Below are positions 1-43,649 of a stretch of 43,649 nt of DNA, piece after piece. The notes below the pieces were generated by a model that ran no database searches, was not told the DNA's origin, and was given only the letters and a program-made list of their open reading frames with translations. Origin of the DNA: Spirochaetota bacterium (lineage in GTDB: Bacteria; Spirochaetota; UBA4802; JAFGDQ01); contig JAXHTS010000051.1 in assembly GCA_034190085.1 (NCBI GenBank), forward strand, positions 1-43,649. The letters are read 5' to 3'. The position numbers and the translations under genes were made by a program. Position 1 is the first letter of the stretch. Every line of letters starts with the position of its first letter.

Positions 1-456
1 TGGACAAATGAAGGTTGGCTTTACCTGTGTGTTGTAATAGATCTATATTCCCGGAAAGTAGTCGGTTATTCGCTTGATACTCATATTAGGGCTGAACTGG
101 CAATGGATGCACTTAAGATGGTTGTAGCTCATAGAAATCCAGATGACAATTTAATATTCCATTCAGATCGTGGTGTACAATATGCTTCCCATGATTTCAG
201 AAAAATAATAACTGAGTATAAAATGATTCAGAGTATGAGCCGTAAAGGAGACTGCTGGGATAATGCATGTGCTGAAAGTTTTTTCTCAACTTTAAAAATG
301 GAAGAGGTATTTCATAAAAGATATAAAACGAGAGATGAAGCACGGCTTGCTATTTTTGAATACATTTCAGTATTCTATAATAGACAGAGAATTCATTCTT
401 TTCTTGACTATAAAAGTCCGGAAGAATATGAATCATCTAATTCAATAATTAAATAA
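1..456 (+). CDS. IS3-family transposase OrfB, C-terminal part (cut by window edge)
   Basis: The reading frame is open from base 1, so the 5' end lies outside the window. About 151 residues of the rve integrase core remain. They begin just after the first catalytic Asp region ([20 protein letters not shown]) and include [10 protein letters not shown], with the second catalytic Asp, and [13 protein letters not shown], with the catalytic Glu. The C-terminal [19 protein letters not shown] is the usual IS3 OrfB ending. It would cut and join the ends of its own element. The right inverted repeat follows 15 bases after the stop, so this side of the element looks intact and the copy may be active. 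A second, decayed relative lies at the other end of the window. Confidence 0.93.
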
Positions 457-470
457 GTTGCTTAACTATG

Positions 471-489
471 TGTCCGTAATTGCGGGGCA
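471..489 (+). repeat. Right terminal inverted repeat of the IS3 element
   Basis: TGTCCGTAATTGCGGGGCA ends in the CA typical of IS3 tips. Its reverse complement TGCCCCGCAATTACGGACA matches 15 of 19 positions with the left tip of the decayed IS3 copy at 43377-43395 (TGCCTCGCTCTTCCGGACA). Finding the same motif at the expected end of two separate transposase genes supports both boundaries. The left tip of this element is outside the window. Confidence 0.75.
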
Positions 490-861
490 AGCCCAAAATG
501 ATCAGATCATTTACGGCTAATTAGCATATTAAAAACCGGACGAACTCAGTTACAATGCCAAAAATCTAAGATGTTATTAGGAAAGATTTTACCTATGGTG
601 AGCGTCTTGTGCTGAGCGAAATCGAATTACATTTGCAAACAAGAAGCTTGTTGTTCGCAAGTTGGTAAAGACCAATAGCCTTATTGAGCGAGTTTGGCAC
701 TTAGCCCTTTTTTGTTGTACACCTGTCACAAACTTGTTGACAAGCAACATGCAAATATTTGAAAATATCATATCATTTTTGGTAAAATGCTATTAACAAG
801 GATTGTTTTGTATCAATATAAATATTCCTGATCATATTACTAATATAAAATCGAGGTTAAC
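490..861. other. Intergenic stretch after the IS element, with a dispersed-repeat fragment
   Basis: No convincing gene. Bases 606-625 hold a copy of a short dispersed motif (CTTGTGCTGAGCGAAATCGA) whose reverse complement has the core TTCGCTCAGCACA, also seen near 18157 and 41521. A small palindrome AACAAG-AAG-CTTGTT lies near 639-653. The last part, rich in A and T, probably carries the promoter of the small gene at 862, but no clear -35/-10 pair can be assigned. Confidence 0.5.
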
Positions 862-1035
862 ATGGCGGAAGAGGAAATCCCTCAGAGTGAAGAGACATCT
901 AAGAAGAATAAAAAGATAAATAAATTTACAATTGATGAAATAAATCAAAAAATTGAGGACCTGGAAAAATCAAATCAGGTTGGCTCTAAATATTATAAAC
1001 ATCTTCAGCTAAGAAAGAAGGAATTGCAGTCCTAG
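862..1035 (+). CDS. Small charged protein, 57 aa, unknown function
   Basis: The gene encodes MAEEEIPQSEETSKKNKK followed by INKFTIDEINQKIEDLEK and ending KYYKHLQLRKKELQS. The N-terminal third is a charged, probably disordered tail. The rest is a helical, heptad-like segment that could form a short coiled coil. A GAGG ribosome-binding site lies 5 bases ahead of the ATG, and the codon use fits the neighbours. There is no signal peptide or membrane segment. I recall similar short 'KFT(I/V)-E-I-..-KI' proteins in spirochaetes, but cannot name a family. It is transcribed away from the IS element and converges with the zinc-ribbon gene at 1065. Confidence 0.65.
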   Translation: MAEEEIPQSEETSKKNKKINKFTIDEINQKIEDLEKSNQVGSKYYKHLQLRKKELQS

Positions 1036-1064
1036 AGTTTTGATAAATCCTTTATCTTCTTATG

Positions 1065-1478
1065 CTAAATTATTGCTCCCTCATTATTGCTTTTAGGAGA
1101 GAGAAGAAGGTAGGCGATTAGGATTATCAAAAATGCTATAAAGATGAAAATTATTATTATTTTTTTCTGCTCTGATGATGGGAGGAGCTTATAGTTCTGA
1201 ATCTTATATTTACCATCATATAAGATATTAATGCATCTTGTAAGTATTCCTTTTGCATCTATATCTGATATGATATTCTTGAGATTGGTTAATCTTTTTG
1301 ATATGTGTGTTTTGTCATTATGTGGATGAAGATCAAATTCTGCGCTATTATATAAATTAGGGTCATCTGGGTCTGCAATAAAACTATAACCACAATTACA
1401 TTTCACTCTGATATTCCCTCTGTTGATCGGGAATCGTAATTTTTTTTTGCAGGAGGGACATCGTTTTAATAAATACAT
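1065..1478 (-). CDS. Zinc-ribbon protein with a C-terminal membrane anchor
   Basis: Starting at the ATG at 1478 the product is 137 residues. Cys7-x2-Cys10 and Cys27-x-Cys29-Gly form a zinc ribbon of the MJ0042/rubredoxin-like kind. Then comes a polar linker and a hydrophobic run near residues 110-130 (IIIIFIFIAFLIILIAYLLL), which suggests a tail-anchored protein with a cytoplasmic zinc finger. The frame is open further upstream into the HDOD gene. I chose 1478 because the upstream residues overlap HDOD and look non-native, but no good Shine-Dalgarno site precedes it, so the start is uncertain. It lies just downstream of the HDOD gene and is probably co-transcribed. Function unknown. Confidence 0.65.
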   Translation of the reverse strand: MYLLKRCPSCKKKLRFPINRGNIRVKCNCGYSFIADPDDPNLYNSAEFDLHPHNDKTHISKRLTNLKNIISDIDAKGILTRCINILYDGKYKIQNYKLLPSSEQKKIIIIFIFIAFLIILIAYLLLSPKSNNEGAII

Positions 1479-1494
1479 ATAAAGTAGTGGGGTA

Positions 1495-2355
1495 TCATAG
1501 AATCTCAGCAGCCTGCCCCAAAACATCAGGTAAGTATGAATATAACTGTTCAAGTTCACGGTCATTCAGCCCGGCACGCTTTATGGCCGTCTCATTCATT
1601 TCATGATACAGCCCATCACTGCCGATTCCTATTCCTGCCATAAGGCATATTACATTAGCAATATGCACAATTGAGACAATAAGCTTGAATTCTTCAGGGG
1701 CATCATTTGGATTGTGATGATATCTAACAATAGCATTTAGGACAGGAGGGAACTGCCATTTTGTTAATATATTTTCACCAATTATCTGATGATCGTAGCC
1801 CATGATCTCCTTTTCTGCTTCCTGGAATGTTACACCAGTATTTTCAACAAAGCTTAGAATATCTTGAAAAGTCTTTTGTACAAACATAGCGAGAACGGTT
1901 TTCCCAACATCATGAATGATTCCGCCAGTAAAGGTTATGTCAGCAATTTCTTTCTTTTTTTTCATCAAAGCTATTCTCTTTGAGAGAATTGCTACGGCCA
2001 GGCCATGCTTCCAAAGTTCACCCTTCTCGAGGCTATACCCCATAATTTCCTTATCTAATATAGTCTTCGTGGTTACTACCATTACTATATCTTTCACTTC
2101 CTTCAATCCAAGAGTAACCACTGCCCTTTCAATTGATGATATCTCCTTGCCTCTGTTAAAATATGCTGAATTGCACAGTTTAAGTATGTTAGTTGTAATT
2201 GCTTGATCCTTTGCAATTTCCTCTGCAACAGACTTGAATGGTACATCAGGATCGCTTACCATCCTTACCACTTGACTTGCCACAACTGGTATTGAAGGTA
2301 AACTTTCAATATTATTGATTACTGATTCAATTCTCTGTTGAATAGTTGTTTGCAT
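1495..2355 (-). CDS. HDOD-domain protein
   Basis: 286 residues. The segment from about residue 12 to 205 is an HDOD domain, an HD-hydrolase relative used in signal transduction. It shows LPSIPVVASQVVRMVSDPDV, the stretch AITTNILKLCNSAYF and IERAVVTLGLKEVKDIV. The later GGIIHDVGKTVLAMF and YDHQIIGENILTKWQFP keep several HD-type histidines and aspartates. HDOD proteins often act in motility, c-di-GMP and stress signalling, usually without proven phosphohydrolase activity. The neighbouring cheD supports a chemotaxis or motility link, but that is inference. The ATG has only a weak GAG-type ribosome-binding site. Confidence 0.9.
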   Translation of the reverse strand: MQTTIQQRIESVINNIESLPSIPVVASQVVRMVSDPDVPFKSVAEEIAKDQAITTNILKLCNSAYFNRGKEISSIERAVVTLGLKEVKDIVMVVTTKTILDKEIMGYSLEKGELWKHGLAVAILSKRIALMKKKKEIADITFTGGIIHDVGKTVLAMFVQKTFQDILSFVENTGVTFQEAEKEIMGYDHQIIGENILTKWQFPPVLNAIVRYHHNPNDAPEEFKLIVSIVHIANVICLMAGIGIGSDGLYHEMNETAIKRAGLNDRELEQLYSYLPDVLGQAAEIL

Positions 2356-2495
2356 TTATTTACTCATTGGTTTTTATTTTCTTTTCGGTATTTCTAATAT
2401 TTATATAAAAGTAATTATTAGAAATTAGAGTTTTTCTCCTAAAAAACATTCTATACATGATTAAATAACCGCTATAATGTTTAATAAAAAATCAT

Positions 2496-2981
2496 TTAAG
2501 TTTTATAATAAACCTTCTCCTTGCCTGAAGCCTTTATCTTCAACCTCCCATCCTCAAGAAAAAAATCGATTACTCTGCCGGTATTTCCACCCAAATCTTC
2601 TATAGTAATTGGGATGCTATTCTCTTGAAGTACTTTTTTTGTCATCTCAATGTTCCTTTCCCCAATCTGAGCAAGGTGTGTATTGGATTTAAATTTGAAC
2701 ATGGATGCTCCGCCCGCTATTTTTGCTGACATGGATCCTTTATTGCACCCCTCTTTTTCTAACATCTGTATCAGTAGTGGAATTGCGGTGTTAGCATATT
2801 TTTCTGGTTTACCATCATTACTGCCGGAATCCTGCGGTAAGAGGACATGAGCTAGCCCACCAATTTTTTTTGTCTTATCATATATGCAGATGCCAACGCA
2901 ACTCCCTAAGATTGTACGTAGTACACTGGGGGTAGATGAAATCTTTAATTGTGCAACACCAACATTTACTAATGTTTGCAT
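2496..2981 (-). CDS. cheD: CheD chemoreceptor glutamine deamidase
   Basis: CheD deamidates selected glutamines of methyl-accepting chemoreceptors and can bind CheC. Family hallmarks are present: GSCVGICIYD carries the catalytic Cys28, GGLAHVLLP the catalytic His45, then AKIAGGASMF, IGERNIEM and LGGNTGR. The length of 161 residues is normal. A GTG nine bases further upstream (2990) is in frame, but the ATG at 2981 has AGAG at better spacing. No cheC or other chemotaxis gene is next to it; the HDOD gene follows about 140 bases downstream in the same direction. Confidence 0.93.
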   Translation of the reverse strand: MQTLVNVGVAQLKISSTPSVLRTILGSCVGICIYDKTKKIGGLAHVLLPQDSGSNDGKPEKYANTAIPLLIQMLEKEGCNKGSMSAKIAGGASMFKFKSNTHLAQIGERNIEMTKKVLQENSIPITIEDLGGNTGRVIDFFLEDGRLKIKASGKEKVYYKT

Positions 2982-3202
2982 ATTATTCACTCTGTTATTG
3001 TATGATCCTGTACTTTATTATTAAGGAAAATTTTGAATATGTCAAGAAAAATGATATTTTTTTCTGTTGTTATGTACCTTACATTTTTGGAGTTATGCTG
3101 TTCATTGTAAAACAGCATCAATAGCTATAATACTTGCCTCCTCAAAATAAGGTAGAACATAATTCTTCCTCTGAGTAGAGGTAATACTCGCTTATGCGAT
3201 TC

Positions 3203-3931
3203 TCATCTCCTTTTATGAAAAGATGAGATGTTCTGATTCCTTAATTTTTCATATCCTGTGAAGGATTCACGTTGTAACCAAATGCTATCAGTTTCTCTAT
3301 ACAGTTCATCTAATCTGCATTCCATTTGATTAATCATCTCTTCTAACCTTTCCTGATTGATGTCCTTGGGTATGTATACTTCTCTATCAAACCTTACAAT
3401 AATTTTAGAAAAAGGTTTTGGGATAATAAAATTATCCCAACTGTTAAATGTCCATTTTTTCTCAGATGATACAATGGTTGGTAATAGCGGCATCCCCGAA
3501 TGTTTTGCCATTGCAAAAAGTCCCGGCTTAATCTTGCCAAAGGGACCCCTAGGCCCATCAACGATGTGTCCAACTGCATACCCTTCCTTTAATAGCCTTT
3601 TTAATTTAATTAGGGCCCTCCCACCTCCCCTAGATGATGAACCCCTTACTGTGCGCCATCCGAGGATCTCTACAATTTTTGATATCAACTCACCATCAGT
3701 ACTCTGACTAATCATAATTGCTATAGGACTTCGTTTTGCCATTAAGCATATTCCAGGGAAAAATCTCTGATGCCATGAGATGTAGATTGGTGATTCTCCT
3801 CTCTTGTAGATGGTTTCTTCAATTTTGGGGTCAATTATCCTGATTCGATATGATAAAAAAATCAACTTAATAAAGAAAAAAGCAAGATAGGGAAGTATGT
3901 ATCTATAAAAAAAACTTTTCATGCTTTTCAA
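3203..3931 (-). CDS. DUF374 lysophospholipid-acyltransferase-like protein
   Basis: 242 residues with an N-terminal hydrophobic anchor (about 10-27). Conserved blocks of the DUF374 family are ISWHQRFFPGI, MISQSTDGELIS, RGSSSRGGGRAL and HIVDGPRGPFGKIKPG. The family belongs to the LPLAT acyltransferase superfamily and probably acts on lipid A/Kdo or related envelope lipids at the inner membrane; in many genomes it sits near LPS genes. Here hldD lies directly upstream with a two-base gap, so the two are probably one envelope operon. Exact acyl acceptor unknown. Confidence 0.9.
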   Translation of the reverse strand: MKSMKSFFYRYILPYLAFFFIKLIFLSYRIRIIDPKIEETIYKRGESPIYISWHQRFFPGICLMAKRSPIAIMISQSTDGELISKIVEILGWRTVRGSSSRGGGRALIKLKRLLKEGYAVGHIVDGPRGPFGKIKPGLFAMAKHSGMPLLPTIVSSEKKWTFNSWDNFIIPKPFSKIIVRFDREVYIPKDINQERLEEMINQMECRLDELYRETDSIWLQRESFTGYEKLRNQNISSFHKRR

Positions 3932-3933
3932 TT

Positions 3934-4902
3934 CTATAGATGCTGATTGTCTTTTGTTAAATAGTTTGAGACATAATCTAGCACAGCCTCCTCTAATGTG
4001 CGAAACTGCGTGGTGTAGCCTGTATCCCTTAGCTTGTCCATCTGTGCCTTTGTGAAATATTGATAGCGATTTTTAATAGAGTCCGGCATGTCGATATACT
4101 CAATTGACAGATCATGTCCCATAGCAGAGAATATCGCAGCGGAAAGATCATTCCATGTTCGGGCTGTCCCAGTGCCAAGATTAAAAATTCCGTTTATTTC
4201 CGGATTCAGATAAAGCCACCACATAACGTCCGCACAGTCCTTGACATAGATGAAATCACGCAACTGCTCCCCATCCTGATATTCTTCCCGCAAGGATTTG
4301 AAGAGCTGAATTCGTCCTGTCCTGATAATCTGATGGTATGCCTTGAATACGATGCTAGCCATATTCCCTTTGTGATACTCATTGGGGCCAAAGACATTGA
4401 AAAACTTGATGCCCGCTATTTTATCATTTACCCTGTTACGAATTGCCCAGAGGTCAAAGATATGCTTTGAATATCCATAGATATTAAGGGGTTGAAGCGT
4501 TAATGTGTCCGCTTCATCATCAGAGAATCCTTGAGAGCCGTCGCCATATGTTGCAGCGCTGCTTGCATAAATAAATCGAATGTTATTGCTCAGCGACCAC
4601 TCGGCTAACGTTTTCGTATAACGGTAGTTGTTTTGCATTAAATAATCTGCGTCAAGTTCGGTTGTGGATGAGCATGCGCCCATATGGATTATTGCGTTAA
4701 TGTTAAGGGATATGTTGTTGATAATCTTTATGAATTCATCTTTATGAATGTAATCTTGAAAATTTTTATTAACAAGGTTTTTCCATTTATATGAACTTCC
4801 AAGCTCATCAACAATTAGTATATCGCTGATTCCCATGGTGTTCAACTTCCAGACAAAAGCGCTGCCAATAAATCCAGCTCCACCGGTTACAACAATCAAC
4901 AT
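3934..4902 (-). CDS. hldD: ADP-L-glycero-D-manno-heptose 6-epimerase
   Basis: HldD converts ADP-D-glycero-D-manno-heptose to the L-glycero form, the last step in making the heptose donor for LPS inner core. The 322 residues match the family length. Seen in sequence: the NAD(P)-binding GGAGFIGS near residue 7, the HldD-specific IIHMGACSSTTE, the SDR pair in IYGYSKH, NVFGPNEYHKGNMAS and the C-terminal YQYFTKAQMDKLR. It is translated just before the DUF374 gene. Its presence implies a heptose-containing LPS. Confidence 0.96.
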   Translation of the reverse strand: MLIVVTGGAGFIGSAFVWKLNTMGISDILIVDELGSSYKWKNLVNKNFQDYIHKDEFIKIINNISLNINAIIHMGACSSTTELDADYLMQNNYRYTKTLAEWSLSNNIRFIYASSAATYGDGSQGFSDDEADTLTLQPLNIYGYSKHIFDLWAIRNRVNDKIAGIKFFNVFGPNEYHKGNMASIVFKAYHQIIRTGRIQLFKSLREEYQDGEQLRDFIYVKDCADVMWWLYLNPEINGIFNLGTGTARTWNDLSAAIFSAMGHDLSIEYIDMPDSIKNRYQYFTKAQMDKLRDTGYTTQFRTLEEAVLDYVSNYLTKDNQHL

Positions 4903-5296
4903 TTACCCCCTGAATTATTTAGGATATTTTAAACTATATATTTTATCCTTTGTCAAGAAAAAGAGGGAGGGCGAATTGCAATAATTAAACAAATTGCATT
5001 ATGTTTATTATTTGAGAATACCTCACAAACCCTTAATAATCAATTTAATCAAATTGAGTAGTTATTATATTTGTTTTTTCATTCTTTGAATATCATAATA
5101 GGCATATCCTTTGATCTCATATTTAAGATGGAGAAGACAAATAAGATCACGGATTAAATGGTGTTAACAAATTTATTTTTGTTGATATTATTCCTAATCT
5201 AACATTAATGGTTTAATAAATTTACAAAATCAATATTCAATATGATGAATAAATATAATCCTTTTTAGGAATGACTATGAATTAAAGGATATGCTA
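4903..5296. other. AT-rich divergent intergenic region between hldD and leuC
   Basis: About 390 bases with no gene. It must contain the promoters of the divergent hldD and leuC transcripts, but I cannot assign -35/-10 boxes reliably. Just before leuC, ATCCTTT (5258-5264) can pair with AAAGGAT (5284-5290), which contains the leuC ribosome-binding site; a competing four-base hairpin TCCT/AGGA uses the same left arm. This could be a small translational control element or chance. Confidence 0.45.
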
Positions 5297-6553
5297 ATGG
5301 GAAAGACAATTACAGAGAAAATTCTCGCTGCGCATACTGATCATGAGGCTGTTACACCGGGGGAACTCATTGAGGCTGATGTTGATATCATTCTTGGAAA
5401 CGATATCACAGCACCCATTGCAATTCAGGAACTCAAAAAAAATGGTATTAAAAGGTTATTTAATAAGGATAGTATAGTCTTAACCGCAGATCATTTTACT
5501 CCTAATAAGGATATCAAATCAGCTGAACAGGTTAAAATTCTTAGAGATTATGCAAAAGAGAATGATATTGTTCATTTTTATGATGTGGGCAGGGTGGGAA
5601 TAGAGCATGCATTTCTTCCTGAACTTGGTCTTGTTAGACCAGGAATGCTTATAATCGGAGCAGATTCTCACACATGCACTTATGGGGCCCTGGGGGCCTT
5701 CTCTACTGGGATCGGTTCAACAGATATGGCCGCTGCTATGGCTACAGGGAAAACATGGTTCAAGGTGCCTGAATCCATGAGGTTCGTTTTTGAGGGGAAA
5801 TTCAATCCCTTTGTCACGGGTAAGGATCTTATTCTATATACTATCGGCGACATCGGCGTTGACGGAGCGCTGTATATGGCAATGGAGTTTACAGGAAGCG
5901 CAATCAAAGAGCTTTCAATTGAGGGACGATTAACCATGACTAACATGGCTATTGAGGCTGGGGGCAAGAATGGGATAATTGAACCTGATGAAAAGACCGT
6001 TAAATATATAGAACAAAGAAGCGATCAAGGTTATGATATTTTTACCAGCGATACAGATGCCAAATATATAACAATTAAAGAATATGATGTTTCCCGAATA
6101 GAACCCCTGGTTGCCTTCCCGCATTTGCCGGAGAATGTGAAGCCTGCCAGAGAGAGCGGTGTGGAAATAGATCAGGTGGTAATTGGGTCCTGCACTAATG
6201 GACGAATTGAAGATTTAAGGCAGGCAGCAAAGGTTTTAATTGGGAAAAAGGCTCATAGAGACGTTAGGCTAATTGTTATTCCTGCAACTCAAGAGGTATA
6301 CAGACAGGCGCTAGATGAGGGATTATTAGAGGTCTTTATTGACGCACAAGGGATTGTATCAGCCCCAACCTGTGGCCCCTGCCTCGGCGGTCATATGGGA
6401 ATATTGGCTCAAAGTGAGAGGTGCATAGCAACTACTAACAGAAATTTTGTTGGTAGGATGGGACATCCGAAGAGTGAAGTATATCTATCCAATCCTGCAA
6501 TCGCCGCAGCCTCAGCAGTCGCTGGGAGGATTTGTCATCCTGATGAGTTATAA
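5297..6553 (+). CDS. leuC: 3-isopropylmalate dehydratase large subunit (LeuC, short type)
   Basis: The 418-residue aconitase-family subunit isomerises 2-isopropylmalate to 3-isopropylmalate in leucine synthesis together with LeuD. The [4Fe-4S] ligands are visible as Cys299 (VIGSCTNGR) and Cys359/Cys362 (TCGPCLGGHMG). GADSHTCTYGALGAFSTGIGSTD is the substrate and cofactor region. It is the short LeuC2/HacA-like type, so homoaconitase or citramalate-pathway use cannot be excluded. I prefer the second ATG (5297): AAAGGA lies 7 bases ahead of it but only 1 base ahead of the ATG at 5291. leuD follows after 12 bases. Confidence 0.95.
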   Translation: MGKTITEKILAAHTDHEAVTPGELIEADVDIILGNDITAPIAIQELKKNGIKRLFNKDSIVLTADHFTPNKDIKSAEQVKILRDYAKENDIVHFYDVGRVGIEHAFLPELGLVRPGMLIIGADSHTCTYGALGAFSTGIGSTDMAAAMATGKTWFKVPESMRFVFEGKFNPFVTGKDLILYTIGDIGVDGALYMAMEFTGSAIKELSIEGRLTMTNMAIEAGGKNGIIEPDEKTVKYIEQRSDQGYDIFTSDTDAKYITIKEYDVSRIEPLVAFPHLPENVKPARESGVEIDQVVIGSCTNGRIEDLRQAAKVLIGKKAHRDVRLIVIPATQEVYRQALDEGLLEVFIDAQGIVSAPTCGPCLGGHMGILAQSERCIATTNRNFVGRMGHPKSEVYLSNPAIAAASAVAGRICHPDEL

Positions 6554-6565
6554 TAAAGGTGAATT

Positions 6566-7060
6566 ATGCAAGTAATAGGAAAAGCCTGGAAGTTTGGTAA
6601 TGATATAAATACTGATGAGATAATACCTGCAAGATATCTGAATGTTTCTGATCCAAAGGAATTGGCAAGGCATTGCATGGAAGATGCTGATCCGGAATTT
6701 ATCAATAAGATATCCAAGGGTGATATAATTGTTGCAGGAAGCAACTTTGGATGCGGTTCTTCCAGAGAGCATGCCCCTATATCTATTCTGGCTGCAGAAA
6801 TTTCATGTGTAATAGCATCTTCATTTGCTAGGATCTTCTATCGCAATTGTATAAATATTGGGCTTCCGATTTTAGAGTCTCCTGATGCCGCGAAAGACAT
6901 AGGGGAGGGGGATGAGATCGAAGTGGATTTTGATAGGGGTGAGATAACAAACATTTCAAAATCAAGGATATATGCGGTCACGCCCTTCCCCCCATTTATG
7001 CAGGAGATAATAAAAAAGGGCGGGCTTATGAATAAGATTAAAAGCGAGTATCAAGATTAG
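6566..7060 (+). CDS. leuD: 3-isopropylmalate dehydratase small subunit (LeuD)
   Basis: 164 residues, the swivel domain that completes the LeuCD enzyme. Seen: [17 protein letters not shown], the [14 protein letters not shown] loop that positions substrate, and [18 protein letters not shown]. The loop after the arginine reads YLNV; this position helps distinguish isopropylmalate from homocitrate-type substrates in the family, but I do not assign specificity from it. It is co-transcribed with leuC. leuA and leuB are not in the window. Confidence 0.95.
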
Positions 7061-7147
7061 TAGTTTATAGATATAGGTCTGGTGAATATTATGTTGGTGT
7101 ATTGGGGATTGATGTGCGAAGTAATAGATTATCCCTTAAGAATGTAT

Positions 7148-9217
7148 TCAAAGTCTCTTGATACTTCTGCTATCAGCAATGTTTTCGCCAGTTGATTCAA
7201 ATGGAATAATATACCAGTTCCCCTGCCTGTATTTCCTCAGTTGAAGAAAAAAGGCTGGATTTGGAAGATCCTGAACAAAATCCGGTGTGAACTCAAGGAG
7301 GATCTTTGTGCTTCCTGCCAGCTTTCTATTAAAATAACCGCTAACATTAAGCCTGATGTGGGGGGCATTAAATATAAAGGAATTAATATATAGATTTGAG
7401 CCTAAAATCTTACAATTGCCGTAGATCTTGTTAAATTCAAGGTCTCTTAGCTTATATTTAAGTTCCGAGAGCCACATGCCAAGCCCCTCTTGAATACCGG
7501 TATCAACAATTTTTCCTTTTTCTATAAAGAACTCCATTTCTCCACTGAGAGAATTGAGAATATTCATATTTTCTTCGATTCTACACTCTAGGTTCGCACT
7601 CCCATTAAGGACCCCAAAAAATTTATTATTCAATTTTTCATAATACCGCGACATGTTTTGTAGTTTCATGCTGTCGAAGGTTGTTGATATCTTGAGGGAA
7701 GGTATGCTTCTCGATAAATATACGATGCCTTTTCCATTTATATTACCTTGTGCAAATTGAGAGTATAATTTATTTAAGGAAAGATCATTATTTAATAATG
7801 AATAATTAAGTGATAGATTTGACAATTGATACATGTTATAGGTAAGGTTATCAATAGTAATTTTGCCATTAATTTCAAAGGGCAGGTTGATTTTTGAATA
7901 ACGTGTTCCCTTTCTATTACCCCTCATCCTTTTTAAATTAATTTCCTCTGAATGAAGGTTTAGGAATATTTTTTTAAAATTTCCATCAGTTGTAGCGATT
8001 GAAGCCTTGCAGGGTTGTTTCCATAGCTTTAAGGGTACATCCTCATTTTGAAAAGTATTATTCTTTATTAATATGTTGGCGTTTATGTCACTAAGAAGCC
8101 CTGCCTTATAGATAACATTTTTCAAATTAAATTTTCCATTATATATTTCATTTAATCTATAAAAATCAGCCGAGACTCTTCCATTTAATTCAGCTGGCAG
8201 GATCTTTATAAAAGGCTTGAGATCATTTATAAGAATATCATTTCCAGCTACCCTAAGTTTTAATAGTTTTCCCTTGAATGACAATAGTATTTCGCTAATA
8301 TTGATATTTGAATTCTTGGTAGACGCTTTTATGTCACTGATTAAAACACGCTTTTCTGGGATTTTAACGCTGCAGGCGCCATTAGCGTTAAGCGTTATGT
8401 CGCTTTTCGCGATAGACGATTTTCCTATTACATATCCATTAACTGATTTCTTAGTAATTTTGAGTCTTTTTATCTTTCCTGAAAAATCGTTGTAGGGTAA
8501 AGGGATTCCCCTATTCCATTGATAAACCCATTTTAGTGAGCAGTTGTATAATTTGACATCCCCTAACAATTCAAAGTCATCGTCAAATAATGCTAATCTC
8601 ATATCGGACGATAACCTACCCCTATTCTCAGGAAGAATAATGTTACAATCTGAAATTCGAAATTCTCTTTTACCCTCCATCTCAATGGTACCATGAAGGA
8701 TATACCTGCCTTCAAGGGGTTTTAGTCTCTTTGGGGGATTCTGAAGGGTTATCTCTGTATCCCTAAGAGAAATGCTCGATATCGTGGTAGAAATTGACGA
8801 TTCGCCTTGGTTGTCCTTTAAATCACCTATTAGATTCTGTAGATTGAATTTGCCATTGTTATAGATTAAATTTAATTTTAATTGATTAATGATAATTTTA
8901 TTAATATCCAATTGCCTTTGCAGAAGGGGGAGTAATGAGAATCGGATTATTGCAGTTTGAGCAACTGCCAAGATCTCATCCTCATCAGATAGACCATTAT
9001 AGATAGATAAATCATTAAGAATAAGTCCACGGTAATTATAGTTTAATCCACCAATTTCAACTTTTCTTGTAAGGGAGTCTTCAGCTTTTATTGTTATTAT
9101 TTGTAATAGTTTATCCTTGGGAAAATAATATATAATTAAGGCTGAGCCCAGGACTATAAGGAATATTACACTGAGGAATATGATGGAGATATATTTAAAT
9201 ACTTTTCCCTTCTTCAC
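7148..9217 (-). CDS. AsmA-like envelope protein
   Basis: 689 residues: a short cytoplasmic N-terminus, one membrane segment at about 9-30, then a long beta-rich extracytoplasmic part. Near the N-terminus AEDSLTRKVEIGGLNYNYRGL and LNDLSIYNG are AsmA-type repeats, and the C-terminal LSGEMEFFIEKGKIVDTG with NVSGYFNRKLAGSTKILLEF matches the AsmA_2 region. AsmA/TamB/YhdP proteins are thought to shape the outer membrane by bridging the periplasm for lipid transport. The gene starts inside the end of the upstream cNMP regulator (23-base overlap), so the two are translationally linked. It converges with leuD. Specific role unknown. Confidence 0.75.
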   Translation of the reverse strand: MKKGKVFKYISIIFLSVIFLIVLGSALIIYYFPKDKLLQIITIKAEDSLTRKVEIGGLNYNYRGLILNDLSIYNGLSDEDEILAVAQTAIIRFSLLPLLQRQLDINKIIINQLKLNLIYNNGKFNLQNLIGDLKDNQGESSISTTISSISLRDTEITLQNPPKRLKPLEGRYILHGTIEMEGKREFRISDCNIILPENRGRLSSDMRLALFDDDFELLGDVKLYNCSLKWVYQWNRGIPLPYNDFSGKIKRLKITKKSVNGYVIGKSSIAKSDITLNANGACSVKIPEKRVLISDIKASTKNSNINISEILLSFKGKLLKLRVAGNDILINDLKPFIKILPAELNGRVSADFYRLNEIYNGKFNLKNVIYKAGLLSDINANILIKNNTFQNEDVPLKLWKQPCKASIATTDGNFKKIFLNLHSEEINLKRMRGNRKGTRYSKINLPFEINGKITIDNLTYNMYQLSNLSLNYSLLNNDLSLNKLYSQFAQGNINGKGIVYLSRSIPSLKISTTFDSMKLQNMSRYYEKLNNKFFGVLNGSANLECRIEENMNILNSLSGEMEFFIEKGKIVDTGIQEGLGMWLSELKYKLRDLEFNKIYGNCKILGSNLYINSFIFNAPHIRLNVSGYFNRKLAGSTKILLEFTPDFVQDLPNPAFFLQLRKYRQGNWYIIPFESTGENIADSRSIKRL

Positions 9218-10412
9218 GCTTTCTTTCCAAGGCTGATTTTTTTTTGTAGAAATGAACGGTCTTCTCTAATTCGAACATGTCAGTGCAGATGATCTTCCCC
9301 TCTTCAAGCGTGATGTGTTTATCCTCCAATAGCTGATTAATCAGCACATTCCCCTTGTTCTGAGGTAAACCGACCATATTCAATAATTCCTTTGCTCCAA
9401 ACTCAAAATTATAGGATTCTTTTGAGACAATCTTGATCTTTTTTTTCTCTATTTGAATGAGGAGGGTGTCATATATTCTGCCAAGTAGATCCTTTATCAT
9501 AAGATTTTCGAGTTGACGATAGGCTGTCCAAATCCTTTCACTTAATAACTGAATTATTTTTGTAATGAGTTGTGGTTGAGAGGAGACCATTTCTTCAAAA
9601 TTGGCCTTATTGATAGCAAGTAGCGTTACCTTGCCAAAGGTAATAGCAGAGGCGCTTCGTGGTCTGTTATCAAGCAGGGCCATCTCTCCGAAGATGTCTC
9701 CAGGATTTAAGACTGCAAGTAGAACCTCTTCATCAACGATCTTGGTAATCTTTACCTTTCCTGACTGTATAATATAGAGTTCGTCTCCTGGCTCGTTCTC
9801 ACAGAAGATCATAGTGTTGTCATTATAAGTTCTATGAATATCATTCAATTGGTTTCCCTTAACCATAAAAGGGGATTTCATGGATTTTAACCTTGATAAG
9901 GCAGCATCTCTATTTGGTCCATTAGGGGAGTAATGAATATATTTTTGATATGCGTAGATTGAATGATTTTGCACATTCTTTCTATAATAATATTCCCCAA
10001 TATTAAATAGATGCTCCGGGTCCTCTTCCACTGTATTTTTTAGGGTAAGTCGAGTAATTGCTTGGTTGAAATCCCTTAACTTCCTGCTAAAGAAACGAAT
10101 TATCTTCAACGCAACAATGGGATTTTTCTGGATTAGAATACCAAACTGATCTTTTTCCACTGATATTAAGGATAGGTTTGATAAGGCTACAACAGACTCC
10201 ATTCTTGCATGGCCACTCATACAGGAAATGACACCAAAAAAATCTCCTGGGCCAAGGATAGAATGTGCTTCCTCATTAACTACGGGATCATCTTTTATGA
10301 TCTTAACCTTGCCATTTCGGATTATGAAAAAGGTTTGTGCATTCTTTTTCCCTTCAACAATGATAAAGGAATTTTGCGGGTAATTCTCAACTTTAAATTG
10401 AATTGATGCCAT
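9195..10412 (-). CDS. Dual cyclic-nucleotide-binding-domain regulator
   Basis: 405 residues in four parts. Residues 15-115 form a first cNMP-fold domain without a canonical phosphate-binding cassette (DFFGVISCMSGHARMESVVA). Residues 130-170 are a TPR-like linker (HLFNIGEYYYRKNVQN). Residues 195-300 form a second cNMP domain whose cassette is textbook (FGEMALLDNRPRSASA). Residues 305-385 look like a winged-helix remnant. This double-domain layout with a TPR-like linker is familiar from spirochaetes. The second domain should bind cAMP or cGMP and the first may be a pseudo-domain. Lack of a clear DNA-recognition helix leaves it open whether it is a transcription factor. Confidence 0.85.
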   Translation of the reverse strand: MASIQFKVENYPQNSFIIVEGKKNAQTFFIIRNGKVKIIKDDPVVNEEAHSILGPGDFFGVISCMSGHARMESVVALSNLSLISVEKDQFGILIQKNPIVALKIIRFFSRKLRDFNQAITRLTLKNTVEEDPEHLFNIGEYYYRKNVQNHSIYAYQKYIHYSPNGPNRDAALSRLKSMKSPFMVKGNQLNDIHRTYNDNTMIFCENEPGDELYIIQSGKVKITKIVDEEVLLAVLNPGDIFGEMALLDNRPRSASAITFGKVTLLAINKANFEEMVSSQPQLITKIIQLLSERIWTAYRQLENLMIKDLLGRIYDTLLIQIEKKKIKIVSKESYNFEFGAKELLNMVGLPQNKGNVLINQLLEDKHITLEEGKIICTDMFELEKTVHFYKKKSALERKREEGKSI

Positions 10413-11227
10413 TGTCCCCTTTTATACTCTTGAAAAGATAAACAACTCTCCAGTTGATATGGGATCAAAGATTCTGGATTTTAAGGGTGAAGCTTTAATC
10501 TTAATACTGACGAATATGCCTTTGGTTTTACTCGAGTGCATCCATTCGCTTCTAGCTAGAAATCCTTGACTAAACGTATTCTCAAAATAATTCATTAGAA
10601 GTTAAAATATGCATTGATAGAATACTGTTTTAGAGGAAAGATATATCCTCATCTCTCATCCACATATTTAGGGATTAACGATCCAAATGGCTGGATTTGC
10701 CCTTTAATGAGAATTCATTTTCTATAAAAGAATCTCACTCTACTTAATAGAATTGGGGAACGACATTCCAACCTCTAATACCATATTTCATTTAGGGTAG
10801 CTTGAATCCTTTAATAAGTCTATTATTAGATTATCTTGTGTAAATCTATATATATCAACAAAAAAACTAATATAAATTCATATTCTTTTAATGATAAACG
10901 CATCATTACATGTGCATAGAAAAAATGAAAAATTTCTAAGCTTCTGGATAGTTTTAATATTGTAAAAAAGTTTTCTATTGTGCATTTTTTGCTATGTATA
11001 AGCGGTGCATAGAGATAATTGTATCTTTTTAGATGAATCAGAAAATATTGTAAAATATGTAACTTGGTAGAATAAAATTCAACTATTTTTGTAATTCAAT
11101 CAGTCCTAATATACATTATCTGGATATATTTTTCACTTTTTATAAAAATAGCTATTGGATTTGACTTTATTTATCTTTAACCAAAAACTCTATTTATTGA
11201 TCAAATATTTATCATAGGGAGGATATA
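10413..11227. other. 815-base AT-rich divergent intergenic region
   Basis: No reading frame here looks like a gene. The region is much longer than others in the window and very rich in A and T in its right half. It separates the divergent cNMP regulator and MBL-fold gene, so it holds at least two promoters. A good ribosome-binding site AGGGAGGA sits at 11216-11223. I found no tRNA-like fold, strong hairpin or long repeat in it. Confidence 0.4.
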
Positions 11228-11968
11228 ATGAAAATTAAAATATTAGGTAATGGTGGGGCTATCAATGATGGTCTGCCCTATAATGCCTTTATGATTGATG
11301 AAGAGGTTCTTATTGAGTTGCCACCAGACATTATGTTATCTCTAGCAAGGGAGGATATTTCAATCAACAATATCCGAGAGATATTCATATCACACCTGCA
11401 TGGAGATCATTGTTTTGGATTTCCATTTCTAACATTATACCTATTTGTTAAGGTACCAAAAGATCAAAAAGAAAAAAGGATAAAACTATTTGCGCCTGGT
11501 AATGCTAAAGATTTTTTAATTGATCTAACAGAAAAAGCCTTTTCTAAGGAACATCCATTGATTAGTTGGGTTAGGGAGACTATAGAATTTATAAATATTT
11601 CTGATCGTACAGAGATTACACTTAATGATCATACTGCAAGGCTTTTCAAGATGGAACACATGGTGGAAACCTATGGATTTATTCTAAAAGAAGAAAATGA
11701 GAATGTTTTTTCTTACATAGCAGATACAAAATGGTCGCAGGGCATTACAGATTTATTAAAGGAAAAACCCCAAATAGTGATTTTAGACTTAAACGGCGAG
11801 CCTGATGATCCTGTGCCGATACATCTACATGAGGATGAAATAATCGAGAAAGCTATTAATCTTGTTAGCGATGAAACAGTATTTTATGGAACACATTTAA
11901 AATGCGACAAAATAAGCACAAATAAAAGAATCCATTATGTTAAGGCGGGTATGGAGATTGAGATATGA
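11228..11968 (+). CDS. Metallo-beta-lactamase-fold hydrolase (RNase Z-like)
   Basis: 246 residues. The metal-binding motif is His56-x-His58-x-Asp60-His61 (ISHLHGDHCFG); further ligands are plausible at EHMVETYGF, IADTKWS and FYGTHLK. The N-terminal MKIKILGNGGAINDGLPYNAF is the usual first strand and loop of the RNase Z/phosphodiesterase branch. The exosite and long flexible arm of true tRNase Z are not obvious, so substrate could be a nucleic acid, cyclic phosphodiester or other ester. A strong Shine-Dalgarno site 4-5 bases ahead of ATG fixes the start. It stands alone, 156 bases before miaB. Confidence 0.85.
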   Translation: MKIKILGNGGAINDGLPYNAFMIDEEVLIELPPDIMLSLAREDISINNIREIFISHLHGDHCFGFPFLTLYLFVKVPKDQKEKRIKLFAPGNAKDFLIDLTEKAFSKEHPLISWVRETIEFINISDRTEITLNDHTARLFKMEHMVETYGFILKEENENVFSYIADTKWSQGITDLLKEKPQIVILDLNGEPDDPVPIHLHEDEIIEKAINLVSDETVFYGTHLKCDKISTNKRIHYVKAGMEIEI

Positions 11969-12124
11969 TTGTTATGAACTGAAACATGTTCAGGGCCTTT
12001 ATTGGCAATCATCCAAGTTTCCAATTTATAGAAATGCATTTTTTGTTTGATTTTTCTATACTTTTTATTCTCATTATATTGAAGATGTAAATCCTTGCTA
12101 AATAGACAGTCTATATAAAATATC

Positions 12125-13444
12125 ATGCCAAAAGTATATATTAAAACCTTCGGATGCCAGATGAACAAGAGCGACTCAGAGTTAATGGAATGTTCATTGC
12201 TCAAATCCGGATTTAGGGTATCCAATGATCCGCATTCTGCGGATATTCATATATTCAACACTTGCTCAGTAAGAGAGCATGCAGAGGATAGAGCTATCTC
12301 ACATATCAAATCTATTAGAGACACTGTAAGGATTAAGGGAGGGGTAATCGTTGTTGCAGGGTGCATGGCTCAGCGAATTGGTAAGGAGTTGATAGACAAA
12401 GAGATTGCTGATCTTGCTGTTGGACCCTATCAGTCGCCTAGGGTTGGTGAAATCTTAAATATCTTTCTTAAAGAGAGAGCAAAATGCCTATACACTTCTC
12501 TAGAGTATGAGGATTTTGAGAGCAGGATAAATCATGTACTTGATTACAGCAAAGATGTCCCCACCTGGCATAAGTGGATAGCTATAACTCATGGATGCAA
12601 CAACTTCTGTTCATACTGCATTGTGCCCTATGTGAGGGGACCCCTGATATCATTTCCGTCAGATTCAATAATTGAAAACATAAAGAGTCTCGTCACAATC
12701 GGGATAAAGGAGATATCCCTCCTGGGTCAGAATGTAAATCAATTCGGTATGGATACTGGAGACATCCCCTTTCATAAACTGCTGGAGAGAGCGGCTAGGA
12801 TTGTAGGTCTTGCTAGAATCAATTTTTTGACATCCCATCCCAAAGACTTTAATGAGGATATAATCTCAGTAATTAGGGATTACAAAAATATATCAAGATC
12901 CATTCATCTCCCACTACAGAGTGGCTCAAACAGAATATTGAAACTCATGAACAGAGGGTATAGTATGGAGGACTATCTTGATATTGTTGAAAGGATAGAT
13001 GGAGAGTTAGATAATTATTCAATCTCAACCGATTTTATTGTCGGATTCCCGGGAGAGACGGAGGATGATTTTGAGGCTACTTTGAGAGCGGTAGATATTG
13101 TGAGGTTTGATGAGGCATTTACCTATGTATACTCTCCTCGGAAAGATACTCCAGCATACAGTATAAAGGAGACCTTATCAAGGGCCATGAAACTCGATAG
13201 GCTAAATACACTCATAGCTAAACAGAGAGAGATATCTTGTGAGAGGCTTTCAGAGAGGCTGAACTGCATTGAAGAGATGATAGTGGAGAGATTGAGCAAG
13301 AGATCAGAGTATGAAGTGATGGGAAAGACATCTTTTAACCATCCTGTGGTGATACCAGGAAGCGCTGAAGATGTGGGGAGGGTGATAAAAATCAGGGTAT
13401 CATCTTTGAGGGGGGCCACACTTTATGGCGAAAGGCTTGCATAG
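12125..13444 (+). CDS. miaB: tRNA-2-methylthio-N6-dimethylallyladenosine synthase
   Basis: MiaB is a radical-SAM enzyme that adds the methylthio group to i6A37 of tRNAs reading codons starting with U. The UPF0004 domain has Cys11 (TFGCQMN), Cys47 (NTCSVRE) and Cys80 (AGCMAQR) for the auxiliary cluster. The radical-SAM cluster is Cys158-x3-Cys162-x2-Cys165 (HGCNNFCSYCIVPYVRG). A TRAM domain ends the protein. The segment after YVRG reads PLISFPSDSI where the family usually has a basic/acidic run such as RERSR, a modest departure. No clear ribosome-binding site precedes the ATG, and an AT-rich TATATAAAAT lies just before it, so a very short leader is possible. The next gene overlaps its end. Confidence 0.96.
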   Translation: MPKVYIKTFGCQMNKSDSELMECSLLKSGFRVSNDPHSADIHIFNTCSVREHAEDRAISHIKSIRDTVRIKGGVIVVAGCMAQRIGKELIDKEIADLAVGPYQSPRVGEILNIFLKERAKCLYTSLEYEDFESRINHVLDYSKDVPTWHKWIAITHGCNNFCSYCIVPYVRGPLISFPSDSIIENIKSLVTIGIKEISLLGQNVNQFGMDTGDIPFHKLLERAARIVGLARINFLTSHPKDFNEDIISVIRDYKNISRSIHLPLQSGSNRILKLMNRGYSMEDYLDIVERIDGELDNYSISTDFIVGFPGETEDDFEATLRAVDIVRFDEAFTYVYSPRKDTPAYSIKETLSRAMKLDRLNTLIAKQREISCERLSERLNCIEEMIVERLSKRSEYEVMGKTSFNHPVVIPGSAEDVGRVIKIRVSSLRGATLYGERLA

Positions 13445-14570
13445 GTGGATAAAATACCTTTATATTATAATAACTCTGCTTATTAGTATCCATCCGTTAT
13501 TCGCAATTACAGAGAAGGGATATCTATATCGAATTGAGGCCTTAGCTCGTTCTGGTAGTGTTGATGATCTTACAGCCTTATCTAAAAAGTTTTTTAAGCA
13601 ATTTCCAAAGAGCAAATATATTCCAGATGTAAGGTTCATCCTTGCACAAAATGAGAGGGAAACTGATAAGGCGATACGCCAATATAGAATTATTGTTGAT
13701 AAATATAGATTTTATCTCAAAAGGGATTATGCACAACATAAACTCTGTCAGATACTATACCTCCTCTCAAGATGGAGCGATCTCAGGGATGAATCCTTAA
13801 AGGGAATAGGGTTATTTAAAAAGAGCAGGTATCTCACAGAGTTTCAATTATTACTTGTTAAGGCATACCTTCAGTTAGAAATGTATGAAGAGGCAGAGAA
13901 GGCCAGTTTGGCGATTATGCAACAAGATCACAGTTATGAAAACCTCGCTGAATCGCTTCTATTACTATCCTACACACAAAAAAAAATTTATGGCTTTTCG
14001 CGAAGATATATACAGAAATTGAGTGAAATTATTACAGGCTTTAGCGCTTCACCAAAAGCGCCTACAGCGATCTATCTTTTGGGCAGGTATTATGAAGCGA
14101 AGGAGGACTATAATAGAGCCTATTCTGCCTATATGGATGTGTTAAATAAATATTCCAAATCTCCTGAATCCTTCTTTACAAAGAGGAGACTTGACTCTAT
14201 TCATAGACACAATCCCTCAATGACTGATTATGCACCAGATAATGATAGTATAAAGGCCATCGATAATTTGGATATAGAGCCAGACCTAAAATATTCAGAT
14301 CAGAATGATGAAGATGGTGTATTATATGCTATTTGTCTTGGACGTTTCAACAACCTGAAAGATGCAAGAGAGATAAAGGCATTAATAAACAGAGATTTCG
14401 CTCCAATATCGATTATTAAAGCAAAAAATAGTTTTTTTATATATGCATCGAGGTTACGGGATCGTGAATCTGCAATATTCACTAAGATCAGACTGGCGGA
14501 AGAATTTGGACTTAATGGCAAAATTGTTAGGATCTTGAGAGACGAGAAGAGGCAATATATTTATGAATAA
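13425..14570 (+). CDS. Secreted TPR/SPOR-domain protein
   Basis: 381 residues. An N-terminal hydrophobic segment (about 11-27, ending near LFA) is a signal peptide or anchor. The middle is built of helical TPR-like repeats, for example AIYLLGRYYEAKEDYNRAYSA. The C-terminal stretch from about residue 305 (LYAICLGRFNNLKDAREIK) is a SPOR domain, which binds denuded peptidoglycan strands at division sites. A cell-envelope role is therefore likely. It overlaps miaB by 20 bases and mutS by 8, so the three are a tight operon. Confidence 0.75.
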   Translation: MAKGLHRWIKYLYIIITLLISIHPLFAITEKGYLYRIEALARSGSVDDLTALSKKFFKQFPKSKYIPDVRFILAQNERETDKAIRQYRIIVDKYRFYLKRDYAQHKLCQILYLLSRWSDLRDESLKGIGLFKKSRYLTEFQLLLVKAYLQLEMYEEAEKASLAIMQQDHSYENLAESLLLLSYTQKKIYGFSRRYIQKLSEIITGFSASPKAPTAIYLLGRYYEAKEDYNRAYSAYMDVLNKYSKSPESFFTKRRLDSIHRHNPSMTDYAPDNDSIKAIDNLDIEPDLKYSDQNDEDGVLYAICLGRFNNLKDAREIKALINRDFAPISIIKAKNSFFIYASRLRDRESAIFTKIRLAEEFGLNGKIVRILRDEKRQYIYE

Positions 14571-17151
14571 ACCCATGGATTCCAAATTAACGCCAATGAT
14601 GAAGCAATACTTTTCAATTAAGAAAAGACATCCCAATGAAATACTTTTTTTTAGGATGGGAGATTTCTACGAGATGTTCCATGAGGATGCTCATGTGGCC
14701 TCAAAGATACTTAACATCGCGCTTACCTCCCGTCAGGATAATATCCCTATGTGCGGCCTGCCCTATCATGCGAGTGAGAGTTACATCGCTAGACTCCTTA
14801 AGGCCGGTCACAGGGTGGCAATCTGCGAACAGATGGAGACCGTTCCAACAAGCGGAAATGTAGTAAAACGGGAGGTTGTAAGGATCGTAACTCCTGGGAC
14901 AGTTGTTGAATCCAATCTTCTTCAATCCGACGATAACAACTTCCTCGCTTCGATAGTGTTGAATGAAAAGGAGATTGGTCTGGCTTTTATTGATATATCT
15001 ACAGGGGATTTCTTTCTCTCTTCGATTGAGAAATCCTTTGATGTTTTCAGGGGCGAAATTGTAAAATATGGTCCAAGAGAATTGGTGTTGAGGGAGGGTA
15101 ATGACTTAAGTGATAAGATTTTTTCAGAGTATATAATAAATAATGACATTCCTATTTACAGAATAAATGACTGGTTCTATGATATTGAGTTTTCAACAGA
15201 AACAATAAAGGATACCTTTGGTCTGGCAAGCATCAAGGGATTTGGTATCACAACAGAGATCGAGATTTTAGCTGCAGGTTCTATTCTGCAATATCTCAAG
15301 GACACTCATAAAAAGACCTTTGACCATCTGAAAAGTCCAAGGCGTTTTGTTTCCTCAGATTATATGATACTTGACGAGGAGACGATCTCCAATATGGAGC
15401 TTGTTCAGAACCAACATGACAGATCAAAGAATTATACCCTCTTCTCGGTGCTCGATTGCACCAAAACCGCAATTGGTAGAAGGACTCTTGAGAGAAACAT
15501 CCTCAATCCGCTCCTTCAACAGCAGGAGATCGAGAAGAGATTGGATATTGTTGAATTTTTTTTTGGGCGATATGATCTAATTTCAAATCTTCAAAAAGTT
15601 TTATATCAATTTCACGATACAGAACGATTGATCTCACGATTTAATCTCGGAAGGTCATTCCCAAAGGATTACATCACCCTTATGAATTCTATTGATGCGG
15701 CAAGGGAGATCGGAGGGGTTTTGATTGAGGAGTCACACCCACTGATCATAGAGATGTTGAAGGATTTGCCGGATTTATCAGATCTTTCAAAGAGGATAGA
15801 ATGTACAATTACAGATGATCCTGCATTATCCCCTGAACGCGGAAGGGTAATTAAGGAGGGATGTAATGATGAGCTTGATCATCTCTATAAATTAAAAATG
15901 GATGCCAAGAAATGGATGCTTGAATATGAGAGGGAGGAGAAAAACAGGATTCAAGTTCCAACCCTGAGGGTAAAATACAATAAGGTCTTGGGATACTTTA
16001 TTGAGGTGAGCAAGGGTCAAACATCAAAGGTGCCGGATGAATATTATAGAAAACAAACTCTGGTCAGCTCAGAAAGGTACTCCACTGAAAAGCTTCAGAA
16101 ATTTGAATCAGACATCCTAACAGCTTCTGATAGAATTATTACAATAGAGAATACAGAATTAGAGAACCTGCTCGCTGAGGTTTTACAATTCAGGAATGAT
16201 CTACAGATCATGGCGGATATAATCGGCGAGATCGATTTTTACTGTTCAATGGCACAATCTGCCATTGAAAACAAGTATAGGAGGCCAACCTTTAATTCTG
16301 AAGGCATTTCAATTGTTAAAGAGGGTAGACATCCTGTTGTGGAAAAATATTATTCAAATTCGTCATTTGTCCCGAATGATATAATTCTCGACACAAGTGA
16401 AAATATCATAGTCATAATCACTGGACCGAATATGTCAGGCAAATCGACCTATATTAGAATGACAGCAATGATTCAACTCATGGCTCAAATAGGTTCATTT
16501 GTCCCTGCTGATGAAGCATATATATCGTTAGTAGACAGAATATTCACTCGAATCGGCGCTTCTGATAATATATCCAGGGGTGAATCAACCTTTCTGGTGG
16601 AGATGAACGAGACTGCAGTTATTCTCAATAATGCAACGGATAAAAGTTTGATTATTATGGATGAAATTGGAAGAGGCACAAGCACATACGATGGCTTATC
16701 AATTGCATGGGCAGTTGTTGAGTATCTATTAAAGTATGTAAAGGCAAGAACCCTCTTTGCTACGCATTATCATGAACTCACCAGACTCGGTAATAAAAAG
16801 GGTATTGTGAACTACAATGTTTTAGTAAGAGAGCATATCAATGGGATAGATTTTTTGCATAAGGTTGCTCCAGGTTCTGCGGATAAATCTTACGGGATTC
16901 ATGTCGCAAAACTTGCTGGTATTCCAAAGGAGGTTAGTGCAAACGCCGCTATAATTCTTGATAGGATGGAAAAGGGATCGAGAGGTAATAATTCAAAAAT
17001 AACAGAAGAGCAGAGATCCAATGAACAGTTAGAGATATTCAATGCATCAAATCATCATGTTATAAAAGCGATCAAAAACATTAATCTTGATAATATTACC
17101 CCACTTAACGCTCTGAATGAACTTAACAGACTCAAAAAACTAATAGATTAG
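14563..17151 (+). CDS. mutS: DNA mismatch repair ATPase MutS
   Basis: 862 residues, full length for MutS1. The mismatch-reading Phe-x-Glu is in RMGDFYEMF near the N-terminus. The Walker A loop starts at Gly621 (TGPNMSGKSTYIR), Walker B is Asp700-Glu701 (IIMDEIGRGTSTYDG), and LFATHYHELTRL is the switch histidine region. It recognises mispairs and recruits MutL; no mutL is in the window. It is the last gene of the miaB operon, overlapping the TPR/SPOR gene by 8 bases. Confidence 0.97.
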   Translation: MNKPMDSKLTPMMKQYFSIKKRHPNEILFFRMGDFYEMFHEDAHVASKILNIALTSRQDNIPMCGLPYHASESYIARLLKAGHRVAICEQMETVPTSGNVVKREVVRIVTPGTVVESNLLQSDDNNFLASIVLNEKEIGLAFIDISTGDFFLSSIEKSFDVFRGEIVKYGPRELVLREGNDLSDKIFSEYIINNDIPIYRINDWFYDIEFSTETIKDTFGLASIKGFGITTEIEILAAGSILQYLKDTHKKTFDHLKSPRRFVSSDYMILDEETISNMELVQNQHDRSKNYTLFSVLDCTKTAIGRRTLERNILNPLLQQQEIEKRLDIVEFFFGRYDLISNLQKVLYQFHDTERLISRFNLGRSFPKDYITLMNSIDAAREIGGVLIEESHPLIIEMLKDLPDLSDLSKRIECTITDDPALSPERGRVIKEGCNDELDHLYKLKMDAKKWMLEYEREEKNRIQVPTLRVKYNKVLGYFIEVSKGQTSKVPDEYYRKQTLVSSERYSTEKLQKFESDILTASDRIITIENTELENLLAEVLQFRNDLQIMADIIGEIDFYCSMAQSAIENKYRRPTFNSEGISIVKEGRHPVVEKYYSNSSFVPNDIILDTSENIIVIITGPNMSGKSTYIRMTAMIQLMAQIGSFVPADEAYISLVDRIFTRIGASDNISRGESTFLVEMNETAVILNNATDKSLIIMDEIGRGTSTYDGLSIAWAVVEYLLKYVKARTLFATHYHELTRLGNKKGIVNYNVLVREHINGIDFLHKVAPGSADKSYGIHVAKLAGIPKEVSANAAIILDRMEKGSRGNNSKITEEQRSNEQLEIFNASNHHVIKAIKNINLDNITPLNALNELNRLKKLID

Positions 17152-17620
17152 TCCAGACTTTCGAGATTCATATTTTTGCATCAGTTGTTTGTTTATTACA
17201 TCGGTCTAATGTAATATTTCGGTATTGAGAAAATCATGCATAAAAAAGTAAAAAAATCAAAAGTATTAGACAGAATTAATCCGTTAATATAATTAGGATA
17301 GTATATATTTATTTCGTTATTAAATATTTCTCCTTTTATATTATAAGATTGATCAAGGTTTATTCCAATCCGCAAAATAGGAAATAACGGTACGGATAAT
17401 GATAGTTATTTGCAATTATTCTAATCTATCCCACCCTGTATGTGCTTTGTTCACTAATATGATGATTGGGATTTGTATATAAAGGGACTCTATCAGGATT
17501 TGAAGTCTGTCCTTGGGGTGAGGGCTTTTAATAGCATTTTGTATTGCTAAATAATGCAGATTATTGGCAGTTGGTCCTGCGTCAATATGGCCATTAATGT
17601 CTCTTATTTTATTGCTTAGG
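17152..17620. other. Intergenic region and probable long leader of the cold-shock gene
   Basis: About 470 bases after mutS without a credible gene; a 115-codon frame on the minus strand runs into the cold-shock gene antisense and has no family features. Cold-shock mRNAs of the CspA family commonly have long leaders, so the right half of this region (from about 17440) is likely transcribed 5' UTR. No terminator with a T run is visible after mutS. Confidence 0.4.
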
Positions 17621-17679
17621 ACGCTCTGCCATTGAAGTATTAATTGTAGAAAGGAGGTGAAGTTAACGTGGCAGAGCGT
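17621..17679 (+). promoter_or_regulatory. Inverted repeat closing over the cold-shock start codon
   Basis: ACGCTCTGCCA (17621-17631) and TGGCAGAGCGT (17669-17679) are perfect 11-base complements. The right arm takes in the last two bases of the GTG start codon and the first codons. The 37-base loop holds a near-perfect Shine-Dalgarno AAGGAGGTGA (17651-17660). In the mRNA this would place the start codon at the base of a stem while the ribosome-binding site is looped out. A temperature- or protein-responsive switch is a reasonable inference. Confidence 0.6.
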
Positions 17680-17880
17680 GAAACTGGCACTGTAAAGTGG
17701 TTCAATACCAGTAAGGGATATGGCTTTATCGTACGCGATCAGGGTGGAGATATTTTTGTGCATTATAGCGCAATCTCTGGTGAGGGTTTTCGTTCACTTG
17801 AAGAAGGCCAACGGGTAGAATTCACAATCGGTGAAGGCAAGAAGGGCCCGCAAGCGCTTGAAGTGCTTGTTATTACTTAA
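17668..17880 (+). CDS. Cold-shock domain protein (CspA family)
   Basis: 70 residues, one OB-fold. RNP1 is GYGFI in [11 protein letters not shown] and RNP2 is IFVHYSAI; both carry the aromatic residues that stack on single-stranded nucleic acid. GTVKWFN is the standard N-terminal strand. It acts as an RNA chaperone and may control other mRNAs. GTG start, with AAGGAGGTGA seven bases upstream. The start codon lies inside a hairpin described separately. It is monocistronic. Confidence 0.97.
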
Positions 17881-18270
17881 TTTAAATAGCATTTGTGAAA
17901 TAGTGCTGCGTGCATAAGATGTACGTGGCACATTCATTGATATGGCATGCTTAATGCCTTCTTCTTGTTGTTTAAGCAAATTGATTTCTCCTGATTGTAA
18001 TGTTTAGATATCCTATATTTCAGCGTATAAAAAATTAAAACGATTTATTGTAACTGTTTAGACCAATGGTACTTAGCCTTATGTAGCCATCTTGCTTGTG
18101 TTGAGCTATTATCTACAGTACTATTCCTCTTTTTCCTGTACTTTCATCTGAATCCCTTCAGCTTCGCTCAGGACAGGTCTCGAATCCTTGAATGCTACTA
18201 TAGTATAAAATTGATATTATCCTATATAAAGATCATCAAAAATGATTAAAGCTCCGATATGCTAAATTAT
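17881..18270. other. Intergenic region with a dispersed-repeat fragment
   Basis: No gene seen. Around 18157-18178 the motif TTCAGCTTCGCTCAGGACAG matches the core of the dispersed repeat also found at 606-625 (inverted) and 41521-41570. The cold-shock gene from the left and the flavoprotein gene from the right converge here, but there is no classic stem plus T-run terminator. Confidence 0.45.
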
Positions 18271-19626
18271 CTACTCCCATTTTATCTCTTTGCCCATCTC
18301 AATAATATTTGAAATTAAAATATCAATTCCATTTGTAATAATATCGTAGGCATTACTCAATGGCGGGCTGAAAATCGTTTCGTATTGTGATATCTTTGCT
18401 AAAGGAATTTCTTCACCTACCATTAATATTATCCTTTCTCCAATTCTACTGACCTCCCGTGGCCCGATCAATTGTGCACCGATAAGCGTCTGTTTTTCAG
18501 GATCCGCAAATAGCTTGATCCTGATATCCTCTCCATTGAACATTTTTTTCCTTGTTTTACTTGTTCTCTTCACAGAAATAGCATCCAATCCTTCTTCGCT
18601 GGATTTTCGTTCTGTTAAGCCCACTGAGACCACAGTCTTTCCAAATATCTCAGCGCCGAATGTATGCAAAGCACCTGCAAAAGGGACAACATTACCAAAA
18701 TGTATATTCCTTGCGATAACCCTGCCATTTCTGTTAGAATTTGTCGCCAAGCCGTTAATAAATTTTTTACCGCTCAGCATATGCCAACCTTCAACGCAGT
18801 CTCCTGCGGCATAGATGGATGGATCAGATGTCTGAAGATACTTATTTACCTCAATGCCCCCTGTTTTCCCTATCTTCAAACCCGCGTTCATTGCAAGATC
18901 TGTATCTGGAACGATGCCTTTGGATATGAACGCCCAGTCTGCTTCAATTAGTTTATCGCCTGAAAGGAATATTTTCACATTTTCATCAGTTAAAATCGCT
19001 TTTTTTATAGAAGTTGAAAGATAAAGTGATACGCCTGCGTTAATAATATCCGGCTCAAGCCATTTTGCCATATCAGGATCAAGCTGTTGAGATAAAATAT
19101 TCTCAGATGAGACTATAATAGAGACTTGAGAATAACTCTTTTTGATAAGCGTCTCTGCCATTTCAAGTCCAACTACCCCTCCTCCAATAATAACAGCGCT
19201 TTTCCCAATGGGCAAAATAGATTCTATCTGTTTAGCACTTTTTAAATCTGAAATCAGCGATAAAACTCTCTCACCCTTGAATCCGGGTACTGGCGGCATT
19301 TTGCTCTTAGCGCCTGTATTGATAAGGAGAATATCATAGGATATCTCCTCTCCATCTACCATAATAATCTTTCTTTCTCTATCAATAGTCTCAACATTCC
19401 TTTGAGTATAAAGTCCAATTTTTTTTGATGCAAACCATTCAAGATTTGCGTAAAACATCTCATCAAATGTTAAAACATTTCTTAAAAAAAAGGGTTGTTC
19501 GCATGGAGTATAAGCGGTTCTCTCCCTTCGTGTATAAATATCGATCTGGGCATGATTCCTCAATAATCTAAGTGTATTCGCGCATACAATTGAGGCTCCT
19601 CCTCCTCCAACCATTATTATCTTCAT
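18271..19626 (-). CDS. FAD/NAD(P)-dependent disulfide reductase, CoA-disulfide-reductase or NADH-oxidase type
   Basis: 451 residues from the ATG at 19626, which has AGAGG six bases upstream; a longer upstream frame exists but would add a tail without SD support. An N-terminal FAD Rossmann motif (MVGGGGASIVCANTL) and a second, NAD(P)-binding one (AVIIGGGVVGLEMAETL) are clear. AYTPCEQPFF carries the single redox cysteine (Cys42) of the CoADR/Nox/Npr group. IYAAGDCVEG is the FAD-binding Asp motif. It may reduce CoA disulfide or related low-molecular thiols, polysulfide, or oxygen. It is not part of an obvious operon. Confidence 0.87.
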   Translation of the reverse strand: MKIIMVGGGGASIVCANTLRLLRNHAQIDIYTRRERTAYTPCEQPFFLRNVLTFDEMFYANLEWFASKKIGLYTQRNVETIDRERKIIMVDGEEISYDILLINTGAKSKMPPVPGFKGERVLSLISDLKSAKQIESILPIGKSAVIIGGGVVGLEMAETLIKKSYSQVSIIVSSENILSQQLDPDMAKWLEPDIINAGVSLYLSTSIKKAILTDENVKIFLSGDKLIEADWAFISKGIVPDTDLAMNAGLKIGKTGGIEVNKYLQTSDPSIYAAGDCVEGWHMLSGKKFINGLATNSNRNGRVIARNIHFGNVVPFAGALHTFGAEIFGKTVVSVGLTERKSSEEGLDAISVKRTSKTRKKMFNGEDIRIKLFADPEKQTLIGAQLIGPREVSRIGERIILMVGEEIPLAKISQYETIFSPPLSNAYDIITNGIDILISNIIEMGKEIKWE

Positions 19627-19770
19627 TTTATTCCTCTTTTTATTAATTGTTAAAGCTCTTTCGGAAATATTGAAAATATGCTTCATGTACCACAATGACT
19701 CCTTTGCTGCGAAGCTCCATATCTTGTTGTAGCTATCTCGACCAAGAATATCTTTTTAAGAAAAAGCGCT

Positions 19771-20361
19771 TCATGTTGATAGATTTTGTAATGCAGTCTT
19801 GATTACCATTTCAATAGGTATTTCCGGGGTCTCTTTTAAAATTGCTTCAACAACTTTTGTTGATTTTGATTCCTCAAATCCTAATGAAACAAGGGCTTCA
19901 ATTGCATCATTTCTAAGTGAGGGTTTAGATGGGGCGGTGAGGGAGGAGTCTTCCAGTTTTTTCATCCTTCTCTTTAGTTCAAATACCAACTTTTCTGCCT
20001 TATTTTTCCCCACACCTGGAATTTTTGTAAGTAAAGCAGCATTATCGCTTCTAACTGCTTGAATAAGCATATCTGTATCTATTCCGGATAATATTGATAG
20101 CGCCATAATAGGGCCGATTCCGCTAATACTTAATAGTATTGAAAATAGTGTCTTCTCCTCTACGGTAAAAAAACCAAATAATCGAAACTGGTCCTCTCTA
20201 TGAAGGGTATAAACATGAAGGAGAATCTCATCCATGTTGTGATTATGTATTTTCTCATAGGTGGTAAAGGGTATAGATAGTTGATAACCAACCCCATTAA
20301 CATCAAGAACCAATTCAGTCGGTTTAATCTCGTTAATAATGCCCTTTAATTTTGCTATCAT
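19771..20361 (-). CDS. ruvA: Holliday junction branch-migration protein RuvA
   Basis: 196 residues, normal size. RuvA tetramers bind four-way junctions and load the RuvB motor. The N-terminal OB domain (MIAKLKGIINEIKPTELVLDV) is followed by the HhH pair, seen as LLSISGIGPIMALSIL and LLTKIPGVGKNKAEKLVFEL, and a C-terminal RuvB-binding domain (DAIEALVSLGFEESKSTKV). It lies about 120 bases downstream of ruvC; ruvB is not nearby. Confidence 0.96.
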   Translation of the reverse strand: MIAKLKGIINEIKPTELVLDVNGVGYQLSIPFTTYEKIHNHNMDEILLHVYTLHREDQFRLFGFFTVEEKTLFSILLSISGIGPIMALSILSGIDTDMLIQAVRSDNAALLTKIPGVGKNKAEKLVFELKRRMKKLEDSSLTAPSKPSLRNDAIEALVSLGFEESKSTKVVEAILKETPEIPIEMVIKTALQNLST

Positions 20362-20481
20362 AGTATAAATCCTATGAGGATTTTAGCCTAACAAGGATAG
20401 GGGAATATTGATTATTGATAAAGATTTACCAAGGATGATGTAATTATATTAAATGTGTGAATTTGAAATTCTTTTATTAGT

Positions 20482-20967
20482 CTAATGGATTACATTTCTT
20501 CTGTTATTTCCAAAATTAAAGGAATGGCAAGCTGCAATAGCGAGAGCATCGGCTGCATCATCAGGCTCTGGTAACTCCTCTATTCTGAATATCTTCATAA
20601 CCATCTTTTGCATCTGCTCTTTTGTGGCGCGGCCATAACCTGTTAATGCATGTTTTATTTGAGATGGGCTGTATTCTGAGTATTCTATCCCCAAAAGTCT
20701 GGTCGTAAGCATAATTACTCCAATGCATTTGGCAACATCCATGGCAGTCTTAGTATTTTTTGAAAAATATAACCTTTCAACCGCCATGCAATCAGGTTGC
20801 AATCTCTCTATTATTTCAATGATGTCAACATGTATTCTAAGCAGTCTTTGAGCAATATCATCATCTTTACTGGTTTGAATAGCTCCATATTCAATGATCC
20901 TCAGGTTGTGTTCAATTATTGCCCAACCGAGTGTGCCAAATCCTGGATCAATACCCAATATTCTCAC
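20482..20967 (-). CDS. ruvC: Holliday junction resolvase RuvC
   Basis: 161 residues. The four acidic catalytic residues are present: Asp7 (GIDPGFGTLGWA), Glu64 (AVERLYF), Asp137 and Asp140 (PDDAADALAIA). It cuts symmetric strands of Holliday junctions. Its ATG overlaps the TGA of yebC by four bases, so both are read from one mRNA, the common yebC-ruvC-ruvA arrangement. Confidence 0.97.
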   Translation of the reverse strand: MRILGIDPGFGTLGWAIIEHNLRIIEYGAIQTSKDDDIAQRLLRIHVDIIEIIERLQPDCMAVERLYFSKNTKTAMDVAKCIGVIMLTTRLLGIEYSEYSPSQIKHALTGYGRATKEQMQKMVMKIFRIEELPEPDDAADALAIAACHSFNFGNNRRNVIH

Positions 20968-21719
20968 TGTTCCTCGCTTATTTTTGTCATGATTTCATCC
21001 GGGATATCATAATTTGAATAGATATGCTGCACATCTTCAAGGTCTTCAAGCTCGCCGATTAGCTTAAGGCATTGTGAAGCCTTTTTTTCATCCAATTTTG
21101 TTAGGCTTTGCGGTATATGAGTGATCTCACTAAGTGTTGTCTTGATGTTATTCTCGTGTACAATTTCATATATATCATTGTAATTATCTGGGGGTGTGAT
21201 TATAATAATATTATCATCCTCTCTTTTTATATCGTCCACTCCGTGATCTATGAGTAGTTCCATAATCTCATCTTCAGTGGAATCCTCGCCATCAATAATT
21301 ATTAATCCCTTTCTTTCAAAAATGTAGGATACGCATCCCGTTTCACCGAGATTCCCTCCACCCTTTGAGAACAGAGACCTGATGTTTGGCGTTGTTCTAT
21401 TCCTGTTATCGGTTAAACAATCAATCATTATGGCAACCCCGCCGGGACCATATCCCTCATACCTTATCTCCTGGTAATTTGTGCCCTCAACGCCTCCGAT
21501 TCCCTTTTTAATCGCTCTCTCAATATTATCGGAAGGCATATTATTCTCCCTTGCCTTTGCAACAGCAGTTCGGAGTCTTGGATTGGAGTTTATATCCTCA
21601 CCTCCGTTTCTGGCAGAAACGGTTATTTCGCGTGATAATTTTGAAAATATTGCGCCCCTCTTGGAATCGATGGCGCCCTTCTTCCTCTTAATTGTAGACC
21701 ATTTGGAGTGTCCTGACAT
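20964..21719 (-). CDS. yebC: YebC/PmpR-family protein
   Basis: 251 residues. The start MSGHSKWSTIKRKKGAIDSKR is the family signature, followed by NMPSDNIERAIKKG and YEGYGPGGVAIMIDCLTDNRNRT. YebC proteins were long treated as transcription regulators; recent work places bacterial YebC2-type members at the ribosome, relieving stalling, so the molecular role here is open. Directly upstream of ruvC with a four-base overlap. Confidence 0.95.
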   Translation of the reverse strand: MSGHSKWSTIKRKKGAIDSKRGAIFSKLSREITVSARNGGEDINSNPRLRTAVAKARENNMPSDNIERAIKKGIGGVEGTNYQEIRYEGYGPGGVAIMIDCLTDNRNRTTPNIRSLFSKGGGNLGETGCVSYIFERKGLIIIDGEDSTEDEIMELLIDHGVDDIKREDDNIIIITPPDNYNDIYEIVHENNIKTTLSEITHIPQSLTKLDEKKASQCLKLIGELEDLEDVQHIYSNYDIPDEIMTKISEEQ

Positions 21720-21824
21720 ATTTTACTCCTCTCAATTAATAAACAGATTTGATTCTAATTGTGGACGAAGATAAGTTATTAATCTAGTATTCTCAAGTTT
21801 ATCAATTATAACGCTATCAATAGT

Positions 21825-23111
21825 CTAATAACCTCTCTTTATTTTCAACTGTATTTTTTTTATCCTTTCCCTTGCAGCTTCAGAATTATAATTCAATGAG
21901 ACAGCATCCCTGTAAAACTTAATTGCATCATTCAAATTTCCAACATTTTCATAAATTCGCGCTAAGTTCCATCTAACCTTGCCTGCATTCAGCTTTTTAT
22001 ACTGGTATTCAATTTCCCTATTAGCCAATTCAATCTCCCCCTTTTTTTCTCTGAGGAGATTATATTCTTCATATTTATCATTTTCCCTTGTCTTGATTAT
22101 TAAGGATTTTATATTATTTATTCGATTTTCAATATTTTGAGCCTCCTTTGCACTCTGTTCCATCTTAGATTTAATCATATCCTGATATTTAATGGTTTCA
22201 AGATAATATCCGGCAGCCTCTTCAAACTCCAACTCCTTCATGTAGATATTACCCTTATATTCATTGGCTTTTGATCTTCGAAAAACGCTGTTTTCTGGTA
22301 GGAATTCTAATGATCTATTAAAGCATTCCATAGCAAGGTTAAAATCGCCAATCCTTTTATAGGCAAGATACCCTAGGGCAAAGAATATATATCCGTCGTC
22401 ATCCTTTTGGGTAATGTATTTCTTATAATACTTTACTGTTTCAAGATACCTTCCAATATCCTCATTTAGATTCGCTATCATCAAATAGAGTTTCAGATCA
22501 ATTGCTGTATCGCCCATTGATTGGATATATCTTTCTAAATGATAGATAGCCTTTTTATTCTCACCTGTTCCATATAGAGCCTTCCCAAGTTCAAGGGAAT
22601 AATTAAAATTGCTAGGTTTTAATGTATATGCCGTTTCAAGTGAATCCAAATATGCTTTATAGTGATTATTGTTACGATAAACCTGTGAAATCTCGTAAAA
22701 TATGACATCATCCTTATTAAACTCAATGGACTTAAACCTTAGAGCCTGATAATAGTGATTCAATGCAGTGCTATATTCTGAGAGCTTGGAGTGACACCTT
22801 GCTGAGTATAGATGAAGTTGGAAGAGCCTATCGTTTTTCTCAATAAAGAACATCTTTGCCCTTCTTGTTCTAAAAAGCTCATTTAGATCCATGCCTTCTT
22901 CTATCTTCTTTATTGCAATAACGTCCAGTGGTACTCTCTTGTCATGAACCCTTTTGCTGTATATAAGATTTATTTCACCTTTCAGTATTTGAAGAGCTTT
23001 TTTATACTCACTATTATTATAATATGTAATATAGTCATTCTTATCTGATTGCTGGGCAAATAGGGCTGATAGGGATATGAATAATATAATGGTTATTATT
23101 GGGATTTTCAT
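21825..23111 (-). CDS. Secreted TPR-repeat protein
   Basis: 428 residues with a clear signal peptide (MKIPIITIILFISLSALFA, probable cut before QQ). At least six TPR-like helical repeats follow, for example LHLYSARCHSKLSEYSTALN, YFFALGYLAYKRIGDFNLAM-type segments near the middle and RWNLARIYENVGNLNDAIKF near the C-terminus. Residues about 320-375 form a charged helix, possibly coiled coil. A periplasmic scaffold or envelope-assembly role is likely, but no specific function can be named. It sits between yebC and pth with gaps on both sides. Confidence 0.7.
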   Translation of the reverse strand: MKIPIITIILFISLSALFAQQSDKNDYITYYNNSEYKKALQILKGEINLIYSKRVHDKRVPLDVIAIKKIEEGMDLNELFRTRRAKMFFIEKNDRLFQLHLYSARCHSKLSEYSTALNHYYQALRFKSIEFNKDDVIFYEISQVYRNNNHYKAYLDSLETAYTLKPSNFNYSLELGKALYGTGENKKAIYHLERYIQSMGDTAIDLKLYLMIANLNEDIGRYLETVKYYKKYITQKDDDGYIFFALGYLAYKRIGDFNLAMECFNRSLEFLPENSVFRRSKANEYKGNIYMKELEFEEAAGYYLETIKYQDMIKSKMEQSAKEAQNIENRINNIKSLIIKTRENDKYEEYNLLREKKGEIELANREIEYQYKKLNAGKVRWNLARIYENVGNLNDAIKFYRDAVSLNYNSEAARERIKKIQLKIKRGY

Positions 23112-23509
23112 TATTCTCCAGAATAATTCAGGATAGTGTATTAAATCGATGAGTCTTACCTCAATAACTAAAGGGATTGATGAGAGTATGACATCTCTTT
23201 AGTTATATCGGATAGAGAGTATCTATCCCTTTATTATTTTGGATTGAGAGCTTTTTGAAAGAAGTAACCTGGATGCTGTATAGTCATAGGAGCAGTAGAA
23301 TATATGGATTAGAATCTACGAATCGGCAACTATAATGATAATATAATTGGCCTCTATCACTGAAGTTTGAAGGAAAGGACAGCTAAATCCCATCATATTA
23401 TACATATTGATCTCCTGTCTAGGTTAAAGCGTTTGCCTTGATGGGGTCAAGGGAAATATTTTTGGGTTCTTATATAAATAAAGTTGGTGATGTGCGGTTT
23501 AATGAATTT
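23112..23509. other. Intergenic region with two inverted repeats
   Basis: About 400 bases without a gene. A 14-pair stem (one G-T pair) occupies 23164-23177 and 23193-23206. A smaller hairpin CCTTGA-TGGGG-TCAAGG lies at 23436-23452, about 57 bases past the end of pth in its direction of transcription. Neither is followed by a T run on either strand, so they are not standard terminators. Confidence 0.45.
23164..23206. repeat. 14-bp inverted repeat upstream of the TPR gene
   Basis: ATAACTAAAGGGAT pairs with ATCTCTTTAGTTAT around a 15-base loop, all Watson-Crick but for one G-T. It lies about 55 bases upstream of the TPR gene start and could be an operator or a leader hairpin. No T run follows. 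Confidence 0.55.
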
Positions 23510-24124
23510 TTATGTAGGAATCCGAATCTTCCTTACCTTTCTTTTGATTATCTTTGGCGCTCCTTCAGGATTATACTTGTTTTGAACAGTTTCAACATTA
23601 TACTTAATTAACATTTTCACAGCTTTTTCAGCCTTATTCAAAACGTCAATCAATATAAGATTTTCCTCATCAGTAAAATCCTTCATTAAATACTCCTCTA
23701 AACTCATACCCTCTGGGGGGTAGCCTACACCAACCCTAACCTTGACAAACCTATCAGACTTTAAGGCCTTTGTCATAGAGTCAATGCTTGGATGACTAAA
23801 AGCAGATAGAATATAATCTATACGTAGTTCACCTAAGGGAAGTGATGTATCTTCAATGATTGAGATAATATCTCGGACATTTATTCTGACAAAGGATGCA
23901 ATGTATAAGACTGATTCTCCTATAAGATTAATAAATGTCTGGGGTTTTAGTAAAATTACTTCACAATTATTGATATCACCTCTTCCGATTAGGGATTTCT
24001 TCTTTCGTACTTTAACTTCAACATTTTCGTTATTCGCGATTATATCTATTACTTTAAACCCAATATTTTGTCTGTTATTAAGATATTTTTCCCCAGGATT
24101 CCCACAACCAATTATTAGTTTCAA
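23510..24124 (-). CDS. pth: Peptidyl-tRNA hydrolase homologue with degenerate active site
   Basis: 204 residues, normal length for Pth, and in the conserved slot after rplY. Kept: GCGNPGEKYLNN with the family Asn, and LLKPQTFINLIGESV. Lost: the catalytic His of the TRHN motif is Gln19 here (NRQNIGF). The usual DDLDLP loop reads EDTSLPLGELR, and the GGHNGLKS block reads SAFSHPSIDSM. Known Pth chemistry depends on that His and a nearby Asp, so hydrolysis of peptidyl-tRNA is doubtful. It could be a pseudoenzyme that still binds tRNA, or a very divergent active form. The frame is intact, so this is not a simple pseudogene. Confidence 0.85.
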   Translation of the reverse strand: MKLIIGCGNPGEKYLNNRQNIGFKVIDIIANNENVEVKVRKKKSLIGRGDINNCEVILLKPQTFINLIGESVLYIASFVRINVRDIISIIEDTSLPLGELRIDYILSAFSHPSIDSMTKALKSDRFVKVRVGVGYPPEGMSLEEYLMKDFTDEENLILIDVLNKAEKAVKMLIKYNVETVQNKYNPEGAPKIIKRKVRKIRIPT

Positions 24125-24176
24125 ATATCTATTCTCCCTCCCTTTATCAAAATATTATAAAGAAAGAAAAATCTTA

Positions 24177-24854
24177 TTACTCTTTTGACTCCTGATCTTT
24201 GTCTCCCTTCTTTGGCTCTTCTACCACCGCATCTTCTTCTCCCGCTGCTTTAACCTCTTCTTCCACTTCTTCCACAACTTCTTCCTCAATCTTATGAGGA
24301 GCAAGAAGTGTAACAATAACCCTATCACAAGCTTGTAGAAATTGTATAGTGTCCGGAAATTGGATATCCTCAATATGTATAGAGTCGCCTATTTGGAGAT
24401 CTGTTACATCAATTGGAATTTTTTCAGGCATGTCCACTGGCAGACATTCAACTTCTAGTTCCCGTTCCAATAACTCAAGTATTCCACCCATTTTGACGCC
24501 TGCTGCTGTACCATTAATTTCTATTGGCACCATTGTGTGAATCTTCTCTCCCTCTTTGACCTTGTAAAAGTCAAGATGTAACAGATTGTCAGTAATGGGA
24601 TCTCGTTGATAATCCTTTATAAAGACCTGATGAGTAGAATCCTCTTCCTTATTTATTATGTTCAGATCTATAAGAACGCTTTCTGAGATTCTTTTTTTAA
24701 ATAGCTTTAGAAAATCCTTTTTCTGCACCTTGATAGCCTCAGATATGCCGTGTGAATATATCACAGCAGGAATGTACCCTATATCCCTCAACCTGTGACA
24801 GGCATTCTTGCCCCTCTCTGTTCTTATCTCTACATTTAAACTATAGTCCTGCAT
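24177..24854 (-). CDS. rplY: 50S ribosomal protein L25, general-stress (CTC/TL5) form
   Basis: 225 residues. The N-terminal L25 domain (about 1-95) binds 5S rRNA: RTERGKNACHRLRDIGYIPAV, FIKDYQRDPITDNLLHLDFY. A C-terminal CTC beta domain follows (VPIEINGTAAGVKMGGILEL, LEVECLPVDMPEKIPIDV). The tail from about residue 188 is highly acidic (EEEVVEEVEEEVKAAGEE). The order glmU-ctc-pth is widely conserved in bacteria, and all three run in the same direction here. Confidence 0.96.
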   Translation of the reverse strand: MQDYSLNVEIRTERGKNACHRLRDIGYIPAVIYSHGISEAIKVQKKDFLKLFKKRISESVLIDLNIINKEEDSTHQVFIKDYQRDPITDNLLHLDFYKVKEGEKIHTMVPIEINGTAAGVKMGGILELLERELEVECLPVDMPEKIPIDVTDLQIGDSIHIEDIQFPDTIQFLQACDRVIVTLLAPHKIEEEVVEEVEEEVKAAGEEDAVVEEPKKGDKDQESKE

Positions 24855-24912
24855 TTTTTCTCCTTATTCATTATTATCATTGATATAGTAAACATAAACG
24901 CAATAGATGTTA

Positions 24913-25635
24913 TTATGCCATCTTTAAATAGTTCCCAAGACTTGAGAGTTCTTCCTGTGAATTTATTCCACTTCCTTCCATGAAGTCATTGAGAAGAATC
25001 CTTCCAATTGAATATCCCGATGACTTTATATAATCAAAAACATCTGGAAGATAATACTCACCCTGTGCATTATCTGTATTTATTGTCTTTAATCCTGCAA
25101 AAAGAAGATCTTTATCAAATGCATAGGTCCCGGAATTTACTTCTTTTATTCGCTTCTCCTCCAGGTTTGCATCCCTCTCTTCAATTATTTTATTAACATT
25201 ACCCCTTTCATCCGTAATAATCCTTCCATAACCTCTAGGATTGTCCATTATCATCGTAAGCACAGTTGCCATTATTCCATCTTTTTGAAATTCTTCCTGT
25301 AAACGCTTAAAGGTTGAGGGCTTAATTAATGGAACATCGCCACAAGCAAGTACAATCGGTCCATGATAATCATTTAAGGAACTCTCAACCTGCATCACAG
25401 CATGCCCTGTCCCGAGTTGATCATGCTGCCAAACATATTCAACTGAATTGCCTAACGTCTCAATTACCATTTTCCCCTTGTAGCCCACAACTGTTATTAT
25501 ATCATTGATTCCTGAATTACGTAAACTCTCAATTACATAGAGTATTAGTGGTTTTCCACATAGGGGGTGAAGCACCTTCGGGAGATCTGATTTCATTCGA
25601 ACTCCCTTACCAGCGGCTAGTACTATAGCTTTTAT
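24913..25635 (-). CDS. glmU: GlmU-like UDP-GlcNAc pyrophosphorylase domain (no acetyltransferase), AUA start
   Basis: 240 residues. The nucleotide-binding loop AIVLAAGKGVRMKSDLPK is followed by VLHPLCGKPL, a GTGHAVM block and the metal-binding ACGDVPL, all as in GlmU N-terminal domains. The left-handed beta-helix acetyltransferase half is absent, so it can only make the UDP-sugar (from GlcNAc-1-P or a similar sugar phosphate). The first ATG (25596) would cut off the loop. In frame upstream there is no ATG, GTG or TTG before a stop; AAGGAG (25643-25648) lies exactly seven bases ahead of an ATA codon at 25633-25635, which I take as the start. Directly follows tRNA-Gln. Confidence 0.85.
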   Translation of the reverse strand: MKAIVLAAGKGVRMKSDLPKVLHPLCGKPLILYVIESLRNSGINDIITVVGYKGKMVIETLGNSVEYVWQHDQLGTGHAVMQVESSLNDYHGPIVLACGDVPLIKPSTFKRLQEEFQKDGIMATVLTMIMDNPRGYGRIITDERGNVNKIIEERDANLEEKRIKEVNSGTYAFDKDLLFAGLKTINTDNAQGEYYLPDVFDYIKSSGYSIGRILLNDFMEGSGINSQEELSSLGNYLKMA

Positions 25636-25648
25636 ATTATATCTCCTT
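25633..25648 (-). promoter_or_regulatory. Ribosome-binding site and AUA initiation codon of the glmU-like gene
   Basis: On the minus strand AAGGAG, seven bases, then ATA AAA GCT. Spacing is ideal, and the frame gives the conserved KAIVLAAGKG start of the family. No standard start codon is in frame between here and the upstream stop. A point mutation or sequencing error turning ATG into ATA is the alternative. Confidence 0.6.
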
Positions 25649-25665
25649 AGGTTATGTTAGTCATC

Positions 25666-25736
25666 TGAGGTGCCAGGATTCGAACCTGGGAGTGCCGAGA
25701 CCAAAACCCGGTGCCTTACCGCTTGGCTACACCTCA
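25666..25736 (-). tRNA. tRNA-Gln (anticodon TTG)
   Basis: 71 bases folding as a cloverleaf: acceptor TGAGGTG with CACCTCA, D arm GCCAAGCGGTAAGGC, anticodon arm CCGGG-TTTTGGT-CTCGG, T arm CCAGG-TTCGAAT-CCTGG. The loop TTTTGGT puts TTG at the anticodon, reading CAA (and CAG by wobble). No encoded CCA. It lies between ispE and the glmU-like gene, same strand, probably co-transcribed and released by RNase processing. Confidence 0.95.
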
Positions 25737-25872
25737 ATGGCGATAATACTAAAATTATTAGTTTCTATAATCATCTGCAAGAAGGGGATAAAACCTTACT
25801 TGAAGTATATATTAGTTATTAGCAATCTATTCTATTTCAGATTCAAGATGAAGTATTTAACATCAATCAAAT

Positions 25873-26778
25873 CTAACAAAATTTTGTGATACATGCCTCT
25901 CGTCCTATTTTCCTTAAGCTTCTCTCAGATAACTCAGCCTTATGATAATCGCGAAACAATGCTATAAGGCTTGATCCACTTCCGGTCATGGTAACATAGT
26001 CTGGGTTATTGCTCATAATCTCTTCTTTTATTACTCTGATCTCAGGGTATTTTTCAAAGACTGGCTTTTCAAAATCATTTAATAATACTGGTTTAATATA
26101 ATCTAAATTGTAATTTCTGATACCTTCGAGGATTATCAGCCGTTTGTCATCTAATTTTTCTTTATTATATGGCAATTTATGAGTTCTACCTAATGCCAAA
26201 TAGGCACTCCTTGTATCCACATGTATGCCCGTGTTTACGAAAAGTACAGAATTACTCAAGCCCCCTTGGATCTTCTCTATCTTTTCGCCTATCCCTTCAC
26301 ATATTGCAAATCCTCCAGTGAGGCAATAGGGGACATCAGCGCCTAATTCTAATCCAATTTTAAGTAAATCACTCTCATCAATCCCTTGAAAATAATCATT
26401 CAATAATCTTAATATTGCCGCAGCATCACTGCTTCCACCTCCAAAACCTGCCCCAGCAGGTATATTCTTTTCAATCGATACTGATATTCGACCCTTCCTC
26501 CCAATTCTATTTAAATATAATTCAACTGATCTTGATATTAGATTTTCCTTCTCTGATATCGAATGAATTACATTTTCATGCCTTCCTCCATCAGGGATTA
26601 TCTTTATTAATCCTTCCAGATTTGGATTAGTAAAGATATCAATTATGTTCAGTTTTAAAAGATCAAATATATCTATATTAGCATTGAGGCTAAAAATGTT
26701 ATGAAAACCATCTATCCTCCTGTTTAGGACCTGGAGGTGCAAATTTACTTTTGCATAGGCTTTAGATATAAGTTCCAA
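25873..26778 (-). CDS. ispE: 4-diphosphocytidyl-2-C-methyl-D-erythritol kinase
   Basis: 301 residues, GHMP kinase. IspE phosphorylates CDP-ME in the MEP pathway for isoprenoids. Seen: N-terminal SKAYAKVNLHLQVLNRRIDGFHN with the catalytic Lys, the ATP loop PAGAGFGGGSSDAAA, LGADVPYCLTGG with the catalytic Asp, and the C-terminal VTMTGSGSSLIALF. First gene of the ispE - tRNA-Gln - glmU-like - rplY - pth run. Confidence 0.96.
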   Translation of the reverse strand: MELISKAYAKVNLHLQVLNRRIDGFHNIFSLNANIDIFDLLKLNIIDIFTNPNLEGLIKIIPDGGRHENVIHSISEKENLISRSVELYLNRIGRKGRISVSIEKNIPAGAGFGGGSSDAAAILRLLNDYFQGIDESDLLKIGLELGADVPYCLTGGFAICEGIGEKIEKIQGGLSNSVLFVNTGIHVDTRSAYLALGRTHKLPYNKEKLDDKRLIILEGIRNYNLDYIKPVLLNDFEKPVFEKYPEIRVIKEEIMSNNPDYVTMTGSGSSLIALFRDYHKAELSERSLRKIGREACITKFC

Positions 26779-27348
26779 TTAATATTTTAGCCATTATTAT
26801 TTGCTTTTTTGGTAGATTTTCTACACTGTTATGGTGTATATACTGAACCAGTCAAAGCACCTTACATCTCTTTGGCTTCAGGTTCGCCAAGGTTGTTTAA
26901 TGATGTTCCTTAACCTTTTGGAGAAGTAGTGTAAACAGGTCAAGTATTTTCTTGAGTAGAATGTTTATTATTGATTAGCTAAAATAATAAATATATTCAT
27001 ATTTGTCAAGGAAATATTTAGTAATGCCAATTCAAATAGCGCTATAAATAATTTTCTTTGACTTTTTTCATTTTATGGTATAGGCTGAATTTGATATTTT
27101 AGGGATTGTATGTGTCTAATCTGTAATTCAGTCCCCTTGCCAATTGGTGAAAACTTAAGAATAGCATTTAATATGTATTGATAGTATTTATATCACCACG
27201 AATTGTATGCCATAATGAATGATAGTATTATTGATTGAGTGACTTTTTCTAGCAATCCCATTCTCCCCCTTATCCCTCCCCCTTGTTGGGGAGGGAATTA
27301 AATATATTTTATGATCGAAGTTAGTACTGACATAAGGAGAAAATATAG
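26779..27348. other. Divergent intergenic region between ispE and the sensor-kinase cluster
   Basis: 570 bases with no gene. It holds the promoters of two divergent operons, not assignable by eye. A GC-rich hairpin stands out at 27273-27296 in otherwise AT-rich sequence. An AAGGAG ribosome-binding site lies just before 27349. Confidence 0.45.
27273..27296. repeat. GC-rich inverted repeat
   Basis: TCCCTCCCC and GGGGAGGGA form a perfect 9-bp stem around CTTGTT. Together with the preceding C/T-rich bases it resembles short dispersed hairpins of the type found in many bacterial intergenic regions. No T run follows, so a terminator is unlikely. Only one copy in the window. Confidence 0.5.
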
Positions 27349-30120
27349 ATGAAGGGGAAATCTTCAACTAATTCCAATATCTATAAAATTTTGCTAATCG
27401 AAAATAATCCCTTGGATATTCAACATATAAGGGATATAATAGCTGACGTTAGCTGTTATGAGATAGAGTTATCTATACTAGATCTGGTGAATATAGGACA
27501 GGAGCGCTTATATAAATCAGATATTGATATAATTCTGCACGATATCTCACCTCCTCCCGTAAAGGGATTGGATACATTCATCAAAATACAAAGCCAGTTC
27601 CCTGATATTCCTATCATAGTATTAACCTCACAGGATGAGGAAGAACTAGCTATAACTGCATTGAGAAAGGGCGCTCAGGATTATCTTGTTAAAGAACATA
27701 TAAACGGATATTTGCTGACACACGCCTTTCGTCATGTAATTGAGATCAATAAGACGAAGAAGGAGATAGAGAATAGCCAAAGGCGTTACCAACTTCTTGC
27801 AGAGAATTCAACCGATGTGATATTTACTATGGATATGAATTTTAATCTTACATATATAAGTCCTTCTATTACACGCCTGCTCGGTTATAGTGTTGATGAG
27901 ATGATGAATCGGATGGCCAAGGAATTATTGACAACATCCTCTTTTGAGACTGCAGCAAAGGTATTATTTAAGGAAAGGGATGAAGGGTCGGAGAAGAGAG
28001 ATGAACCAATAACACTTGAACTCGAGCTGATTCGTCGGGATAGAACCACAGTCATGACTGAAGTAGTGATTGCTTTGCCTAGGGATAATAAGGCTGATCC
28101 AGTCTGTATCACTGGAGTAATACGCGATATTGAAGAGAGAAAGCAGACAAATAGGGCATTATTACAGACTGAAAAGCATTATCAGATGCTTATTGAAAAC
28201 ATGTCAGATCTCATTACAATTATTGATTATGATGGCATTGTGCTATATGAGAGTCCTTCAATAGAACGTTTGCTGGGATATAAGCCCTATGACCTTATAG
28301 GTGAGGATATTTTTGAATTCGTACATCCTGATGAAAAAAAATATTTAATAAATGCAATTCAAGGGGTTGCAGGTACTAATGGGCTAGGTACAACAATAGT
28401 ATATCGTTTTAGGCATAAAGATGGTTTATGGTGTGTTCTTGAGTCTATGATATCAATTGTATACGATAATTCGGCCAAGGTAGCTTGTTATATTGTAAAT
28501 TCGCGTGATATCACCTATAATAAGCGAATTGAAAATGAGAAGGATGCTTTTCGAGAAATGCTATCTGATCGAATTCGGGAACTGAACTGTCTATTTCAAG
28601 TTTCAAAACTTATCGAGGATCCAAACAATTCACTGATAAAAATTTTTCATGAAACACTTCAGTATATACCTCAGGGTTGGAAATATCCTGAAATTACCTG
28701 TGCCAGAATAGTATATAGGGGACAAGAATATAAAACTAACAATTTTATAGAAACAATTTGGATGCAATCCTCAGATATAATAATAGCTGAGAAGAAGGAG
28801 GGTGCTATTGATGTCTGTTATCTTGAGGAAAAACCTGATTTGGATGTTGGTCCATTCATGAACGAAGAGATGCAATTGCTTGAAGCTCTAGCCAGGTCTT
28901 TGAGCATGGCCGTTGAGAGCAAAAGGATTGAAGAGGAGCTTAAGAGACATAGCGAATATTTGGAAAAATTGATTGAAGTTCGCACAATGGAGTTACAAAG
29001 GGCAAAGGAACAGGCTGAAGCTGCTAATAGAGCAAAGAGTGGGTTTTTAGCAAATATGACCCATGAACTGAGAACCCCACTGAATTCGATCATAGGTTTC
29101 TCGAAACTCATGAAAATAGATTTTGATGAAGATATTTATGAGGAGTATATTGACAACATTCTTAGTTCAGGGACACATCTTCTGAAACTCATAAACGACA
29201 TTCTTGATCTTTCAAAGATTGAGGCAGGCAAGATACCATTTGCAAGTAATCCTATCAATATTCCCGATCTTATTTTATCTTGTATCTCATTGGTGTCAGT
29301 TCAGGCTGATGACAAAAAAATATCAATAAAAAATTTTACCAACGACAAAAATATAATTGTAAAGGGTGATGAGAATAGGCTGCAGCAGGTTATTCTAAAC
29401 CTGTTATCCAATGCCATTAAGTTTACAGGAGAGGGCGGTTGTATTCAAATAGTATGGCGTGTTAGTGATGGATTTGTTGAGGTGGATCTGATTGATAACG
29501 GAGTCGGCATAAAGGAAAAGCATCTGGAGTATATCTTTGGAGAGTTCAATCAAACAGAATATAGTATGGGACAGGTAAAGGAAGGAGCCGGACTGGGGCT
29601 TGCCATTGCGCGATCAATTATTGAGGCTCATAATGGCACAATCACTGTCAAAAGCAAGGAGGGTTTTGGAAGTACATTCAGCATCAGGCTGCCTCTTATG
29701 CAGCATGAAGATATAAATGTAATTTACAAGCAATCTGGGAGCATAACCTATCCCCATTGGGTGAAGGATAAATGTATCCTAATTGTGGATGATGATGAGA
29801 AGAATCGCTTTCTTTTGAGTAGTTTTTTTAAATTAAATAATCAGAGACATATAACGGCTGGAAGTGGGAAGGAAGGTGTATACCTATTGGAAAGAAATCC
29901 CATCTCATTTGTTCTTATGGATATTAGAATGGATGAACTAAACGGTATTGACGCAATGAAGGCTATAAAAATTAAACATAACATACCTGTTATTGCCCTT
30001 ACTGCCTATTCGATGGAGGGGGTAGAGGAGGAATTATTGAAAAATGGATTTGATGGATATATATCAAAACCCATAGATTTTGATAGATTGAGCGATTGTT
30101 TAAGGAGTAATTTAAGCTGA
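27349..30120 (+). CDS. Hybrid sensor histidine kinase (REC-PAS-PAS-GAF-like-HisKA-HATPase-REC)
   Basis: 923 residues, no membrane segment, so cytoplasmic. Residues 12-132 are a receiver with acceptor Asp65 but an atypical surround (ILHDISPPP; first acidic pair is Glu-Asn). PAS domains lie at about 145-262 and 277-392; a GAF-like segment spans 410-525; a coiled coil 525-562. HisKA has His572 (ANMTHELRTPLNS). The ATPase shows the N box (LLNLLSNAIKF), DNGVG and GAGLGLA. A C-terminal receiver (808-923) has a standard Asp858. An intracellular cue sensed by PAS/GAF would feed an internal phosphorelay. First of three linked signalling genes; its second PAS and kinase core are close paralogues of the next protein. 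Confidence 0.92.
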   Translation: MKGKSSTNSNIYKILLIENNPLDIQHIRDIIADVSCYEIELSILDLVNIGQERLYKSDIDIILHDISPPPVKGLDTFIKIQSQFPDIPIIVLTSQDEEELAITALRKGAQDYLVKEHINGYLLTHAFRHVIEINKTKKEIENSQRRYQLLAENSTDVIFTMDMNFNLTYISPSITRLLGYSVDEMMNRMAKELLTTSSFETAAKVLFKERDEGSEKRDEPITLELELIRRDRTTVMTEVVIALPRDNKADPVCITGVIRDIEERKQTNRALLQTEKHYQMLIENMSDLITIIDYDGIVLYESPSIERLLGYKPYDLIGEDIFEFVHPDEKKYLINAIQGVAGTNGLGTTIVYRFRHKDGLWCVLESMISIVYDNSAKVACYIVNSRDITYNKRIENEKDAFREMLSDRIRELNCLFQVSKLIEDPNNSLIKIFHETLQYIPQGWKYPEITCARIVYRGQEYKTNNFIETIWMQSSDIIIAEKKEGAIDVCYLEEKPDLDVGPFMNEEMQLLEALARSLSMAVESKRIEEELKRHSEYLEKLIEVRTMELQRAKEQAEAANRAKSGFLANMTHELRTPLNSIIGFSKLMKIDFDEDIYEEYIDNILSSGTHLLKLINDILDLSKIEAGKIPFASNPINIPDLILSCISLVSVQADDKKISIKNFTNDKNIIVKGDENRLQQVILNLLSNAIKFTGEGGCIQIVWRVSDGFVEVDLIDNGVGIKEKHLEYIFGEFNQTEYSMGQVKEGAGLGLAIARSIIEAHNGTITVKSKEGFGSTFSIRLPLMQHEDINVIYKQSGSITYPHWVKDKCILIVDDDEKNRFLLSSFFKLNNQRHITAGSGKEGVYLLERNPISFVLMDIRMDELNGIDAMKAIKIKHNIPVIALTAYSMEGVEEELLKNGFDGYISKPIDFDRLSDCLRSNLS

Positions 30121-30161
30121 AAATTTTAGTTTAAAAACAATCCCAAGTTGAGGTGAGAAAA

Positions 30162-32150
30162 TTGAAAGAAATTGCTGACAATTCGATTAAAGTGCTTATA
30201 GTAGATGACAGCATAACGAGTATCGAGTTTTATAAATATATGTTATCTAAATCTACTACAACCCTCTTTCAAACAGAATCGGTTGCCTCTCTCTTTGATT
30301 CGCTAAATATTTTAGATAATAATCATTATGATGTTATCCTGTTGGATCTAAATTTGACAGATAGTATGAACTTGAATACTCTGCTAAAGATTAAGGAAAA
30401 AAGTTCCCACCTTCCGATTATTGTTATTACTGGAGAACATGAGGATGATCTCGGCGCAGAGGCAATAGCCAATGGCGCTCAAGATTATTTAATTAAGGGA
30501 AAACATGATATATATTTGCTGGAAAAATCAATAAAATATGCTATTGAGCGCAAAAAGATTGAAGATAATCTCCGCTGGAAAGAGGTCACTATTCGTGTGC
30601 TTTTAAATGCTCCTACGGAGTCTATGTCTCTGCTTGATCTTCATGGGAATATCATTGAGATGAACAGGACTGCTGCAATAAAATTAGGAAAAGATGTTGA
30701 TGAGATGATAGGTAAATGTATTTGGGATTTCTTTCCGTCAAATTTAGCCGAATTAAGAAAAAAATTGACATCCGAGGTAATTGAAACTAAAAAATCAGTA
30801 CATTATTTGGATGAACGATCAGGATTTATCTTTGAGAACAGCCTGTACCCTGTCTTTGATGAACAGAGGAGAGTCACGCAGATTGCAACCTTCAGCAAAG
30901 ACATCACCGCACGCAGACGAGCTGAGGAGTCATTGAAGAAAAGTGAAGAGCAATTTCGAATGATGATCGAAAATGGTTCAGATATTATTTCACTTTTAGA
31001 TGACGAGGGAATAATTTTATATGAAAGTCCTTCAATTGACCGCTTACTCGGTTATAATCCTATAGATATAATTGGTATGAAATTCCTTGATTTCATACAT
31101 CCCGATGATCTAGAGATTTTGACCAATACCCTTAATGAATTGCTTCACAATGGAGTGGAGAGTAAGTCCGATACCCCATTATTGAGGGTGAATCGATTTC
31201 ATCACAAAAATGGCTCATGGCGAATATTAGAATCCATATTCAATCCATATATTGATAATAAGAATAGAGTATCATGTTTAATAGTCAATTCACGTGATAT
31301 CACTGATCGTAAGCGAATAGAAGCGGAACTGCTAAAGCATAAGGAACACCTTGAAGAACTTGTTGAAGAACGCACCATTGAGCTTATTAAGGCTAAGGAT
31401 TTGGCAGAGTCTGCTAATAGGGCAAAGAGCGAATTTCTCTCCACTATGAGTCATGAACTCAGGACTCCTCTAAACTCAATTTTAGGATTTTCGAAACTGA
31501 TGATTATGGGTTATGATGAAGAGACCTACAATACACATGCCAATAATATACTCTCTTCAGGAAAGCGTCTTTTGAATACTATTAACGATATTTTGGAATA
31601 CACAAGCATTGATGCTGGCAGAATAGAGCTTAATCGTGGATTCATCCATTTACAGGATATTCTTTCGAGATGTGTTTCGTCATTTTCATATGAAGCTGAC
31701 AGCAAGGAGATATCAATTGAGAATAGGGTAAGTGATGGGAAGCCACTCAGGATTTTAGGCGATAGAGATAAAATAGAGCAAGTCTTTAGAATTCTGCTAT
31801 CCAATGCAATAAAATATAGTGCCACTGGCGAGAAGATAAAAATATTATCACATGTACAGAATAACCATATTGAAATAGATATAATTGATAGGGGCATTGG
31901 GATAAGGAAAGAGGATCAAGATCTTATATTTAGAGATTTTACACAGGTGGAATCAGGATTGACACGTGAAACCGAGGGTGCTGGATTAGGCCTTACAATT
32001 GCGCAGGGAATCATAAAAGCTCATAAAGGCACAATCTCTCTAAAAAGCGAAGTGGGGAAGGGAAGCATCTTTACAGTTAGGTTGCCTCTGGCTATATATT
32101 CAAAGCCAGCGACAATTGATAATTTTAATAGTAAGGTCAGATTAGAGTAG
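30162..32150 (+). CDS. Sensor histidine kinase with N-terminal receiver (REC-PAS-PAS-HisKA-HATPase)
   Basis: 662 residues from a TTG that has GAGGTGA five bases ahead; a GTG at 30153 is in frame but lacks a ribosome-binding site. The receiver (about 10-130) has DD and acceptor Asp62 (ILLDLNL). Two PAS domains lie near 140-255 and 265-385, then a coiled coil, HisKA with His431 (STMSHELRTPLNS) and an ATPase with LLSNAIKY, DRGIGI and GAGLGLT. It lacks the C-terminal receiver of its upstream neighbour. The second PAS and HisKA regions of the two proteins are so alike (for example the shared block YESPSI-RLLGY) that tandem duplication is likely. Confidence 0.92.
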   Translation: MKEIADNSIKVLIVDDSITSIEFYKYMLSKSTTTLFQTESVASLFDSLNILDNNHYDVILLDLNLTDSMNLNTLLKIKEKSSHLPIIVITGEHEDDLGAEAIANGAQDYLIKGKHDIYLLEKSIKYAIERKKIEDNLRWKEVTIRVLLNAPTESMSLLDLHGNIIEMNRTAAIKLGKDVDEMIGKCIWDFFPSNLAELRKKLTSEVIETKKSVHYLDERSGFIFENSLYPVFDEQRRVTQIATFSKDITARRRAEESLKKSEEQFRMMIENGSDIISLLDDEGIILYESPSIDRLLGYNPIDIIGMKFLDFIHPDDLEILTNTLNELLHNGVESKSDTPLLRVNRFHHKNGSWRILESIFNPYIDNKNRVSCLIVNSRDITDRKRIEAELLKHKEHLEELVEERTIELIKAKDLAESANRAKSEFLSTMSHELRTPLNSILGFSKLMIMGYDEETYNTHANNILSSGKRLLNTINDILEYTSIDAGRIELNRGFIHLQDILSRCVSSFSYEADSKEISIENRVSDGKPLRILGDRDKIEQVFRILLSNAIKYSATGEKIKILSHVQNNHIEIDIIDRGIGIRKEDQDLIFRDFTQVESGLTRETEGAGLGLTIAQGIIKAHKGTISLKSEVGKGSIFTVRLPLAIYSKPATIDNFNSKVRLE

Positions 32151-32393
32151 GGGTGATTTTATTCTTCTTGATTAATAAAATCTCTGTTATTTGTATCAAA
32201 TTAGCATTCACTCAATATAAACCAAGTAATAGATCATTTGTACGTTATAATATAATTTTCGGGTGGTTTCTATATGATAACATGGTTTAGAGATCATTCT
32301 ACAATGAAAAAATATATTATATACAACGAACTCAAAGGTGATTGAATATAAACGGTTAAGTTTCTGATATGTAAATCATACAGGAGGTTTTAC

Positions 32394-33650
32394 ATGAGCA
32401 AGATTCAGACTATGTCCCCAGAGCTTAAACCTAGAAATCCGATTTTAATCCTTGAGGATGTAAAGGAAAATCAGGATCTCCTGAAGGGAATATGCAAAAA
32501 AATGGGCATCCCTTGCGAGATTGCTGAGAACGGAGAGGTGGGATTGCAATTACTTGAAAAGAATACCTTCTCTATCTATATTGTTGATTTAATAATGCCG
32601 GTTATGGATGGTCGAATCTTTATCCAGAATCTGAAGAAAAAGCACCCTGAGTCCGTAGTATTAGTACAAACAGCCCTGGATACTGCAGATACAATTATCG
32701 ATATAATGAAATTGGATGTCTTTGATTATATTGTAAAGCCGATTGATCTTGAAGTATTTCAAAAAGCTATTCATAAGAGCCTGGAGTATAAATATCTCAA
32801 GGATATGGAAAGAAATCTGAACCTTAATGCCGGTGCTAAAATACGAAACCAAATAGAATGGCTAAATTACAAGGAAGATAGAAGGGTATCGGAGAAGGAT
32901 GATACTGATATAAAATCGATATACAATTTAAAGACTTCCATCACTCAGGGAACAGGTTTTGGATCCCTATTAACTTTGATCGATTTAGTCAAAGGAAGCA
33001 AAGTGGATGCAGGGGATGTTTATAAAATTGACAAACAGATTATAGATTTGCTCATTAATAATTACGATATATGTAATGCACAACTTGAGGGACTGCATTC
33101 CATTTCAAAACTGCTCGAAATAAAGTGCTCTTTAAATCAAATTGACGCAACGGAGCTTGTGGCTGCCATTCCTAATATGGTAGTTGATGTCATTTCGTTT
33201 TTATCCCTAAAGGATTTGCGGGTAACCTATCCTGAGTTAAAGACAAACTGTAAGATAAATGTTGATATGGAAAAGCTGTCACTTATAATTGAAGAGTTGT
33301 TCATTAACGCATACAAATATGCAGTTCATAAGAGCGCTATAAATATATTCTCCCAAATAAAAGAGGGTTATTTTTGGCTCTCCTTTATGAACGAAGTATA
33401 TGAAGAGCCATATGGAGGGGTCCCGCCAGAGTATGAGAAGCTTGTCTTGGAGCCATTTTTTAGGCTTCTACCTCCAGATGAAACGATTGGCATGGTTGAG
33501 AAATATGGTCTTGGGCTTGGTCTGTCAGTAGTTGATAATATAATCAGAAAACACAACGGAATGTTTATGATACATGATGTTAAGGATCATACACACGATA
33601 GTATAAAGAGCAGCGTGCTTGCTGAAATCCTGCTACCAGTAATTCCATAA
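32394..33650 (+). CDS. Response regulator with C-terminal HATPase domain, no evident phospho-His
   Basis: 418 residues. Residues 16-135 form a canonical receiver: acidic pair Glu21-Asp22, acceptor Asp65 (IVDLIMPVMDG), switch Thr and Lys115 (IVKPID). Residues 185-260 replace the dimerisation helix of kinases with a helix that has no HELRTP-like motif. The ATPase part keeps the N box (Glu300-Glu-Leu-Phe-Ile-Asn305) and the G box (GLGLGLSVVDNII at about 372). It may be an output whose ATPase domain is controlled by receiver phosphorylation, or a pseudo-kinase partner of the two kinases upstream. AGGAGG lies seven bases ahead of the ATG. Confidence 0.85.
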   Translation: MSKIQTMSPELKPRNPILILEDVKENQDLLKGICKKMGIPCEIAENGEVGLQLLEKNTFSIYIVDLIMPVMDGRIFIQNLKKKHPESVVLVQTALDTADTIIDIMKLDVFDYIVKPIDLEVFQKAIHKSLEYKYLKDMERNLNLNAGAKIRNQIEWLNYKEDRRVSEKDDTDIKSIYNLKTSITQGTGFGSLLTLIDLVKGSKVDAGDVYKIDKQIIDLLINNYDICNAQLEGLHSISKLLEIKCSLNQIDATELVAAIPNMVVDVISFLSLKDLRVTYPELKTNCKINVDMEKLSLIIEELFINAYKYAVHKSAINIFSQIKEGYFWLSFMNEVYEEPYGGVPPEYEKLVLEPFFRLLPPDETIGMVEKYGLGLGLSVVDNIIRKHNGMFMIHDVKDHTHDSIKSSVLAEILLPVIP

Positions 33651-33765
33651 TTGGAACTTAACCATTAATAAAACCTCAAGCCTTTATTAAACCTCAAAAT
33701 AAGGTAAGAGTAGCCCAAAACTATCGCAAACTTATAGCAGCAATATGAAATCGAGATCCAGAGAT

Positions 33766-35952
33766 CTATTGTTTTTCCAATGATCTCCTAATTGCAAAGA
33801 AACTGCCAAAGGATATCAGAATTGTACCGAGCCATACTAACCATATGAGACGCTTGAAAGAGACCTCCACTATTGCTGAATCAGGCTGTATTGGGGCGTC
33901 CTTTCCCGGGTCTACAAAGATGAGCACCTTTTTGTGTTTGATATCAAACCTCATCATGGATATTTTTCTATTTGTATGAGGAATTTTTACATCAATCGGC
34001 ACTTTCATGTCTTTGTTTATTATTTTTAGTCCGGGCTTGAGAAAATAGTTCTTCCCCATACTATTGACACTTAGCTTTGCGAAGAGTTCAGGGGTTCCGG
34101 CCTTCATATGCTGTTTGTTGATTTCAAATCCAATAAATTTTATTTTTAGGTCTTGAATCTCTTTTTCCTCGCCCTTTAGGAGTATTATTTCCCCTCTGCC
34201 CTCTAAACCCGATTTATATTCCACGGGTGAGACATAGACGTCCCTAAAGAAACCGTAGTCTACATATGGCTCTCTGTAGAGCGAGTTTGTCTTTCTATTG
34301 ATGTAATACTCAGTCTCAATTTCCATCGTCTCTCCTCCATCGCTGTATAGAAACCGCAGGCTGGCTCTCATTGATTTGGTGATATCCTTGAATGTCAGCT
34401 TTACAGAGTCTATCTCCTCCTCTACTTCTTGGATAAGATTCTTCTGAATTGAATAGGAATGAAGATTTGACGTTATTATGCCAATGACTAATATAGCTAC
34501 TCCGATATGGGATAGACGCGATGATGTAATAACCCTTAGTTTATACTTACGCAAGTCAACAATATTTTGCAATACTACGAACAGCGCAGCGACTGCAAAA
34601 GTATAGGCGAAAACATTATGGGTATGCTGTAGATTAATTAGAATGGCAAGGATTAGGGATATGACAGATATTGTAATTATACCTTTAATGTTTATGCTCT
34701 TAGAGAAATTGAAAATTGAGGAAAGGGCTATAAATGCGAGAATAAGTAAACCCAAGGGTATAGATATATTGTTGTAGAATGTTGCTTTAACGGATGTTGG
34801 ATTGGATAAAAATACTTTTGATAAAATGGGCATGGATGTTCCAATTAGTATAAAGAGAGAATAGAATGAGAGGGTGATTATCCCATAGCTTATTATGTTG
34901 TCGGTTGTGAATATTTTGTTGCTGAGCGGACTTGACTCAATATCGGAGAAACGCTTAATCAAGAGCACTGCCCCCAATAATAAGAAGAAGACGATGAATA
35001 ATATTAAGTAAATTGATATCCCGAGATCACTGAATGAATGTACGGAGAAATCTGAGAGTATGCCGCTCCTTGTGAGAAAGGTGCTGTATAGAACAGTTAT
35101 AAAAGATATTATGGCAAGGAATAGGTTTGTTTTGATCAGGGCCCCCTTTCTCTTCTGGATATTCATCCCATGCATTAGCGCAACAATGAAGAGCCATGGT
35201 ATGAGGGATGAGTTTTCCACTGGATCCCATCCCCAGTATCCACCCCAGCCCAACACCTTATATGCCCAGTAACCCCCTAAGAATATCCCCATCCCTAGTG
35301 ATGCCATGCAGAATAGAATCCATTTATAGGATCTGTTTATCCATGATTTATAATCATTCTTGAAAAGACCCGCTATTGCATAGCCAAAGGGTATTACTGC
35401 GGATGCATATCCAACAAAGAGAACAGGGGGATGGATTACCATCCAGGGGTCCTGCAACAGCGGATTAAGACCGGAGCCGTCTTGCGGGATCATGTTGGGT
35501 TTAAAGCGATTGGGGAAGCGTTCCCATACATATTCGAAGGGTCCGTGAATGCAAAGAATTAATAGTATAAATAATTGAGCTAAAATGATGATGCCGAGGA
35601 GTATGTTTTCGTTTTCATCCTTAGATCTAATGATAATAAGGCCAAAGATAAAGAGCAGGAATATCCAAAGAAGAAATGTTCCCTCCTGGCCTGCCCATAG
35701 GGCTGTTATCTTATATACAAGCGGAAGGTCATTTGATGAATAATTATATACATAGTTAAAGTTGAAGCTATTAGTTAAAAATGCAAAGAGGAGCAGAATC
35801 AATGTTAGGGTTATGGATATTCCCGATAGATAAAACAACCTCTCTGCCTTGATTATGTCGGACTCGCCGCCCTTATGGCTCTTTGCTAAAAAAAAGATCG
35901 AGATAATGGATGTTGCAAATGTAAAGTATATCAGTATTGTTCCTATATTCAT
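33766..35952 (-). CDS. ccmF: Cytochrome c heme lyase subunit CcmF
   Basis: 728 residues, many membrane spans. The heme-handling WWD motif is WGGYWGWDPVENSSLIPWL; GQEGTFLLW and DPWMVIHPPVLFVGYAS are also family-typical. CcmF takes heme from holo-CcmE and attaches it to apocytochrome c outside the inner membrane. The ATG overlaps the TAA of ccmE by one base (TAATG), with AAAGGA upstream, so I reject the longer upstream frame. Last gene of the ccm operon. CcmH, which normally assists CcmF, is not encoded nearby. Confidence 0.95.
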   Translation of the reverse strand: MNIGTILIYFTFATSIISIFFLAKSHKGGESDIIKAERLFYLSGISITLTLILLLFAFLTNSFNFNYVYNYSSNDLPLVYKITALWAGQEGTFLLWIFLLFIFGLIIIRSKDENENILLGIIILAQLFILLILCIHGPFEYVWERFPNRFKPNMIPQDGSGLNPLLQDPWMVIHPPVLFVGYASAVIPFGYAIAGLFKNDYKSWINRSYKWILFCMASLGMGIFLGGYWAYKVLGWGGYWGWDPVENSSLIPWLFIVALMHGMNIQKRKGALIKTNLFLAIISFITVLYSTFLTRSGILSDFSVHSFSDLGISIYLILFIVFFLLLGAVLLIKRFSDIESSPLSNKIFTTDNIISYGIITLSFYSLFILIGTSMPILSKVFLSNPTSVKATFYNNISIPLGLLILAFIALSSIFNFSKSINIKGIITISVISLILAILINLQHTHNVFAYTFAVAALFVVLQNIVDLRKYKLRVITSSRLSHIGVAILVIGIITSNLHSYSIQKNLIQEVEEEIDSVKLTFKDITKSMRASLRFLYSDGGETMEIETEYYINRKTNSLYREPYVDYGFFRDVYVSPVEYKSGLEGRGEIILLKGEEKEIQDLKIKFIGFEINKQHMKAGTPELFAKLSVNSMGKNYFLKPGLKIINKDMKVPIDVKIPHTNRKISMMRFDIKHKKVLIFVDPGKDAPIQPDSAIVEVSFKRLIWLVWLGTILISFGSFFAIRRSLEKQ

Positions 35953-36323
35953 TATTGGTTTTCCTTTATATATTTTGATGGACATTTAACAAGAATCTTT
36001 TCCGCCTCAAATATCTTCTGTTGAATGTTAAAAGATCCCAGTGCTACTATCTGATTGGCATGATCAAAATTTAATGGTTTCGTGCCTCTGTAGATTATAT
36101 TCATTGGAGTGCCATCTTTATCATCCAGTTTAAAGGTAAAGTAGCCTTCATAATGTTCTGCGGCAACGGACTTGTCCAGTTTGCCGATTACCTGAACATA
36201 GCTGCCCGAATCCATTGCGCTTTGAAAGGAAACATAGGGTGTAAGCACACCACTCAATGAATAGAGGGCTATGACGATAAAGATTATTATAAAAGCAAAT
36301 ATAATTATCTTCTTATAGTTCAT
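35952..36323 (-). CDS. ccmE: Heme chaperone CcmE, Cys-x3-Tyr type
   Basis: 123 residues: an N-terminal membrane anchor (about 5-22) and a periplasmic OB-fold (SYVQVIGKLDKS, FTFKLDDKDGTPMNIIYRG). The heme site, normally His-x3-Tyr, reads Cys114-Pro-Ser-Lys-Tyr118. CcmE with Cys in this place is known from Desulfovibrio-type and archaeal Ccm systems that also lack CcmG and CcmH. It receives heme from CcmC and passes it to CcmF. It overlaps its upstream neighbour by 11 bases and ccmF by one. Confidence 0.92.
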   Translation of the reverse strand: MNYKKIIIFAFIIIFIVIALYSLSGVLTPYVSFQSAMDSGSYVQVIGKLDKSVAAEHYEGYFTFKLDDKDGTPMNIIYRGTKPLNFDHANQIVALGSFNIQQKIFEAEKILVKCPSKYIKENQ

Positions 36324-36729
36324 CTATCTTTTTCTCCAGTTTTTTGATTTTTTTGTCTATTAAATAGATATAAAGGCTCAATCCAAACCATATTATAAGC
36401 GTTATGAGCATCACCTTAATGAGAATGCTCCATCTGCGATTTTCATCCTCATAGGCAGCGCTATAAGAACTATTCTCGATCATCTGTATGTTGTTATCCG
36501 ATTTTTCATCCGCATAGAGGTTGTTTCCGTTTGAGGTAACAGAATGGACATAGATGCTATTTGTATAATATCGGGATTTAGATACATTATAGTGATCGCT
36601 ATAGCTTAAGGGATATGTGAAATGTGCTGATGCGATTATCTGTTTTGGGGACATTAAGGGACGAGTTATAGAAGTGAAGCTGATAAAGAGCAGTGCGCCT
36701 ATAATGATAATCGCGTATTTATTCCTCAT
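36313..36729 (-). CDS. ccmD: CcmD-like protein with an added periplasmic segment
   Basis: 138 residues. The C-terminal 40 (hydrophobic WSILIKVMLITLIIWFGLSL followed by a charged helix KKIKKLEKKIDEL) match CcmD, a small protein that helps release holo-CcmE from CcmC/CcmAB. Unlike usual CcmD (about 50-60 residues) it has an extra N-terminal membrane segment or signal peptide (7-20) and about 75 polar residues (SAHFTYPLSYSDHYNVSKSR) that should face outward. Position between ccmC and ccmE supports the call. It overlaps both neighbours by 11 bases. Confidence 0.7.
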   Translation of the reverse strand: MRNKYAIIIIGALLFISFTSITRPLMSPKQIIASAHFTYPLSYSDHYNVSKSRYYTNSIYVHSVTSNGNNLYADEKSDNNIQMIENSSYSAAYEDENRRWSILIKVMLITLIIWFGLSLYIYLIDKKIKKLEKKIDEL

Positions 36730-37387
36730 GATATTTTTCCTCGGTCTTTAGCATTATTTTTGATAACCTGTTTTGTATTGAAAAGATGTAAAGATAAACA
36801 AGTGTGAAAGAGACAAGGGATACTAAAAGGGTAATCTGCATCTTTTCATCCAGATGAATTTTTTCATCAGGATTTATTATAGGATCAGGATGCAATGAAG
36901 GGTATAATCTAGGTATAATAAAGACAAAGAAGGGCACAGTGATCATAGCGAAGATAAGGAATGAAGAAGCGAGCCTCCCCTTATTGGGATTATCCGCAAG
37001 AGCCGATCTAAGACTAAAATATGCGATATAGATTAGTAGTAAGATTACGATAGATGTTTGACGTGGATCCCAATTCCAGTAGGCTCCCCAGCTTATCTTT
37101 GACCAGATTGATCCAGTGATAATAGTCAAGATGGTAAATAGCATCCCCAATCTGGCGGAGTTATAGGCTTTTTCCTCAATTAAAATGAATTTTTTTTCTC
37201 TATCATAAAGAAATATTATTGAAGCGATTCCAGAAACTAAAAAGGCTAGCGTTGAAACCCATGCTAAAGGAACGTGGAAATAGAGTATTCTGCTGGATTC
37301 TCCCAAAATCTCAGCAGGGGGAGCCCAGAGATAGGCGAGGCTAATGGTGATGGGCATAATGATATAGACGATTTTGAGTATTTTCAT
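36719..37387 (-). CDS. ccmC: Heme exporter/lyase subunit CcmC
   Basis: 222 residues with six membrane spans. The WWD motif is WGAYWNWDPRQTS (100-112), flanked by the two conserved heme-ligand histidines, His38 (RILYFHVPLAW) and His166 (YPSLHPDPI). CcmC attaches heme to CcmE. It follows ccmB with a five-base gap and overlaps the ccmD-like gene. Confidence 0.96.
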   Translation of the reverse strand: MKILKIVYIIMPITISLAYLWAPPAEILGESSRILYFHVPLAWVSTLAFLVSGIASIIFLYDREKKFILIEEKAYNSARLGMLFTILTIITGSIWSKISWGAYWNWDPRQTSIVILLLIYIAYFSLRSALADNPNKGRLASSFLIFAMITVPFFVFIIPRLYPSLHPDPIINPDEKIHLDEKMQITLLVSLVSFTLVYLYIFSIQNRLSKIMLKTEEKYHEE

Positions 37388-37392
37388 TTATT

Positions 37393-38070
37393 CTATTCAT
37401 CCATCCAGATATATTCAAATATTATAAAGGATAAGGCAATGATTGCTGCTGAAAATGCAAGCAAAAAAACCAGATTCTCATATCCTGTGTATTTAGCCAC
37501 TTCCAGACTCCTGGTTGTTGAGTTAATGGATATCCATAGTATGGGAAGCACAATGGGGAAGGAGATGATAGTAAAAAGGGAGCCCCTGCCCCCGGCCTTT
37601 GCGACAATCGCTGCTAAGATGGTAGTGCTTGAGGATATTGCAAACCCTCCGGCGCCTATAGTAAAAACAAAGGTTATCGGTGATAGTATATTCATCTGCA
37701 GGAAGAATATAAATAGAGGAGTAACAACAACCTGCAGAAGAAAAAAAAGGGAAATGTTGAAGAGCAGCTTTGATGTGAGAACTACTTCTGGCTTCGCGTT
37801 TAGTCTCAAAAAGAGGGAGGTTCCTTGCTCCTCCTCCCTTATGAAGATGTGAGAAAGCCCATTCATTGCGCTGAAGAATAGTATTATCCAGAACAGGACT
37901 GATTGCATCTTGTTGGAAATCGGGATGCCACCTGAAGAAAGGCTGATAGCGAGGGTCGAAATAATCGCAAAGGATATTGAAACATTCAGCGCATAACGAT
38001 TTCTGAACTCTATTCGAAAGTCTTTCTGTAAATTGCTAACAACGCTACTTGCCAAGATCGATTCTATCAT
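37393..38070 (-). CDS. ccmB: Heme ABC-transporter permease CcmB
   Basis: 225 residues from the ATG at 38070; a longer frame begins inside ccmA at 38106. Six predicted membrane spans; FRNRYALNVSISFAI, FIREEEQGTSLFLRL and ISSSTTILAAIVAKAGGRG are typical of CcmB. With CcmA it drives ATP-dependent release of holo-CcmE. The start overlaps the end of ccmA by 26 bases; GAGGAGG lies about 12 bases upstream. Confidence 0.94.
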   Translation of the reverse strand: MIESILASSVVSNLQKDFRIEFRNRYALNVSISFAIISTLAISLSSGGIPISNKMQSVLFWIILFFSAMNGLSHIFIREEEQGTSLFLRLNAKPEVVLTSKLLFNISLFFLLQVVVTPLFIFFLQMNILSPITFVFTIGAGGFAISSSTTILAAIVAKAGGRGSLFTIISFPIVLPILWISINSTTRSLEVAKYTGYENLVFLLAFSAAIIALSFIIFEYIWMDE

Positions 38071-38671
38071 TGCAGATGCAGGCCTCCTCCTCTTCGTTTG
38101 TTGCAATAATTATTAATTTTTTTTCCTTCATGTATTCAAGAAATGAATATATTGTCTCCTTCCCCTTAGCGTCAAGATTAGATCCCGGCTCATCTAAAAG
38201 CAGGACTGTTGGATTCCTAATAATTGCCAGCAACAACTTTAATCGCTGTTTCATCCCTGAAGAATAGTATTTCACGCTTTTGTCCTGATCTATATGTAGA
38301 TCAAATCGTTTTAGAAGATTGTCAACATTCACATAAGCGCTTTTATCCGATTCTAAAACAAATTGAATGTTTTCTAATCCAGTAAGCTCGTTATAGAGAT
38401 TCATCTTAGGGCTTGCAAATCCAATATGTGTAATAAGGTCATTATGAGTAATCTCTTGTCCATTATATTGGTATTCTATTCTTCCCTTTGTGGGTTTCTG
38501 TATTCCTGCAATAATCTCAAGCAGGGTTGACTTGCCAGAGCCATTTGCTCCAGTTATTGCAAGTGAATTTCCAGCGCTTATATAGAAAGAGATATCCTTG
38601 AAAACAGTGTAACTATTGAATCTTTTAATTATGCCTTTTGCGTTGATTGAAAAAGGATTATTCGGTGTCAA
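38045..38671 (-). CDS. ccmA: Heme ABC-transporter ATPase CcmA
   Basis: 208 residues. Walker A GANGSGKST (41-49), signature YSSGMKQRL and Walker B LLLDEPGSNLD. The 5' end starts with a TTG (38671) with a weak GAG site upstream. First gene of the ccmABCDEF operon; all reading frames downstream overlap or nearly touch. Its size and order, rather than the ATPase alone, identify it as CcmA. Confidence 0.93.
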   Translation of the reverse strand: MTPNNPFSINAKGIIKRFNSYTVFKDISFYISAGNSLAITGANGSGKSTLLEIIAGIQKPTKGRIEYQYNGQEITHNDLITHIGFASPKMNLYNELTGLENIQFVLESDKSAYVNVDNLLKRFDLHIDQDKSVKYYSSGMKQRLKLLLAIIRNPTVLLLDEPGSNLDAKGKETIYSFLEYMKEKKLIIIATNEEEEACICNDRIDLGK

Positions 38672-39439
38672 TTTTTTCTGCTCTTTTGTTAGTGTACTGG
38701 AACTTAGCTGACTAAAAATTTAATTTTTGTTATACATTTAGGTTTGTTAATAATCCAAGAAATTGGCAGCATTATTGCGATTCAACATCTCAAAGTTTAT
38801 GACATAATTATTCATTATAATATTTATAAAGTGCTATCAATAACCCTGTATGACTCATTACATAGTAACAAATTAATGTTTCCGGTGTTGTAGAAATGAA
38901 TCCCCATCCTAACCGAATGCAGGTGGGGAGAACCTATTATTAATATTTCTGCATAAATCGGATTTGATCGGAAAGAACTAAATGTAATTCTGGTTGTAAA
39001 TACCAATCTTCATCTATGATAACAGATTATATAGGGAATATAATTCTATTTCAAGCCTTTTATATCGCCCCTATCAAAAGGATGTATTAAAATGTCATTT
39101 TAGGATTATTCTTCCATCATCAATAGGGAGAACCGAATAGGGTATTGTTACAATTATTTGAGAATGTACACAATTATCCCAGAAGAATTAAATTACAATG
39201 AGTTAAGGTATTGTAATATCTGATATACCTAGAATAAGGTAAATCAGATATTCTCAATTCATAGACACAAATGTATTGATTTCTATATAGAGTAATGTTA
39301 AAGTATAGCAGCGGTTAAAGTTAGAATTGAATTGCTCTTCTCTCGCCTTTCGTTAGCAAGAGCTATAAAATTATTGAGATAAAAGCATACAAGAATAATA
39401 TACTTGCAAGGATAAATTACCTTATATTATAGAGAAACA
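38672..39439. other. 768-base AT-rich divergent intergenic region
   Basis: No gene seen. It separates the ccm operon (minus) from the coiled-coil gene (plus). Two hairpins stand out: CCCCATCCT with AGGTGGGG (38902-38928, one bulge) and a longer one at 39215-39252. Neither has a T run, so both could be leader or operator structures. No good ribosome-binding site is obvious ahead of 39440. Confidence 0.45.
39215..39252. repeat. Long inverted repeat in the 39440 leader
   Basis: AATATCTGAT and ATCAGATATT are perfect 10-base complements; inside, after one A-A mismatch, TACCT pairs with AGGTA around AGAATA. Fifteen pairs in a 38-base element, about 190 bases upstream of the coiled-coil gene. Palindrome-like symmetry also suits a dimeric repressor. 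Confidence 0.6.
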
Positions 39440-41392
39440 ATGAATTCTATATTAGTAATCAGCATTATAATTATTTTAGCCATACTCTTCTGGGCCCTTT
39501 TTAGCAAGGAGGAATCCTCAGAAAGGGAAATAAATAATGAATTGCCTGAACAAATATTCCGTAGAAGAATTGCTGACAAAGAGATTGAGGAAAGATACCC
39601 TGATTCAAAGGATCAACCTGCACATAGAAGAAAGAGCGATATTTCGAGGGAGGATAAGTATGGAGTTGTGGATGATGAGTTCTCGCTTCCACATTTAATT
39701 GATGAAATAATCCCTGAGACATCAAGATTTAGGATCTATAGAAGGACCCTTCTCAACGGGGAGATATATGCGAGAAAGGGTGATTCTGCCACTGCCATTT
39801 CGCTATATGAGGGTGTTAATGAGAGGATAAGGGATACTGATGTTAATACAAAGATTTTAGAAAATATTGAATACATACAGAAGTATGAAGAAAATCAGCA
39901 AAGGAAGAAGAGGGAGGATCTGGAAAGACGACAAAGAGAAGCGAGATCTAATGAGATTAAATTGTCAATTGATGGCCCTTTCTCAATACCTGAAAAAATT
40001 CGAATAGGTGTTGATACGCCTGTTCCACCACCCAAGACAGATGTTGAACCACAAATTGATACAAACAAGATAGCTGAAGAGATAACAAAGAAGATCGTTG
40101 ATGCTAAGGTTATTGATATTGAAAGGGAGAGGGAGAGGTTAGTAGAGGAACATAAAACGGAGATAGATGAGTTAAAGAATAAGATTAGTCAATTGATTGA
40201 GTCTAGGGATGAGGCTGATGTTGAGGACAAAAATAAGAAAGAAATACAAAAATATGAATCAGAGATCGAAGCGCTGAAAGATGAAATCAATCAGCTTGTC
40301 ACATTCAAGGAAGAGAGTCAGCGGCTACGTGATGAAGCTCGCATGGAAGAAGAGATTCAGCGGCAAAAGGAAGCTGAACTCTCAAAGCTAAGGGAGGAGA
40401 TGCAGAATATCAGCGATGCAATAACACAATTGTCAAAAGATGAGAAAAAAACACAGGAAGATTTGCATGAACTCAAGTTGTTAAAGGATAAGCAGGAATC
40501 AGAAGCGCAAGCAGCAAAATTAAAAAAGGATATATATAATGATATCAGGAGAGAAATTGAGAGAGAGATAAACAACAAACTCGTCTCTCAAGTTATTGAG
40601 AGTGAGAAGAAGCCAACATTAACAGAGGTTAAATTCGATTCCCCTGGCCCAGCGGAACCCGAGGTTAAGACAGATCTGGACAAGTTGGGGGCCATGCCGT
40701 CATTAGCGCCACCTGAACCGGAGACCATAGAATTTAAAGACAATAAACAGGATGAGATAGACGCTACAACCAAGAGTGAAGCAACACCTAAAGAAGCGAG
40801 AATTGATGAGAACAAAAGTGATGCTGAGGCTAATAATTACATAAAAACGACAGAGGATGAGGAAAATTATGATTTTGAGCTTTTAAGTGAATATGGGAGG
40901 GATGATGATACTGATAGGGTTTCTGATGAGGATATTTTCAGAAAGATTATGGCGGATGACAAGAAGAGAGAGAGAGATGCTTTTGAAATAATTGGTGATA
41001 AGAGAGAAGATGATGACTTGATGTATGATATTACTGATAGCGAGTTGGAGAAGAAGCAAAGTGAGGAAGAGAAATTCTATAAGAAATTCCTTCAGCATGA
41101 GAGGAGAAAGAAAAAAGAGCTGCCGATTCTAAAGGTGAGTTACGACTTTACCAAGCTGCCAGATGAATTTAGTCTATCACGAGAACAAAATATTTTAGAG
41201 CACTCCTTCTACAAATTTAAGCCAATGCTCGAAAAGGCTAATGGTTTTATTCAAAGGCGAAGGGTGAGGGATGCCATAAACTACTATAAGGTTGTAATGT
41301 CTCAAAACATTCCGCCGGAATTTAAATCAATGATAAGAAAAAATATAAATGATCTCACTGAATATCTTGAGAAATATTTAACTACTGATTGA
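39440..41392 (+). CDS. Membrane-anchored coiled-coil protein, unknown function
   Basis: 650 residues. One N-terminal membrane segment (about 3-23) followed by a charged region, so the bulk is on one side of the membrane, probably the cytoplasm given the basic residues after the anchor. Residues 100-150 contain a TPR-like pair (NGEIYARKGDSATAISLYEG). About 215-390 is a strong coiled coil rich in Glu, Lys and Asp. A Pro/Glu-rich acidic linker leads to a C-terminal helical domain (FIQRRRVRDAINYYKVVMSQ). The length and build suggest a scaffold or polarity/division factor, but I do not recognise a family. Confidence 0.75.
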   Translation: MNSILVISIIIILAILFWALFSKEESSEREINNELPEQIFRRRIADKEIEERYPDSKDQPAHRRKSDISREDKYGVVDDEFSLPHLIDEIIPETSRFRIYRRTLLNGEIYARKGDSATAISLYEGVNERIRDTDVNTKILENIEYIQKYEENQQRKKREDLERRQREARSNEIKLSIDGPFSIPEKIRIGVDTPVPPPKTDVEPQIDTNKIAEEITKKIVDAKVIDIERERERLVEEHKTEIDELKNKISQLIESRDEADVEDKNKKEIQKYESEIEALKDEINQLVTFKEESQRLRDEARMEEEIQRQKEAELSKLREEMQNISDAITQLSKDEKKTQEDLHELKLLKDKQESEAQAAKLKKDIYNDIRREIEREINNKLVSQVIESEKKPTLTEVKFDSPGPAEPEVKTDLDKLGAMPSLAPPEPETIEFKDNKQDEIDATTKSEATPKEARIDENKSDAEANNYIKTTEDEENYDFELLSEYGRDDDTDRVSDEDIFRKIMADDKKRERDAFEIIGDKREDDDLMYDITDSELEKKQSEEEKFYKKFLQHERRKKKELPILKVSYDFTKLPDEFSLSREQNILEHSFYKFKPMLEKANGFIQRRRVRDAINYYKVVMSQNIPPEFKSMIRKNINDLTEYLEKYLTTD

Positions 41393-41502
41393 ACATTCTT
41401 CTATTATTTTTTACATCTTACAAGATGGTCTACTGTCATTTATAGCTCCATGGCTATACTATGCTTAACAAGCGGAATATAATTATCTATTGCTCACGAA
41501 AT

Positions 41503-41649
41503 GGAGCTTGTCCGTGCATCGGCTTTGCTCAGCACAGGGGTTGTTGGTGCTTTGTCTTCGCTCAGCATTCGGTTTTTCTCTTGATGTTCATTAAGCAAAC
41601 CCCAGTCGTTCCCCGAGTATTCCCTAAGCGGAGCCGATGGGCAGCTTCC
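41503..41649. repeat. REP/MITE-like imperfect inverted repeat
   Basis: The left arm (41503-41532) contains CATCGGCTTTGCTCAG; the right arm (41624-41649), read on the other strand, contains CATCGGCTCCGCTTAG, both preceded by a GGA(A)GCT-G-CC stretch. In between (41555-41568) is another TTCGCTCAGCA copy. The right arm includes the last codons and stop of the SEC-C gene. The core motif recurs at 606-625 and 18157-18178. Confidence 0.5.
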
Positions 41650-42751
41650 ATATAATAAGTTTATTAAAGAGTTCAGTGGTCTTGAATTGAAACTCCCTTC
41701 TATATAATAAATCTTTTTTTTTTTTCATATCCATAAGACCTAGATAACATGCAAATTCTTCACAGAAAAGATAACAAAATCCGCTTAGAACCATGGTTTC
41801 TCCATAATTAGAGTCTATATCTTCTATAAGTTTAGGGAATGCATTCAGGTATGTTTGCGCCAGTTTGTCACCAGCAATAAAAGAATTCGCCTTTGACTTT
41901 ATCAAATAAAGGCAAAATAGGAATGAACGCTGAAGAAATTCCATTGTATCAGGGAAATAGGTTCCATAGAGCCAGTTATAAGTCTCTGCAAAGTAGTTAA
42001 ATAAAAGCAGATAAAATCCAACTGCGTCAAAGTATTTGAGCAGTTTCCTGCCATTATGTGTTAGACTGTATTTCCCTTTCTGTAACTTGATAAAGCCAGT
42101 ATCATTTAGAAAGTACTTTGACCTCTGAATATCCTTAACATCATCCTCCTTCATCGGTTTACTGTGGCTTGTGGAATTGTCTTTTACGAAGGTTTCATAA
42201 AAGTCCTGAACAATGGCCCTTGGAAGATTCCCTCTTTGTGTGGCCTTTAAACCCTTCTCCTGCTCCCCAATCTTATTAAGAATATAATGACATTGCTTTA
42301 AGGCAGGAACATCTTGTACTGACAATGCAGGGAGATTTCTATTAATCTTAAGAATATGACCATTCCCGTCAATGTCATTGTTTAACATTGAATTCATCTG
42401 GATAGGGGAAAGGCCAAGAAATTCCTTTAAAGGAGCATTGTTTCTTGCCTTCATATGTTCATTTATAGATGCCTGAAGCTCTTCTTTAGACTGAAACTCC
42501 CGCCCTTCAGCAAGTTTATTCATATCATGAATGGCCTTTGTCGCAAGGTTAGGATTGTCCATATATTCCATGAAGGTTGGTGATGGACTTTTTTCATGAT
42601 CCCAGTTATCCATCATATCCTGATAGTCTTTCAACGCATCCTCATTGAACATCTCCCCTGAGACAATGGTATCTTTCAAAAGACAGCACTTCTTATATTT
42701 CTTCCCGCTTCCGCATGGACATGGTTCATTTCTTCCGAACTTTTCTGTCAT
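41624..42751 (-). CDS. SEC-C zinc-motif protein, unknown function
   Basis: 375 residues. An N-terminal SEC-C motif is complete: Cys11-x-Cys13-x8-Cys22-Cys23 in [16 protein letters not shown], a zinc-binding tail module borrowed from SecA. The rest is a mostly helical domain that I cannot assign; a winged-helix-like piece appears around residues 212-240 ([20 protein letters not shown]). GGGAGG lies ahead of the ATG. The final residues (KLPIGSA) are encoded within the repeat at 41624-41649, so its original C-terminus may have been altered. Placed between a repeat and a broken IS element, it is probably accessory DNA. Confidence 0.75.
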
Positions 42752-42891
42752 TTATACTTCCTCCCTTACATCGATTTTACCTGTTACTGCATTGGAGATT
42801 AGGGTTTGGCGGAGTTCTTACAGTTTTGTCACTTCCTATTTTATTAACAATATGTTTTATTTTCATAACCTACCAGTACTCAGGTATCTCC

Positions 42892-43332
42892 TCAGTCAAT
42901 TCCACTCATGAATCCTTCATGCATCGGCTTCCTATGCATAACAGTCATTGTCAGTGCATCTATAGCAAGATCAACTTTAATATGAGATGCCATTGACCAG
43001 CCTACAATCATTTTTGAAAACAAATCAAAAATTATACAGAGATAGAGCCACCCTTTCCTTGTAGATATATAATTTATATCGCTTACACAACAAACAGTAG
43101 CTGTATCAACTGTGAAATTACGATTAATAAGATTCGGAGATACTGGATAATTATGTGCGGAATCTGTAGTAATCCTATATTTATGTTTCTTCCGGGCTAT
43201 TATATTGTTCTCTCGCATAATTCTCACTATTCGTCTCCTTGAACAGGAATATTTTGTGCCTTTCAAGTTTCTCTTTAGTAAAGAGATTGTATCAATTATA
43301 AATTGTCTATCGTATTTTCTTCTTGAACTCAT
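42892..43332 (-). pseudogene. Decayed IS3-family transposase: OrfA start fused to OrfB, 3' end lost
   Basis: The 146-codon frame begins like OrfA (MSSRRKYDRQFIIDTISLL) and then passes directly to OrfB sequence (SCSRRRIVRIMRENNI, NRNFTVDTATVCCVSDINYI, GWLYLCIIFDLFSKMIVGWS). The rest of OrfA and the OrfB N-terminus are deleted in frame. Only the first catalytic Asp (VSDIN) remains; after MHRKP the sequence departs from the family (MHEGFMSGID) and stops, so the second Asp and the Glu are missing. It cannot be an active transposase. The start has AAGGAG six bases upstream, inside a hairpin. Confidence 0.85.
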
Positions 43333-43337
43333 TACTT

Positions 43338-43377
43338 ACTCCTTTAAGCTTATTATCGGTAATAAGCTTAAAGGAGT
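43338..43377 (-). promoter_or_regulatory. Perfect hairpin sequestering the IS3 transposase ribosome-binding site
   Basis: ACTCCTTTAAGCTTATTA and TAATAAGCTTAAAGGAGT are exact 18-base complements with a 4-base loop. On the minus strand the last bases of the stem are AAAGGAGT, the Shine-Dalgarno site of the OrfA start at 43332. Stem-loops that hide the transposase start from read-through transcripts are known in IS10, IS50 and IS200. Confidence 0.75.
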
Positions 43378-43395
43378 GTCCGGAAGAGCGAGGCA
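43377..43395 (-). repeat. Left terminal inverted repeat of the decayed IS3 element
   Basis: On the minus strand TGCCTCGCTCTTCCGGACA, starting with TG as IS3 tips do and matching 15 of 19 bases with the tip at 471-489. It abuts the ribosome-binding-site hairpin. No matching right tip is found left of 42892, so that end is deleted. Confidence 0.7.
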
Positions 43396-43519
43396 ACTGC
43401 AGTCTATATCCTGATCCCAAATGGTTTACCCGATTTTTGTTTAATAAAAATATACTTAAGTCAAGGACTAATGAAAACTTGTATCGCTTCAATGAAAACG
43501 AAAATTTTTTCACTAAAAA

Positions 43520-43648
43520 TTAAGCGGGTATTTCCTCTCTTAATAATCTAAATAATCCTTTATTCTTTTCTATTCTTTGTAATTTTGCTTTATTAAGCTT
43601 CCTCTTTCTTTCAGCAATAATAAGACCATCATTACCAAGGAAAACATC
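43520..43648 (-). CDS. C-terminal end of an unidentified protein (cut by window edge)
   Basis: An open frame runs from the window edge to a stop at 43520: GNDGLIIAERKRKLNKAK and then GLFRLLREEIPA. It is lysine- and arginine-rich and probably helical. Too short to assign; it is upstream of the IS element and could belong to another mobile gene or to the chromosome. Confidence 0.4.
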   Translation of the reverse strand, partial: DVFLGNDGLIIAERKRKLNKAKLQRIEKNKGLFRLLREEIPA

Positions 43649-43649
43649 A

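Follow-up and report, generated by a model that had tools for sequence, protein, structure and literature searches.

The window, a 43,649-nt stretch of DNA from a Spirochaetota bacterium, carries a gene of the peptidyl-tRNA hydrolase (Pth) family on its minus strand, directly downstream of the gene for ribosomal protein L25. We refer to this gene as pth* and to its product, together with its relatives described below, as Pth*. The features of the locus are as follows.

20964-21719, minus strand: yebC, downstream of pth* (PF01709, PF20772)
21825-23111, minus strand: gene for a TPR protein, downstream of pth* (profile search)
23510-24124, minus strand: pth*, putative Pth-fold pseudoenzyme of 204 aa with a TTG start (frame, PF01195/TIGR00447 matches, AlphaFold2, Foldseek)
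23513-23560, minus strand: basic C-terminal tail of pth*, APKIIKRKVRKIRIPT, of a type seen only in the window's order
23852-23854, minus strand: codon GAA, Glu91 of pth*, at the site of the catalytic Asp93 (sequence and alignment)
23993-24007, minus strand: basic block RKKKS, codons 40-44 of pth* (alignment)
24068-24070, minus strand: codon CAA, Gln19 of pth*, at the site of the catalytic His20 (sequence and alignment)
24134-24143, minus strand: purine-rich ribosome-binding site AGGGAGGGAG, 5' of the pth* TTG (sequence)
24177-24854, minus strand: rplY / ctc, ribosomal protein L25 of the TL5 type, directly upstream of pth* (PF01386, PF14693)
24913-25596, minus strand: glmU-like nucleotidyltransferase gene, upstream of rplY (PF00483)

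The gene order glmU-rplY-pth-TPR-yebC-ruvC is the canonical one, as a sequence-only reading of this DNA had stated. The glmU-like gene encodes the nucleotidyltransferase domain alone, with no hexapeptide acetyltransferase part. No defence-system match was found. The pth* frame is full length and uninterrupted, and its translation matches all 183 positions of PF01195 (157 bits) as well as the NCBIfam equivalog TIGR00447 'pth' (130 bits, cut-off 100). In an AlphaFold2 model the Pth fold was retained (pLDDT 87.8, pTM 0.84), and the top Foldseek matches of this model were all Pth, at target TM scores of up to 0.94, with CRS2 within the top 20 PDB matches. Pth* also shares with Pth1 the NPG loop, the KPQTF loop and the GxG strand.

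Catalytic residues of Pth*

Catalysis by Pth relies on a strictly conserved His, Asn and Asp (PMC11994314, PMC4929431). Pth* was aligned to E. coli Pth, whose numbering is used here. The window protein is changed at H20 (Q), M67 (I), D93 (E), K105 (D), N114 (P) and G115 (S), and retains N10, N21, N68, D94, H113 and R133. It combines the full-length fold of an active Pth1 with Gln in place of the catalytic His, with Glu93 beside the retained Asn68, and with Pro where an Asn or a basic residue would stand at 114. The loss of the catalytic site within an intact frame, which the sequence-only reading had put forward, was borne out. That reading had also described the GGHNGLK block as SAFSHPSID; N114 and G115 are indeed replaced, but the His of GGHNG (H113) is still present.

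A profile search with the dead sequences, as we call those of the Pth* type, identified this type in 81 of 393 genomes of the phylum, in 13 family codes. Scores in the 81 genomes ran from 254 to 332 bits, clearly apart from the remaining full-length matches, none of which exceeded 227 bits. His20 is absent from all 74 distinct dead sequences, which have Q, S, R, A, K, L or C instead, whereas it is present in all 192 active-type, or live, Pths. D93 was found in 29 of 74 dead versus 192 of 192 live sequences and N68 in 41 of 74 versus 192 of 192. In the dead clade, position 114 is P, A, I, E, L, D, V or M, and K105 is reversed or lost (D, E or A). D94, which is Asp92 of the window protein and follows directly on Glu91, is invariant, and H113 is mostly retained. 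Among the His20-bearing Pths, 25 of 192 have R, K or H at position 114, and the T. thermophilus enzyme has an Arg there (Arg103; PMC11994314). We rejected the N114 change as proof of inactivity because of these basic residues in live-type Pths. Judged by the alignments, the diagnostic loss is that of His20, with drift at D93 and N68. Of the motif changes first taken as signs of inactivity, the one at His20 stands as diagnostic and the one at N114 does not by itself. Active-type Pths with the same replacements were found neither for His20 nor for D93; at N114 other residues are tolerated, but not Pro.

Chance, decay and sequencing error were rejected as explanations, since the state recurs in 74 distinct sequences and dN/dS is low (see below). 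These results suggest that Pth* is no longer able to hydrolyse peptidyl-tRNA. If so, automatic annotation, which places these proteins above the TIGR00447 cut-off, mislabels them as active hydrolases. A hydrolase with an altered mechanism or another substrate would be in keeping with the retention of H113 and D94 and with selection on the whole fold. The seven residues at position 20 and the variation at 68, 93 and 114 are unlike a reshaped active site, however, and no clade-specific invariant His was found in the dead-clade alignment, so that we regard such an enzyme as improbable.

A second Pth and the ancestry of the dead copies

The sequence-only reading had predicted a need for a further hydrolase in the cell. 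A second Pth is indeed encoded on another contig of the same genome (G000:C15:13123-13638), with N10, H20, N68, D93, H113 and N114 all present. The genome also encodes an ArfB-like protein of 144 aa with a GGQ motif and a basic tail, plus two long release-factor-type proteins. No PTH2 was found in it, and PTH2 was rejected as the replacement hydrolase on this ground. From their sequences, the second Pth and the ArfB-like protein are predicted to cover peptidyl-tRNA hydrolysis in the window's genome.

The pairing of a live and a dead copy is the rule. All 46 genomes of the window's order have at least one Pth and 39 have two, one live and one dead, many of the genomes compared being drafts; the pair also occurs in nearly all dead-clade genomes outside the order. 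A further 22 partner genes all have H20, N68, D93, H113 and N114. Only a live copy was found in five genomes of the order (G001, G011, G014, G023 and G024), and a dead copy with no live copy found was seen in G030, G042 and G120, the last being 92% complete. A weak second Pth match in G120 proved to be a chance match in another gene's frame. One genome (G148, family f41; L309, L310) carries, beside one live Pth, two dead copies with R20 in one and C20 in the other. Within the window's order, the dead genes of all 39 genomes begin with TTG (24122-24124 in the window), compared with ATG for 42 of 44 live partners. Beyond this order ATG is the usual start of the dead gene as well. The weak TTG codon, conserved in this way, may determine or regulate how much of the protein is made.

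Carriers of Pth* include the window's order, with uncultured spirochaete MAGs (RBG_13_51_14 and HGW-Spirochaetae-5 among them), as well as MAGs named Leptospiraceae and Turneriella parva DSM 21527, whose genome is closed (plasmid NC_018021). The pair is therefore testable in a cultivated type strain. The genus Leptospira itself seems to lie outside the 393-genome set, as judged by the LipL32 marker, which was met in scattered single genomes only. Proteins of the LipL32 family (PF12103, >200 bits; L325-L328), a family usually associated with Leptospira, were seen in seven such spirochaete genomes, two of them in the window's order.

At 71 of the 74 loci checked, rplY lies at most 600 nt upstream of the dead copy; in two f34 genomes Pth* is apart from rplY. 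Among the intact partners examined, none is adjacent to rplY. In single-copy families (such as f10, f20, f28, f13 and f39), it is the live Pth that sits at rplY. In an IQ-TREE phylogeny of 73 rows, the dead copies form a single clade (99/96) nested within the rplY-linked Pths of single-copy spirochaetes (100/99), with the changed copies of f23, f17 and f31 as its sisters (97/85). The intact partners are placed apart from it, with Pths of treponemes, E. coli and delta-proteobacteria, although their exact place is weakly supported; at least one partner, that of G089, falls elsewhere in the tree. With this support, transfer and an old duplication are both possible as the source of the partners. 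The nested position and rplY linkage of the dead clade, together with the unlinked partners, indicate that the native Pth died in place, with the other lineage hydrolysing peptidyl-tRNA. Treponemes have the other Pth lineage only and are one step beyond, the native copy being lost.

Selection and shifted constraint

The dead copies are more closely guarded than the live ones. Identity was higher between dead than between live copies in 1314 of 1326 genome pairs. Within the window's order (all 666 pairs), identity was 74% for the dead versus 52% for the live copies, and versus 50% for the neighbouring L25, which the dead copy exceeded in 666 of 666 pairs. Nei-Gojobori dN/dS ratios for close pairs, several of them with saturated dS, were 0.008-0.07 for dead and 0.09-0.23 for live copies. 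The suggestion of a new role as such, for which the sequence-only reading had named tRNA binding and stress sensing as candidates, gains support from this selection, which is stronger than that on the active copy. If Pth* were a remnant of the native enzyme in decay and bound to be lost, as happened in the treponemes with their single other lineage, these ratios would be very hard to explain, as would the intact frames in dozens of genomes and 13 families and the clade-specific invariant residues; we give this explanation next to no chance. Collectively, these results make it very likely that Pth* is a conserved pseudoenzyme whose hydrolase job has been taken over.

Column conservation is higher in the dead than in the live copies in every segment but the gate helix (138-152) and the catalytic loop (93-116); as the live sequences span more diversity, the contrast among segments weighs more than the absolute values. 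Conservation rises most at the end of helix a1, in strand b2 (KKKKS) and in the long C-terminal helix. Residues that differ from Pth1 as new invariants or near-invariants of the dead clade are K24, N31, N32, K40-K43, S44, L73, Y74, I75, A76, L79, K122, I159, N163, E166 and V180. The window protein deviates from these at R40 and V79. In the basic block, K41-K43 and S44 are invariant and residue 40 is Lys in 99% of the clade. The window protein shares with the clade the absence of His20, this block, the NN pair at 31-32 and the upstream rplY. The alignments show a shift of constraint, away from the gate helix and catalytic loop and towards helices a1 and a2, strand b2 and the C-terminal helices; the newly constrained surface is described here as sequence segments rather than as a mapped 3D patch.

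Possible roles of Pth*

Slow evolution, a shed active site and a gain of invariant basic and polar residues are best read as the marks of a binding protein. Our preferred explanation as a whole, to which we give a probability of roughly 0.6, is that Pth* is an ancient Pth pseudoenzyme kept for a non-catalytic binding role, probably linked to RNA or the ribosome. A second-lineage Pth in the genome would have freed the native, rplY-linked Pth from peptidyl-tRNA hydrolysis; the freed copy would then have lost His20 and other catalytic residues but stayed within the L25 operon, its product now binding without catalysis. Through its newly constrained segments, it may act on RNA or the ribosome, with rRNA, tRNA or a pre-50S partner co-produced with L25 as candidate targets. 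Such a role is suggested by the placement of pth* within the L25 operon, by the KKKKS block and by the C-terminal tail, which averages +7 in the window's order, although for an RNA or ribosome partner as such we would put the chances slightly below even. K105 and R133 form the tRNA 5'-phosphate clamp of E. coli Pth. With K105 lost, half of this clamp is gone, which makes ordinary peptidyl-tRNA binding less likely.

L25 itself is universal, including in the treponemes, which have it without Pth*. This indicates that L25 has no need of Pth*, and the idea of a joint loss of the two in treponemes failed for the same reason. The L25 beside Pth* ends in an acidic stretch (-6; 24177-24300 in the window), opposite in charge to the tail of Pth*. 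Families without Pth* also have acidic RplY tails, and we set the pairing of the two tails aside as a weak lead only.

The main rival is that Pth* regulates the active Pth, as its partner or as a decoy, binding the enzyme or its uncleaved substrate and tuning peptidyl-tRNA turnover. The two proteins nearly always co-occur, and Pth* keeps N10, N21, H113 and R133 of the substrate cleft, and in many members N68. The partners change fast while Pth* hardly does, at least one of them (that of G089) falls elsewhere in the tree, K105 is gone, and the catalytic loop and gate helix are the parts of Pth* least constrained relative to live Pths. We consider this rival unlikely.

Among known proteins, the nearest in kind to Pth* is chloroplast CRS2 (1ryb, 1rym), a Pth-fold protein reported to lack Pth activity and to have taken on a new role (PMC9275481). 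A job for Pth* in RNA splicing or folding in the style of CRS2 would draw on this likeness of fold. Unlike Pth*, CRS2 keeps His20, Asp93, His113 and Asn114, and it works with CRM-domain partners, whereas the CRM domain (PF01985) is absent from the window's genome. Maize CRS2 falls outside the dead clade in the tree, on a long branch. A CRS2/CAF-like complex was rejected for want of a CRM protein, and a CRS2-like role in general seems highly improbable. A literature search on duplicated or inactive bacterial Pth returned nothing relevant, which is not proof of absence.

If the preferred reading of a binding pseudoenzyme holds, an essential enzyme of textbook translation has given up its own locus to a descendant that is catalytically dead and yet under stricter selection than the working enzyme. 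This would point to a so far undescribed bacterial role for the Pth fold. Pth* would then be a natural separation-of-function mutant for asking about Pth roles beyond hydrolysis. More tentatively, Pth in general may have a second, non-hydrolytic function tied to the L25 operon, such that the rplY-linked copy, once relieved, turns into a specialised factor of translation or the ribosome, under more constraint than the enzyme. The spirochaetes would show stages of this: a Brachyspira-like tandem with catalytic residues kept and the tRNA clamp lost, the f23 and f17 copies with His20 kept, and the Pth* clade, all dead.

The changed rplY-adjacent Pths of f15, f23, f17 and f31 resemble Pth* in being mostly the rplY-side copy of a two-Pth genome, altered relative to the other copy. 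They differ in that the f15, f23 (L174-L176) and f17 (L173) copies keep His20. The f31 copy (G085; L152) carries R20; its genome, 80% complete, yielded no partner. Whereas the dead clade has f23, f17 and f31 as its sisters, the f15 copies (Brachyspira-like; L015-L032, L119, L120) stem from a separate duplication, a tandem Pth pair after rplY. The rplY-adjacent copy of this pair keeps His20 and has I or V at K105, G or A at R133, and an insert before HNG.
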